A DNA stretch of 56,445 nucleotides from an uncultured Holdemania sp. (GTDB lineage Bacteria > Bacillota_I > Bacilli_A > Erysipelotrichales > Erysipelotrichaceae), in assembly GCA_904395815.1 (NCBI GenBank), contig CAJFOC010000001.1, positions 1-56,445 on the forward strand, read 5' to 3'. Positions 1 through 56,445 of this stretch are shown here, one piece after another. Below the pieces are notes generated by a model. That model did no database searches. It saw only the letters and a program-made list of their open reading frames with translations, and was not told where the DNA came from. The first letter of the stretch is position 1, and the number at the start of each line of letters is the position of its first letter. A program made the position numbers and the translations under genes.

Positions 1-59
1 CCCTTTTTTTGTTTCTGATCTGTTTCATCTATATTATAGCGAAAAACACGCAAAAGAAA

Positions 60-87
60 AGGCGGGACAAAGATCCTTTGTCCGCCT
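60..87 (-). terminator. rho-independent terminator of the aldo/keto reductase gene
   Basis: An inverted repeat (12 pairs with one bulged G, 3-nt loop) lies just past the stop codon of the minus-strand reductase. On the minus strand it is followed by a T-rich stretch. Confidence 0.8.
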
Positions 88-108
88 GAAAAACCGTCAG
101 GAAATGAT

Positions 109-1227
109 TTAGTCTTCGAATTGCGAAGCGACCTTGGCCATCGAGCCCGGAATGTCGATGTGCTGCGGACACTGCGGTACGCAGGCGCCGCATTTCTGAC
201 AATGGGAAGCCCGGGCCGTCACATCCAGCTGCAGGTAAGCTTCTTTCTGCGAGGCGAACGCGTTGTAGACATGAGCGGTGTTCAGCAGCTTGAAATTCTG
301 CGGAATGTTCAGTCCGAACGGACATGGCATACAATAGCGGCAGGCCGTACATGGAACCTGAATGCGGGCGTTGAACAGCGTGCGGGCATGATCCACCGTC
401 TGCAGTTCCTGCTCGTTCAGTTCTTCCATTTCCGTGAACGTACGGACGTTGTCGATCACCTGATCCATCGTGCTCATCCCGGATAACACGGTCATGACGT
501 TGTCATGGCTGCCCACCCAGCGCAGCGCCCAGGAAGCATCCGACCAGTCGGGATGAACGCTGCGGAATTCCTTTTTGATTTCATCCGGAACGTTGGCCAG
601 CATGCCGCCCTTGACCGGTTCCATGATGACCATCGGAATGTTTTTGGAGCGGGCCAGCTCATAGCCGCGCATCCCGGCCTGGATGTCCACATCCATATAA
701 TTGAACTGAATCTGACAGAAATCCCAGTCGTACGCGTTCAGGATTTCCTCGAACAGTTCGTAGTCGTCATGAAAAGAGAATCCGATCCGGCGCACTTTGC
801 CGCTGTCCAGCACCGACTGCAGATGCGGCAGCAGATTCATCTGTTGGATCTGTTCCCAACGCTGCCGGTTTAACGCGTGCAGCAGATAGAAATCGACATA
901 GTCTGTCTGCAGGTTGGCCAGCTGCTCGTCCAGAATGCGGTCGAAATCGGCGATGTCCTTGCAGACCCAGGTCGGAGATTTGGTCGCCAGGTAGAAAGTA
1001 TCGCGCTGCTTGGTTTTCACCCATTCGCCAACGACCGGCTCGCTCTCCTTGGAATGATAGAAATAGGCGGTATCGTAATAATTCACACCATGCTCGTAAG
1101 CGTAATCCATCATTTTCATGGCTTCCGGGCGGTCGATTTTACCGTCCTTGGTGACTGGGAGACGCATGCATCCAAATCCCAGCAGGGAAGTTGTTGCGGG
1201 CTTCTTGCCTTTTTCTCTGATTTTCAT
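109..1227 (-). CDS. aldo/keto reductase with C-terminal 4Fe-4S ferredoxin domain
   Basis: Predicted NAD(P)H-linked oxidoreductase of 372 aa. The N-terminal three quarters is an aldo/keto reductase barrel: LGFGCMRLP near the start, then an NYYDTAYFY segment carrying the catalytic Asp/Tyr, and a GKVRRIGFSFH strand. The last ~70 residues hold two cysteine clusters (CTACRYCMPCP and CQKCGACVPQCP) typical of a two-cluster ferredoxin domain, so electrons may pass between iron-sulfur centres and the barrel. An in-frame reading extends upstream to base 1392. The start at 1227 is preferred because AGAGG lies just before it and the protein then begins like the family. The gene is alone, runs opposite to nanE and has its own terminator. 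The substrate cannot be told from sequence. Confidence 0.9.
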   Translation of the reverse strand: MKIREKGKKPATTSLLGFGCMRLPVTKDGKIDRPEAMKMMDYAYEHGVNYYDTAYFYHSKESEPVVGEWVKTKQRDTFYLATKSPTWVCKDIADFDRILDEQLANLQTDYVDFYLLHALNRQRWEQIQQMNLLPHLQSVLDSGKVRRIGFSFHDDYELFEEILNAYDWDFCQIQFNYMDVDIQAGMRGYELARSKNIPMVIMEPVKGGMLANVPDEIKKEFRSVHPDWSDASWALRWVGSHDNVMTVLSGMSTMDQVIDNVRTFTEMEELNEQELQTVDHARTLFNARIQVPCTACRYCMPCPFGLNIPQNFKLLNTAHVYNAFASQKEAYLQLDVTARASHCQKCGACVPQCPQHIDIPGSMAKVASQFED

Positions 1228-1506
1228 TTTCAGCCTCTTTTCTATTACCCCCAGCGAGTGTTTCTCACTGTTATCTTTATTATACCGCATAGGCTTACAT
1301 CCTGGCTTTGTAAAATGGAGTTTTTTTGTTTTCATCCCGGCTGGTTTCAGGCTGAGATCTTTCTTCTTCTCTTTCCCCAAAACGGTTGACAATCGTTACC
1401 CGGCATCAGAGAAGCAGGGCAATTCCCGGAATAAAGTTCTGTCTTCTTTTTTCACGCATACATCTTGAAAAGGTGTCCCCTTCAGGACCCGCAAGGAGGA
1501 ACAGGC

Positions 1507-2247
1507 ATGAACAAAGAGGAAGTTTTGCGACAGATTCAGGGACAGCTGATCGTTTCCTGTCAGGGAAATGCCAGTGACGGCAATCCGTTCTGCCGTCCGC
1601 AGGACATGCTGCAGATGGCCCGCGCGGCGCAGGCGGGCGGCTGTGCCGGATTCCGGGCCAACGGACCGGAAAACATCCGGGCGATCAAAGAAGCCTTTCC
1701 GCAGAAGATCATGGTTGGAATCTGGAAAGTGGTCAGCGGGGATTGCGAGGTGTACATTACCCCGACGATGCGGGAAGTGGAAGCGCTGCACGCGCTTGGC
1801 TGCGAAATCATTGCGGTGGATGGAACACAGCGGAAAAACTGCGAGGGCGACATGGCGCCGATACGGATTGGCCGCATCAGGGAAAAGTATCCGGATCAGC
1901 TGATCATGGCGGACATCGCGACGCTGGAAGAGGCCCGCTGTTCACTGAAGGCCGGTGCGGATATCGTATCGACCACCCTGTCCGGGTATACGGAATCGAC
2001 TCGTTCGCGCGCGGCGCTGGGCGCTGATTTTGAACTGATCCGTCAGATCCGGCAGGCCTTTCCAGGCTGTCTGATCAACGCCGAGGGGCGGATCTGGACG
2101 CGGGAAGAGGCGAAACATGCGCTGGATTGCGGCGCCAATATGGTCACGATCGGCACGGCGATCACCAACCCGATGGCCATCACCCGCCGGTTTGTCGACT
2201 TTCTGGTGAAAAACAGGCATAAGGCCGCGGCGGACGGAATGGAATAG
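1507..2247 (+). CDS. nanE: N-acetylmannosamine-6-phosphate 2-epimerase NanE
   Basis: Converts ManNAc-6-P to GlcNAc-6-P in sialic acid/ManNAc catabolism. The 246-aa TIM-barrel protein has the NanE hallmarks: GQLIVSCQ near the start, GFRANGPENIRAIK, IIAVDGTQR in the middle, and INAEGRIWT followed by GANMVTIGTAITNP near the C-terminus. The ATG at 1507 follows GCAAGGAGGAACAGGC, a strong ribosome binding site; an in-frame start 14 codons earlier lacks one. It is the first gene of an apparent operon with mannose-family PTS genes. That points to import of a sugar phosphorylated at C6. No sialate lyase or ManNAc kinase lies nearby, which fits direct PTS entry of ManNAc. Confidence 0.92.
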   Translation: MNKEEVLRQIQGQLIVSCQGNASDGNPFCRPQDMLQMARAAQAGGCAGFRANGPENIRAIKEAFPQKIMVGIWKVVSGDCEVYITPTMREVEALHALGCEIIAVDGTQRKNCEGDMAPIRIGRIREKYPDQLIMADIATLEEARCSLKAGADIVSTTLSGYTESTRSRAALGADFELIRQIRQAFPGCLINAEGRIWTREEAKHALDCGANMVTIGTAITNPMAITRRFVDFLVKNRHKAAADGME

Positions 2248-2312
2248 AACAGGGGGGAGAGCTCAAAGAGAGAAGAAAGAAAACAAAAACGATCCTAGAA
2301 AGGAGGTACACG

Positions 2313-3077
2313 ATGGATATTGGACTAGGATATGCTTGTTTTGTTTCTGTGTTGTGCGCATTTTTCGGATGGACCAATTACGGCTTCGTCAATTTTCAGA
2401 CGACCAAGCCGGTCATCTGCGGAATGCTGGTCGGCCTGGTTTTGGGGGATATTCGAACCGGGATTGTCATCGGCGGAACGCTGACGCTGGTCTATATGGG
2501 GATCGTCGGAGTCGGAGCGGCCATTCCGGTCAATCAGACGACGGCGACCACCGTCACTACCGCGTTGTGCGTCATCACCGGCATTGAGATGGAAACGGCC
2601 ATTGCCCTGGCCGTACCGGTTTCCGTCATGGGGCAGCTGGGCCGGATGGCCGCCTGGACGATCAATACGCCGCTGATGCACATTGCGGACAAGGCGGCGG
2701 AAACGGCGGACTACAGGAAGATGACGCGGCTGCAGCTGGTCGGTTCGCTGGTCTTCTTTCTGACCGAGTTCATTCCGGTGTTTTTGTGCATTTACTTCGG
2801 CTCCAGTTTCGTCGTCATGGTGAATGAAAACATGCCGGCCTGGATTTCTCAATGGCTCACAACGGCAACAGGCATGCTGCCGGCGCTGGGCTTTGGCATG
2901 CTGCTGGCCATGATGTACAAGGTAAAGTACATTCCGTTTTTTCTGGTCGGCTTTGTGATGTGCGCGGTCTTTGGCGGTTCGTTGCTGGCGATTGCGCTGC
3001 TGGGGGCGGCCATGGCGATCTATGTTTTCTTCTGGGGAAATCCGGGAAAACGGAGAAAAGGAGGAATGGCGTCATGA
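2313..3077 (+). CDS. PTS mannose/sorbose-family sugar permease, IIC component
   Basis: Membrane permease subunit of a mannose-family phosphotransferase system, 254 aa with multiple hydrophobic segments. The family signature is clear: NFQTTKPVICGMLVGLVLGD early, then a glycine-rich region GIVGVGAAIPVNQ, characteristic of EIIC (ManY/AgaC/SorA). An AGGAGG site precedes the ATG. Its stop overlaps the IID start in an ATGA junction, implying coupled translation. Substrate specificity is not readable from the sequence; the neighbouring nanE suggests an N-acetylated amino sugar. Confidence 0.92.
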   Translation: MDIGLGYACFVSVLCAFFGWTNYGFVNFQTTKPVICGMLVGLVLGDIRTGIVIGGTLTLVYMGIVGVGAAIPVNQTTATTVTTALCVITGIEMETAIALAVPVSVMGQLGRMAAWTINTPLMHIADKAAETADYRKMTRLQLVGSLVFFLTEFIPVFLCIYFGSSFVVMVNENMPAWISQWLTTATGMLPALGFGMLLAMMYKVKYIPFFLVGFVMCAVFGGSLLAIALLGAAMAIYVFFWGNPGKRRKGGMAS

Positions 3078-3919
3078 CGGAAAACAGAAAAGAAGGCGCG
3101 GGCAGTTCGGTAGTCTCGCTGACCCGCAAAGATCTGATGGGAGTCTTTCTGCGATTTTCCTTCTTTCCGATGGTAACGATCAACTACGAACGGTTTCAGA
3201 CGCTGCAGTATTTCTCCGCGCTGGCGCCGGTGCTGAAGAAGCTGTTTCCAGACCGTGACGATCAGATTTCCGCCGCCCGCAGGCACATGGCCTTTTACAA
3301 TACCACGCCGCAATGGATGGGATTTACTATCGGCATGAACTGCGCGCAGGAAGAACAGATCGCCAACATGCCGCATGGAGAAGAAAGAACGGCGCTGGAA
3401 GAATCGGTCAACACGGTCAAGGCGTCGTTGATGGGACCGCTGGCCGGGATCGGCGATTCGCTGGGAGCGACCGTGAATGCGATCATCGGCGCGCTGGCCG
3501 CCGGGTTTGCCCTTAACGGCTCGATTCTTGGCGCTCTGCTGACCTTTGTGCTGGGTAATGCCTATTATTTCGGCGTCGCGTATTTCAGCTTTTTCTACAG
3601 CTATCGCAACGGGCTGAAAGTCATTCGGGACATGAACCGGACCGGAATTCTGGACCGGCTGATGGAAAGCGCCACGATTCTGGGCATGACGGCGGTCGGT
3701 GCGCTGATTCCTTCATGGGTTGGTTTCTCGCTGGAAAGCGAAATTCAGATCGGCGATTATGTGCTGAATCTGCAGCAGGAGCTGGATAACATCATTCCCG
3801 GCCTGGCTCCGCTGGCGCTGACGGTGTTGCTGGCCTGGCTGTACCGGAAGAACATTTCCTCGTTGAAACTGGTCGCACTGATCTTCGTATTTTCTCTGAT
3901 CTTCTCGCTGATTCTGTAG
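3074..3919 (+). CDS. PTS mannose-family IID component
   Basis: Second membrane subunit of the mannose-family PTS permease, 281 aa. Family features seen are SLTRKDLMGVFLRFSFF near the N-terminus, NYERFQTLQYFSALAPVLKKLFP, NTTPQWMGFTIGMNCAQEE, the conserved SLMGPLAGIGDSLGATV stretch, and hydrophobic segments at the C-terminus. The ATG at 3074 overlaps the IIC stop by 4 nt. IIC and IID together form the sugar channel. Confidence 0.92.
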   Translation: MTENRKEGAGSSVVSLTRKDLMGVFLRFSFFPMVTINYERFQTLQYFSALAPVLKKLFPDRDDQISAARRHMAFYNTTPQWMGFTIGMNCAQEEQIANMPHGEERTALEESVNTVKASLMGPLAGIGDSLGATVNAIIGALAAGFALNGSILGALLTFVLGNAYYFGVAYFSFFYSYRNGLKVIRDMNRTGILDRLMESATILGMTAVGALIPSWVGFSLESEIQIGDYVLNLQQELDNIIPGLAPLALTVLLAWLYRKNISSLKLVALIFVFSLIFSLIL

Positions 3920-3968
3920 CAGCTTCGAAAAGAGAAACGGGATATCAGAAAAGAAAGGAGGCGAGAAG

Positions 3969-4448
3969 ATGGCCGTCATTCAATACCGGCTGGACGGAAG
4001 AATGCTGCATGGACAGGTCAGCAATTTCGCCCGGTCGCTGAATATCGACGAGTTTGTCGTTGTCAATGAGAAGACCGCTCAGGATCCGACCCAGGTCATG
4101 TTGCTGGAGCTGGCGGCGTTAAATGCTGATGTCGACGTCGTTTCGCCCCGACAGGCGCTTGAGCTGCTGAACTCTTCAGAGCTGGACGATTACCGCGTGA
4201 TGGTGGTGTTCAAACAGATTGAGGATGCGGTGGAGCTGGTCGAACTGGGGTATGAGATGGACGAGCTGTGCATCAGCGGCATGTATGCTTCAGACAGGGA
4301 AAACAAGGTCAAAGTGGAAGCCTGTCTGTTTGTCGGGGAACAGGACAGGGAGGCGTTCCGCTTTCTGGAGGAGCATGGCGTGCTGCTGACGCATCAGATT
4401 TCACCGGAATACAACAAGAAACGGGTTCGGGATCTTGTACAGTATTAA
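3969..4448 (+). CDS. PTS mannose/sorbose-family IIB component
   Basis: Cytoplasmic phosphocarrier of 159 aa that passes phosphate from IIA to the incoming sugar. The N-terminus YRLDGRMLHGQV contains the family phosphorylation site, His14. The later VVFKQIEDAVELVELG and CISGMY segments also match the family. AGAAAGGAGGCGAGAAG precedes the ATG. It lies 49 nt after IID, in the same operon. Confidence 0.92.
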   Translation: MAVIQYRLDGRMLHGQVSNFARSLNIDEFVVVNEKTAQDPTQVMLLELAALNADVDVVSPRQALELLNSSELDDYRVMVVFKQIEDAVELVELGYEMDELCISGMYASDRENKVKVEACLFVGEQDREAFRFLEEHGVLLTHQISPEYNKKRVRDLVQY

Positions 4449-4505
4449 CAGGAAAGGCCGGGCTGACCGGTCTTTTCCGCTTGATTTCAGGAAAGGAAAC
4501 GCAGG

Positions 4506-5453
4506 ATGAATTCACAGAATGAGAAACAGCGGTTTTTGACGCTGTGCTGGCGGATGGCGAAACGAAGAACCGCCCGGCAGAAGCGAAAGACGCTGCTGCA
4601 GCTGACGGCGATGCTGGCGGCGCTGGGTTATCCGGTCCATTGCGAGCAACGGCAATCTTTACCACCTGGACGAATGCTGATTGCCGGCGATATCCGTACC
4701 GCCCGCTGGGTGATAGCGGCCGATTTCAATCTGCGCGGCGGCTGGTGGATCGGGGGCCGTCAGCAGCTGATGAACCAGACCGAAAACCGACGCCGGCAAG
4801 GGATCAACATGCTGGCGGGAATGCTGATTTCGATGAGTCTGGCCTTATTCGGCGCGCTGGCGGGCAACGCGGCGTTTCATGGCGCGTCATGGCCGGCGGC
4901 ACTGTTGTCAGCCGCCTTGTTTCTTGCCGCCCTGACAGCCCGTTCTTTGCCCACAGCGGGCAACGCGGGGAAAAATGCCGCGCTGTTTGCGCTTCTGGAA
5001 TGTGCCCGGCTGTACCGAAACGAGAACGCGGCGTTTTGCCTGCTGGAAGAAAACGGGGCGGAAACCGGGCTTGCTCAGCTTGCCGAACGCGGTCCACAGC
5101 TCTGCCCGATCTATCTGAATCAGCTGGGACGGGAAGCGGGAGGTTTGCTGTTATTCAAAGGTCAGGCAGCGGATGCGATGGGAAAGGTTGCCGGCGAGCC
5201 GGGCTGGATCGTACGGACGGCCCAGGCGGAAGAAGACAGCCTGATCCGCCGATGGCAACACGGGGTATTGATCAGTACGGCGGATCCCGCGACACTGAGC
5301 TGTGCTTTGCCGGGGGGAAAAGGGGATAACGAGGTGGATTGCGAACAGATCTGTCAGGCAGTGCGGCTCATCGGCTGTCTGATCCGCTCGCCCCTGCCAA
5401 TGAATCATCAGAAGAAAGAGGAGGAAAACGATGCAGGGAATTTTACTGATTAG
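4506..5453 (+). CDS. unknown membrane protein inside the PTS operon, weakly M28-peptidase-like
   Basis: 315 aa, no confident family. A basic N-terminus (residues 15-30) is followed by two predicted membrane helices at about 100-120 and 129-147. The stretch at about 153-190 (NAGKNAALFALLECARLY, then AFCLLEENGAETGLAQL) reads like the helix-strand core of M28 aminopeptidases, where Asn-rich helix and EE..G motifs sit. However, the metal-binding His/Asp residues of M28 are not evident, so an inactive relative is the most that can be said. Its last 23 nt overlap the IIA gene, so it is translated with the PTS. Role unknown; it may assist or regulate the permease. Confidence 0.75.
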   Translation: MNSQNEKQRFLTLCWRMAKRRTARQKRKTLLQLTAMLAALGYPVHCEQRQSLPPGRMLIAGDIRTARWVIAADFNLRGGWWIGGRQQLMNQTENRRRQGINMLAGMLISMSLALFGALAGNAAFHGASWPAALLSAALFLAALTARSLPTAGNAGKNAALFALLECARLYRNENAAFCLLEENGAETGLAQLAERGPQLCPIYLNQLGREAGGLLLFKGQAADAMGKVAGEPGWIVRTAQAEEDSLIRRWQHGVLISTADPATLSCALPGGKGDNEVDCEQICQAVRLIGCLIRSPLPMNHQKKEEENDAGNFTD

Positions 5454-5871
5454 TCACGGACCGCTGGCGCAGGCGATGCTGAAGACGGCGGAAATCTTTT
5501 TTGGCACCGACCAGCCGCAGCTGCAGGCGCTGTCTCTTTCATCGCAGGAAACGGCCGAGGATTACCGCCGGCGGCTGCAGGAAGCCGTAAGCCAGCTGGA
5601 CAGGGGGCAGGGGGTCGTCATCCTGGCCGATCTGATGGGCGGCACTCCCTGCACTCAGACGGCCTTTCTCGATCAGGATCAGATCACGGTGATCACCGGG
5701 ATGAATCTGGGCATGGTGATGGAATGTCTGGCGCTGCGTCAGGGCGCAACAATCGATCCGCAGGCATTGCAGGACAGCGCCTGTCAGGGAATTGTCAATT
5801 ACACGCAGCAGCTGCGTCAGCGGCGGGAAGGCGCAGTTCAGCGAAAACGGCGGGGTCATGAGCCATTCTGA
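5431..5871 (+). CDS. PTS mannose-family IIA component
   Basis: 146-aa phosphocarrier that accepts phosphate from HPr. The start MQGILLISHGPLAQAM includes the phosphorylated His9 of the family, followed by VVILADLMGGTPC and GMNLGMVMECL, both classic EIIA-Man segments. It is the last gene of the nanE-PTS operon, and its start lies inside the preceding membrane-protein gene. AGAAAGAGGAGGAAAACG precedes the ATG. Confidence 0.92.
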   Translation: MQGILLISHGPLAQAMLKTAEIFFGTDQPQLQALSLSSQETAEDYRRRLQEAVSQLDRGQGVVILADLMGGTPCTQTAFLDQDQITVITGMNLGMVMECLALRQGATIDPQALQDSACQGIVNYTQQLRQRREGAVQRKRRGHEPF

Positions 5872-5925
5872 GACAACGTTTTCCCCCTTTCCGTATTGCA
5901 AAAAGAAAAACAGGCGCAAAAACAC

Positions 5926-5954
5926 TTGTCAGAACCACAACAGGCCGATAAAAT
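5926..5954 (+). promoter_or_regulatory. sigma-A-type promoter for the next membrane-protein gene
   Basis: TTGTCA, 17-nt spacer, TAAAAT, about 30 nt upstream of the start at 5985. Confidence 0.65.
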
Positions 5955-5984
5955 AAGGGATATCATCAGAATAAGGAAGAAAAC

Positions 5985-6698
5985 ATGAAGAAAAAAATAG
6001 ACTGGAACCGGGTCATTTATGACTTTGTATTCATCACCCTTCTGCTGTCGGTCATCTTTCTGGTTATCCGGATTGCGCTGGCACCGATGGAAGCCACCGG
6101 CGCCGATGTGCGAATCAAGAGCGATTATGTGCTGATGCTTGTGCAGTGTATTCTTGGGGTCGTCGCGATGAGGCTGCCCAACATCATCGAACACAAGCTG
6201 CAGATTCCCAGCCGGATGCTGGTGCTGTATGCGATTTTCCTGTATTGCGCGATTTATCTGGGCGAGGTGCGGGCATTTTATTACAATGTCAGACACTGGG
6301 ATACGATTCTGCATACGTTCAGCGGCGGCATGCTGGGAGCGCTGGGCTTCTCCTTCGTCACCATCCTGAACAAATCGGATCGCATTCCGATCAATCTGTC
6401 GCCGGTGTTTGTCGCCGTATTCGCGTTCTGTTTTGCGGTGACCCTGGGCGTTTTCTGGGAAATCTACGAGTTTACCTTTGACGGCATTCTGGGGCTGAAC
6501 ATGCAGAAATTCATGCTGGAGGACGGAACTCAGCTGATCGGCCGGGCTGCGCTGCAGGACACGATGAAAGATCTGATCGTCGATTGTCTGGGAGCGTTCA
6601 TCATGAGCTTTGTCGGCTATCTTTCCCTGAAATACAAGACCGGGCTGATTGAAAAACTGCAGCTGAAACGCCGCCGTCAGTCGTCTTCCGGTAAATAA
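5985..6698 (+). CDS. multi-pass membrane protein, possibly DUF2238/YjdF-like
   Basis: 237 aa with about six hydrophobic segments. The central motifs HWDTILHTFSGGMLGALGF, FWEIYEFTFDGILG and LQDTMKDLIVDCLGAF (charged or aromatic residues inside membrane stretches) recall the DUF2238/YjdF group of small membrane proteins of unknown function; this is from memory of the motifs and not certain. The C-terminus is basic and cytoplasmic-looking. It has its own promoter and stands alone between the PTS operon and the cysS leader. No function is assigned. Confidence 0.75.
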   Translation: MKKKIDWNRVIYDFVFITLLLSVIFLVIRIALAPMEATGADVRIKSDYVLMLVQCILGVVAMRLPNIIEHKLQIPSRMLVLYAIFLYCAIYLGEVRAFYYNVRHWDTILHTFSGGMLGALGFSFVTILNKSDRIPINLSPVFVAVFAFCFAVTLGVFWEIYEFTFDGILGLNMQKFMLEDGTQLIGRAALQDTMKDLIVDCLGAFIMSFVGYLSLKYKTGLIEKLQLKRRRQSSSGK

Positions 6699-6743
6699 CC
6701 GTTCGATTTCCTGTGCAAAAGAGCGGGATTTATCCGGGAAATG

Positions 6744-6990
6744 TGGTAGAATAAAAACAGCAAACCCATGACGGGAACGAGTAATCGGCAAAGGACTGAC
6801 GCAGAGAGGATCTGGCTGGTGGAAAGATCCCGGTCCCGCGGATGAATGCCTCCCGGAGGGCCGGCCTGAAAAGTGCAGTAGGGCGGACGTAGTCCGGCGT
6901 TAACGGAATGAAAGCTGGGCCGGGATTGCCGGTCAACAAGAGTGGAACCGCGCTGAAAAGGCGTCTCTTACCGGAGATGTCTTTTTTTAT
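6744..6990 (+). ncRNA. T-box leader, probably cysteine-specific, upstream of cysS
   Basis: An extended -10 (TGGTAGAAT, ending at 6752) opens a ~240-nt leader. The T-box sequence AGTGGAACCGCG is at 6941-6952, and a terminator hairpin (arms near 6960-6967 and 6974-6981, then T7) follows directly. A TGC triplet at 6847-6849 after GATGAA is a good candidate for the specifier codon (Cys), matching the downstream cysteinyl-tRNA synthetase. Uncharged tRNA-Cys would stabilise the antiterminator. Confidence 0.88.
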
Positions 6991-7020
6991 GCGGGAGTCC
7001 CGAGGAAAGGAAAGAGAAAA

Positions 7021-8355
7021 ATGAGTATTCGGCTTTACAATACCCTGAGCGGTCAGATTGAAGAATTCGTGCCGATTCGTCAGGGTGAGGTCAGCATGTA
7101 TGTCTGCGGACCGACTGTCTACAACCACGCCCACATCGGCAACGCGCGGCCGATGATCGTGTTCGACACGTTGCGAAGACTGTTTGAGGCACAGGGCTAC
7201 ACCGTAAAATATGTATCCAACTACACCGATGTGGATGACAAGATCATCCGGCGCGCCCAGCAGGAAAATGTGGCGGAAGCCGTGATTTCCTCGCGTTACA
7301 TCGAAGCCTATCAGAAGGTTCGGGAAAGCTTGAATACCGAACCGCTGTACGCCGCTCCGAAGGTGACGGAGACGATGGAGGAGATCATCCGCTTTATCGA
7401 TGAGCTGGTGCAGGCCGGCTACGCCTATGAGGCGGAGGGCGACGTGTATTTCCGGGTCAGCCGGATTCCGACTTACGGACAGTTTTCACGTCAGAATCTG
7501 GATGATCTGCAGGTCGGCGCCCGGGTGGAGGAAAATGCGAAAAAGGAAAACCCGCTTGATTTTGCGTTGTGGAAAAAAACCGAACTGGGCATTCGCTGGT
7601 CCTCCCCCTGGGGTCTGGGACGGCCGGGCTGGCATACGGAATGCGTGGTGATGATTCACAAGGAGCTGGGAGATAAGATCGATATCCATGGCGGCGGTAT
7701 GGATCTGCGTTTTCCGCATCATGAAAACGAGATCGCTCAGTCCGAAGCGCTGACGCACAACGCGATAGCCAACTACTGGATGCACAACGCCATGATCAAT
7801 ATCAATGGGGAGAAGATGTCCAAATCGCTGGGCAATGTCAGCTGGGCCAAGGACGTCATCGACAAACTGGGAGCGGATCTGGTGCGCTGGCTGATGCTGA
7901 GCGTTCACTATCGCGGCGAGCTGAATTTCTCGGATGAGACGATCGAGACCGCGCGCAAGGAGCTGGATAAGGTACGGACGCCGATGAAGCAGGCGCTGGT
8001 CAGCAGTCAGCTGGAAAACATCACGCTGCAGGGGCGCGATGAGGAAGCGATCCATCGCTTTATCGAAGCGATGAACGATGATCTGAATACGCCCAACGGC
8101 TACGCTCAGATTTTTGAAACGGTGAAAAAGCTGAATCAGGCGCTGCGTCAGCGGCAGAAAGACTGGGACGGGATCGGCGCGCAGATCGGCGCGCTGAGCG
8201 CGATGCTGCGGATTCTGGGCATCCGTATTCCGCAAGTGCAGCTGAGCGATGCGGACCGGGAGCTGTTTGTCCGCTGGAATCAGGCCAAGGCGCAGAAGAA
8301 TTTTGCCGAGGCGGATCAGCTGCGGGCGGCCTTGACGGAAAAGGATCTGCTGTAA
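7021..8355 (+). CDS. cysS: cysteinyl-tRNA synthetase
   Basis: Charges tRNA-Cys. The 444-aa class I synthetase has CGPTVYNHAHIGNARP (zinc Cys29 and HIGH-type motif at 38-41), GWHTECVVM and GGGMDLRFPHHENE (further zinc ligands), and KMSKSLGN. The length is slightly short compared with the usual ~460 aa, but the C-terminal anticodon-region helix is present. It is preceded by the T-box leader. Its stop overlaps the mrnC start as TAATG. The order cysS-mrnC-rlmB is the same as in Bacillus. Confidence 0.97.
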   Translation: MSIRLYNTLSGQIEEFVPIRQGEVSMYVCGPTVYNHAHIGNARPMIVFDTLRRLFEAQGYTVKYVSNYTDVDDKIIRRAQQENVAEAVISSRYIEAYQKVRESLNTEPLYAAPKVTETMEEIIRFIDELVQAGYAYEAEGDVYFRVSRIPTYGQFSRQNLDDLQVGARVEENAKKENPLDFALWKKTELGIRWSSPWGLGRPGWHTECVVMIHKELGDKIDIHGGGMDLRFPHHENEIAQSEALTHNAIANYWMHNAMININGEKMSKSLGNVSWAKDVIDKLGADLVRWLMLSVHYRGELNFSDETIETARKELDKVRTPMKQALVSSQLENITLQGRDEEAIHRFIEAMNDDLNTPNGYAQIFETVKKLNQALRQRQKDWDGIGAQIGALSAMLRILGIRIPQVQLSDADRELFVRWNQAKAQKNFAEADQLRAALTEKDLL

Positions 8356-8762
8356 TGCAGCTGAAGGAAATGAACGGTTCGGCGCTGGCCTATCTTGGCG
8401 ATGCGGTGTGGTCGCTGTTAGTACGGGAGTATTTGCTTTCGCTGGGGTACAGCCGGGCTGCGGATCTGCAGAAGCTCAGCGTCCGGTTTGTCAGCGCCAA
8501 AGCGCAGGCGCAATTTTATACCCGGCTGCACGAGGAAGCGGCGCTGAGCGAGCAGGAAGAGGAAATCTTCCGCCGCGGCCGCAACGCCAAAACCGGGGTT
8601 GTACCGAAGAATACCGAAGTTCAGACCTACCGGATTTCCACCGGGTTTGAGGCGCTGATCGGGTGGTGGTATCTGGATGGGCAGCAGCAGCGGCTGCAGC
8701 AGATCTGGCATCAGCTCAGAGAACAGGTCAGTCTTGGCAAGATGCCTTCCGGAACGCATTGA
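8355..8762 (+). CDS. mrnC: Mini-ribonuclease III
   Basis: RNase III-like nuclease of 135 aa lacking a dsRNA-binding domain; it matures 23S rRNA in Bacillus. The motifs LAYLGDAVWSLLVREYLL, FRRGRNAKTG and TGFEALIGWWYL are those of the family; the Asp of LGDAV and the Glu of FEALIG are the catalytic metal ligands. The start overlaps the cysS stop by one base, so it is translationally coupled. Confidence 0.95.
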   Translation: MQLKEMNGSALAYLGDAVWSLLVREYLLSLGYSRAADLQKLSVRFVSAKAQAQFYTRLHEEAALSEQEEEIFRRGRNAKTGVVPKNTEVQTYRISTGFEALIGWWYLDGQQQRLQQIWHQLREQVSLGKMPSGTH

Positions 8763-8805
8763 AACCCATCTGGAACCCGGACGGGACGAAACAGAAGGAG
8801 GACTT

Positions 8806-9531
8806 ATGGCATTATATGTATATGGGAAAAACGCAGTGATGCAGACTCTGAAAGGCAGCCGCCGGGTAGAGAAGGCGCTGTTAATGGAAGGCGCTCCGTT
8901 CCCACAGGTTCAGCCGCTGCTGCAGCAGCGCCGGATTCCGGTGGAACGGGTCAGCCGACGGACGCTGGATCAGCGCTGCGGCAGTTCGCACCACCAGGGC
9001 ATCGCGCTGTTGTGCGAGGATTATCGGACGTGGACGATAGAGGAGATGCTGCAGCGGATTCCGCAGGGCAAGCTGGCGACGCTGGTCGTGCTGGATGAGC
9101 TGGAAGATCCGCACAATCTGGGCGCGGTGCTGAGAACCTGCGACGCCATTGGCGCAGATGGGGTCATTCTGAAGAAAAACCGCTCGGTTTCGCTGAACGC
9201 CACCGTGGCCAAGGTATCCACCGGCGCGATTGAAACCGTCCCGGTGGCCATGGTGACCAACCTGAGCCAGACGCTGAAGCAGCTGAAGGAAAAAGGATTC
9301 TGGATCTATGGCGCGGATATGGATCAGGCGCAGGATTACCGCCAGCCCGCCTTTGATACGCCGGTGGTGCTGGTGATCGGTTCGGAGGGCAAGGGAATTT
9401 CACGGCTGGTGAAAGAACAGTGCGACGTCATGCTGAAGCTGCCGATGCGCGGCTCGGTATCTTCGCTCAACGCCTCGGTGGCCTGCGCTGTGCTGCTGTA
9501 TCAGATCGATTCCAGGCGTTTCCCTCTTTAG
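8806..9531 (+). CDS. rlmB: 23S rRNA 2'-O-methyltransferase RlmB/TrmH family
   Basis: SPOUT-class methyltransferase of 241 aa, predicted to 2'-O-methylate 23S rRNA. It starts MALYVYGKNAV with an N-terminal L30e-like substrate domain (to ~75), then the SPOUT knot: VVLDELEDPHNLGAVLRTCDA, VVLVIGSEGKGIS and LPMRGSVSSLNASVA. The ATG at 8806 has AGAAGGAGG upstream; an in-frame start 43 codons earlier would run into mrnC. Same synteny as yacO of Bacillus. Confidence 0.93.
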   Translation: MALYVYGKNAVMQTLKGSRRVEKALLMEGAPFPQVQPLLQQRRIPVERVSRRTLDQRCGSSHHQGIALLCEDYRTWTIEEMLQRIPQGKLATLVVLDELEDPHNLGAVLRTCDAIGADGVILKKNRSVSLNATVAKVSTGAIETVPVAMVTNLSQTLKQLKEKGFWIYGADMDQAQDYRQPAFDTPVVLVIGSEGKGISRLVKEQCDVMLKLPMRGSVSSLNASVACAVLLYQIDSRRFPL

Positions 9532-9541
9532 GAGGAACACG

Positions 9542-10174
9542 ATGACCGCTCAGAAATGGAATGACGACGAACTGTTATACATGATTCATCAGGCCGACGA
9601 ATGGGCGCTGCAGACGCTGATTCTCAAATATCAGCCGATGATCCGGGGCATGATCCGGATGCAGTCCGGATTCAGCGGGATCGCGGGCTGGTCCTTTCAT
9701 GAGGATCTGGAACAGGAAAGCCGGCTGATGGCGGCCAGCGCGATCAACAGTTACCGGGAAGACTGCGGCTGTTCGTTTAAAACCTATCTGACGCATTGTC
9801 TGCGCAAACGACTGCAGACGCTCTACCGGCATACCCGCAGCGCCAAAGAGGCCGCGTTTTATGAATGCGAATCACTGGATTGCGTGGTGAATGAGGATCA
9901 CGCGGTATACCGGACGGAGATGATTCCGTCGGCGGACCGCTTTTCCGATCCGGTATACTGTTTCAAACTGACGCAGTCCAGCGATCAGCTGAGGCAGATC
10001 CGCCGTTTTTTCACACCGCAGGAATGGCAGCTGCTGTGTCTTAGTCTGGAAGGGCTTTCCTATAAGGAAGCCGCCGCGCTGCTGGATTGCTCGGTCAAAA
10101 GCTATGATAACCGGCTGCAGCGGGTGCGCCGCAAGTTACAGCGGTTGATTCGAAAAATGGCGGAAGACGCTTGA
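9542..10174 (+). CDS. sigH: sigma-70 family RNA polymerase sigma factor in the sigH position
   Basis: 210 aa. Region 2 resembles sigma-H (DEWALQTLILKYQPMIRGMI, FHEDLEQESRLMAASAINSY, CSFKTYLTHCLRKRLQTLYR), and region 4 is the helix-turn-helix LSLEGLSYKEAAALLDCSVKSYDNRLQRVRRKL. In Bacillus the gene between the rlmB/yacP pair and rpmG is sigH, so position supports the name; here yacP is missing between rlmB and this gene. No sporulation genes are in the window, so its regulon is unknown. Confidence 0.85.
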   Translation: MTAQKWNDDELLYMIHQADEWALQTLILKYQPMIRGMIRMQSGFSGIAGWSFHEDLEQESRLMAASAINSYREDCGCSFKTYLTHCLRKRLQTLYRHTRSAKEAAFYECESLDCVVNEDHAVYRTEMIPSADRFSDPVYCFKLTQSSDQLRQIRRFFTPQEWQLLCLSLEGLSYKEAAALLDCSVKSYDNRLQRVRRKLQRLIRKMAEDA

Positions 10175-10210
10175 AATGCGGGAAAAAAGGTGCTACAATC
10201 TGCAACAGAC

Positions 10211-10248
10211 GAGGGTTGTTTGACGAACCCTTTTCTTTATGGTACAGT
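10211..10248 (+). promoter_or_regulatory. terminator hairpin overlapping the rpmG-secE-nusG promoter
   Basis: AGGGTT...AACCCT followed by TTTT (10212-10234) can end the sigma-factor transcript. The same bases carry TTGACG (10220-10225), a 17-nt spacer and TACAGT (10243-10248), a good promoter for rpmG. Confidence 0.65.
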
Positions 10249-10273
10249 GGTAAAGCGAAAAGGAGGGCTGCAG

Positions 10274-10429
10274 ATGGCTAAGGAAACCAAGGTCATTCTT
10301 ACCTGTACGGAATGTCTTTCCCGCAACTATGCGACCCGCCGCAATCCCAAGACGCATAATCAACGTCTGGAACTGATGAAATTCTGTAAAAAATGCGGAA
10401 GGCATACCCTTCATAAAGAGACCAAATAG
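10274..10429 (+). CDS. rpmG: 50S ribosomal protein L33
   Basis: 51-aa L33 of the zinc-binding type: [20 protein letters not shown] followed by [16 protein letters not shown], with four cysteines in two CxxC pairs. AAAAGGAGGG precedes the ATG. It lies ahead of secE and nusG as in many Firmicutes. Confidence 0.96.
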
Positions 10430-10441
10430 GAGGAAATCGTT

Positions 10442-10627
10442 ATGTTGAAATGGTTCAGTATCAGCGGTATCGGCAAGGAGATCAAGCGGATCCGCTGGCC
10501 AAAGAAAAAAGATCTCGGTCTGAATACGGCGGAAGTGCTGATTTTCTGCGTCTTTTTCGGCGTGTTCTTCGTTGCCTGTGAATTTTTGGTATCCTTCTTC
10601 CTGCGTCTGATCGGAATTGGAGGGTAA
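10442..10627 (+). CDS. secE: preprotein translocase subunit SecE
   Basis: 61 aa, a single C-terminal membrane helix (AEVLIFCVFFGVFFVACEFLV) after the conserved KEIKRIRWPKKKDL amphipathic segment. It clamps the SecY channel. It sits directly before nusG. Confidence 0.94.
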   Translation: MLKWFSISGIGKEIKRIRWPKKKDLGLNTAEVLIFCVFFGVFFVACEFLVSFFLRLIGIGG

Positions 10628-10631
10628 TCGT

Positions 10632-11180
10632 ATGACGGAATCAAAAAAGGAATGGTATGTGGTCAACACCTATGCGGGGCATGAATACCGGGTCAAGGAA
10701 AACCTGCAGCGGCGTGTGGACACGATGGGCATTTCCGATTATCTGTTTCGGATTCTGGTCGCGGAAGAGCCGGAGATCGAATACAAAAACGGAAAAAAGA
10801 TTGAGAAAATGCACAATCTGTTCCCGGGTTATCTGTTTGTCGAGATGATCATGACGGATGAAGCGTGGTACATCGTGCGCAATACGCCGGGGGTCACCGG
10901 GTTTATCGGCTCCAGCGGCGGGGGAGCCAAGCCGTTTCCGGTATCGCCGGAAGAAATCGACGCCATCCTGCGCCGTATCGGCATGAGCGACCGCAAGGTC
11001 AGCGTCAATTTCGGCGTGGGCGATCGCGTGAAAATTCTGACCGGACCGTTCAGCGGCATCGAGGGAACGATCGACGCGATGAACGACGACGCGCAGACCG
11101 CGACGGTGCTGTGCATCCTGTTCGGACGGGAAACGCCGACAGAAATTGCCTACAACGATCTGGAAAAGGTGGAACTGTAA
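10632..11180 (+). CDS. nusG: transcription termination/antitermination protein NusG
   Basis: 182 aa. The NGN domain begins KEWYVVNTYAGHEYRVKENL and includes HNLFPGYLFVEMIM and RNTPGVTGFIGS. The C-terminal KOW domain begins GDRVKILTGPFSGIEGTID. The ATG at 10632 has GGAGGG upstream, within the secE end; a TTG start 15 nt earlier is less likely. It binds RNA polymerase. Confidence 0.96.
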   Translation: MTESKKEWYVVNTYAGHEYRVKENLQRRVDTMGISDYLFRILVAEEPEIEYKNGKKIEKMHNLFPGYLFVEMIMTDEAWYIVRNTPGVTGFIGSSGGGAKPFPVSPEEIDAILRRIGMSDRKVSVNFGVGDRVKILTGPFSGIEGTIDAMNDDAQTATVLCILFGRETPTEIAYNDLEKVEL

Positions 11181-11188
11181 AAAAGCGC

Positions 11189-11247
11189 TTGACGAAAGGC
11201 GTTTTGTCCATTAAAATAAACGTGCTGTCTGAAGGCAGCACGTTTTG
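11189..11247 (+). promoter_or_regulatory. promoter and hairpin ahead of rplK
   Basis: TTGACG (11189-11194), 17-nt spacer, TAAAAT (11212-11217). A 7-bp hairpin with arms at 11221-11227 and 11236-11242, then TTTTGTT, follows almost at the transcript start. It can end nusG transcripts, or attenuate the new one. Confidence 0.7.
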
Positions 11248-11325
11248 TTATGCGTGGGAGGGCGGCTTTGCACCTGCCCAGAAGAGACCACGGCACAGAC
11301 AATCGAATCGAAGGAGGAATGTCTT

Positions 11326-11745
11326 GTGAGCAAGAAAGTTGCAAAAATCTGTAAGCTCCAGTTCCAGGCCGGCGGAGCCCGTCCGGGACCGGCGCTGGCG
11401 TCTGCGGGCATCAACATGCCGCAGTTCTGCAACGCGTTCAATGACGCGACCAAGGACCGCGCGGGAGATATCGTTCCGGTCATCATCACCGCGTATGAGG
11501 ACAAGAGCTTTGATTTCGTCCTGAAGACGACACCGGCTTCTGTTCTGATCAAAAAGGCTGCCGGTATCCAGTCGGGATCCGGAAACGCCAAGACCAACAT
11601 CGTCGGCAAGATTTCTCTGGAAAAGTGCAGAGAGATCGCTGAATACAAGATGCCGGATCTGAATGCCAACGACGTAGAAGCCGCTATGCGGATTATCGCC
11701 GGAACAGCACGCAACATGGGCGTTGTTGTGGAAGGTATGGAGTAA
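11326..11745 (+). CDS. rplK: 50S ribosomal protein L11
   Basis: 139 aa beginning [20 protein letters not shown], with the classic [14 protein letters not shown] and the C-terminal [17 protein letters not shown]. The start is GTG at 11326, 8 nt after AAGGAGG; no in-frame ATG fits. The usual PxGPALGxxGxN motif reads [11 protein letters not shown], a mild variant. Confidence 0.96.
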
Positions 11746-11760
11746 GAGAGGGACATCACG

Positions 11761-12444
11761 ATGGCAAAAAGAGGAAAGAAATACACTGAGGCGCTGAAGC
11801 AGGTCGACAGCAGCAAGCTGTACAGCCTGACGGAAGCGGTCGCTCTGGCGAAAAAAATCAACACCACGAAGTTTGATGCTTCGGTCGAAATTTCGTTCAA
11901 CCTGAACGTGGATCCTCGTCATGCAGATCAGCAGATCCGCGGCGCGATGGTTCTGCCAAACGGCACAGGCCGCAGCCAGAAGGTTCTGGTTGTAACGCAG
12001 GGTGCGAAGGAACAGGAAGCCAAGGATGCCGGCGCGGATTTTGTCGGCGGCAAGGAAATCCTGGAAGAGATCAAAAAGGGCTGGTTTGAGTTTGACGTCA
12101 TCGTCGCCACACCGGACATGATGGGCGAGCTGGGTAAGCTGGGTAAAATCCTGGGCCCGAAAGGCCTGATGCCAAACCCGAAGACGGGTACGGTAACAAT
12201 GAATGTCGCCAACGCTGTCAACGAAATCAAAAAAGGTAAGGTTACTTACCGCGTGGACAAGGAAGGCAACATCAACGTCATGATCGGCAAGTGCTCCTTC
12301 ACCGATGAGCAGCTGGCGGAAAACGCCAAGGCTCTGTACAACACGATTCTCAGAGCGCGTCCGGCGGCCGTCAAGGGCAACTACATGAAGAGCATCACCG
12401 TTTCCACGACGATGGGACCGGCGATCCGTGTTGCGGCCGAGTAA
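11761..12444 (+). CDS. rplA: 50S ribosomal protein L1
   Basis: 227 aa. Motifs [35 protein letters not shown] and [12 protein letters not shown] are those of L1. It lies 15 nt after rplK. It probably also represses its own operon, as in other bacteria. Confidence 0.97.
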
Positions 12445-12448
12445 GGCC

Positions 12449-12600
12449 TTGACAAGTTCAGAAAGCTTGTTAAAATAGGTTTGTTATCAATATACCATAG
12501 ACAGCAACGGCTTAACGGCTTAATCATGTTGCCGAGGTAGGAAGATCAACGATGAGATGAACTTTCAAACCCGTGCTGTCCTGGTGCGGGTTTTTCTTTT
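12449..12600 (+). ncRNA. promoter and ribosomal protein L10 leader
   Basis: TTGACA (12449-12454) with TAAAAT (12471-12476) gives a promoter. The following ~195 nt without a gene, ahead of rplJ, ends in a terminator-like hairpin (ACCCG...CGGGT, about 12569-12591, then T5). Position and layout match the L10 leader, which the L10-L7/L12 complex binds to reduce rplJL expression. Confidence 0.8.
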
Positions 12601-12639
12601 CCGGTATATTGGGACAATAGAAAAATGGAGGTGTAGGGA

Positions 12640-13158
12640 ATGAAAGAAGCGGTATTAGAATCCAAAAAAGCGCTTGTCTCTGAAATTCAGAGTAAGATGA
12701 CAAACTGCGAATCGACCGTCGTTGTCGAATACCGCGGTCTGTCAGTCGCCGAAGTTACTGAGCTGAGAAGAAGCCTGCGGGCGGAAGGCGTGGAGTTCAA
12801 GGTTTACAAAAACTCGATGACTCAGCGCGCTGCCGAGGCTGCCGGTTTCAGTGAGCTGACTGAACAGCTGACAGGACCGAACGCAATTGCGTTTTCCGAG
12901 GAAGATGCTGTTGCGCCAAGCCGCGTACTGGCCAAATTCGCCAAGACGCATGACAAACTCGTTCTGAAAGGAGCGATCGTCGAGGGCAAAGTCGTCGGCG
13001 TCGACACGATCAAGGAACTCTCCAGCCTGCCTAACCGTGAAGGCATGCTGTCCATGCTGCTGAGCTGTCTGCAGGCTCCTGTCCGCAGCTTCGCCTGTGC
13101 TGTAAAGGCGGTTGCTGATAAGGACGCGGAGGCGCCTGCCGCTGAAGCTGCTGAATAA
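12640..13158 (+). CDS. rplJ: 50S ribosomal protein L10
   Basis: 172 aa. VVEYRGLSVAEVTELRRSLR and FKVYKNSMTQRAAE identify L10; the Ala/Glu-rich C-terminal tail binds L7/L12 dimers. The start has GGAGGTG upstream. Preceded by the autoregulatory leader. Confidence 0.96.
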   Translation: MKEAVLESKKALVSEIQSKMTNCESTVVVEYRGLSVAEVTELRRSLRAEGVEFKVYKNSMTQRAAEAAGFSELTEQLTGPNAIAFSEEDAVAPSRVLAKFAKTHDKLVLKGAIVEGKVVGVDTIKELSSLPNREGMLSMLLSCLQAPVRSFACAVKAVADKDAEAPAAEAAE

Positions 13159-13187
13159 AAAAGAATTGACCAAGGAGGAATAAAAAC

Positions 13188-13559
13188 ATGGCTAAGTTAA
13201 CAAATGCTGAAATCATCGAATCTCTGAAAGAGATGACCATTCTGGAACTGAACGATCTGGTTAAGGCGATCGAAGAAGAATTCGGCGTTACGGCTGCGGC
13301 TCCGGTTGCGGTTGCGGCGGTTGCTGAAGAAGCGGCTCCGACAGGACCGACTGAAGTTTCCGTTATCCTGAAGGAAGTTGGCGCGTCCAAGGTTGGCGTC
13401 ATCAAGGTTGTTCGTGAGATCACCGGTCTGGGCCTGGTAGAGGCTAAGGGTCTGGTTGACAAGTGCCCAAGCCCGATCAAGGAAAACATCAAGCCGGAAG
13501 AAGCGGAAGAAATCAAGAAGAAACTGATGGATGCCGGCGCGTCTGTCGAAATCAAATAA
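13188..13559 (+). CDS. rplL: 50S ribosomal protein L7/L12
   Basis: 123 aa. An N-terminal dimerisation domain, an Ala/Val/Glu hinge (about residues 36-52), and the C-terminal factor-binding domain with [16 protein letters not shown] and [22 protein letters not shown] precedes it; 29 nt after rplJ. Confidence 0.97.
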
Positions 13560-13583
13560 GTTTCGATCCGAAGCTGAAACCGA

Positions 13584-13610
13584 GAAAAGCCGAAGTTTTT
13601 CGGCTTTTTA
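13584..13610 (+). terminator. terminator after rplL
   Basis: AAAAGCCGAA, short loop, TTCGGCTTTTT. Confidence 0.85.
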
Positions 13611-13630
13611 AGCCCATGGGAGGCGATGGA

Positions 13631-14227
13631 ATGAGTCATTATTTTACTGACAACCGTCAATTACCACAAAACCGGAAGGAGATTTCTTTCCGGTTTTCGG
13701 GCTTTATGCTGAAGTTTGTGACGGATAATGGCGTCTTCAGCAAAAACAGAGTGGATTTGGGAACCGAGGTATTCCTGAAAACGCTCAGCACGCAGATGCT
13801 GGGCGATCGGGTTCTGGATCTGGGATGCGGCTACGGAGTGATTGGGATCACGGTAAAAAAGATGAGCCCCCACAGTCAGGTGCTGATGGCGGATGTGAAT
13901 CCGCGCGCGGTGGAGCTGGCCGTTCTTAATGCGCAGAAGAACGGCGTGGAAGCGGAAGCGCGGGTTTCCGACTGTTTCGCGAATATCGCTGAAACGTTGA
14001 GCGATATTCTGATCAATCCGCCGATTCGGGCGGGCAAGCAGGTGATCTTTGCGATGTTTGAGCAGGCCCTGGCCCATCTGGAGCAGGGCGGGCATCTGAT
14101 GATCGTCATCCGTAAGCAGCAGGGAGCGGAAAGCGCCTGGCGAAAGCTCAGGGAGCTGTTTGGCAACTGCGAGATTCTTGAGAAGGAAAAAGGCTACTGG
14201 ATACTGAAATCGACAAAAGGGGATTGA
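13631..14227 (+). CDS. class I SAM-dependent RNA methyltransferase, RsmC/YbxB-like
   Basis: 198 aa. RVLDLGCGYGVIGI is the SAM motif I, MADVNPRAVELAVLNAQKNG motif II, and DILINPPIRAGK the N-P-P substrate motif of guanine-N2 methyltransferases such as RsmC. The start at 13631 (MSHYFTDNRQLPQN) fits the family N-terminus. The gene between rplL and rpoB is ybxB in Bacillus, so synteny agrees. The target RNA is not proven. Confidence 0.92.
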   Translation: MSHYFTDNRQLPQNRKEISFRFSGFMLKFVTDNGVFSKNRVDLGTEVFLKTLSTQMLGDRVLDLGCGYGVIGITVKKMSPHSQVLMADVNPRAVELAVLNAQKNGVEAEARVSDCFANIAETLSDILINPPIRAGKQVIFAMFEQALAHLEQGGHLMIVIRKQQGAESAWRKLRELFGNCEILEKEKGYWILKSTKGD

Positions 14228-14255
14228 CTTCTTGAAGTTCTTTTGTTATTATATT
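14224..14255 (+). promoter_or_regulatory. possible rpoB promoter
   Basis: TTGACT near 14224 and TATATT near 14250 in an AT-rich gap. The spacer (about 20 nt) is longer than ideal, so the exact boxes are uncertain. Confidence 0.4.
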
Positions 14256-14334
14256 AAACTGCAAAAATGTATAAAAGTTAAGGGGGTAGTATGCCCTTTT
14301 AGCCGTGGTAAAAAGTGATGAAAGGATGGCGTAC

Positions 14335-17300
14335 ATGGAAAAAATGCAGAACTACCGTATTGAAAAACTGGGTAAAAAGGCAGAACGCCGGAATTATTCC
14401 AAGGTCAGCGGCAACCTGGATCTGCCGGATCTCGTTGAAGTCCAGACTCAATCTTTTGAGTGGTTCGTAAAAGAAGGAATCAGAGAAGTTTTTGATGATA
14501 TTTACCCGATTCAGAACTACGGTGGAAATATCCGCCTGAAATTCGTGGATTACGAATTCGGCACGCCAAAATATACCGTCAGTGAATGCAAGTACCGCGA
14601 GGCCAACTACGCCGCTCCGCTGAAGGCCAAGATGGAACTGGAAATGGTGGACAATACCACCGGAGAAGTACTGACGAAATGGGAAGATGTCTTCCTGGGC
14701 GAATTCCCGATGATGACGGAAACCGGCACCTTCATTATCAACGGTGCCGAACGGGTTATCGTCTCTCAGATCGTGCGTTCGCCAGGAGCTTATTTTGATA
14801 TTGCTTCGGAAGACAAGACCGGCAAGGATACGTTTAACTGCGAGCTGATTCCAAGCCGCGGAACCTGGCTGGAATTCATGACGGACGGCAAGAAAGCGGC
14901 GCTGGGCCGGATTTTGAACATGTCCGTAGACCGCAAGCGTAAGATCCTGTCTACGATTCTGTTCAAGGCGATCGGCATGTCGCTGAATCTGGAAAAAAGC
15001 GAAGACGGTTTTGATACGACCGGAATCCGGAAATTTCTGAAGGCATTGGGTCTGGAAGTTTTCGAAGACAACATCGTTGAGGATGAACAGCGTGAGTTTC
15101 TGAACCTGTACATGCTGCTGTATACGTCGTTTTTCGGCAATTACGAAGAACTGCGCAATACCCTGGCGGCAGACAAGGTCAAAACGAGCACGGAGGCATT
15201 GCTGTCGATCTATGAAAATCAGCGTTCCGATGAAGTGCCGACGCTGGATGGCTCCATCAACCTGATGAACGCGAAGTTCTTTGATCATCGCCGGTACGAT
15301 CTGACCAAAGCCGGCCGTTACAAGCTGGGTAAGAAGCTGTCGCTGACAGACCGGATGGAAGGCACGTGGCTGGCGGAAGATGTCCGCGGCGCGGACGGTC
15401 AGGTGATCTATGCCCGCGGAACGGCCATTACCAAGAAAGAAAGAAACATTCTGCGTGAACAGCTGAAGAAGGGAAGCCACGTGACGGCGTTCCCGTTCGA
15501 TCACGCGTTCTCACATCCGGATACGACACTGGTGGATACGTCCTGGACGCAGGGACTGATCGGCCGGATTCTGGCCAATGATGTGGAACTGCAGGAAGGA
15601 ACGCTGGAAAAGGGTACAGTGCTGACAGAGCACGACGTCGCGCAGCTGGCCCGGACAGTGAAGGAAGTCCGCGTGTACTCCGGCATTACCGCTCAGCCGG
15701 TCGCGCTGAGTGCGGACAATGCTTCCGCGGTGCTGAACTACGGTCATCGCTTCTATGTCATCGGCCGTCTGACCAGCGGCAACGAGGATCTTGTCAGCGA
15801 AGGAGAGCTGATGGTGCAGCGGTACATTCCGGATGAGGAAGTAATCACGCTGTCCGCTTCTCAGCAGCAGCAGATTCTGGATCGGGTTGGCCAGAAACAG
15901 CCGGTAACCGCCTGGCTGGTCGGTGCCGCGGTGCAGACGATTCATGTGGCGACCACAGCCGATCTGAGTCATCCGGTCAAGGTGGTGGCGGCGGATCCGC
16001 TCAATCATAAGAAAACCATTACGATTTCCGACATGTACGCCTTCTACAGCTATGAGCTGAACATGATGGACGGCGTCGGCAGCGCGGATGATATCGATAT
16101 GCTGGGCAACCGCCGTATCCGGACGGTCGGCGAACTGATTCAGAATCAGTTCCGAATCGGACTGTCCCGGATGGAGCGGGTAGTCAAGGAAAGAATGTCC
16201 ATCGCGGAAGCGGCGGGACTGACGCCGAAGCAGCTGACCAATATTCGTCCGCTGACGGCGGCCATCAAGGAATTCTTCTCCTCGTCGCAGCTTTCTCAGT
16301 TCATGGATCAGCAGAATCCGCTGGCAGAGCTGACCAACAAACGCCGTATTTCGGCGCTGGGACCGGGCGGTCTGACCCGTGAGCGGGCAGGCTTCGAAGT
16401 ACGTGACGTACACAACAGCCACTATGGCCGGATCTGTCCGATTGAGACGCCGGAAGGTCCGAACATCGGTCTGATTTCCAATCTGACCACCTACGCCAAA
16501 ATCAACGAATATGGTTTCATTGAAACTCCGTATCGCCGGGTACGGGAAGACGGCACGGTGACGGAGGAATATATCTATCTGTCGGCTGATGAGGAAAATG
16601 ATTACATCATCGCTCAGGCTAACGAAGTGCATGAAGGACGGCTGGTCAACGAGATGGTCGTATCCCGAAAAGCGGGAGAAACGATCATGGCCCGCCGCGA
16701 TCAGGTGGAACTGGCGGACGTCTCGCCGAAACAGATCGTATCGGTAGCGACGGCCTGTATTCCGTTTCTGGAAAACGACGACGCTTCCCGTGCCCTGATG
16801 GGCGCCAACATGCAGCGTCAGGCAGTTCCACTGCTGAATCCGCATTCGCCTTATGTCGGCACCGGCATTGAACATCGCATCGCCAAGGACTCCGGCAGCG
16901 CCGTAACCTGCGTGGGCGATGGCGTGGTGACCTATGTGGACGCCGCCAAGATCATCGTCAGTGAAGACAGCGGGGAGAAGCGGATCTACGAGCTGCAGAA
17001 ATTCCGTCGTTCCAACGCCGGAACCTGCATTAACCAGCGCCCGATCGTCAAGCATGGCGAACGGGTGGAACGCGGCGACATTCTGGCCGACGGTCCGTCG
17101 ATGGAAAACGGCGAGCTGGCGCTGGGACAGAACGTGACGATCGCGTTTATGACCTGGCATGGTTATAACTATGAGGATGCCATCATCATGTCGGAAAGAA
17201 TGGTCCGCGATGACGTCTACACTTCCATTCATATTGAAGAATACGACATTGAATGCCGGGAAACCAAACTGGGTCCGGAAGAAATCACCCGGGATATTCC

Positions 17301-18474
17301 TAACGTCAGTGAAAACGCCTGCCGTCATCTGGATGGCCGCGGTATCGTCATGATCGGCGCCGAGGTCAAGGAAGGCGACATTCTGGTCGGCAAGGTCACG
17401 CCGAAAGGGCAGAGCGAGATTTCACCGGAAGAAAAGCTGTTGCTGGCGATCTTCGGTGAGAAATCACGCGAAGTTCGCGACAATTCGCTGAAGGTGCCGC
17501 ACGGCGGCGCCGGCATCGTACACTCGATCCGGATTTTCAAGCGCAGCGAAGGTCATGATCTGCCGCCGGGAGTGAACGAAGTCGTCAAGGTTTATATCGT
17601 ACAGAAGCGAAAAATTTCCGAAGGTGACAAAATGGCCGGCCGGCATGGCAACAAGGGCGTTATTTCCAAGATTCTGCCGATGGAAGACATGCCGTATCTG
17701 CCGGATGGCACACCGATCGATATCATGCTGAATCCGTTCGGCGTTCCGTCCCGTATGAATATCGGACAGGTTCTGGAGATTCATCTGGGCATGGCGGCCA
17801 AAAAGCTGGGCGTGAAATTCGCCACCCCGGTTTTCGACGGCATCAGTAACGATGAACTGAAAGCGATCATGGAAGAAGCGCAGACGTCAGCCGACGGCAA
17901 GGTCGTTCTGCACGATGGCAAGACCGGCGAGCCGTACGATGAAAGAATCTCGGTCGGCGTCATGTACATGATCAAGCTGGCTCACATGGTCGACGACAAG
18001 CTGCACGCCCGTGCTACCGGTCCGTACAGCCTGGTTACTCAGCAGCCGTTGGGCGGCAAGGCGCAAAACGGCGGTCAGCGTTTCGGTGAGATGGAAGTCT
18101 GGGCGCTGGAAGCTTACGGCGCGGCGCATACGCTGCAGGAAATCCTGACGGTGAAGTCGGACGATATCGTCGGCAGAACCAAGACTTATGAATCGATCAT
18201 CAAGGGCAAGGATCTGCCTGAACCGGGCATTCCGGAATCGTTCCGCGTTTTGAAGCATGAGCTGCAGGCGCTGGCGATTGACGTCAAAATGCTGGACGAG
18301 GAAGGTCTGGAGGTCGACATGAAGAAGATCGAGGCCGATGAGATCAACGAGGTCGCGGCTCTGGAAAGTGTTGTATCCGAAACCACGGCGCAACAGCCAC
18401 AACAGGTGATCGATGAAGAAGATCTGCCGGAAGAGGCGGCAGTCGTCGGATTCGATGAGGAAGACAGTGAGTAA
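14335..18474 (+). CDS. rpoB: DNA-directed RNA polymerase beta subunit
   Basis: 1379 aa from the ATG at 14335, which has AAAGG about 9 nt upstream; an ATG at 14326 and a GTG at 14305 are in frame but less well placed. Core motifs seen: [11 protein letters not shown]-like region, [70 protein letters not shown], and [20 protein letters not shown]. It is clearly longer than Bacillus RpoB (~1190): the stretch at about residues 335-562, before the TDDIDHLGNRR-equivalent, is expanded, and the acidic C-terminus is extended. The residue aligned with E. coli His526 is Asn668 (codon 16336-16338). It is cotranscribed with rpoC. Confidence 0.98.
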
Positions 18475-18488
18475 AGGAGGCGCGACGG

Positions 18489-22301
<3,813 letters not shown>

Positions 22302-22359
22302 CATCCCTGAACCGATGGAAAGAAAAATCGCTTTCGGTCAGACCATAGGGAACTCCAAT

Positions 22360-22396
22360 AACCAGGAACTCAAAAACGGGTTCCTGGTTTTTTTGT
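22360..22396 (+). terminator. terminator after rpoC
   Basis: AACCAGGAA and TTCCTGGTT flank a 12-nt loop and are followed by T7. Confidence 0.9.
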
Positions 22397-22486
22397 CCTT
22401 TGTCGTGTTGTATCAGCCACGATGAATTTGGTATAACGAGAGAATTTTCATTTGTAAAACGCATAAAAAGCGATAATTACCAGGTA

Positions 22487-22516
22487 TTAGACATGGTCAG
22501 CCACAAAATCTATAAT
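22487..22516 (+). promoter_or_regulatory. promoter of the lipoprotein/flavodoxin cluster
   Basis: TTAGAC, 18-nt spacer, TATAAT, with AAGGAGGG and ATG following within 26 nt. Confidence 0.6.
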
Positions 22517-22541
22517 GATAGCATCAAAGCAAGGAGGGAGA

Positions 22542-23063
22542 ATGTTGAAAAGAAAAACATCTGTCCTGCTGCCGCTGGGAGTGGCGCTGGGCTGCAGTGG
22601 CTGCAGCGTTTTGCCGGAGAATTCATCACCAGAGATTCAGGTTGTTGAAACGGAAGCGCCTGGACTGCATTCAGCTTCTCCGACAGCGGCTGCGGCCTTT
22701 GAGGGACGCTGTATCGTCATCCGCAATCAGCACAGCGAGATCGTTGTGACGCTGAATGACAGCCCGGCCGCACAGTCGCTTGCCCGTCAGCTGCCGCTGA
22801 CTGCAGAGGTGGAGGATTATTCGACCAATGAAAAAATATTCTATCCGCCAGAAGCGCTGGAAACAGAAGACACGCCGATGGCGGAAGGGGGCAGCGGCGT
22901 GTTGGCCTATTATGAACCCTGGGGCGACGTCGTGTTGTTTTATGACGATTTCCGCCCGAATCCGGCGCTGTTTGCGCTGGGATCGGTGACAAGCGGGGAA
23001 GAAGCGATTTCCCAGCTTGCGGCCACCATGACAATCGATTTCTGTGAAGGAAAGGAAGAGTGA
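22542..23063 (+). CDS. lipoprotein with cyclophilin-like domain
   Basis: 173 aa. A signal peptide ending in a lipobox-like LGCSGC (Cys about residue 17-20) is followed by a short low-complexity linker. The domain has VTLNDSPAAQSLARQLPLTAEVEDYSTNEKIFYPP and GVLAYYEPWGDVVLFYDDF, which match the cyclophilin-like fold family (Pfam cyclophil_like2, named from recall). It is probably anchored outside the membrane. The start is the ATG after AAGGAGGGAGA. It lies 1 nt before the flavodoxin gene, so the two are probably cotranscribed and may act together. Confidence 0.85.
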   Translation: MLKRKTSVLLPLGVALGCSGCSVLPENSSPEIQVVETEAPGLHSASPTAAAAFEGRCIVIRNQHSEIVVTLNDSPAAQSLARQLPLTAEVEDYSTNEKIFYPPEALETEDTPMAEGGSGVLAYYEPWGDVVLFYDDFRPNPALFALGSVTSGEEAISQLAATMTIDFCEGKEE

Positions 23064-23064
23064 A

Positions 23065-23718
23065 ATGATGAGAAAATCCAAATTCTGCCGTATGATGATG
23101 AGCTTGCTTCTGCTGATGACCGCTGCCGGATGCAGCACTGCGGCTCCGACACCTGCACCGACAATGACCCCGCAGGCTGCGACGACACCCCAACCGGAAT
23201 TCACGCCGGCAACGCCTGCCCCACAGGAAGAGACTTCTTCCGTTCTGGTCGTCTATTTCTCCGCTACCGGCAATACGGAACGGGCAGCGGAGATGATCGC
23301 GGAACAGACCGGAGGGCAGCTGATGGCACTGGAACCAACGGAACCTTACAGTGAGGAAGATCTGGATTATAACGATGAAAACAGCCGGGTATCGATGGAA
23401 TATGCTGATCCGTCACGGCGTACGGTAGAGCTTGTTCAGACGACGCCGGAGGGCTGGGATGACGTCACGACCGTATTCATCGGCTATCCGATCTGGTGGG
23501 GTGAAGCTGCCTGGCCGGTTACTTCCTTTGTGGAAGCGAATGATTTCAGCGGGAAAACGGTTATTCCGTTCTGTACTTCGGCTTCCTCCGGCCTGGGCGA
23601 CAGCGCGCAGCAGCTGGCTGACAGCGCCAATGGCGGAACATGGAGGGAAGGCAGAAGATTCAGCTCCTCCGTCAGTGAAGAAGAACTGCGCAGCTGGCTG
23701 GATGAACTGGGACTGTAA
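23065..23718 (+). CDS. secreted flavodoxin lipoprotein
   Basis: 217 aa. The signal peptide ends LLLLMTAAGCS, a lipobox with Cys about residue 23, then a Pro/Thr/Ala-rich linker (~25-55). The flavodoxin domain begins VLVVYFSATGNTERAAEMIA, whose SATGNT loop binds the FMN phosphate. FIGYPIWWGEAAWPV forms an aromatic FMN-stacking region. Family flavodoxins are usually cytoplasmic, so an outer-surface form implies extracytoplasmic electron transfer. Possible partners are the neighbouring cupin and carboxymuconolactone-decarboxylase-like proteins, though these lack signal peptides. Confidence 0.9.
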   Translation: MMRKSKFCRMMMSLLLLMTAAGCSTAAPTPAPTMTPQAATTPQPEFTPATPAPQEETSSVLVVYFSATGNTERAAEMIAEQTGGQLMALEPTEPYSEEDLDYNDENSRVSMEYADPSRRTVELVQTTPEGWDDVTTVFIGYPIWWGEAAWPVTSFVEANDFSGKTVIPFCTSASSGLGDSAQQLADSANGGTWREGRRFSSSVSEEELRSWLDELGL

Positions 23719-23740
23719 ATCGGGAAAGGAAGGAAAGAGG

Positions 23741-24178
23741 ATGAAAATTCAGAAACAGGAAGAATTTGATCAGATCAACGTGTTTGGCAAAGGTATGGCC
23801 AACACGGCTTACGCGCAGTATTTTATCGGTCAGTCATATCTGAATCCGCTGACGGAGGCGGGCAAGAGTACCGTTGCGCTGGCCAATGTGACTTTTGAGC
23901 CGGGCTGCCGCAATAACTGGCATATTCATCATGCCCGCCAGGGCGGCGGACAGATCCTGATCTGCACGGCCGGGGAAGGATGGTATCAGGAAGAGGGAAA
24001 GCCGGCGGTCAGTCTGAGCGCGGGAAGTGTGATTACCATTCCTGCCAGAGTCAAGCACTGGCATGGAGCGAAGAAAGACAGCTGGTTTTCTCACATCGCG
24101 GTGGAAGTTCCGGGAGAAATGACTTCCAATGAATGGCTGGAGCCAGTCAGCGATGAGAGTTATGAAGAACTGAAGTAA
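23741..24178 (+). CDS. cupin-domain protein
   Basis: 145 aa. A single cupin barrel with CRNNWHIHHARQGGGQILIC (first metal motif with His) and PARVKHWHGAKKDSW (second). Its N-terminal KGMANTAYAQYFIGQSYLNPL matches the cupins paired with carboxymuconolactone decarboxylases. The CMD-like gene directly follows. The reaction is unknown. Confidence 0.88.
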   Translation: MKIQKQEEFDQINVFGKGMANTAYAQYFIGQSYLNPLTEAGKSTVALANVTFEPGCRNNWHIHHARQGGGQILICTAGEGWYQEEGKPAVSLSAGSVITIPARVKHWHGAKKDSWFSHIAVEVPGEMTSNEWLEPVSDESYEELK

Positions 24179-24291
24179 TCCCTGCCCGCCATCCGAGAGG
24201 ACTATGCGGCAGGATAAACCGGAGATGATCCCGGATGATGCTGGCGTTAGCCGGCAGGAAGATCATCACAACAGAACAAGGAGGAATCAGA

Positions 24292-24987
24292 ATGAGTCTT
24301 TGGGAAACCGATCCGGAATTTGCCGAAAGAATGGAAGCTTTTACGCTGAAGGAAGTGGTGAATGAGCCGGGACAGCAGCTGGAGCCCGTTGATCGGCATC
24401 TGGCCATCCTGGCTGCGCTTTTGGGATGTCAGGGACTGGAAGAATTCAGACTGGCCATGGAGCGGGCTCTGGATGAGGGAGTATCCGCGGTGATGGTGAA
24501 GGAAGTGGTGTACCAGGCGGTGGACTACCTGGGTATCGGCAGGATTCGCCCCTTTCTCAACGCGGCCAATGACATACTGAAACAACGCGGGATAGCGCTG
24601 CCGTTGCCAGGGCAGGCGACCACGACCTGGCAGAACCGGCTGGAACAGGGAGTCCGGGTACAGACGGAAATCTTTGGGGAAGGCATGAAAGAAGCCTGGA
24701 AAAGCGGTCATATCCAGCGCTGGCTGGCGGAAAACTGCTTCGGCGATTACTATACCCGCCGTGGTCTGACCTTGGCTCAGCGGGAGATGATCACCTTCTG
24801 TTATCTGGCGGCGCAGGGCGGCTGCGAGCCGCAGCTGACAGCCCATGCCCGAGGCAACATGCGGCTGGGAAACGATGCGGCTTTTCTTGTCCGGGTTGTC
24901 TCTCAGTGTCTGCCTTATATCGGATATCCGCGCAGTCTGAATGCAATCACCTGTATCGAAAAGGCTGCCCGGGAAGATCAGCAATGA
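24292..24987 (+). CDS. carboxymuconolactone decarboxylase family protein
   Basis: 231 aa with two CMD/AhpD-like helical domains: the first around LAILAALLGCQGLEEFR, the second around LAQREMITFCYLAAQGGCEPQL with HARGNMRLGN. No CxxC redox pair of the AhpD type is present. Pairing with a cupin and a flavodoxin recurs in Firmicutes. The start at 24292 follows AAGGAGGAATCAGA. The substrate is unknown. Confidence 0.88.
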   Translation: MSLWETDPEFAERMEAFTLKEVVNEPGQQLEPVDRHLAILAALLGCQGLEEFRLAMERALDEGVSAVMVKEVVYQAVDYLGIGRIRPFLNAANDILKQRGIALPLPGQATTTWQNRLEQGVRVQTEIFGEGMKEAWKSGHIQRWLAENCFGDYYTRRGLTLAQREMITFCYLAAQGGCEPQLTAHARGNMRLGNDAAFLVRVVSQCLPYIGYPRSLNAITCIEKAAREDQQ

Positions 24988-25013
24988 CTGTCGGTCCATA
25001 CCGGCAGTTTTTT
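24987..25013 (+). terminator. terminator after the CMD-family gene
   Basis: A 9-bp stem (ACTGTCGGT/ACCGGCAGT) with a 4-nt loop, then T6, starting on the stop codon. Confidence 0.88.
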
Positions 25014-25116
25014 GGTTGCGGAATGAAGAGAGGGAAAGCGGGCATCCTGTGAATGTTGTTTTCATTGAATTTTCAGGATGATTATCATATCATGAAAAAG
25101 AAAGGTGGGTTTTTGC

Positions 25117-26457
25117 ATGAATCAGTATGCACAGAGAGTATTTGACGACCTGAAACGAAAAGATGCCTCGCAGCCGGAGTTTCTGCAGGCGGTGGAAGAG
25201 GTTTTTTCCTCGATCAGGATCATCCTGGATCAGCATCCGGAATATGAGAAGATGGCCATTCTGGAACGGCTGACGGAACCGGAACGCATCATTCAGTTCA
25301 AGGTACCATGGATGGACGATCGGGGACAGATGCATGTCAACCGCGGCTATCGCGTACAGTACAGCAGCGTTCTGGGTCCCTATAAGGGCGGACTTCGCTT
25401 TCATCCGGCCGTTTCCCTGGGAATGATGAAATTTCTTGCCTTCGAACAGATTTTCAAAAACGCGCTGACCACGCTGCCGATCGGCGGCGGCAAGGGTGGC
25501 AGTGATTTTGATCCGAAGGGCAAAAGCGATACCGAAATCATGCGTTTCTGTCAGAGTTTCATGACCGAACTGGCCCGGCATATCGGCCCGGACGTGGATG
25601 TTCCGGCTGGGGATATGGGCGTCGGCGCCCGTGAGATCGGTTATCTGTACGGGCAGTACCGGCGTTTGAAAGGCGTCAGCGAAAGCGGCGTACTGACCGG
25701 CAAAGGACTGGGCTATGGCGGCAGTCTGGCCCGTAAGGAGGCCACCGGTTACGGTCTGATTTATTTTGTGCTGGAAATGATGAAGCAGCACGGCATCGAT
25801 CCGCAGGGGCAGCGGGCGATCATTTCCGGCAGCGGCAACGTGGCGATCTATGCGGCGGAAAAGGCGCAGGCCAACGGAATTCAGGTGATCGCGATGAGCG
25901 ATTCCCGCGGATACCTTGTCGACGAACAGCTGGATCTGAGCGTTGTGAAGCAGATTAAGGAACAGCTGCGGGGATCGCTGGAGCAGTATCCGGCGATGGC
26001 AGGACATGGCCGCTGGCATGCGGGATCCGTGTACGATGCGGAGCTGGAGGCGGATCTGGCGATGCCATGCGGAACTCAGAATGAAATCGACGCTGTCCGG
26101 GCTGCCCGCCTGATAGACCATGGTGTGCGGCTGGTAGCGGAAGGCGCCAACATGCCGGACAACAACGAAGCGATCGCACTGTATCTGCAAAACGGTGTTC
26201 TGTTTGCCCCGGGCAAGGCGGCCAACGCCGGCGGGGTGGCGACCTCCGCGCTGGAAATGAGCCAGAACAGCATGCGCCTGTTCTGGACGTTTGAAGAAGT
26301 GGATGACAAACTGCGCGGCATCATGATCTCCATTCACCGTCAGTGTGAAGAAGCGATGCGGCAATACGATCTGGATCCGAAGAATTATGTTGCGGCCGCC
26401 AACATCGCCGGGGTTCAGAAGGTGATCGACGCCATGATCGCCATGGGGGATTACTGA
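25117..26457 (+). CDS. gdhA: NADP-type glutamate dehydrogenase
   Basis: 446 aa, typical for the hexameric bacterial enzyme that makes glutamate from 2-oxoglutarate and ammonia. Seen are the substrate-binding VLGPYKGGLRFHPAV, the catalytic-lysine region PIGGGKGGSDFDPKGKS, VPAGDMGVGAREIGYLYG and the nucleotide-binding ISGSGNVAIYAAEKA, then AEGANMP and NAGGVATSALEMSQN. The ATG at 25117 follows AAAGGTGGG; a GTG four codons earlier is less likely. It appears monocistronic or cotranscribed with the phosphoesterase 41 nt away. Confidence 0.95.
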   Translation: MNQYAQRVFDDLKRKDASQPEFLQAVEEVFSSIRIILDQHPEYEKMAILERLTEPERIIQFKVPWMDDRGQMHVNRGYRVQYSSVLGPYKGGLRFHPAVSLGMMKFLAFEQIFKNALTTLPIGGGKGGSDFDPKGKSDTEIMRFCQSFMTELARHIGPDVDVPAGDMGVGAREIGYLYGQYRRLKGVSESGVLTGKGLGYGGSLARKEATGYGLIYFVLEMMKQHGIDPQGQRAIISGSGNVAIYAAEKAQANGIQVIAMSDSRGYLVDEQLDLSVVKQIKEQLRGSLEQYPAMAGHGRWHAGSVYDAELEADLAMPCGTQNEIDAVRAARLIDHGVRLVAEGANMPDNNEAIALYLQNGVLFAPGKAANAGGVATSALEMSQNSMRLFWTFEEVDDKLRGIMISIHRQCEEAMRQYDLDPKNYVAAANIAGVQKVIDAMIAMGDY

Positions 26458-26498
26458 TTGACCCTGAACATTCAGACGGACAGAAAGGCGGCGCGGCG

Positions 26499-27344
26499 AT
26501 GAAGCTGTTGTTGGGAATCATCGCCGTGCTGCTGCTGTTTCTTTTCACAGGCTGGCTTGTCAGCTTCCCGCTGAAAGTACGGAAATATCGTCTTGTCAGC
26601 CGAAAGGTGAACGCTCCGGTCAGAATCGCCGTGGTCTCGGACCTGCACAGCACCCGTTATGGAAAAAGACAACGTCGGCTGATCCGCAAGCTTTCAGAAA
26701 CGCATTGCGATCTCATTGCGCTGCCAGGCGATATTATTGACGATATCAAGCCGCTGGCTGGCGCGGATGAATTTCTGGCTCAGTGTTCGCAGCTGGCGCC
26801 CTGTTTTTACTGTACCGGCAATCATGAAAACATCGAGAAGCTGATGACTCTGCCGCAAATCAAGGCGCATGTGCGCAGCTTTGGCATTACCGTACTGGAT
26901 GGAAAAAAGCGGCGGGTGCTGGTCAACGGGAATCCGCTGCTTGTGTGTGGGGTGGATGATCCGCGCAAATTCCATTACACCGACCGGTCCCGCCAGGAAG
27001 AAAACGTGCTGATGCGTCAGCTGGGACGGATGCAGGGACGCGAGGAACTGACAATTCTGCTGGCGCATCGTCCGGAACGGGCCGAACTGTATGCCCGGTA
27101 TGGTTTCGACTGCATTCTTTCCGGGCATGCCCATGGCGGACAGGTTCGGATTCCAGGACTGATCAACGGACTGTTTGCGCCTAATCAGGGATTGTTTCCA
27201 AAACGGGCCGGCGGGCGGTATGCCATAGGGAATTCAACGCTGATCGTTTCCCGCGGCTGTTGTCAGCGCTGGTTTCTGCCGCGGATTTTCAACCCGCCGG
27301 AAATTCCTGTCATTGACATCGTTCCCGATACCGATGATGAATAA
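26499..27344 (+). CDS. membrane-anchored metallophosphoesterase, YkuE-like
   Basis: 281 aa. An N-terminal membrane helix (about 3-24, LLLGIIAVLLLFLFTGWLV) precedes a calcineurin-like domain with VSDLHSTRYG (metal ligands D, H), ALPGDIIDD, TGNHEN and LSGHAHGGQ, all four blocks of the family. Such proteins act at the cell surface in B. subtilis (YkuE). The exact substrate is unknown. Confidence 0.9.
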   Translation: MKLLLGIIAVLLLFLFTGWLVSFPLKVRKYRLVSRKVNAPVRIAVVSDLHSTRYGKRQRRLIRKLSETHCDLIALPGDIIDDIKPLAGADEFLAQCSQLAPCFYCTGNHENIEKLMTLPQIKAHVRSFGITVLDGKKRRVLVNGNPLLVCGVDDPRKFHYTDRSRQEENVLMRQLGRMQGREELTILLAHRPERAELYARYGFDCILSGHAHGGQVRIPGLINGLFAPNQGLFPKRAGGRYAIGNSTLIVSRGCCQRWFLPRIFNPPEIPVIDIVPDTDDE

Positions 27345-27527
27345 GACACCAGGCTCTGTCCTTTTTAAAATAAGGCGGAGCTTTTTTGTCGGACAGTTCA
27401 TGTTGAAAGGCATCTGTTTTCAGAAAATGGATGAGAAAAAAAACGGTTAGATGATGGTTGATGAACAGAAATGGTTTTCGGAGTGTTCTATTTTCGTTTA
27501 TAATAAAATAAAGGGAGGAGTGAGTGT

Positions 27528-27974
27528 ATGAATCGGGTACGGGATGCCGTTGAGCTGGATACGAAGGCGTTTATCATGTTTTCAGATCTGATAAAACAAT
27601 TCTATGAAGTGAAGTCAGAGAAACTCGGCGGATTGGATCTGAAGCTTTCGCATTTGAAGATTCTTCATCTGCTTTCAGATCATAACGGGATGAATCAGCA
27701 GGAAATCGCCGTTATTTCCGCCAGCAAACGCTCCACGATTTCCGAAACGATTTCTGAGATGGAAAGGGACAATCTCGTAGTCCGGGTAGGTAACGAAAAA
27801 GATCGTCGGGTCGTCAATATTTTCCTGACTGAAAAAGGCAGGGAGCTGGCGGATCGGATTCAAAGAGAGTTCCGCAGCTACTGTATGGGCTGCATGGAAG
27901 ACTTTTCCGACGCGGAAATGCTGCTGTTTCAGCAGCTGCTGGGACGTTTTCAGTTTCAGGGTAAAAAAAGCTGA
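27528..27974 (+). CDS. MarR family transcriptional regulator
   Basis: 148 aa winged-helix protein: LKLSHLKILHLLSDHNGMNQQEIAVI is helix 2-3, the recognition helix lies near KRSTISETISEMER, and DRRVVNIFLTEKG is the wing. TATAAT (27499-27504) and GGGAGGAG lie upstream. It is adjacent to and directed with the sugar-phosphate isomerase, which it may control. Confidence 0.88.
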   Translation: MNRVRDAVELDTKAFIMFSDLIKQFYEVKSEKLGGLDLKLSHLKILHLLSDHNGMNQQEIAVISASKRSTISETISEMERDNLVVRVGNEKDRRVVNIFLTEKGRELADRIQREFRSYCMGCMEDFSDAEMLLFQQLLGRFQFQGKKS

Positions 27975-27986
27975 GAAAGAAGGGAT

Positions 27987-28901
27987 ATGGCAATGAGAGA
28001 ATGTTCGCTTCATTTCGATTTCATGAATGAACAGAAACAGCTGGATCTGGATAAGGCCAGAGAGCTGTTCGGCATCGCGCAGAAGCTGGGAATTCACACG
28101 TACAATACATATGGGAATGCGGCGGTGTATCCGGATCCGGCCGATGATGAAAAGGATCATCAGTTTGCCAGAGAGATCCGTCAGCTGGCGGATCAGTTTC
28201 AGATGAGCTGCTCCTCATTTCACTTCATCGGATCGGTGTTGGATGTGGAACAGCCAGATCAGCAGCGGATTCGCCATGTGATGCAACGCAGCCTGCAGAT
28301 CAACAGTCAGCTGGGAACTCATGTTTTTGTTGCGCATCCGGGAACGTTTTCGGATGGCGGTTTCAAACAGAATAAGGTTGTCCACCGTCAGGCGCTGCAG
28401 CAGTGGGGTGCGGAAAAGACACATCAGATCATTGTGGAAAACCTGCGCTGGTTCGGACAGCAGGCGGCTCATTACGGCATTCGCCTGGCGATCGAAAACA
28501 TTTACGGCGGCCGCTTCTACAGTCAGATTGACGAACTGATTCAGCTGGTGGAAGAGGTTGATCTGGACAATGTCGGCTGGTGTCTGGATGTGGGGCATGC
28601 CAACGTGGATGGCGTGGATCTTGTGCAGACGGTTCACCGGATGAAGGAGAAGCTGTTTGAACTGCATCTTCATGATAATAACGGTCAGAAGGATCAGCAT
28701 CTGCCGGCAGGATTTGGAACGGTGGACTGGATCGCGTTCATTCAGGCCCTGAACGACATTCAGTATCCGGGACCGGCGACCTTTGAGTTTTTCCGCTGGC
28801 CTCTCGCTGATCGTGAAAAGGGCATAACCCGGGCGGTCGAGCTGTGGCGGACGATGGAATGGGTCGCAGAGAACGGCTACTGGACGCTGGACTGGTTTTA
28901 A
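27987..28901 (+). CDS. sugar phosphate isomerase/epimerase (AP endonuclease 2 family barrel)
   Basis: 304 aa TIM barrel. The IVENLRWFG, LAIENIYGG, VGWCLDVGHANVDG and ELHLHDNNGQKDQHLPAG segments provide the Glu, Asp and His metal ligands of the family. The substrate is not known. It begins 12 nt after the MarR gene. Confidence 0.85.
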   Translation: MAMRECSLHFDFMNEQKQLDLDKARELFGIAQKLGIHTYNTYGNAAVYPDPADDEKDHQFAREIRQLADQFQMSCSSFHFIGSVLDVEQPDQQRIRHVMQRSLQINSQLGTHVFVAHPGTFSDGGFKQNKVVHRQALQQWGAEKTHQIIVENLRWFGQQAAHYGIRLAIENIYGGRFYSQIDELIQLVEEVDLDNVGWCLDVGHANVDGVDLVQTVHRMKEKLFELHLHDNNGQKDQHLPAGFGTVDWIAFIQALNDIQYPGPATFEFFRWPLADREKGITRAVELWRTMEWVAENGYWTLDWF

Positions 28902-28913
28902 AAAAGGAAGGCG

Positions 28914-30158
28914 TCAGCCTTCCTGAAGAATACGTTGACAGAAGCTCAGCAGAGCTTCTTTTTCGTTGGGGATCTGTCCGTTCAGCACCGCTTCCAGACA
29001 GCGCTGCAGCAGCTGTCCGATTTGCGCTCCCAGACATCCTAATGCCTGCAGGTCATGCCCGCTGACAGCCAGCTGACTGATTCGCAGGCATTCGGTGCTG
29101 CGCAGCTCACGCAGCCGGGCATGAAGATGATCCGCGGTGTTCTTTTCCAGCAGACCGGCAGCTTGCTGCAGAGTGATCAGATCGTCGCTGTTTTCCTCCA
29201 GATCATGCAGCAGCCAGCGCAGCGTGACCTGCTGTTCATCCAGCGGCCGCCGTTGTTGAGCGCACAGCACGGTCAGCCGTTTTGTTTGCCGGGTGGACCA
29301 TTTCAGCTGGCTGGCAAACCGGAGCGCCAGCGAAGAGGCCCGATCCGGCTGAGCATCAAGAAACAGTCCGCACAGCCGCAGAATTGAATCGGGAGGACAT
29401 TGCCGGGCATAATCCAGCGCGCTTTGCCATGCCGTTTCACTTTGAAACAGCGGCAGATAAGGAAACAGTTCCCGCAACACCGGCAAGGCCTGAACCAGCG
29501 CGGAAGGCCAGTGATCGCCGGCGGCCATCAGTTCCATTTCCCGGGCAATGCGTTCCGCAGACAGCACATGCAGCAGTTCCCTCAGTTCGTTCATCGCCTG
29601 CGCCGTCTGCGGCTCAATCGTAAAGCCGAGCACTGAAGAAAACCGCAGCGCCCGCAGGATTCGCAGCGCATCCTCATTGAATCGGACATGAGGCTGGCCG
29701 ATGCAGCGGATCCGGTGCTGTTTCAGATCCTGCTGGCCGCCAAAGAAATCGCGGATTCCCTCGCGGGGATTCCAGCACAGGGCGTTGATCGTAAAATCCC
29801 GCCGGGCACAGTCCTGCTGCAGCGAATCGACAAACCGGACCTGCCGGGGATAACGGTGCTGCAGATAGTCCGATTCACTGCGGTAGACGGTGATTTCCAC
29901 CGGGACCCGATGCACCATCACCGTCAGCGTTCCATGTTTCAGGCCACTGGGAATGACGGTCATCCCGGCGTCCTGAAACAGCTGCAGAGTTTGCTGGGGA
30001 AGACTGTTGGTAGTGATGTCGATGTCCTTGACCGGCCGTCCCAGCAGGCGGTCCCGCACGCAGCCGCCTACCCACCAGGCCTGCGCGCCATGCTGGTGCA
30101 GCAGTTCCAGACACAGCAATCCGGCCTGCTTCAGCTTTTGATTCATGACTTCAGCCAT
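28914..30158 (-). CDS. cca: CCA tRNA nucleotidyltransferase
   Basis: 414 aa class II nucleotidyltransferase that adds or repairs the tRNA 3' CCA. AWWVGGCVRDRLLGRPVKDIDITTN holds the GG and DxD signature, CARRDFTINALCW the RRD motif, and VRFNEDALRILRALRFSS the ERxxxE-like region. The start chosen (30158) overlaps the upstream PAS gene stop; an ATG at 30146 is an alternative. The short C-terminus is normal for this group. Confidence 0.93.
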   Translation of the reverse strand: MAEVMNQKLKQAGLLCLELLHQHGAQAWWVGGCVRDRLLGRPVKDIDITTNSLPQQTLQLFQDAGMTVIPSGLKHGTLTVMVHRVPVEITVYRSESDYLQHRYPRQVRFVDSLQQDCARRDFTINALCWNPREGIRDFFGGQQDLKQHRIRCIGQPHVRFNEDALRILRALRFSSVLGFTIEPQTAQAMNELRELLHVLSAERIAREMELMAAGDHWPSALVQALPVLRELFPYLPLFQSETAWQSALDYARQCPPDSILRLCGLFLDAQPDRASSLALRFASQLKWSTRQTKRLTVLCAQQRRPLDEQQVTLRWLLHDLEENSDDLITLQQAAGLLEKNTADHLHARLRELRSTECLRISQLAVSGHDLQALGCLGAQIGQLLQRCLEAVLNGQIPNEKEALLSFCQRILQEG

Positions 30159-30795
30159 GGCGCACCACATCCAGATAGCTGTACAGCGTAAATTTGGAAA
30201 TTTCCAGGAAAGCGCAGATCCTGTCGCCGCTTTTGGTGATGAGGAACGCCCCTTTCTGATCGAGGAAACGGACGATCTCGATCTTTTCTTCCCGGCTCAT
30301 CAGGTGCGCCGGTTTGTCCATCCGTTCCCGGCATTGCTGCAAAAGCAGCTCCAGAATCTGATTGACATCGTTGGTAAACGGCTCCCGCGGTTCCTCGTTT
30401 TTTAACGGCGGCATCATCGCGTACTGATCGATCGTCTGACGGGCCTGAACCAGCGCGGTGATATCCATATTCAGACACAGCGAGCCGATGATCTGTCCCT
30501 GGTCGTTGCGAAAGAAAACCGAGCTGTTGCGGATAAACCGGCCGTCGCCGGTCACCATGACCTTGTTGTAGCGATGCGATTCCGTCTGTTCATTGGAGAG
30601 CACCTCCAGTCCCCAGGCGCCTCCGCCATCGCCGATACTGCGGCCGCTGATCTGACCGTTGCGGATGTCCACAATCGTATGTTCATAATCCTGCGTGTTG
30701 TCATGCAGGACAATTTCACACTGCGGTCCGAAGTGATGTTCCAGCAGATCCATGATCTGAGAAAACAGCGCCCGCTGTTCCTGTATCGAATTCAT
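30151..30795 (-). CDS. YheO-like PAS/HTH regulator
   Basis: 214 aa. The N-terminal PAS-like domain (residues 5-110) contains FGPQCEIVLHDN, DGRFIRNSSVFFRNDQG and IGSLCLNMDIT, characteristic of the YheO/DauR family. The C-terminal ~60 residues (EEKIEIVRFLDQKGAFLI, ISKFTLYSYLDVVR) form a helix-turn-helix. It faces the KDPG aldolase operon across a 180-nt gap and may control it; this is inference. It is coupled to cca by an 8-nt overlap. Confidence 0.88.
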   Translation of the reverse strand: MNSIQEQRALFSQIMDLLEHHFGPQCEIVLHDNTQDYEHTIVDIRNGQISGRSIGDGGGAWGLEVLSNEQTESHRYNKVMVTGDGRFIRNSSVFFRNDQGQIIGSLCLNMDITALVQARQTIDQYAMMPPLKNEEPREPFTNDVNQILELLLQQCRERMDKPAHLMSREEKIEIVRFLDQKGAFLITKSGDRICAFLEISKFTLYSYLDVVRHG

Positions 30796-30909
30796 CTTCG
30801 TCCCTCCTGTCTCATTTCATTGTTTCAAAGCGGACAGGGAAAGTCAAGTCTCGTTTTTTTGCTGTCTTACTTTTTTTAAGGCTGTCCTGAAAAATAATTA
30901 GGTAAGCTC

Positions 30910-30937
30910 TTTACAAACAAGGTAAAGGATGTATACT
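30910..30937 (+). promoter_or_regulatory. promoter of eda-kdgK
   Basis: TTTACA, 16-nt spacer, TATACT, about 39 nt before the aldolase start. Confidence 0.65.
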
Positions 30938-30975
30938 AATATTGAGAGAAAACCATAGGAACAGGAGTGAACAAC

Positions 30976-31935
30976 ATGGATGCTGTCTTGGAAAAAATCA
31001 GCCGAATCGGAATTGTTCCGGTCATCCGAATCGACCGGCCAGAGGATGCCGAACCGCTGGCCCGGGCTTTGTGCGAGGGAGGACTGCCTGCCGCAGAGGT
31101 GACTTTCCGCACGGCCCACGCTAAAAAAGCGATGCAGATCATTCATGAGCAGTTCCCGCAGATGATTCTGGGAGCCGGAACGGTTCTGACAAAACAGCAG
31201 GTGGACGATGCGATGGAAGCGGGGGCGCAGTTCATCGTCAGCCCGGGACTGAATCCGGAAATTGTGCGTTATTGCCAGCAGAAAGGCATTCTGATCCTGC
31301 CGGGTACCGCCAACGCCAGCGATATCGAGACGGCGCTGAGTCTGGGACTGACGACCGTCAAGTTTTTCCCGGCCGAACCGCTGGGCGGACTGAAAATGAT
31401 CAAGGCGCTGGCAGCTCCTTATGTCAATGTTTCATTCATGCCGACAGGAGGAATCAAGGAAAGCAACGTTTGCGAGTATCTGGCCTATGACCGGATTGTT
31501 GCCTGCGGCGGAACGTGGATGATTGATGCCGGACTGATCGCGGAGGGACGATTTGACAAGATCCGGGATCTGACCCGCAGCGCAGTCAAGACGATGCTGG
31601 GAATGAAGCTGGAGCATGTCGGGATCAATGCCGCGCCGCAACATTCGCAAGGCATTGCCGAAGAAATGGCGGCGTTATTGCAGTGTGAGGTCCGGCCAAC
31701 GTCCAAATCGTTCTTTGCCGGTGATACGGTCGAAGTCATGAACGGCAACGGCCGCGGCACGCATGGTCATCTCGGCTATACGGTGCATTCGGTTGAGCGG
31801 GCCGTTCGCTATTTTGAGGCCTGCGGTTACCGGTTTGATCAGGAAAGCCGCGGTTATGATGCGAAGGGCAAACTGAACTTCATTTATTTTGAAAAGGAAA
31901 TCGGCGGCTTTGCGGTTCATCTGAAAGCGGCCTGA
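30976..31935 (+). CDS. eda: KDPG/KHG aldolase fused to a C-terminal VOC-like domain
   Basis: 319 aa. Residues 1-205 are an Eda aldolase: GIVPVIRIDRPEDAEPLA, PAAEVTFRTAHAKKAM (Glu base), ILGAGTVLT, TTVKFFPAEPLGG (Schiff-base Lys) and MPTGGI. Residues ~225-319 look like a glyoxalase/VOC domain (HLGYTVHSVERAVRYFEACGY, IYFEKEIGGFAVHL), making the protein ~110 residues longer than usual Eda (~210). It makes pyruvate and glyceraldehyde-3-P from KDPG. The start at 30976 has AGGAG upstream. Confidence 0.92.
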   Translation: MDAVLEKISRIGIVPVIRIDRPEDAEPLARALCEGGLPAAEVTFRTAHAKKAMQIIHEQFPQMILGAGTVLTKQQVDDAMEAGAQFIVSPGLNPEIVRYCQQKGILILPGTANASDIETALSLGLTTVKFFPAEPLGGLKMIKALAAPYVNVSFMPTGGIKESNVCEYLAYDRIVACGGTWMIDAGLIAEGRFDKIRDLTRSAVKTMLGMKLEHVGINAAPQHSQGIAEEMAALLQCEVRPTSKSFFAGDTVEVMNGNGRGTHGHLGYTVHSVERAVRYFEACGYRFDQESRGYDAKGKLNFIYFEKEIGGFAVHLKAA

Positions 31936-31954
31936 AAAAGAAGAAAAGGAGAAA

Positions 31955-32980
31955 ATGATGAAAATTGTAACTCTGGGCGAAATTATGCTGCGCCTGTCGA
32001 CACCGGGCAACACCCGTTTTGTGCAGTCGGATTCCTTTGACGTTGTCTATGGCGGCGGGGAAGCCAACGTTGCGGTTTCTCTGGCTAATTACGGCCATGA
32101 CGCCTATTATGTGACCAAGCTGCCGAAGCATGAGATCGGTCAGGCGGCGGTCAACGCGCTGCGCCGTTTTGGCGTTCATACGGATTACATCGTCCGCGGC
32201 GGCGAACGGATCGGTATTTATTATCTGGAAACCGGCGCTTCGATGCGTCCGTCCAAAATTGTTTATGACCGCGCGCATTCCGCTATTGCCGAGGCTGGCG
32301 TGGAAGAATTTGACTTTGATGTGATCATGGAAGGAGCACACTGGTTTCACTGGTCCGGTATTACGCCAGCCATCAGCGCTGCCGGAGCGCAGCTGACCAA
32401 GGCGGCCTGCATTGCCGCCAAAAAACATGGGGTGCGGGTTTCCTGTGATCTGAACTACCGGAAAAAGCTGTGGACGCCGCAGCAGGCGCAGGCGGTGATG
32501 CGCGATCTGATGCAGTATGTCGATGTCTGCATCGGCAATGAAGAAGACGCGGAGCTGTGTCTGGGCTTTAAGCCGGAGGGGACGGATGTGACCAGCGGCA
32601 AGCTGGATCTGGACGGATACAAGAAAATTTTCGCTCAGATGCGGGAACAGTTTGGGTTCAAGACGGTCTGCACGACGCTGCGGGAAAGCTTCTCGGCAAC
32701 CCACAACGGCTGGTCGGCGCTGATTTACGACGGTCAGCAGTTTTATCAGTCCCGCCGCTATGACATCGAACCGATCGTGGATCGTGTCGGCGGAGGCGAT
32801 TCCTTCTCCGCGGGACTGATCCATGGTCTTCTGACAATGGACAGCCAAGAGGAAGCGTTGGAGTTTGCGGTTGCCGCTTCCGCGCTGAAACATACGATTC
32901 ACGGCGACTTCAATCTGGTCAGCGAGCAGGAAGTTCAGGCGCTGGCTGGCGGCGATGGGTCTGGCCGGGTACAGCGGTAA
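31955..32980 (+). CDS. kdgK: 2-keto-3-deoxygluconate kinase (PfkB family)
   Basis: 341 aa. VTLGEIMLRLSTPGN and the FDVVYGGGEANVAVSLA sugar motif match KDG kinases; the catalytic DRVGGGDSFSAGLIHGL has the GxGD base Asp. Its product is KDPG, the substrate of the preceding eda, so the two genes form a pathway pair 19 nt apart. A hexuronate or KDG source is not in the window. Confidence 0.92.
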   Translation: MMKIVTLGEIMLRLSTPGNTRFVQSDSFDVVYGGGEANVAVSLANYGHDAYYVTKLPKHEIGQAAVNALRRFGVHTDYIVRGGERIGIYYLETGASMRPSKIVYDRAHSAIAEAGVEEFDFDVIMEGAHWFHWSGITPAISAAGAQLTKAACIAAKKHGVRVSCDLNYRKKLWTPQQAQAVMRDLMQYVDVCIGNEEDAELCLGFKPEGTDVTSGKLDLDGYKKIFAQMREQFGFKTVCTTLRESFSATHNGWSALIYDGQQFYQSRRYDIEPIVDRVGGGDSFSAGLIHGLLTMDSQEEALEFAVAASALKHTIHGDFNLVSEQEVQALAGGDGSGRVQR

Positions 32981-32993
32981 GAGGATCTGTTCG

Positions 32994-33032
32994 GCTTCTG
33001 TTTCTTTTGAATATTGAAACAGAAGCTTTTTT
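32994..33032 (+). terminator. terminator after kdgK
   Basis: GCTTCTGTTTC and GAAACAGAAGC flank an 11-nt loop, then T6. Confidence 0.92.
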
Positions 33033-33086
33033 ACTTGATTTGTCGGCAGGAAAGACTATCATAATTCCTGTTGGAAAGGAGCTGAA

Positions 33087-33752
33087 ATGATGGAACGGAT
33101 TCAGGATATGGAATGTCTGAGATTAAGCGGAGAAAACGGGGAAATCAGCTGGGGCGGCGATCAGAACTGGTACCCGTTTTTATGGCAGCGGCGGGCAGGG
33201 TGCGGGCCGACCTGCGCGGCGACGCTGCTTTTTTATCATCGGCAGCGGCAGCGCAGCCGTCAGGGATTGCCAGTGATCCGCAGCCGGCAGCCGTTATTGA
33301 CCATGATGGAGGAGGTGTGGCGGTTTGTCACACCGGCCCGAGGGGGTGTCAACACGCTGCGTTATTTCAGCGAGGGATTGCGGCGTTACCGTGATCAGGT
33401 TCAGCTGCGCTTTCAGATTCGAACGCTTACCCTTGCCCAGCTGACCGCTGACCGGCCGGCATGGGAAACGGTGGCGGACTTTGTGCAAACCGCGCTGCGG
33501 CACGATGCGCCGGTGGCGTTTCTCTGTCTGGATCACGGACAGGAAAAGCGGCTGGACGACTGGCACTGGGTTGTGATTACCGCGCTGGATCCGCAATCCG
33601 GAGATATCGAATTTCTTGATGAAAGCGTCGTCAAACAGGCCAGTCTGCGTCTGTGGCTGTCGACCACTGCCAGCCGGGGCGGACTGGCCTGGCTGGATTT
33701 TGCGGATGAATCCATGCTTAACAATCTGAACAAACAGGATTATAATTACTGA
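33087..33752 (+). CDS. papain/C39-like cysteine peptidase-fold protein of unknown function
   Basis: 221 aa. Near the N-terminus WQRRAGCGPTCAATLLFYH has the Cys39 and Ala/Thr pattern of C39-type peptidases. Near residue 158 DDWHWVVITALDP holds His160, followed by IEFLDES with an acidic residue, so Cys-His-Asp could be complete. No signal peptide or transporter partner is obvious. Function not known; it may also be a Cys-peptidase-like non-enzyme. The start follows GGAAAGGAGCTGAA. Confidence 0.7.
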   Translation: MMERIQDMECLRLSGENGEISWGGDQNWYPFLWQRRAGCGPTCAATLLFYHRQRQRSRQGLPVIRSRQPLLTMMEEVWRFVTPARGGVNTLRYFSEGLRRYRDQVQLRFQIRTLTLAQLTADRPAWETVADFVQTALRHDAPVAFLCLDHGQEKRLDDWHWVVITALDPQSGDIEFLDESVVKQASLRLWLSTTASRGGLAWLDFADESMLNNLNKQDYNY

Positions 33753-33779
33753 TATTGACGTTGGATTGGGGGATTGAGA

Positions 33780-35129
33780 ATGGAAAGACAACGACGTGGA
33801 CTGACCAGCGGTGTGATCTGGAAAGAGCTTGTGCTGTTTTCCATACCGCTGCTGCTGGGAAATCTGTTTCAATTGCTTTACAACACGGTAGACTCCATCG
33901 TGGTCGGTAATTTTGTCGGCCATCAGGCGCTGGCTGCAGTCGGCGCAAGCACGCCGCTGATCAACATGCTGATCGGCTTCTTCATGGGAGTGGCGACCGG
34001 CGCCGGTGTGATCATTTCCCGCTATTATGGCGGCAACAAAACGGAGGAATTACAGAAAACCGTTCATACCTTTGTTGCGTTTACACTGATTTTCGGTATT
34101 TTTATGATGATCTTCGGTCTGGTGATGACGCCGACGTTTCTGCGCTGGATGGGAACGCCGGACGATGTTTTCGACATGGCGGTCGTCTATCTGCAGATTT
34201 ATTTTCTGGGAATCATGCCGACGATGATGTACAACACCGGAGCGGGAATTCTGCAGGCGGTAGGCGATTCCCGACGCCCGCTGATCTTTCTGACCTGCGC
34301 CAGCGTGCTCAACATCATTCTGGACCTGGTGTTTGTGATCAATTTCAATATGGGGGTAGCCGGCGTTGCCTGGGCTACGCTGATTGCGCAGGCCGTTTCC
34401 TGTATGCTGGTCTGCCTGACCCTGATTCACAGCAGGGAGGTATACCGGGTGCAGATCCGGAAAATCCGGCTTCATAAGGACATGTTGATTCAGGTAATCC
34501 GGCTGGGAATTCCCAGCGGTCTGCAGCAGATGATCGTATCCTTCTCCAATGTGCTGGTCATGTCGTATGTTAACGGCTTTGGCTCCACAGCTGTCGCCGG
34601 TTTCAGTTCCGCCAACAAGTTTGATAATTTCCTCGGCCTGCCAGTGCAGAGCTTCATGCTGGCGATCACGACCTTTGTCGGGCAGAACATGGGCGCCCGC
34701 AAGATGGATCGCGTCAGAAAAGGTATCCGGACTTGTCTGGTGATCGGGCTGATTACCGTGGTGGCCATCGGGATTCCGGCCTTTCTGTTTTCAGATGTAT
34801 GCATCCGGATGTTTTCGCAGGAAGCGGAGGTCATTCGCTATGGGTCACGGATGATGCGGACGCTGGTGCCGTTTTACTGTCTGCTCAACGTAGCGCAGGT
34901 GCTCAGCGGCGCGGTACGCGGTTCCGGCAATACGACGGTACCGATGCTGGTCAATGTGCTGAATTTCTGCGTTGTCCGTCAGGTGTTCCTCAGTGCGTTC
35001 ATGGCGCTGTTTAACACGATTGAAGTCGTTTTCTGGAGTTATCCGGTGACCTGGGCGCTGTCGGCGATCATCATGACGCTCTATATCGTCCGTCAGCCGT
35101 GGATGAAAGAATCCTATCAGGGTGAATGA
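33780..35129 (+). CDS. MATE family efflux transporter
   Basis: 449 aa, about 12 hydrophobic helices. FSIPLLLGNLFQLLYNTVDS and FVGHQALAAVGAST at the N-terminus, and the repeat in the second half (IPSGLQQMIVSFSNVLVMSYV, GFSSANKFDNFL), are the two halves of a MATE protein exporting drugs or toxins through H+ or Na+ exchange. The ATG at 33780 is preferred. The next gene starts inside its stop (ATGA). Confidence 0.92.
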   Translation: MERQRRGLTSGVIWKELVLFSIPLLLGNLFQLLYNTVDSIVVGNFVGHQALAAVGASTPLINMLIGFFMGVATGAGVIISRYYGGNKTEELQKTVHTFVAFTLIFGIFMMIFGLVMTPTFLRWMGTPDDVFDMAVVYLQIYFLGIMPTMMYNTGAGILQAVGDSRRPLIFLTCASVLNIILDLVFVINFNMGVAGVAWATLIAQAVSCMLVCLTLIHSREVYRVQIRKIRLHKDMLIQVIRLGIPSGLQQMIVSFSNVLVMSYVNGFGSTAVAGFSSANKFDNFLGLPVQSFMLAITTFVGQNMGARKMDRVRKGIRTCLVIGLITVVAIGIPAFLFSDVCIRMFSQEAEVIRYGSRMMRTLVPFYCLLNVAQVLSGAVRGSGNTTVPMLVNVLNFCVVRQVFLSAFMALFNTIEVVFWSYPVTWALSAIIMTLYIVRQPWMKESYQGE

Positions 35130-36226
35130 GATCGGATCAGATTGTAACGGGAGTGAATCTTCGCGGCCGGCGGGCAATCTTTCTGTCAGATGTCCATGGC
35201 GAACTGCCTGTGCTGCAGCAGCTGCTACGGCAGATCGATTTCCGTCCGGGAAACGATCTGCTGTTTGTTCTTGGAGATCTGATCGAAAAGGGCAGCTGCA
35301 GTCTGGATACGCTGCGCTTTTTGATGAGGCTGTCCCGCATTCCCGGCGTTACGGTGCTGAAGGGCAACAACGATGACGTGCTGAAGCTGCTTCAGCCGGA
35401 GTGTTCCGCTGCGAACCGGCTTGGGTATCTGCGCTCACGGCGTTCGATTCTCAGCGAAATGGCGGAAGAATGCGGCATCAATCTTGATGAAAAGACGGAA
35501 CCGGATACATTGCGAAAACAGCTGTTTGCCCGTTATGAAGCGGAGCTGTCCTTTCTGCAGCAGCGTCCGCTGATCGTTTCCGGCGAAGGGTTTGCGGCGG
35601 CGCATTCCAGCCTGCAGGATGCGGCGCATCTGGAAAACAATGATCCGGACCGGGTGCTGCGGGATAATGACTTTCTGTTTCAGTCGGAGCCGCGGTTTGC
35701 GGTGCCGGTGATCGTCGGTCATTATCCGACGATCTGCATGAGCCGCCAGATCGGCTACTGCGGCGTGCTGCGCTGGCCGGAACGGAATCTGTTTGCCATT
35801 GATGGCGGCTGCGGTATGCATGCGCATGGACAGCTCAACGCGCTGATCGTGGAAGACGGGGATTTTGCCCATTTCCGCCAAAAGAGCGCTGATCTGTTGC
35901 CCTCTTGCCGAATCGTCGCCGATCAGATGGCGACGCCGCCCTCAGAGCGGGTATTTGTCCGCTATTTTGAAAGTGAGATCGAGGTGCTTCAGCAGGATGG
36001 AGAATTCCTTCAGGTTCGCCATCAGGCGACCGGCAAAAAGCTCACGATCCCCTGTGACGCTTTGCGGTATATCGACGGACAGACGCATTGCTTCAACAGC
36101 ACCAGCTTCTGGCTGCCGCTGCGCAAGGGCGAACAGGTCAAGGTAATCCGGGAATACACGGATCGCTGTTTCTGCAAAAAGGACAACGTCCTGGGCTGGG
36201 TTTCCCGCCGGTGTCTGGCGTTTTGA
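35126..36226 (+). CDS. calcineurin-like phosphoesterase with C-terminal SH3-like region
   Basis: 366 aa. The metal motifs are FLSDVHGELPVL (about 20-30), LGDLIEKG, LKGNNDD, AHSSLQD and VIVGHYPT, as in PrpE/serine-threonine-phosphatase-like enzymes. Residues ~285-366 (VFVRYFESEIEVLQQDGEFL, WLPLRKGEQVKVI, NVLGWVSRRCL) look like an SH3-type module. It overlaps the MATE gene by 4 nt, so they are coupled. Substrate unknown. Confidence 0.85.
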   Translation: MRSDQIVTGVNLRGRRAIFLSDVHGELPVLQQLLRQIDFRPGNDLLFVLGDLIEKGSCSLDTLRFLMRLSRIPGVTVLKGNNDDVLKLLQPECSAANRLGYLRSRRSILSEMAEECGINLDEKTEPDTLRKQLFARYEAELSFLQQRPLIVSGEGFAAAHSSLQDAAHLENNDPDRVLRDNDFLFQSEPRFAVPVIVGHYPTICMSRQIGYCGVLRWPERNLFAIDGGCGMHAHGQLNALIVEDGDFAHFRQKSADLLPSCRIVADQMATPPSERVFVRYFESEIEVLQQDGEFLQVRHQATGKKLTIPCDALRYIDGQTHCFNSTSFWLPLRKGEQVKVIREYTDRCFCKKDNVLGWVSRRCLAF

Positions 36227-36247
36227 CAAATAAAGAAGGATGAAACG

Positions 36248-36802
36248 ATGATCAGAGAACTGACCGAAAAAGAATTTGCCGAAATTTATAAACAATACAT
36301 GGAACAGGACTTTCCGGCCGATGAGCTGAAACCGCTCGGCGAAATCGAAAGCCAGCGCCAGCGGCAGACCGCAATCTGCCTGGGCTTTTTTCATCAGCGG
36401 CATCTGGCGGGGTATGCGGTGCTGCAGCGCAGCGATGACCTTCTGCTGCTGGATTATTTTGCTGTTCTTCCCCGGTTTCGCCATCAGGGACTGGGGACGC
36501 TTTTTCTGCGGCAGCTGCGGGAAATCTTTGCCGATCAGACCGCAATCCTGATTGAATCCGAAGCGGCGGACACTGCGGAAGCACAGAGAAGACTGGCGTT
36601 TTATCAGCGAGCCGGAGCGGTGCTGAGCGAAATCCGGATTCATCTTGTTCATGTGGATTACCGGATCCTGATGCTTCCGCTGTCGCAAACGCTGACAGAC
36701 AGACAACTGCATCAGGCGCTATTGACAATGTATCGGACGATTTATTCTGAGCCGTTTCGAAACCGTTATCTGAGAATCAGTCCGGCATCAGAATCACAAT
36801 AA
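36248..36802 (+). CDS. GNAT family N-acetyltransferase
   Basis: 184 aa. A GNAT core with LLLLDYFAVLPRFRHQGLGTLFLRQL (acetyl-CoA binding Q/RxxGxG/A) and an ILIESEAADTAEAQRRLAFYQRAG helix. The acceptor is unknown. Confidence 0.85.
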   Translation: MIRELTEKEFAEIYKQYMEQDFPADELKPLGEIESQRQRQTAICLGFFHQRHLAGYAVLQRSDDLLLLDYFAVLPRFRHQGLGTLFLRQLREIFADQTAILIESEAADTAEAQRRLAFYQRAGAVLSEIRIHLVHVDYRILMLPLSQTLTDRQLHQALLTMYRTIYSEPFRNRYLRISPASESQ

Positions 36803-36812
36803 CACCTCATCC

Positions 36813-36850
36813 GGGAAGATTCCGTCGATACCGATGGACTTCCCATTTTT
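36813..36850 (+). terminator. terminator after the acetyltransferase
   Basis: GGGAAG...CTTCCC with an inner TTCCGTCG/CGATGGA stem (one G-U pair), then ATTTTTTG. Confidence 0.8.
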
Positions 36851-37000
36851 TGTGTATTGATCCGACTCCGGTGACTTCCGGCAGCGCCGGATTTCATGAT
36901 ATAATATTCATACAAAATCTCTCTGATATGGATTTCCATCATTTCTTACATGGATAAAATGAAAATTTGCATAAGATATGAAAAGGATGACAGAAATCGA

Positions 37001-37029
37001 TTGTCACTGACCGCTTTTTGCGGTATAAA
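37001..37029 (+). promoter_or_regulatory. promoter of the guanylate-kinase-like gene
   Basis: TTGTCA, 17-nt spacer, TATAAA. The spacer is a CCGC-T5-GCGG palindrome, possibly an operator. The preceding ~150 bases hold no gene. Confidence 0.6.
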
Positions 37030-37048
37030 TACAAAGTAGAATGGGGGT

Positions 37049-37627
37049 ATGATGATGGGTGAAGGATGTGTTGTCATTCTGAGCGGCGTCAGCAGTATCG
37101 GCAAGGACCGGGTCAAGGAACTGTTATTGAAAGACCCGGAACTGGGGCTGATGGAGATCATTTCGCTGACAACCCGCCCGAAACGTGCGGACGAGAAGGA
37201 TGGACTGGATTATTATTTTGTGGATCACCGGAATTTTGCCGCGGCGGCGCGGGAGCACCGGCTGCTGGAATACACGGAATTCAATGGTTATTACTATGGA
37301 ACTCCGGCTGAACATGCGGAATTTCTGATGGCCATGGGGAAAAATGTGCTGATCTGTGTGGAAGCACAGGGAGTCGGTCAGATTCGGATCAAGCATCCGG
37401 ACAACATGGCGTTTTTCCTTGTGCCGACCAGCATGACAGAACTGGAAAAACAGGTGCGTCAGCGGTATAAGGACGATCTTTCCGGCATCGCGCTGCGGCT
37501 GAACAAGGCGCAGACTGAACTGGAACTGGCTGAAATGTTCGGAGTCTGTGTTCCGCTGACATCGGATGAGGAAGCGTATCAGACAATCCGAACCGCGCTG
37601 ATTGGGAAACTGAACGAGCGCAGATAA
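37049..37627 (+). CDS. guanylate kinase-like protein with atypical P-loop
   Basis: 192 aa. The fold is that of GMP kinase: P-loop VVILSGVSSIGKDRVKELLL (residues 8-26), SLTTRPKRADEKDGLDYYFV (GMP binding Arg and acidic residues), and EYTEFNGYYYGTP. The P-loop lacks the final Ser/Thr after Gly-Lys (Asp20-Arg21 here), so activity may be altered. It stands apart from the usual gmk neighbours and is probably a paralog. Alternatively, a variant nucleoside-monophosphate kinase. Confidence 0.78.
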   Translation: MMMGEGCVVILSGVSSIGKDRVKELLLKDPELGLMEIISLTTRPKRADEKDGLDYYFVDHRNFAAAAREHRLLEYTEFNGYYYGTPAEHAEFLMAMGKNVLICVEAQGVGQIRIKHPDNMAFFLVPTSMTELEKQVRQRYKDDLSGIALRLNKAQTELELAEMFGVCVPLTSDEEAYQTIRTALIGKLNERR

Positions 37628-37648
37628 CCGGCAGAGGCCGGTTTTTTT
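37627..37648 (+). terminator. terminator after the guanylate-kinase-like gene
   Basis: ACCGGC, AGAG loop, GCCGGT, then T6, starting at the stop codon. Confidence 0.9.
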
Positions 37649-37694
37649 ATATCATGGTTACCTGGCGGATACCAGGGCAGTAATTTGTGCGTAC

Positions 37695-37722
37695 TTGAAC
37701 GGCGGTGCTGAACTCCTATAAT
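37695..37722 (+). promoter_or_regulatory. promoter of the sirtuin gene
   Basis: TTGAAC, 16-nt spacer, TATAAT, 35 nt before the start. Confidence 0.65.
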
Positions 37723-37757
37723 GGAATACGGATAACGAGTTCGAAGGAGTAAGATCC

Positions 37758-38663
37758 ATGCAAATCAACGGAAACGCAAATCCTGCTGCCACACTGCGGC
37801 AGGCACTGACGGAAGCGGAAGCGGTGGTGATCGGCGCCGGAGCGGGATTATCCACCTCAGCCGGACTGACTTATGCTAATGAACGTTTCGGTCGCTATTT
37901 TTCTGATTTTGCGAAAAAATACCGGTTTCGCGATATGTATTCCGGCGGGTTTTACCCGTATGATACGCTGGAAGAACACTGGGCTTACTGGAGCCGGTAC
38001 ATTTATATCAATCGTTACATGGAGATCCCCAAACCGGTTTACAGAGAGCTTTTGGATTGGGTGAGGGACAAGGATTATTTTGTGCTGACAACCAATGTGG
38101 ATCACTGTTTTCAAAGGGCGGGTTTTGACAGACACCGCCTGTTTTATACCCAGGGAGATTACGGTCTGTTCCAGTGCAGTCTGCCCTGTCACAAGGCAAC
38201 ATATGACAATGCGGCAGTGATCCGGGCCATGCTTGAGGCACAGGGATATGAGATTGCGGAGGATGGCGCATTAAGGCTGCCGGAGGGAATCAAACCGAAA
38301 GGGACAATTCCTGGTGAATTGATTCCTTACTGTCCAAGGTGCGGCCGCCCCATGAGTATGAACCTTCGCTCTGACGGAACCTTTGTGGAAGATCGCGGCT
38401 GGCATCAGGCGGCCGCCCGCTATGGCGATTTTCTGCGCAAATATCGTGGCCGGAAGGTGCTGTATCTGGAACTGGGGGTTGGCATGAATACGCCGACGAT
38501 TGTAAAATTTTCTTTCTGGCAAAGGATGGCAGAGAATCCAAAGGCAATCTATGCCTGCGTCAATCTGAAAGAAGCCTGGGCGCCCAAAGAGATTGCAGAT
38601 CGTTCGATCTGTATCCATGGCGACATTCTGGAAGTGCTGAACGCAGGCTCTCAAAATCGATGA
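37758..38663 (+). CDS. sirTM: class M sirtuin (SirTM-like ADP-ribosyltransferase)
   Basis: 301 aa. The NAD-binding motif VVIGAGAGLSTSAGLTYA (about 24-40) and TTNVDHCFQRAG (111-122) are SIR2-type. A zinc site is formed by Cys140, Cys144, Cys192 and Cys195. In standard deacetylases a catalytic His follows; here the equivalent stretch is YTQGDYGLFQC with Gln132 at that place, as in SirTM proteins, which ADP-ribosylate lipoylated GcvH-L. None of its usual partners (macrodomain, GcvH-L, LplA2) is adjacent in this window. It has its own promoter. Confidence 0.85.
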   Translation: MQINGNANPAATLRQALTEAEAVVIGAGAGLSTSAGLTYANERFGRYFSDFAKKYRFRDMYSGGFYPYDTLEEHWAYWSRYIYINRYMEIPKPVYRELLDWVRDKDYFVLTTNVDHCFQRAGFDRHRLFYTQGDYGLFQCSLPCHKATYDNAAVIRAMLEAQGYEIAEDGALRLPEGIKPKGTIPGELIPYCPRCGRPMSMNLRSDGTFVEDRGWHQAAARYGDFLRKYRGRKVLYLELGVGMNTPTIVKFSFWQRMAENPKAIYACVNLKEAWAPKEIADRSICIHGDILEVLNAGSQNR

Positions 38664-38754
38664 GTCCAGTATAGGAAATAGCGGTGTTGCGTCATCCTGA
38701 GCGGTATATCGGATAAGGATAGCGAACAAGGGGAAAGCATACAGGAGGAAGACG

Positions 38755-39849
38755 ATGAGAAAATGGGGATGGATTGTGATGTGTGGAATGCTGATCCTTT
38801 GCAGTTGTGAGAAAAAGGAAATGTCTGCAGAAGTGCGGGAAAGCACGGAAGGAACAACGCTGGCGATCGCTGCTGATCTGCATTATCTGTCTCCCTCTCT
38901 TACTGATCGGGGGACCTTGTTTACACAGACTGTGCTGCATGCGGATGGCAAAATGACAGTCTGCAGTGAAGAACTGACGGAGGCATTTGTGCAGCAGATT
39001 CTCAGCGAGGAGGTCGATTGCCTGATCCTGCCGGGAGATCTGACTTTCAATGGGGAACGGCAGAGTCATCAGAAACTGGCGGAAAAACTGAGGCGGATAG
39101 AACAGAGCGGGACTCAGGTGCTGGTTCTGCCGGGAAATCATGATCTGAATAACCCGCAGGCCCTGTCTTATCAGGGTGATCAGGCTTATAAAACAGCGTC
39201 TGCGGACGGGGAAGAATTCGCCCGGATTTATCAGGAATTCGGTTATGATGAGGCGTTGTCCCGCGACGGGGCTTCACTGAGCTATACGGTGCAGGTGAAT
39301 GATCGGCTGCGCGTTCTGATGATCGACGTCAATACGGCAGAGGCGCCCGGACAGCTGAAACAACAAACCTGTCAGTGGATTGCGGAACAGCTGAAAGCGG
39401 CGGCGGAAGATGGCGTTCGCCTGATCACGGTCAGTCATCAGAACCTGCTTCAGCACAATGCGCTGTTTGTCGAAGGCTTTCGGATGGAAGGGGCTGACTT
39501 ACTGCTGGGGCTGATGGAACAGGAAGGGGTACTCTGTCATCTCAGCGGGCATCTGCATCTTCAGCATCAGGCGCTCAGCGAAATGGGATTACGGGAAATC
39601 GTGACCTCTTCGCTGGCCGTCAGTCCGCATCAGTACGGTCTTCTGCGACTGTGCCAGGATCACGCCGATTACGCTGTCCGCCAGACAGACGTCGCTGCCT
39701 GGGCGTCGCAGACCGGCAGCCACGACGAAGCATTGCTGAACTTCGCGCAGACTTCACGACAGTTTTTTCTGGCTAACGCATGGAGACAGGCGATGGATTC
39801 GCTGGAGGATACGCTGGTCCATCGTCGGATGGCTCTTTTTTTTCGCTGA
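38755..39849 (+). CDS. metallophosphoesterase lipoprotein, frameshifted near the C-terminus
   Basis: 364 aa as read. The signal peptide ends MLILCSCEKK, a lipobox with Cys about residue 18. Calcineurin-like motifs are AADLHYLSPSL, LILPGDLTFNGERQSH, VLPGNHDLN, VSHQNLL and HLSGHLHLQ. The reading frame stops at 39849 right after a run of eight T (39836-39843). One base fewer continues the frame for about 60 codons to 40024, so the intact protein is probably ~424 aa. It is likely a surface phosphoesterase. Confidence 0.9.
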   Translation: MRKWGWIVMCGMLILCSCEKKEMSAEVRESTEGTTLAIAADLHYLSPSLTDRGTLFTQTVLHADGKMTVCSEELTEAFVQQILSEEVDCLILPGDLTFNGERQSHQKLAEKLRRIEQSGTQVLVLPGNHDLNNPQALSYQGDQAYKTASADGEEFARIYQEFGYDEALSRDGASLSYTVQVNDRLRVLMIDVNTAEAPGQLKQQTCQWIAEQLKAAAEDGVRLITVSHQNLLQHNALFVEGFRMEGADLLLGLMEQEGVLCHLSGHLHLQHQALSEMGLREIVTSSLAVSPHQYGLLRLCQDHADYAVRQTDVAAWASQTGSHDEALLNFAQTSRQFFLANAWRQAMDSLEDTLVHRRMALFFR

Positions 39850-40024
39850 AGTCAATGCAGCTTATTTTGCCGGACGGCTGGACCAGCTTTCGTGGGATGA
39901 GGAGCTTTATTCGCAATGGCTGCAGGAAAATAACGCTTTATCGTCGTATTTGAGCAGCGTGGCGCAGGAAAAAACAGAAAATCAGACGGCTGCGCAATGG
40001 ATAGTTCCATCCCGAAAAGAATGA
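39842..40024 (+). pseudogene. out-of-frame C-terminal remainder of the phosphoesterase
   Basis: In the frame shifted by one base, an open stretch runs from the T8 tract to TGA at 40022-40024 with no stop. It encodes EVNAAYFAGRLDQLSWDEEL and then YSQWLQENNALSSYLSS, a helical end plausible for this protein. No start or ribosome binding site of its own is seen. It is either a true frameshift, a slippage site or a sequencing error. Confidence 0.75.
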
Positions 40025-40175
40025 ATTATGTTCGCGTAAACGTCAGGTATGATGTTTCCCCAGCGATTTGCTGAAGCTGATCATGATCTGCAGCGATGAT
40101 GTCTGCGTTGTTATTTCTTTAGTAATATTATAATAAACAGACGATTTGGGAAGTATTGGCCGTTCAGATGAAAAA

Positions 40176-40199
40176 GAACAGCCTTCTGTCAGCTGTTCG
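40176..40199 (-). terminator. terminator of the small minus-strand gene
   Basis: GAACAGC...GCTGTTC with a short loop, followed on the minus strand by T5. Confidence 0.85.
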
Positions 40200-40204
40200 A
40201 TGGA

Positions 40205-40468
40205 TTATTTGTGATGCCAGCGGTAGTATTCCTCATCCTTTTCCACACTGATCTCTTCACTTCCGCTTGGTTCGTACAGAAAGAGTTCCGTATCATGAAA
40301 CAGCTGCAGCCATTCTTTCTGAGACAGGGAATAACGGTATTGCAGACTCTGAACACGGATTCGTTGCTGCACCAGAGCAAAATACTGATATCCCGAAGGG
40401 GTTTCCGCCTGACAGATCGCTCCGTTTTTCATCCAGCTGAGCGCTTCCTGCGCCGACTGTGCTTTCAT
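40205..40468 (-). CDS. small hypothetical protein
   Basis: 87 aa: starts MKAQSAQEALSWMKNG and ends rich in Glu and aromatic residues (EEYYRWHHK). No membrane segment or signal is seen. A GGGAGAG sequence precedes the ATG, and the terminator that follows supports it as a real gene. No family recognised. An in-frame reading upstream runs through the GGDEF gene on the other strand and is not considered coding. Confidence 0.65.
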   Translation of the reverse strand: MKAQSAQEALSWMKNGAICQAETPSGYQYFALVQQRIRVQSLQYRYSLSQKEWLQLFHDTELFLYEPSGSEEISVEKDEEYYRWHHK

Positions 40469-40600
40469 GTCCGCTCTCTCCCTTCCTTCTGTTGTTCGAT
40501 TGTAGCGCAAAGACTGCGGGAAGTCCAGCAATAACAGATTCAAATCTTTTTTTTTACAACGAAAATGGTGTAAAATAGGATTTACTGGATGAGGTGGATT

Positions 40601-41611
40601 ATGCAGAATTTGAAAGACGCGGAGCAGTTTGTTCGTGGGATATGGCACAGCTATCTGGAAGAAAGCGATTATTCGCAGCTGGAATCTGTTTTTGATCCTC
40701 AGGTGACGATCATCGGTACCGGAGAACATGAAGTCAGTCGTAGTTTCGGTGAGTTTAAGCATAACATCATGAAGGAACGTGCTCAGCGAGTCACGACGTT
40801 TTCTATTCTTAACGAGTGGTATCATCTGACTTTTCTGGCCCCGGAGCTGGTTCTGGTTATGGGGGAAATCCACGCAAGGGAGAATTCCCAGCAGCCGTTG
40901 GTGTTTGAAAACCGATTTCGGGTGACCATGGTGCTGCGTTATCAGCTGAACGGATGGAAGATTCTGCATGTTCATCAATCCGTTCCGGATCCGGAGCAGG
41001 GCGAGGGTGAGTTCTTTCCGCACAGGATGATGGAGCAGCGTAACCGGCAACTGCAGCAGATGGTGGAAGATAAAACCCGGGCACTGGAGGAATCCAACCG
41101 GAAAATGCGTCAGCATCTGCGGCATGATTATCTGACCGGATTGCTGAATCGGAAAACGGTCGAGCAGCAGATTAGCTGTTTGCTGCAGGAAGGCTGGGAA
41201 GGCGTGCTGATCATGGCAGATATTGATGAATTCAAGAAGATCAACGATCAATATGGTCATCTTGTGGGAGATCAGGTTCTGGAATCGCTGGGAGCAGCGG
41301 TCAGCGAGCTGTTCGGCGTGGAACGAGCCGGCCGAATTGGCGGCGATGAGTTCCTCTTTATTCTGCCGCTGTCATATCGGGATGCGGCGCGATTGCAGGA
41401 ACTGGCCGGTCAGCTGAGAAAAATCTGGATTCACCGTCAGCGACAGCGGGGATTGCCGTGCGAGGCGACGCTCAGCATGGGGGCTTCGTTCTGTCCGCAG
41501 CATGGCAGGGATCTGCGTACGCTGTGGATTCGGGCAGACAAGGCATTGTATCAGGTCAAAACAGGAGGAAAAAACGGCCTGAAGATAGCGGAGGCGCAGG
41601 AGGAGAAATAA
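40601..41611 (+). CDS. diguanylate cyclase with N-terminal NTF2-like sensor domain
   Basis: About 336 aa. Residues ~1-125 resemble an NTF2/SnoaL-like fold (FVRGIWHSYLEESDYSQLES, VTIIGTGEHE, NGWKILHVHQSVP). A coiled coil follows (MMEQRNRQLQQMVEDKTRAL). The GGDEF domain begins HDYLTGLLNRKTVE, has MADIDEFKKINDQYGHLVGD and the intact active loop RIGGDEF. It should make c-di-GMP from GTP. An ATG at 40589 is also in frame. No phosphodiesterase gene is in the window. It is cytoplasmic, so the NTF2-like domain may bind a small molecule. Confidence 0.88.
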   Translation: MQNLKDAEQFVRGIWHSYLEESDYSQLESVFDPQVTIIGTGEHEVSRSFGEFKHNIMKERAQRVTTFSILNEWYHLTFLAPELVLVMGEIHARENSQQPLVFENRFRVTMVLRYQLNGWKILHVHQSVPDPEQGEGEFFPHRMMEQRNRQLQQMVEDKTRALEESNRKMRQHLRHDYLTGLLNRKTVEQQISCLLQEGWEGVLIMADIDEFKKINDQYGHLVGDQVLESLGAAVSELFGVERAGRIGGDEFLFILPLSYRDAARLQELAGQLRKIWIHRQRQRGLPCEATLSMGASFCPQHGRDLRTLWIRADKALYQVKTGGKNGLKIAEAQEEK

Positions 41612-41640
41612 GGAGTCTCACGGTTTTGGCGGAAAAGAAA

Positions 41641-41712
41641 AACCAGAAGCAGGAAGCGGCGGGTCAGATTCGACCGGCAGGATGGGGTTTTCCTGATTCC
41701 TGGTTTTTTTTT
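41641..41712 (+). terminator. terminator after the GGDEF gene
   Basis: AACCAGAAGCAGGAA pairs imperfectly with TTCCTGATTCCTGGTT, then T8. Confidence 0.75.
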
Positions 41713-41769
41713 GCGGTAAAGGGAAGACGGTCTGGCCGGTTCGGCATCTGTTCAGAAGAAAAGAGGGGT

Positions 41770-43110
41770 TTACAATTTTTCCCGGATGGAACGGGACGGC
41801 GTCTGCCGGCGTGAAAGAATGCGGGAAAAAAACAGGGCGAGGATGAAGGCGATGATAGCGATGGTGATCCAGCCAAGAGAAAAGGAAGCCAGCGGCAGAT
41901 GACGGATCAGCGGACTCAAAAGGGGAATCGAAATCCCCAGGGCATCCAGTTCGCCAAGAATACTGACCACGCCGGTGGCCAGAACGGTTATTGGATAAAC
42001 CAGCGGCTGATCGTGAATCAGCGGATCACACAGGCCAAGCAACGTCAATACCAGCGCCATCGGATAGATCATGTTGAGAATCGGCGTGGAAAAGGACAGA
42101 ATGGCGGACAGTCCGAAATTGGAGATGACAAAGGCAAATACTGTCAGGATCAGCAGCCATGTCCGATAGGAGATTTTCGGCGTCAATGAGGAAAAGAATT
42201 CGCTGCAGCTGCTCAGCAATCCCACGCAGGTTGTCGCGCAGGCCAGCAGGAAAATCACAACCATCAGAATCAGTCCGCCGTTGCCAAACAGGCTGACGAC
42301 AGCCAGAGACAAGGTCTGCGCTCCATTTTGCAGAACCGGCGTACTGGATAACTCCATGCCCAGCCATGTCAGCATGAAGTAAACGAGGGCCAGAATCGCT
42401 CCGGCAAGCAGCCCGGCTTTCATGCTGGTCCGGGAGACTTCCTGCTCATCCCGGATCCCCAGCGCCCGGATGTTCAGGGAAATGACGATGCCGAAATTGA
42501 GCGCCGCCAGCGCGTCCATCGTCTGATATCCTTCCAGAAATCCCTGCAGCAGCGGATGCTGGGCATAGACTGGCTGGGCAGGACCGGCGCTTCCCAGCGG
42601 ATGAGCCAGCATGGCGGCAAAAACGATCACGATCAGCAGCAGCAACAGCGGCGTCAGCATTTTGCCCAGCCGGTCAACCAGCTTGCCGGGATTGCGGGCC
42701 AGCATCCAGCAGACAAAGAAAAACAGTGCGGAAAAGAGGGCCAGCGCAAAAGAAGCAGGAAGCGTCTGCGGCAACAGCGGCAGGATGGCCATTTCAAACG
42801 GAACGGTTGCGGTGCGCGGAATGGCCAGCAGCGGACCGATGCACAGATAAATCAGAATGGCCAGCAGCAGACCAAGACGGGGATGCGCTTTGGCCGCCAG
42901 CTTGTCCAATCCGTGAAAACGGGTGACGGCCACAATTCCCAGAATCGGGAACCCCACCGCGGTGATCAGAAAGCCGATCAGAGCCAGCGGCGCCTGAGTG
43001 CCGGCATTCTGACCGAGAAAGGGTGGGAAAATCAGATTGCCGGCGCCAAAAAACATCGAGAACAACGTCAGACTGATCAGAATCAGATGACGCAAAGAAC
43101 AGGTTTTCAT
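41770..43110 (-). CDS. brnQ: branched-chain amino acid transport system carrier BrnQ
   Basis: 446 aa LIVCS-family cation-coupled symporter for Leu, Ile and Val, with 12 hydrophobic segments. The start LILISLTLFSMFFGAGNLIF and PPFLGQNAGTQA identify it. It is controlled by the T-box leader immediately upstream. Confidence 0.94.
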   Translation of the reverse strand: MKTCSLRHLILISLTLFSMFFGAGNLIFPPFLGQNAGTQAPLALIGFLITAVGFPILGIVAVTRFHGLDKLAAKAHPRLGLLLAILIYLCIGPLLAIPRTATVPFEMAILPLLPQTLPASFALALFSALFFFVCWMLARNPGKLVDRLGKMLTPLLLLLIVIVFAAMLAHPLGSAGPAQPVYAQHPLLQGFLEGYQTMDALAALNFGIVISLNIRALGIRDEQEVSRTSMKAGLLAGAILALVYFMLTWLGMELSSTPVLQNGAQTLSLAVVSLFGNGGLILMVVIFLLACATTCVGLLSSCSEFFSSLTPKISYRTWLLILTVFAFVISNFGLSAILSFSTPILNMIYPMALVLTLLGLCDPLIHDQPLVYPITVLATGVVSILGELDALGISIPLLSPLIRHLPLASFSLGWITIAIIAFILALFFSRILSRRQTPSRSIREKL

Positions 43111-43142
43111 CAGAGGTCTCCTTTCCTTCGATTACAGAAAAC

Positions 43143-43396
43143 AAAAAAGCCGCCCATAAAGGACGGCTTTCACCGCGGTACCACCTTGTTTCCGAAATGC
43201 CTTCGGCCCTTTTCCCGTCTGTCAACGGGCTGTGTCTTTAACGGGATCAGCGTCCGGCGCTTCCTACTGTCAGTTCAGAAGGCTTCTTCAAGAGGACTTC
43301 AGACGGAAGTCTGCCTGCCGGCTTGCACCTGACCCGGCTCTCTTTGAGGTTCAGAGGTTTCCGCTTACTTGTTCTTGTCATCGAATTGTTATCTTG
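43143..43396 (-). ncRNA. T-box leader of brnQ
   Basis: On the minus strand GGTGGTACCGCGG (43172-43186) is the T-box. It is followed by the terminator AAAGCCGTCC...GGGCGGCTTTTTT (43143-43170). Roughly 200 nt upstream forms the stem I region. Branched-chain amino acid specificity is expected from brnQ; GTC or CTC triplets near the stem I loop are candidates, but I cannot fix the specifier. Confidence 0.88.
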
Positions 43397-43424
43397 ATTA
43401 TAAAGGAGTTTACAGGAAAGTCAA
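43397..43424 (-). promoter_or_regulatory. promoter of the brnQ T-box transcript
   Basis: On the minus strand TTGACT, 16-nt spacer, TATAAT. It overlaps the last codon of the upstream PfkB gene. Confidence 0.8.
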
Positions 43425-44287
43425 TGCTTTTCCTCATCTTTCATTTCACGCAGCTGTACGATATCCTCACAAAGTGCTGCCGGCGTCTGAAGGACGAGAT
43501 GGGCCGCCTGCTGGGCCGGGGTGATGCTTTGCTCAGGCGTCAGACCCTGGTTTAATCCGTAAAGCAGGCCGGAACAGAAGGCATCACCGCAACCCAGCGG
43601 ATAGGCTCCTTCACCTGGCGCGGCAAACGGGTGAATGCCCTGGTTGTCGATCAGCAGAACCCCCTCTTTATCCAGGGTGATGATCAGCCAGGATAATCCT
43701 TTTTTCAGCAGGTCACGGGCAGCGTCCGCCATCGGACGGGATCCGGCAAAGGAGGCCATTTCCTGGCGGTTAACCACGATACCGGTGAAGCGGGACCACC
43801 AGCAATCGGCAGGAATCATGCCGCTGAAAATCCAGCGGGTATCCGGGGTCTGCGTCAGCAGCCGGCGCAGAAAGCCGTCGTCGGCCTGATCCGTGATGCC
43901 CCAGCGGCACTCTCTGAGCACGCAATAAGGAAGGTCGTCGTGCTGATCAAACAGGAACTCAGGACGGATGGAAGAGAAAAACATGCCCTGCGGATCCGCC
44001 TGAACATCGATGAACACCGGCGTATCCTGATCCACTACCGGACCATAGACAAACGCGGTTTTTTTCTGCAGTTCATTGATGATAGCCAATCCGGTCTCAT
44101 CGCGGCCAAACTTGCTGACAAAGTGGGTTTCCAGGCCCAGCGCCGCACAGTTCCAGGCGACATTGTGCATCGATCCGCCAAAGCTCATCGTGATCTGGGA
44201 TTTGTTGCAGCTTTCCATGACCAGCGATTGTCTGGGCTGAACGACCAGGTCCAGCATGGAGGTGCCGATCACCGCGATTCCTTTCAT
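43421..44287 (-). CDS. PfkB family carbohydrate/nucleoside kinase
   Basis: 288 aa. The N-terminus MKGIAVIGTSMLDLVVQP, TMSFGGSMHNVAWNCAALG (GG substrate motif) and the catalytic PLGCGDAFCSGLLYGL place it in the PfkB/ribokinase family; the substrate is not known. The start at 44287 follows GGAAGTGACGTC; a long in-frame extension upstream lacks a good site. It is not adjacent to other sugar genes. Confidence 0.88.
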   Translation of the reverse strand: MKGIAVIGTSMLDLVVQPRQSLVMESCNKSQITMSFGGSMHNVAWNCAALGLETHFVSKFGRDETGLAIINELQKKTAFVYGPVVDQDTPVFIDVQADPQGMFFSSIRPEFLFDQHDDLPYCVLRECRWGITDQADDGFLRRLLTQTPDTRWIFSGMIPADCWWSRFTGIVVNRQEMASFAGSRPMADAARDLLKKGLSWLIITLDKEGVLLIDNQGIHPFAAPGEGAYPLGCGDAFCSGLLYGLNQGLTPEQSITPAQQAAHLVLQTPAALCEDIVQLREMKDEEKH

Positions 44288-44383
44288 GACGTCACTTCCT
44301 TCCTCACTGACATCATCATACCAGAAACCTTTCGGAAAGAAAACCAACGTCATGAAGATGACAGGAGAAAAGAGCGCCGGAGA

Positions 44384-44392
44384 TGATATAAT
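44384..44392 (+). promoter_or_regulatory. extended -10 promoter for ispF
   Basis: TGATATAAT, 23 nt ahead of the start; no clear -35. Confidence 0.55.
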
Positions 44393-44414
44393 GAAGTCAG
44401 AAAGAGGTGAGCGC

Positions 44415-44903
44415 ATGTTCAGAATCGGACAATCAAGCGACATTCACCGGCTGACAGAAGGCCGCCGGCTTGTGTTGGGAGGTGTCGACATTGCCCATGA
44501 AAAAGGGCTGCTGGGGCATTCGGATGCCGACGCGCTGGTGCATGCCGTCGCTGAGGCGGTGCTGGGCGCTTTGGGACTGGGCGATCTGGGACGGCATTTT
44601 CCGGATACGGATCCGCGTTTTGAGGGGGTCAGTTCTCTGACTCTGCTTTCACAGACGGCACAGATGATGCGACAGAGTGGATATCGCATCGGCAACGTGG
44701 ATGCCCTGATCATGATTGAACGGCCCAAAATGGCGCCTTATATCGCACAGATGAAAAACAATCTGGCGCAGGTGCTGGATTGCGATCCGCAACAGATCAA
44801 CGTCAAGGCTACCCGCGGCGAAGGACTGGGGTTTGTCGGACGGGAAGAAGGCGTACTGGCGCAGGCGGTGGTGCTGCTGGAAAAAACGGAGGAACAGGAA
44901 TGA
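44415..44903 (+). CDS. ispF: 2-C-methyl-D-erythritol 2,4-cyclodiphosphate synthase
   Basis: 162 aa IspF of the non-mevalonate isoprenoid pathway. The IGQSSDIHRL metal site (Asp9, His11), the LGGVDIAHEKGLLGHSDADAL stretch, DLGRHFPDTDPRF and KATRGEGLGFVGREEG are diagnostic. It overlaps the sulfatase by ATGA. No other pathway genes are near. Confidence 0.95.
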   Translation: MFRIGQSSDIHRLTEGRRLVLGGVDIAHEKGLLGHSDADALVHAVAEAVLGALGLGDLGRHFPDTDPRFEGVSSLTLLSQTAQMMRQSGYRIGNVDALIMIERPKMAPYIAQMKNNLAQVLDCDPQQINVKATRGEGLGFVGREEGVLAQAVVLLEKTEEQE

Positions 44904-46270
44904 TGGAACAGAAAAGACCCAATATTGTTTTTTACTTTACCGATCAACAGCGTTGGGACACGCTGGGTTGTTATGGCCAGCCGCTGGAAATTTCGCCGGT
45001 GCTGGATGAACTGGCCAGTCAGGGCGTGCTGTTTGAAGAAGCGTTTACGGCACAGCCGGTGTGCGGACCTTGCCGTTCGCTGTTTCAGACGGGCCTGTAT
45101 CCGACCCAGACCGGATGTTTCCGCAACAACATCGCGCTGCCGCCCGATGTCAAAACGCTGGCCAACTGGTTTGAGGAAAACGGTTATGAAACCGGCTATG
45201 TCGGGAAGTGGCATCTGGCCAGCAGCGGAGAACTGGAAAAGAAGCCGCAGATCGATTATACGGTGAGCGCCATTCCGCCGGAAAGAAGGGGCGGCTACAG
45301 CGGTTTCTGGCGGGCGGCCGATGTGCTGGAATTCACTTCTCATGGGTATGGCGGCTATGTCTTTGATGAAAACATGCAGAAGCATGAGTTTGACGGATAC
45401 CGTGTCGACTGCATCACTGATTTTGCGCTGGAGTTTCTGGACCAGAGGACGGAGGACAAACCGTTTTTTCTGACGATTTCGCATATTGAGCCGCATCATC
45501 AGAATGACCGGCACTGTTTCGAAGGACCGCATGGCAGCCGTCAGCGGTTTGCGGATTTCGTGCTGCCGGCGGATCTGGCGGCGCTGCCGGGCGATGCGGC
45601 GCAGATGTATCCGGATTATCTGGGATGCTGCCGGGCGCTGGATGACAATCTGGGCCGGGTGATCGAGAAGCTGAAGGAAAAGGGACTGATGGAAAACACG
45701 GTCATCGTCTTTGCCTCAGATCATGGCTGTCATTTCCGTACCCGCAATCATGACGAACATCTCAACGGATACGATGACTACAAGCGATCCTGCCATGATT
45801 CCAGCCTGCACGTTCCGCTGGTCATCGCCGGGCCTGGATTTGAAGGCGGTAAGCGGATCCGTGAGCTGGTCAGCACCGCTTCGCTGCCGAAAACACTGCT
45901 GGCCATTGCCGGCATCGAGGTTGGTGATCAGATGATCGGCGAAGATCTGCGCCAGGTAGTGCAGTCGCGGCGAAAAGACCGGCCTAACCGTGTTTTTGCC
46001 CAGATTTCAGAAAGCCGGGTAGGACGGTGCATCCGTACGGAAGAGTATCTGTACAGCGTAGTGGCGCCGGGGAAACATGGCGGCGAAGTCATGGACAGCG
46101 ATCTGTATGAGGATGATTTCCTGTATGATCTGAAAAAGGATCCGGCAGAGCTCAATAATCTGATTCATGATCCGGCCTATCAGTCAATCAAGGAAGATCT
46201 GCGCCGTCAGCTGATTGAAGAGATGGTTCAGGCGAAAGAGAAGGCGCCGACGATCCGTGACGCTCAGTAA
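44900..46270 (+). CDS. sulfatase (arylsulfatase/alkaline phosphatase superfamily)
   Basis: 456 aa. NIVFYFTDQQRWDTLGCYG supplies metal Asp residues. The sulfatase signature is VCGPCRSLFQTGLYP, a CxPxR motif with Cys55 as the predicted formylglycine precursor. KWHLA, FFLTISHIEPHHQ and FASDHGCHF complete the active site. No signal peptide is seen, so it is cytoplasmic, acting on sugars after uptake. No anaerobic sulfatase-maturating enzyme is in the window. Confidence 0.9.
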   Translation: MMEQKRPNIVFYFTDQQRWDTLGCYGQPLEISPVLDELASQGVLFEEAFTAQPVCGPCRSLFQTGLYPTQTGCFRNNIALPPDVKTLANWFEENGYETGYVGKWHLASSGELEKKPQIDYTVSAIPPERRGGYSGFWRAADVLEFTSHGYGGYVFDENMQKHEFDGYRVDCITDFALEFLDQRTEDKPFFLTISHIEPHHQNDRHCFEGPHGSRQRFADFVLPADLAALPGDAAQMYPDYLGCCRALDDNLGRVIEKLKEKGLMENTVIVFASDHGCHFRTRNHDEHLNGYDDYKRSCHDSSLHVPLVIAGPGFEGGKRIRELVSTASLPKTLLAIAGIEVGDQMIGEDLRQVVQSRRKDRPNRVFAQISESRVGRCIRTEEYLYSVVAPGKHGGEVMDSDLYEDDFLYDLKKDPAELNNLIHDPAYQSIKEDLRRQLIEEMVQAKEKAPTIRDAQ

Positions 46271-47219
46271 AAAGACAGAAGCGGGGGTACGGGGGCGGTT
46301 TGCGCCCAGTCCCAGCGGCCGAATGCATCTTGGCAATGCCGCGGCCGCACTGTTAAGCTGGCTGTCCGTACGCAGCCGGCAGGGAACGTTTGTACTGCGG
46401 ATGGAAGATCTGGATCCTCAGCGCAGCCACAAGTCGTTTGCCAGTCAGATTCTGGATGATCTGGACTGGCTGGGATTGCGGTGGGATGAAGGACCGGATA
46501 AGCCAGGCCCCTGCGGTCCCTACCGGCAAAGCGAGCGGGCGGCGCTGTATCGTCAGCAGCTGAACAGGCTGAAAGAGCAGGGACTGATCTATCCGTGTTT
46601 CTGCAGCCGTGCGGATCTGCACAGCGCAGAGGCGCCGCATGGGACGGATGGAGAACTGCGCTATGGGGGACGCTGCCGCCACTTGACGGAAGGGCAGCGA
46701 AACCAGCTTGAACAGCAGCGCCCCGCGGCGTTACGGGTTATGACGGATGAGCGGCTGATCTGTTTTGAGGATGGCCTGCAGGGACGGTTCTGCCGCCGGC
46801 TGAGCGAACAATGCGGCGATTTCATCGTCTGCCGTTCGGATGGGGTGGTGGCCTATCAGCTGGCGGTCGTAGTGGATGACGCGCTGATGGGGATCAATGA
46901 AGTCGTGCGGGGAGGGGACTTGCTGAGCTCCACGCCAAGACAGATTTATCTGTATCAGCAGCTTGGCTTTAAGCCGCCGCGCTTTGTTCATATCCCGCTG
47001 CTGGTCAACGCGCAGGGGCAAAGACTGAGCAAGCGCGATCATGCGCTGGATCTGGGTGAGCTGCGGCAGCGGTATACGGCAAGAGAACTGCTGGGACATC
47101 TGGCTGCCTTGCTGGGCATGATTGAACAGCCGGCCCCGGTGAGCGCCGAAGAACTGATTCCGCTGTTTGACTGGAATCGGATTCGACGGCAGGTGTGTAC
47201 AGTGCCGGATTCTTTATAA
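46257..47219 (+). CDS. gluQ: glutamyl-Q tRNA(Asp) synthetase
   Basis: 320 aa truncated glutamyl-tRNA synthetase that glutamylates queuosine in tRNA-Asp. It has GRFAPSPSGRMHLGNAAAAL (HIGH region), a zinc-binding cysteine set (CFCSRADLH ... RYGGRC), QLAVVVDDALMGINEVVRGG and the LSKRDHALDL KMSK variant. No anticodon-binding domain, as expected. The start is ambiguous: GTG at 46257 overlapping the sulfatase end is preferred. Confidence 0.9.
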   Translation: MTLSKKTEAGVRGRFAPSPSGRMHLGNAAAALLSWLSVRSRQGTFVLRMEDLDPQRSHKSFASQILDDLDWLGLRWDEGPDKPGPCGPYRQSERAALYRQQLNRLKEQGLIYPCFCSRADLHSAEAPHGTDGELRYGGRCRHLTEGQRNQLEQQRPAALRVMTDERLICFEDGLQGRFCRRLSEQCGDFIVCRSDGVVAYQLAVVVDDALMGINEVVRGGDLLSSTPRQIYLYQQLGFKPPRFVHIPLLVNAQGQRLSKRDHALDLGELRQRYTARELLGHLAALLGMIEQPAPVSAEELIPLFDWNRIRRQVCTVPDSL

Positions 47220-47263
47220 CAGGCAAACAGCGAGGAAGAATTCGGTAATTCAGTTCGGAACAA

Positions 47264-47341
47264 TGAAAAAAGAATCCCCGAAACAGACCGGACGCAAAGC
47301 GGCGCGGCCGCTTTGTGGTACCGGTGGGGATTCTTTTTTTG
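47264..47341. terminator. large bidirectional terminator hairpin
   Basis: AAGAATCCCC/GGGGATTCTT outer arms (47271-47280, 47327-47336) enclose an inner CAAAGCGGC/GCCGCTTTG stem. A-run and T-run flank it, so it can work on both strands. The ~190 bases from 47342 to 47533 show nothing further that I can support. Confidence 0.8.
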
Positions 47342-47533
47342 TGCTGACGGGGAAATTCCGGACGGGGGGGGAAAATTAGCGGAAACGATGTTCACCCTGA
47401 AAGGAAGTCAGATGGAACTCCGTCAGAATCTGCTGGTAAGCGGACCAGTGCGAAGCGGGAATGCGACGTCTGAGCAGCTGTCCTCCTGCACTGTGAAAGA
47501 TCATGAGCAGGGGATGGCGATCCTCGTCCTTTT

Positions 47534-48307
47534 TTACAGCGAGCAGATCAGGACAAATCCCAGCAGAAATCCCGCCAGCTGAAACAGCATGGGACGGCGT
47601 CCCTGATTCATCAGCGTGACCTGCGGCAGAATTTCGTAATAGGTGACATACAGCATGCAGCCGGCGGCCAGCGCCAGGGTGAAGCCGATAAACACCGGGC
47701 TGATTGAACCCAGCAAGACGCCAAAGATCCCGCCGATCAGTGTCGGCAATCCGCTCATCGCGGTCAGTAACAGCGCCTTGGGACGGGACAGGCCGCCGCT
47801 GCGTAATGGAACGATCATGCCCATCCCTTCCGGAAGATTGTGCATGGCCAGAAGAACGGCCATCATGATGCCGCTGTCCAGATCGTGCAGGGTGCTGGAA
47901 CCGACAGCCATCCCTTCCGGGAAGTTGTGCAGCGCAACGGAGCCGATCATCATCATTCCCAGAACCATCATGTTTTTCTGCCGGGAATGCGTCAGGGCGC
48001 GCTGATGGTGATGCAGATCGTCCAGCTGATCCGGATGGTTTTCACCATGATGGTGAAACAGCCGATCAAACTGCAGCAGCAGGCAGACTCCCAGAGCGCA
48101 GCCGGCAACGGTGATCGGCATTCCCGCTTCTTCCAGCGCTTCCGGAAGCAAGTCAAAACAGATCATGCTGATCATCATTCCGGCTGAAAAGGCCAGCAGG
48201 GAACTTAAAGAACGCGAGGAATCGGGATTGACCTTCAAGCCCAGCAGTCCGCCGGCCAGCGTTCCCACAACTCCGGCGAAAAAAGTAAGCAATACCGCGT
48301 TATTCAT
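47534..48307 (-). CDS. ZIP family metal transporter
   Basis: 257 aa, eight hydrophobic segments. A His-rich loop (FHHHGENHPDQLDDLHHHQR) lies between helices, and HNFPEG and HNLPEG are the signature of ZupT/GufA-type Zn or Fe importers. Confidence 0.92.
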   Translation of the reverse strand: MNNAVLLTFFAGVVGTLAGGLLGLKVNPDSSRSLSSLLAFSAGMMISMICFDLLPEALEEAGMPITVAGCALGVCLLLQFDRLFHHHGENHPDQLDDLHHHQRALTHSRQKNMMVLGMMMIGSVALHNFPEGMAVGSSTLHDLDSGIMMAVLLAMHNLPEGMGMIVPLRSGGLSRPKALLLTAMSGLPTLIGGIFGVLLGSISPVFIGFTLALAAGCMLYVTYYEILPQVTLMNQGRRPMLFQLAGFLLGFVLICSL

Positions 48308-48371
48308 TCAGGAAATTCTCCTTTCCGGATTCGGAATTATTATATCAAAGTTGTCAACCCCGCTTTTGAAA

Positions 48372-48400
48372 TTGACATCGCCGGTGAAGTTGATTACGAT
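48372..48400 (+). promoter_or_regulatory. promoter of xpt
   Basis: TTGACA, 17-nt spacer, TACGAT. The leader is only about 36 nt. Confidence 0.7.
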
Positions 48401-48436
48401 TAGCACAACAGGGAAGAAGGAAGAGAGGAAAACAAG

Positions 48437-49027
48437 ATGAAACTGCTGCAAGAAAGAATTCGCCGGGAAGGGATTGTTCGTTCCCATGACGTTCTGATTG
48501 TTTCTCATTTTCTTAATCATCAGCTGGATCCCCAGCTGTTTCTTGCCATGGCTAAAGAGTGGCAGAAGCGGTTTAAGGGAAAGCGGATTGACAAGATCAT
48601 GACAATCGAGGCTTCCGGCATTGCGCTGGCTGTGGTGGCGGGGCTGGTGATGGAGGTTCCGGTAGTGTTCGCAAAGAAGCGGGGATCGGTAACTCTGGAT
48701 GACGATCAGTACTGTGCCACGGTGTACTCTTATACTCAGAAAAAATCGTACGCAATCCGGGTGGAGAAGGACTTGCTGAAACCGGGAGAACATCTGCTGA
48801 TCATCGATGATTTTCTGGCTAACGGACAGGCGGTGCTGGGACTGGCGGAGATTGCCAGACAGGCAGAATGCGTGCTGGAAGGGGTTGGCATCGCGATTGA
48901 AAAGGGGTATCAGCCCGGTGCGGCTTTGTTGAGAGAGCGGGGGCTGGATGTGCAGTCGCTGGCGGTGATTCGTTCCATGGATCCTCAGTCAGGTGCGATT
49001 GAGTTTGATGAGGCTGAAGCCGTCTGA
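48437..49027 (+). CDS. xpt: xanthine phosphoribosyltransferase
   Basis: 196 aa salvage enzyme making XMP from xanthine and PRPP. MKLLQERIRREGIV, MTIEASGIALA and the PRPP loop HLLIIDDFLANGQAVLGL are those of Xpt. There is no room for a purine riboswitch upstream. Confidence 0.94.
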   Translation: MKLLQERIRREGIVRSHDVLIVSHFLNHQLDPQLFLAMAKEWQKRFKGKRIDKIMTIEASGIALAVVAGLVMEVPVVFAKKRGSVTLDDDQYCATVYSYTQKKSYAIRVEKDLLKPGEHLLIIDDFLANGQAVLGLAEIARQAECVLEGVGIAIEKGYQPGAALLRERGLDVQSLAVIRSMDPQSGAIEFDEAEAV

Positions 49028-49030
49028 TCA

Positions 49031-49039
49031 TGGTATAAT
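49031..49039 (+). promoter_or_regulatory. extended -10 promoter of the DUF4438 gene
   Basis: TGGTATAAT, 28 nt before the start, just past the xpt stop. Confidence 0.55.
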
Positions 49040-49067
49040 CTAAAAAAGAGAAACAGGAGGGATATCA

Positions 49068-49931
49068 ATGTTGAAAACGAATCGAAAAGATCTGGTCATG
49101 CAGTCGGTCCAGGCCAAAGTTCATCCGCCGATCATGAAACGGGCGTATCGGGTCGGCAGTGATGGCCGGCCATGGATTCTGCCGGCTACCGGCGGAATCA
49201 CCTACAACTTTCAGATCGGAGATCGATGCATGGGGCTGGCCGGGGATCACGTGGAACCGGGAGTCAGCACGAAAAATCCGGATGCGGCGATGGATATGGC
49301 GTACAATACGCTGACCTGCGTCGGCAATGTGGCCCGGGTCATCAGCGGCGAGGCCAAAGGGGCGACCGGATTTGTCACGGGAAAGCATGGCGGAATTGAT
49401 CATGTGATGATTGCGTTTGCTCAGGAAGTGCTGGAGAAGCTGACGGTGGATGATCAGTTTCTGGTCAAGGCGTATGGTCAGGGCCTGGTGCTGAGCGATT
49501 ATCCGGATGTGAAGGTGATGAATCTGGATCCGGATTTGCTGGATAAAATGAATATCGAGGAAAAGGATGGCAAACTGATTGTCCCGGTCACCCGTGTCAT
49601 TCCGGCGGCTCTGATGGGATCAGGACTGGGCAGCGATACGATGACCAGCGGCGATTACGATATCATGACCCGCGATCCCAAGTCGTTTGAAGAGCTGAAG
49701 CTGGATGAAATGCGGTTTGGCGATCTGGTCATGATTCAGGATCATTGCAACGATCATGGCCCGGATTATGTTCAGGGAGCGGTGACCATCGGGGTGGTCA
49801 TCCATGGGGACAGTTATATTTCCGGTCATGGCCCGGGAGTAACGGTGCTGTTGAGCTGCCGCAAACCGCTGATTGAGGCGAAGCTGGATCCGGAAGCGAA
49901 TCTGGCAACGTTGCTGAATTTTACCCGATAA
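49068..49931 (+). CDS. DUF4438 domain-containing protein
   Basis: 287 aa soluble protein, recognised from memory of the family: YRVGSDGRPWILPATGGITY, CMGLAGDHVEPGVST, GFVTGKHGGIDHVMI and DLVMIQDHCNDHGPDYVQG are strongly conserved-looking, His/Asp-rich segments that could bind a metal. Function is unknown. AACAGGAGGG precedes the ATG. It sits alone before the CRISPR locus. Confidence 0.8.
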   Translation: MLKTNRKDLVMQSVQAKVHPPIMKRAYRVGSDGRPWILPATGGITYNFQIGDRCMGLAGDHVEPGVSTKNPDAAMDMAYNTLTCVGNVARVISGEAKGATGFVTGKHGGIDHVMIAFAQEVLEKLTVDDQFLVKAYGQGLVLSDYPDVKVMNLDPDLLDKMNIEEKDGKLIVPVTRVIPAALMGSGLGSDTMTSGDYDIMTRDPKSFEELKLDEMRFGDLVMIQDHCNDHGPDYVQGAVTIGVVIHGDSYISGHGPGVTVLLSCRKPLIEAKLDPEANLATLLNFTR

Positions 49932-49950
49932 GATTTTGCCATTAAAAGAA

Positions 49951-50050
49951 AGTGAACCTGAAACTGAATGATATGTACCCCCTTTACTGGACAAACTCAG
50001 TGGAGGGGGTACATATCAAACTGAATGGATTCGAAGGGTTCACTTTTTTT
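49951..50050 (+). terminator. terminator-like nested inverted repeat
   Basis: AGTGAACC (49951-49958) pairs with GGTTCACT (50037-50044) and is followed by T6. Inside lies a second perfect inverted repeat (see repeat at 49961-50027). Confidence 0.75.
49961..50027. repeat. palindrome resembling paired IS3-type ends, flanked by a 10-bp direct repeat
   Basis: GATATGTACCCCC (49970-49982) and GGGGGTACATATC (50005-50017) are perfect inverted repeats. The left end continues TTTACTGG and the right (complement) TCCACTGA, so similarity extends beyond the perfect part. AAACTGAATG flanks both sides (49961-49970, 50018-50027). TGTAC-C-rich-GGAC ends resemble those of IS3-family elements, so a tiny internally deleted element inserted in the terminator is possible; this is inference. 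Confidence 0.5.
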
Positions 50051-50240
50051 CTTTTAACCATAAACTTTAAGGTTTGTTTCAGCTTCGCCGATGAAATTTT
50101 TATTCTTTGCGAAGATAAAAAATATTAAAAATGATTAAAAACACTTAAGGTGTACGCTTTTTTGAACAGGACTATAGCTATAATAAAATCAGGGTACAGA
50201 AAAGGAAGGAGGGAGAGATCCAAAACTTAGATAGTATGTC
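50051..50240. other. AT-rich gap without a gene
   Basis: TATAAT at 50179-50184 and a strong AGGAAGGAGGG (50203-50213) are present, but no reasonable coding frame follows. Nothing else is supported here. Confidence 0.4.
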
Positions 50241-50245
50241 GGGTA

Positions 50246-50276
50246 TTGACTTTTTGTGATATTGATGGTATATAAT
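50246..50276 (+). promoter_or_regulatory. tracrRNA promoter
   Basis: TTGACT (50246-50251) and TATATA/TATAAT (50269-50276), 17-19 nt apart. Confidence 0.75.
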
Positions 50277-50279
50277 GAA

Positions 50280-50408
50280 TTGCAAGGGACGCCTTGCAAG
50301 CACAGATCAATTTTTACAAGACTCTTTATCAGAGTCGCATCGAAAGATGCAACTGCAGAGCTCAGGCCCGACAAGTTTAAGCACCTTGTCGGGCCATGCT
50401 CTTTTTTT
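50280..50408 (+). ncRNA. tracrRNA: tracrRNA of the type II CRISPR system
   Basis: In order: a perfect 8-bp hairpin TTGCAAGG/CCTTGCAA (50280-50299); the anti-repeat 50298-50320, complementary to the sequence at the window end with one bulged base; a nexus-like hairpin GACTCT/AGAGTC (50320-50336); GCATC-GAAA-GATGC with a GNRA loop (50337-50350); and a strong terminator GGCCCGACAAG/CTTGTCGGGCC (50365-50395), extended by AGAGC/GCTCT, then T7 (50402-50408). It runs in the same direction as cas9. The 5' end is set by the promoter and not measured. Confidence 0.88.
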
Positions 50409-50487
50409 ATAGAAAATATGCCTGACTTACCATTTATTTCCTTCAGATTTATGCCATAATAGAAATTAAAGAAAGGAAATTATTATT

Positions 50488-53400
50488 ATGGAAAAAGAAA
50501 ACTACATCATGGGGCTTGATCTGGGTGTAGGTTCGGTTGGTTGGGCAGCAATGCTGATCGACGAGCAGAATGAACCATATCGGATTCTGGATTTGGGCTC
50601 ACGTATTTTTGATCCGGAAGGAGCGTCAATGGAAGACCGGCGGATTGCTCGTGGAACCCGCCGTGTTTTCAGACGGCGCAAAGCCCGGGTAACACGGACA
50701 AAAAATCTGTTTAAAAAATATCATTTGCTGACTCAGGAACAGATTCAGGCGGTGTATCACCAGACAGGAAAACCGATGCCTAGCCCTTATGCCCTTCGGC
50801 TGAAAGGAAAATCAGCATTGTTAAATGCCGAAGAATTGCTGATCGTTCTGGTTCACTATGCCAAAGGCCGGGGTTTTCGTTCCAATCGAAAAACGATTGA
50901 AGATGAGGAAACAAAAAAGGGAAAGGCAGCTTCTGCCAACGAGGAACAGAAATTGCTGTTTGCCAAACAACAGACAGAGGAACGGCTGAAGAGGATGCAG
51001 GAGGAAAATCCTCGGGCAACGATTACCGATTTACTTCTGAAAGAAGAAAAAGAAACGGGAAAACTGCGTAATACCTCAGGGAATTATATGCATGGAGTAA
51101 CACGTGCCATGATTGAAGAAGAGGTTCGGGCTATCCTTGATTTTCAGGTTCAGCAAGGACTGATCTGTGATGAATTCAAAGAGGAATATTTGAATATTTT
51201 ACTGCATCAGAGAATGTTCAGCGATGGACCGGATGAACCGAGCCCGTATCATAAACCGCTGGAAAAGATGATCGGGGTTTGCGGTTTTACCGGAATGCCG
51301 AGAGCTCCAAAATCATCTTTGACTTATGAGCTGTTCACTTTGGTTCAGAAGCTGCTGGATTTACGTTATCTGCCAGTAGGAAGCAAAGATCGCAAAGATC
51401 AGCTGCGGCTGACTGCAGAACAGATTGAGCATCTGACAGAGAAAGCGCGCCAAGGGAAAACCATTACCTATAAACTGGTAAAAGCAGAAATCGGTCAGCC
51501 AGTTCATTTTCCAAGCGTCAGATTGAGTCGTCAGGATTATTTTAAAGTGATGGATGACTTAAAACAGCATCCGGAAAAAGATCGTGATGAGGAGATGGAA
51601 AAGGCGAAGGAAAAGATCGAAATTTCCAAGCTGAACAATTATAACCGGCTTCGCAATCAGCTGAACAAATGTCTTGGTAAGGACGGTTATGAGTTGACGG
51701 ACAGTCAGTATGACATGATTGCGGACTGTCTGACGCGAAACAAATCAGACATTGAGATAGAAAAATACCTGGCCGGTGAGCGAACGACGTTGCTGGGGGT
51801 TGATCTTCCGGAGCCTGTAAAAGAAGCGGTAAAGAAGATGGAAGATAAAGGCTTTACAGAATTTGGTAAAGTTTCCTTTGAACTTCTCTATGATATTCTG
51901 CCGCTGATGATTCATCAGGGGTTGAATTACTATGAAGCCTGTCATGCCTGTGGGTACGATCATAGCCGCAAACATGAAAATACGGAGGATTACAGCGAAA
52001 TTCCGGTAATCAATCAGATTTTGGACGATCTTGATAAAACGATTACCAACCGGAGTGTCGTTCGAACGCTGGTAGAAACGCGGAAAGTAGTCAACGCTGT
52101 GATTCGTCAATATGGAAAGCCTTTCGAAATTCATGTGGAAATGGCTCGGGAACTGACCAAATCAGCGAAAGAAAAGGCTCAGCTGATTCAGCAGCAGCAA
52201 ACGAATCAATACACCAACGAAGCGCTGCGGCAGATTATCTATTCACAGCATCCGGATAAATTCCGTTCGCCTCAGGCTGTGAAACATGATGATCTTGTAC
52301 AATATCAGCTGTATGTGGAACAAAAAGGAATCTGTCCGTATACATTGGCGATCACCGGTGATGAAAATCAGGCGAAGATTCATGAGCGGGATCTGTTCAC
52401 CAAAGAAGTAGAAGTGGATCATATTATTCCGTATACGTTGTGCTTTGATGATCGCAATGTCAACAAAGCTTTGGTTAAAAAGCAGCGTAATCAGGAAAAA
52501 GGAAATCGGGTCCCGATGCAGTATTTCAAAGGTATGCCGGGAGAGGCGAAATATCGGTCCTGGATTTCCGGTAATTCTGCCATTTCCGGCGATAAGCAGG
52601 CACGGTATTTTGCGGAAAAAGTAGAAGAAAGTTTTTTGAATGATTATCGTGCCCGTACGATCAATGATACCCGGTATGCGACCAAGGCGTTGAAAGAGAT
52701 TCTGACTTTCTGCTTTCCAAGCGTTAAGGTACGGGCATATACTGGTCAGGTTACGGCAATGCTTCGCGGGGTTTGGGGGTTGAATGGACTCACTCATTCC
52801 TGGGATTCTTCGGATTATAAGGTGAAAAAGGAAGAAAATCCGGATATGTGGCCGCTGTATCAGCAGTTGAATGCCTTGCTGCTGGAGAATGTGGATAAGA
52901 AGGATAACCGCTACAAAAAGATTATTCAGGAAATAAATAAACTGAAGAAGAACGATGAGGTCAAAAATCGCGAGAATCATCTGCATCATGCGCTGGATGC
53001 GGTAGTCATTGCCTGTGCTACAGATAAAATGCGCCGTCGCGTTGAGATGCATGCCATTGCCAAATCACAAAGTTCTCAGGAAGAGATTCAGTTCCGGATT
53101 CCTGTTACGGATCCGGAAACGGGAGAGCTTTTGCGTTATGAGAATTTCTCCATGCCGAAATCCGAATATCGGGATACTTTGCTGGAATGGGAAGTTTTTG
53201 AGAAGTATCGCTTTCCAGTGCCTTACCAGGGGTTTGAAAAAGAGGCGATTGTCAGAACCTATGAACGGGATCCGCAGGTTCTTCGCAACACCTTATCGAT
53301 GATGCGAAGATATGATCATGTTGATCTGGATACGATTCATCCGATTTGCGTATCTCATTACTATTCCTCCAAGGTGTCCGGCCGTATGCATAAGGCAACA

Positions 53401-54150
53401 TACTATGGACTTAAGGAAACGGAAAAGGGTAAGGTCCTGACTAACCGTATGTTGATCAGTAAGGAAGAATTCACCGTCAAACAGTTGAATTCATTATATG
53501 ATAAGGACGGCACTCAAAAGTATGTTTTCTCAGCGGTAAAAGAATGGCTGGGGGATTATAAAAATGGTGCTGAGGCTTTCAAGGCTCATCAATTCCGGTA
53601 TCCTGAAAACAGAAACGGTAACCCAATCAAGAAAGTGAAACTGGATGTAGGAGAGCTGAAAGAAGAATTTGAAATTCACCCAGGACAATATGTGGAAAAG
53701 GAAAATGTTGTCCAGGTTCATATCTATCGAAGACAGGGCGATGATAAGCTGTATTTTGTTGGAATGGACAGATTTCGCGTGTTTAATGCGGATAAACGGG
53801 AAGATCTTTCCATTCTGTTGTGGTGGGGGCAAGGAAAGAACAATATCACAGTAAAAATGAATGAACTGGCGGAACATGGTTTTGTGGATAAGCCGCAGAT
53901 TCTGTATAAAGGTCAGACAGTTTTGCTGGAAAAAAGAGACGGAAGTAAAGGATTATGCATATTAAATGGCTGTACAAATGGGCTGTTAGAAATAAGCAGT
54001 ATATTAGGGGATGGCAGAGATTTGATTCAAAGTGGATTGAGTGCAAGTTTCAGTAAACAGTTTAGACTCACGGTTTCTACTATAAAAAAGATCACCCCGA
54101 TCAGTGTTGATGTTTTGGGAAAGATTCATTCTGATCTTTCCCGACTGTAA
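50488..54150 (+). CDS. cas9: Cas9 endonuclease, compact type
   Basis: 1220-aa RNA-guided nuclease. RuvC-I MGLDLGVGSVGWA has catalytic Asp11. An Arg-rich bridge helix follows at about 51-78 (RRIARGTRRVFRRRKARVTR). RuvC-II is FEIHVEMAREL with Glu551. The HNH domain VEVDHIIPYTLCFDD has Asp644 and His645, with Asn668 in QRNQEKGNR. RuvC-III is HLHHALDAVVIA with His834 and Asp837. All catalytic residues are present, so it should be active. HYAKGRGFRSNRK and SVVRTLVETRKVVNAVIRQYG resemble the II-C/SaCas9 branch more than SpCas9. CATAAT at 50455 may be its -10. Lower GC than the host. Confidence 0.97.
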   Translation: MEKENYIMGLDLGVGSVGWAAMLIDEQNEPYRILDLGSRIFDPEGASMEDRRIARGTRRVFRRRKARVTRTKNLFKKYHLLTQEQIQAVYHQTGKPMPSPYALRLKGKSALLNAEELLIVLVHYAKGRGFRSNRKTIEDEETKKGKAASANEEQKLLFAKQQTEERLKRMQEENPRATITDLLLKEEKETGKLRNTSGNYMHGVTRAMIEEEVRAILDFQVQQGLICDEFKEEYLNILLHQRMFSDGPDEPSPYHKPLEKMIGVCGFTGMPRAPKSSLTYELFTLVQKLLDLRYLPVGSKDRKDQLRLTAEQIEHLTEKARQGKTITYKLVKAEIGQPVHFPSVRLSRQDYFKVMDDLKQHPEKDRDEEMEKAKEKIEISKLNNYNRLRNQLNKCLGKDGYELTDSQYDMIADCLTRNKSDIEIEKYLAGERTTLLGVDLPEPVKEAVKKMEDKGFTEFGKVSFELLYDILPLMIHQGLNYYEACHACGYDHSRKHENTEDYSEIPVINQILDDLDKTITNRSVVRTLVETRKVVNAVIRQYGKPFEIHVEMARELTKSAKEKAQLIQQQQTNQYTNEALRQIIYSQHPDKFRSPQAVKHDDLVQYQLYVEQKGICPYTLAITGDENQAKIHERDLFTKEVEVDHIIPYTLCFDDRNVNKALVKKQRNQEKGNRVPMQYFKGMPGEAKYRSWISGNSAISGDKQARYFAEKVEESFLNDYRARTINDTRYATKALKEILTFCFPSVKVRAYTGQVTAMLRGVWGLNGLTHSWDSSDYKVKKEENPDMWPLYQQLNALLLENVDKKDNRYKKIIQEINKLKKNDEVKNRENHLHHALDAVVIACATDKMRRRVEMHAIAKSQSSQEEIQFRIPVTDPETGELLRYENFSMPKSEYRDTLLEWEVFEKYRFPVPYQGFEKEAIVRTYERDPQVLRNTLSMMRRYDHVDLDTIHPICVSHYYSSKVSGRMHKATYYGLKETEKGKVLTNRMLISKEEFTVKQLNSLYDKDGTQKYVFSAVKEWLGDYKNGAEAFKAHQFRYPENRNGNPIKKVKLDVGELKEEFEIHPGQYVEKENVVQVHIYRRQGDDKLYFVGMDRFRVFNADKREDLSILLWWGQGKNNITVKMNELAEHGFVDKPQILYKGQTVLLEKRDGSKGLCILNGCTNGLLEISSILGDGRDLIQSGLSASFSKQFRLTVSTIKKITPISVDVLGKIHSDLSRL

Positions 54151-54157
54151 ATGATGT

Positions 54158-55084
54158 ATGTCTTATCGATGCGTCATTATCCGGTCTGCGGATAAGATTC
54201 GTCTGAAAGACAATAATTTATGTATTCTTAATGAAGAAAGAGAAGTTACTGTACCCTTAGAAGATATTTCCATGATTCTGGTAGAGGATCGGAAAGCTCT
54301 TTTAACTGCGCGTCTGGTTGCTTCTCTTTCTTCGTATTATATCGGGTTGATTCTTTGTGATGAGAAAATGAATCCTGCCTCCATTACACTGCCTTTGCAC
54401 ATGCATTATAAACAGCTTCATGTATTTGAGCTTCAGATGAAAGTAAAAAAACCCATTTATTCTCAGTTATGGAGTTATATCGTAAAACAGAAAATACAGA
54501 ATCAGCGAAAAGTTATTGAACTGACCACCAAGGACGAATTTACCATTCGTAATCTGATAACACTGGAACACGAGGTCAAATCTTCCGATAAAACCAACAG
54601 AGAAGGCATTGCGGCAAAATCATTTTTCGACGGTTTGTATGGACGGGTATTTGTGCGGCGTCAAAGCGCTCAGGATGAAATCAATTCTGCCCTGAATTAT
54701 GGGTATACAATTTTGGCTGCCAATATGAGCCGAATTTTAGCCATGTATGGATTTAATACCATTTTAGGTATTCATCATCGATCCATGACAAACAATTTTA
54801 ATCTTAGTTATGATCTGATAGAACCGTTCAGAGCCTGTGTGGATTACTTTGTTTATAATCATCTGGATGACCTGGCTTATCCTCTTCCCAAAGATATCCG
54901 CTTAGGGCTGGTTAAATTATTACAGGAATCAGTTCGAATAAATAATCGTATTTATCGAATTGAAAATGCGATGGAAGAAATGGTTTTAAGCCTCATACAA
55001 GTTTTAGAAAATGAGGATTCCCGCATGCTGGTTTTACCTTTTGTTATTGAACCGGAAAGCATTGAAGATGAAGTCGAGTTATAG
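54158..55084 (+). CDS. cas1: Cas1 integrase, type II
   Basis: 308 aa spacer-integration nuclease. Catalytic residues by motif: Glu149 in NREGIAAKSFF, His206/His207 in LGIHHRSMTNNFNLSYD, and Glu222 in LIEPFRACVDY. It begins 7 nt after cas9 with no clear ribosome binding site, so is probably coupled. Very AT-rich compared with housekeeping genes. Confidence 0.96.
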   Translation: MSYRCVIIRSADKIRLKDNNLCILNEEREVTVPLEDISMILVEDRKALLTARLVASLSSYYIGLILCDEKMNPASITLPLHMHYKQLHVFELQMKVKKPIYSQLWSYIVKQKIQNQRKVIELTTKDEFTIRNLITLEHEVKSSDKTNREGIAAKSFFDGLYGRVFVRRQSAQDEINSALNYGYTILAANMSRILAMYGFNTILGIHHRSMTNNFNLSYDLIEPFRACVDYFVYNHLDDLAYPLPKDIRLGLVKLLQESVRINNRIYRIENAMEEMVLSLIQVLENEDSRMLVLPFVIEPESIEDEVEL

Positions 55085-55088
55085 GCAG

Positions 55089-55400
55089 ATGAGAGTTTTG
55101 GTGTTGTTTGATCTTCCCAGTGTTTCAAAAAATGAAAAGCGAAGCTATGTCCGGTTCAGAAAAGCGCTGATAGAGGATGGTTATGTTATGATGCAGTATT
55201 CGATTTATATGCGTTTCTGCCGGAATCTGAAAGATGCACAAAAACATATAGTCAGAGTTCAGGCAATAGCGCCAAAAGATGGGAATATTCGTATCTTAAG
55301 TGTTACAGAGCATCAGTATGAAAATATGATCTTGGTTATTGGAGAAAAGACAGAAACAGAAAAATCGGTTGGAAATGAATACGTGGTGATTATTGAATGA
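55089..55400 (+). CDS. cas2: Cas2, type II
   Basis: 103 aa from the ATG at 55089, the usual Cas2 length: MRVLVLFDLPSVSKNEKRSY has the conserved Asp8, followed by YVRFRKALIEDGYVMMQYSIY and a beta-strand end. An in-frame reading starting at 55011 would overlap cas1 by 74 nt and is rejected. It partners with Cas1. Confidence 0.95.
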   Translation: MRVLVLFDLPSVSKNEKRSYVRFRKALIEDGYVMMQYSIYMRFCRNLKDAQKHIVRVQAIAPKDGNIRILSVTEHQYENMILVIGEKTETEKSVGNEYVVIIE

Positions 55401-56353
55401 AACGACTGGAGTTTAAGTTTCAGGATCAGCATGTTCGATTGAACCTGGAACAAATTAATCTGTTTTTTGGCCCATCATCATGTGGCAAATCAACATTGGC
55501 AAGAGTTCTTGAAAAGGCCTTGGCAGGATCGGATAAGACGGTAAGTCTGGATTCTCAGCCGATTTCAAAAAATCAGTTTCAGGTGCGGTTGATTTCTGCG
55601 AATCAAAATATTGTTGATGAGCTGAAATTAGGATCAAAGTCCGAATTCAGCAAAATGTTCAAAAGAATGCTGACCGATTATCTGGATCTGGAACAGATGC
55701 AGGGACTGATCAGCCAGCTGGATAAAACTATGGAAAATCTGGAATCCATTCTTCAGCAACAACTGGCGTTTCTTGATCAGGCATATCCTGATATATTTCG
55801 GGGTAAATTTATTTTTGATGATCTGTTTTCTTTGATTAAAAGTCACTTTGTTATATTGAACTTGGATGGATTATCAGATTCAGTATTAAGAGAAATGTTG
55901 ATTCTGTCGATGATCCAGTCTGTCGAGCTTCAAAAAGAAAGTATTTTATTGATCGATGATATGGATGAGAAAATTGATTCCGGACAATTTATGAAGCTGG
56001 TAGAAAAAATGACAGATCATAAAAACTTGATGTGTTTATTGTTTTTGAAGAATCCAGAATTCATCCAATTAGTTATGAATCAATATCCTGTTTTTCTAAT
56101 GACAAAGAATTTTAAAAAACTGGATAACTATGTAGATCAAAAGATTACAAACTTAATGAGTTCAGATCTTTCTTATCCTGTCTTTATTGATCAGGATATT
56201 AAGATGATCAGGGACTCAGTAAATGAATTTATGATTCGAGAACTTCTTTCACTATTAGCCTCCAGTGATTACCAAATTTTAGAAAAAAACAGGAATAATC
56301 TGTGCAGTGACTCAGAAAATAAATGGAAATTTTTAAAAAATCTTATATCTTGA
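55397..56353 (+). CDS. Csn2-like fourth CRISPR protein with an intact-looking ABC-type ATPase motif set
   Basis: 318 aa. Walker A is FFGPSSCGKSTLAR (Gly25-Thr33, GxxxxGKST). An LDGLSDSVLREMLILS segment (156-171) is placed like the ABC signature. ESILLIDDMDEKID (181-194) is a Walker B with Asp187-Asp188, followed by a FMKLVEKM helix and the LMCLLFLKNP strand. Ordinary Csn2 is ~220 aa with a degenerate P-loop, so this is longer and may bind or hydrolyse ATP. It overlaps cas2 by 4 nt (ATGA) and precedes the array, the position of csn2 in II-A. It could be a divergent Csn2 or a distinct SMC-like protein; homology to Csn2 is not proven. Confidence 0.75.
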   Translation: MKRLEFKFQDQHVRLNLEQINLFFGPSSCGKSTLARVLEKALAGSDKTVSLDSQPISKNQFQVRLISANQNIVDELKLGSKSEFSKMFKRMLTDYLDLEQMQGLISQLDKTMENLESILQQQLAFLDQAYPDIFRGKFIFDDLFSLIKSHFVILNLDGLSDSVLREMLILSMIQSVELQKESILLIDDMDEKIDSGQFMKLVEKMTDHKNLMCLLFLKNPEFIQLVMNQYPVFLMTKNFKKLDNYVDQKITNLMSSDLSYPVFIDQDIKMIRDSVNEFMIRELLSLLASSDYQILEKNRNNLCSDSENKWKFLKNLIS

Positions 56354-56413
56354 TAGGGTAAAAGAGTCGAAAAAAAAAGGGAATTCTGAGGAAAGATATT
56401 GTTAAATAATAAG

Positions 56414-56445
56414 GAATCTTGTAAAATTGATCTGTGCTTAATCCG
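56414..56445 (+). CRISPR. first CRISPR repeat, cut by the window end
   Basis: CTTGTAAAATTGATCTGTGC (56418-56437) plus the next two bases match the reverse complement of the tracrRNA anti-repeat at 50299-50320, with one A missing. The AT-rich 56354-56413 would be the leader. Only the first ~30 bases of a normal ~36-nt repeat are in view, and no spacer. Confidence 0.75.

Follow-up and report, generated by a model that had tools for sequence, protein, structure and literature searches.

A Mollicutes-type Csn2 that retains a predicted ABC-type nucleotide site in the type II-A CRISPR locus of an uncultured Holdemania species

In reviews, Csn2 appears as a relative of P-loop ATPases with an inactive site. 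The locus described here raises the question of what a Csn2 does when that site appears to have been kept. It lies in 56,445 nucleotides of DNA from an uncultured Holdemania sp. (GCA_904395815.1, contig CAJFOC010000001.1), a stretch that is one whole contig and that we call the window. A preliminary description had noticed an ATPase-like protein encoded directly after cas2 and had proposed that it is an ATP-driven adaptation factor, an ancestral Csn2 or a new type II accessory protein. What part Csn2 plays in capturing spacers has remained obscure, according to PMC6620040.

The locus is a complete type II-A locus, with tracrRNA, cas9, cas1, cas2, csn2, leader and first repeat, arranged as follows.

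50246-50276, forward strand: promoter-like TTGACT...TATAAT, 5′ of the tracrRNA (predicted, from reading the sequence)
50285-50409, forward strand: tracrRNA with anti-repeat, stem-loops and rho-independent terminator (complementarity and fold)
50488-54150, forward strand: cas9, 1220 aa (TIGR01865, E=1.7e-159, full length)
54158-55084, forward strand: cas1, 308 aa (TIGR03639, type II Cas1, E=5.5e-80)
55089-55400, forward strand: cas2, 103 aa (TIGR01573, E=1.9e-23; PADLOC Cas2_II)
55397-56353, forward strand: csn2 with intact Walker A, 318 aa (PADLOC PDLC01597; top Foldseek matches are Csn2)
55469-55495, forward strand: Walker A, GPSSCGKST, residues 25-33 (K31)
55625-55642, forward strand: KLGSKS motif, residues 77-82, common to the ~300-aa Csn2 group
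55871-55894, forward strand: ABC-signature-like LSDSVLRE, residues 159-166, with near-invariant Ser160
55943-55969, forward strand: Walker B, ILLIDDMDE, residues 183-191, with near-invariant Asp187
56354-56407, forward strand: array leader (by its position between csn2 and the first repeat)
56408-56443, forward strand: first CRISPR repeat, 36 nt (sequence)

The tracrRNA anti-repeat (~50298-50329) is complementary to the CRISPR repeat at 56408, and the fold of the tracrRNA has a z of -4.8. As the preliminary description had it, csn2 is tied to cas2: its ATG start overlaps the cas2 stop as ATGA. Cas9 is mid-sized at 1220 aa, not compact. Two kinds of II-A system have been distinguished, one with a large Cas9 and a small Csn2 and one with a smaller Cas9 and a larger Csn2 (PMC4607530), and the window locus fits the second.

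The rest of the array lies on a second contig of this genome, C24, which starts with the final 87 bases of the window (56359-56445, C24 1-87). The CRISPR leader and first repeat are therefore where the contigs meet, and it was the array that made the assembly break there. With the repeat common to both contigs included, C24 carries 39 identical repeats and 38 distinct spacers of 29-31 nt. Since the repeats are identical, the array suggests recent spacer acquisition, and with a tracrRNA, cas9-cas1-cas2-csn2 and these repeats and spacers the CRISPR locus looks active. Segments of five spacers, searched for exact matches in viral contigs, gave no convincing target; a single 19-nt viral match to part of a spacer did not extend and was near chance level. 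Spacers 28 and 31 are close variants of each other, which suggests two captures from related targets, as judged from the spacer sequences; their shared part had no match in viral contigs. Similar hairpins (GTACCC..CTTTACTGGA....GGAGGGTACATATC) flank the CRISPR locus at 49969-50018 in the window and 2646-2686 in C24. A scan of the genome for the C24 hairpin pattern revealed no further copy, and the pair may represent terminators or a remnant left by an insertion.

Is the fourth gene a csn2? The PADLOC Csn2 profile PDLC01597 matched residues 7-271 of the protein (E=1.1e-13), while Pfam and NCBIfam scans returned weak generic ABC/AAA matches only, and PADLOC added weak matches to mads_8, PtuA and AriA. 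Neither the Csn2a models (PF09711, TIGR01866) nor the Csn2-St model (PF16813, Cas_St_Csn2) matched it; the positive controls, L098 for both Csn2a models and L145 for Csn2-St, did match. Sequence searches of the PDB returned ABC ATPases and no Csn2, with ABC-F, EcfA, SMC1 and Rad50 chains among the profile matches. The predicted fold pointed to Csn2. For an AlphaFold2 model (pLDDT 82.2, pTM 0.78), the best Foldseek matches in the PDB were 3zth (Stu0660), 3qhq, 3toc and 3s5u, with 6qxf also high; TM-scores to known Csn2 structures were about 0.5-0.58, and these structures ranked ahead of most ABC ATPases. The entry 3zth also came first for an earlier model whose alignment contained no Csn2-St or ~300-aa sequences. 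By hhalign, the subfamily profile linked to the Mollicutes type at 99.6%, to a ~300-aa Csn2 group at 98%, to Csn2-St at 91% and to Csn2a at a modest 71%, the comparison with Csn2a resting on profile-profile alignment because aligning Csn2a to the subfamily with hmmalign proved unreliable.

By predicted fold, profile and operon position, then, the window protein is a Csn2. The proposed homology to Csn2 is borne out by the best PDB matches of the model and by profile links to every large Csn2 group. The same evidence, together with the PDLC01597 match, led us to reject a new type II accessory protein: the gene is already catalogued in PADLOC, in a Mollicutes-type subfamily found mostly in Mollicutes and Erysipelotrichales. 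Mollicutes csn2 genes have been described only as csn2 (PMC6882279, PMC8725752, PMC10928387).

The motifs GPSSCGKST, LSDSVLRE and ILLIDDMDE are present in the 318-aa ORF where the preliminary description placed them, and their order is that of ABC ATPases. Its claim of an intact Walker A and B stands for Walker A; in Walker B, the place of the ABC/SMC catalytic Glu is occupied by Asp188, a residue that varies within the family. The GG of LSGGQ is missing from the signature, and sequence comparison revealed no H-loop His. In the model, a helical insertion lies between the Q-loop region and the signature, where SMC and Rad50 have their coiled coils. The protein thus resembles ABC, SMC, Rad50 and RecF ATPases in its motif order, P-loop, signature Ser and Walker B Asp, but differs from them in the missing LSGGQ glycines, catalytic Glu and H-loop His and in having neither a transporter nor a long coiled coil with it.

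We gathered homologs encoded beside cas1-cas2 from the window's own order, from Mollicutes and from other Bacilli, using Cas1 as the anchor in named genomes. A protein search with the window Csn2 alone against 84,980 named genomes returned no relatives, and phage and plasmid records held no convincing homolog. Within the window's order, a homolog occurs in only 4 of 311 genomes, and there subfamily members are well separated from ABC proteins (E at most 1e-67 for members and at least 1e-10 for ABC proteins). Of the named relatives, those of Dielma fastidiosa (L104) and a Traorella MAG (L090) are closest, and homologs adjoin cas1-cas2 in many lineages. The arrangement varies in places: csn2 is inverted and convergent with cas2 in several Bacilli (L173, L176, L185, L211), and L201 has repeats between cas2 and csn2. 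Three genomes of one mollicute family (L136, L140, L171) encode short proteins of ~255 aa after cas2 that matched no Csn2 group in profile comparison and are possibly a further Csn2 type, judging by their sequences.

Conservation was scored in 18 divergent homologs, 15-33% identical to the window protein. K31, S160 and D187 were each present in 17 of the 18, as was S/T32, with G25 in 16 and G30 in 15. Walker A was intact in 15 homologs, one of them with Ser for the first Gly, and only one of 228 eight-residue segments was as conserved, namely the Walker A stretch itself. Since K31, S160 and D187 each persist in 17 of 18 homologs at such low identity, the motifs are not due to chance. The residue after the Walker B Asp was D in nine members, E, Q, L and C in two each, and G in one. 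In other Csn2 proteins, G-x4-G-K-[ST] was found in 0 of 59 (0/17 of the ~300-aa group, 0/36 Csn2a, 0/3 Csn2-St, 0/3 short mollicute proteins), and profile alignments revealed that the Walker B Asp position is degraded in other Csn2 groups as well. On these alignments, the unusual feature of the protein is the putative ABC-type nucleotide site that its subfamily has kept.

The known groups differ in how much of this site they share. Mollicutes-type Csn2 proteins belong to the same subfamily and lie beside cas1-cas2, and four of six sampled members have an intact Walker A; they are longer (~360-407 aa), only ~15-20% identical to the window protein, and have IDQ or FDC at Walker B where the window protein has IDD. 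Csn2-St resembles it in size and in a csn2 gene directly 3′ of cas2, and its PDB entry was the closest fold to the model along the whole length, but Walker A was missing from three sampled members, in which the position reads GHNQRKLWQ or similar. Csn2a (3toc, 3qhq, 3s5u, 6qxf) shares the modelled fold, a collinear profile match and the operon place; it is shorter (~220 aa) and lacked the motif in every sampled sequence. The strongest link outside the subfamily was to the ~300-aa group (PDLC01599, PDLC02129), which has a K-L-x-x-K-S motif in common with the window protein and a vestigial G-x-N-x-x-x-K at Walker A. There, Walker A was degraded in all 17 sampled proteins and the Walker B acid mostly lost. 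This group is large (L149, L159, L162, L164, L166, L172, L174, L182, L193), and four members scanned had no Pfam or NCBIfam match.

Some members of the subfamily have lost the site. The Dielma fastidiosa homolog, an intact ORF, carries G25N, G30Y, K31M, S32N, S160N and D187R; the window and Traorella proteins, to which it is most closely related, keep all six residues. Dielma deviated at 6/6 nucleotide-site columns compared with 7/52 other conserved columns (Fisher p=4e-5, with site columns picked after alignment and the other columns mostly hydrophobic positions, loosely scored). Two mycoplasma homologs have lost G30. The joint loss in Dielma implies that both Walker motifs and the signature Ser behave as a single unit. 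In ABC ATPases, two subunits are established to sandwich ATP between them, and we infer by analogy that this joint behaviour fits such an arrangement here. Since Dielma keeps an array of 12 perfect repeats, ATP would not be needed in every lineage; to judge from its sequence, the site is dispensable in some.

These losses bear on the suggestion of an ancestral Csn2. In an unrooted Cas1 tree from which L198 was left out, the 17 Walker-family rows formed one side of a branch with moderate support (89/84), Csn2a fell on another branch (100/99), and both losses of the site were nested inside the Walker family. A first clade test that included L198 rejected a single group for the subfamily (p 0.014) because the L198 Cas1 falls inside; the csn2 position of L198 runs off its contig. 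A Walker site can be lost easily but is difficult to regain. For this reason, and because remnants persist in other groups, the intact nucleotide site is probably ancestral and was lost repeatedly, as far as an unrooted tree can indicate. The suggestion is therefore plausible, given degraded versions of the site in other groups and losses inside the subfamily.

How might the site be used? We think it likely that the protein forms an ATP-gated ring or clamp on double-stranded DNA ends, holding the prespacer for Cas1-Cas2, and that it keeps its ABC/SMC-type site with slow or absent hydrolysis. The ring or clamp would probably form on DNA ends as in other Csn2 proteins, and the prespacer would be held there for Cas1-Cas2. 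K31 of Walker A, D187 of Walker B and Ser160 would make up the site, with Ser160 predicted to contact the ATP held by the partner subunit. Subunits would close on DNA when ATP binds and open again on its release. Hydrolysis is probably slow, if it occurs at all, since the catalytic Glu is Asp in the window protein and is not conserved in the family. With a variable second acid, no GG and no H-loop His, ATP binding appears better supported than hydrolysis; binding, a sandwich dimer and a role in DNA loading are what we infer. The term ATP-driven in the preliminary description is thus too strong: the hydrolytic base is not conserved, and binding or gating is likelier than a powered motor.

Part of this evidence could also be read as decay. 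An ordinary structural Csn2 with relic Walker motifs would bind DNA ends as Csn2a does, its P-loop holding phosphate or nucleotide for stability only, and such a protein would explain why the second acid and the H-loop are not conserved, why Walker A residues are gone from three homologs and why Dielma keeps its array. Relics would be expected to drift, however, as they have in the ~300-aa group, whereas the nucleotide-site residues here are among the most conserved columns at 15-33% identity, and we consider this account unlikely. The opposite reading, a true ATP-hydrolysing motor like SMC or Rad50 that would supply prespacers by sliding or translocating along DNA, could draw on the ABC fold and motif order, on the helical insertion where SMC and Rad50 have coiled coils, and on the ability of Asp to replace Glu in places. 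It is very improbable given that the catalytic Glu is missing in 16 of 18 members, with Q, L, C and G among the replacements, and that there is no H-loop His.

We give almost no credence to the idea that the gene is not a csn2 at all, that is, an unrelated ABC- or RecF-type ATPase whose gene, of anti-phage or toxin-antitoxin kind, ended up 3′ of cas2. The generic Pfam/NCBIfam matches and the weak PADLOC matches would suit it, but the company of cas1-cas2 in many lineages, the wide gap in E values between subfamily members and ABC proteins, and the Csn2 structures that head the fold matches all speak for Csn2. The ATP-gated clamp remains our preferred reading.

The protein family is known; its retained nucleotide site seems to have gone undescribed. 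In the literature searched, Csn2 was nowhere connected with Walker motifs or ATP binding; Chylinski 2014, which PMC10310304 cites as having defined Csn2 types, may mention them. We tentatively propose, as a possibility somewhat short of even, that Csn2 arose from an ABC-type ATPase and that this subfamily is the ancestral ATP-switched form, in which ATP closes the ring on DNA ends in spacer capture, with Csn2a, Csn2-St, the ~300-aa group and, recently, Dielma having moved to nucleotide-free assembly. If true, a functional ATP site in a Csn2 would provide an on/off handle on the spacer-capture step and would reveal the origin of Csn2. Its loss could be tested directly in close relatives, with the site intact in the window and Traorella and lost in Dielma, and the retained nucleotide site makes the function of Csn2 directly testable.
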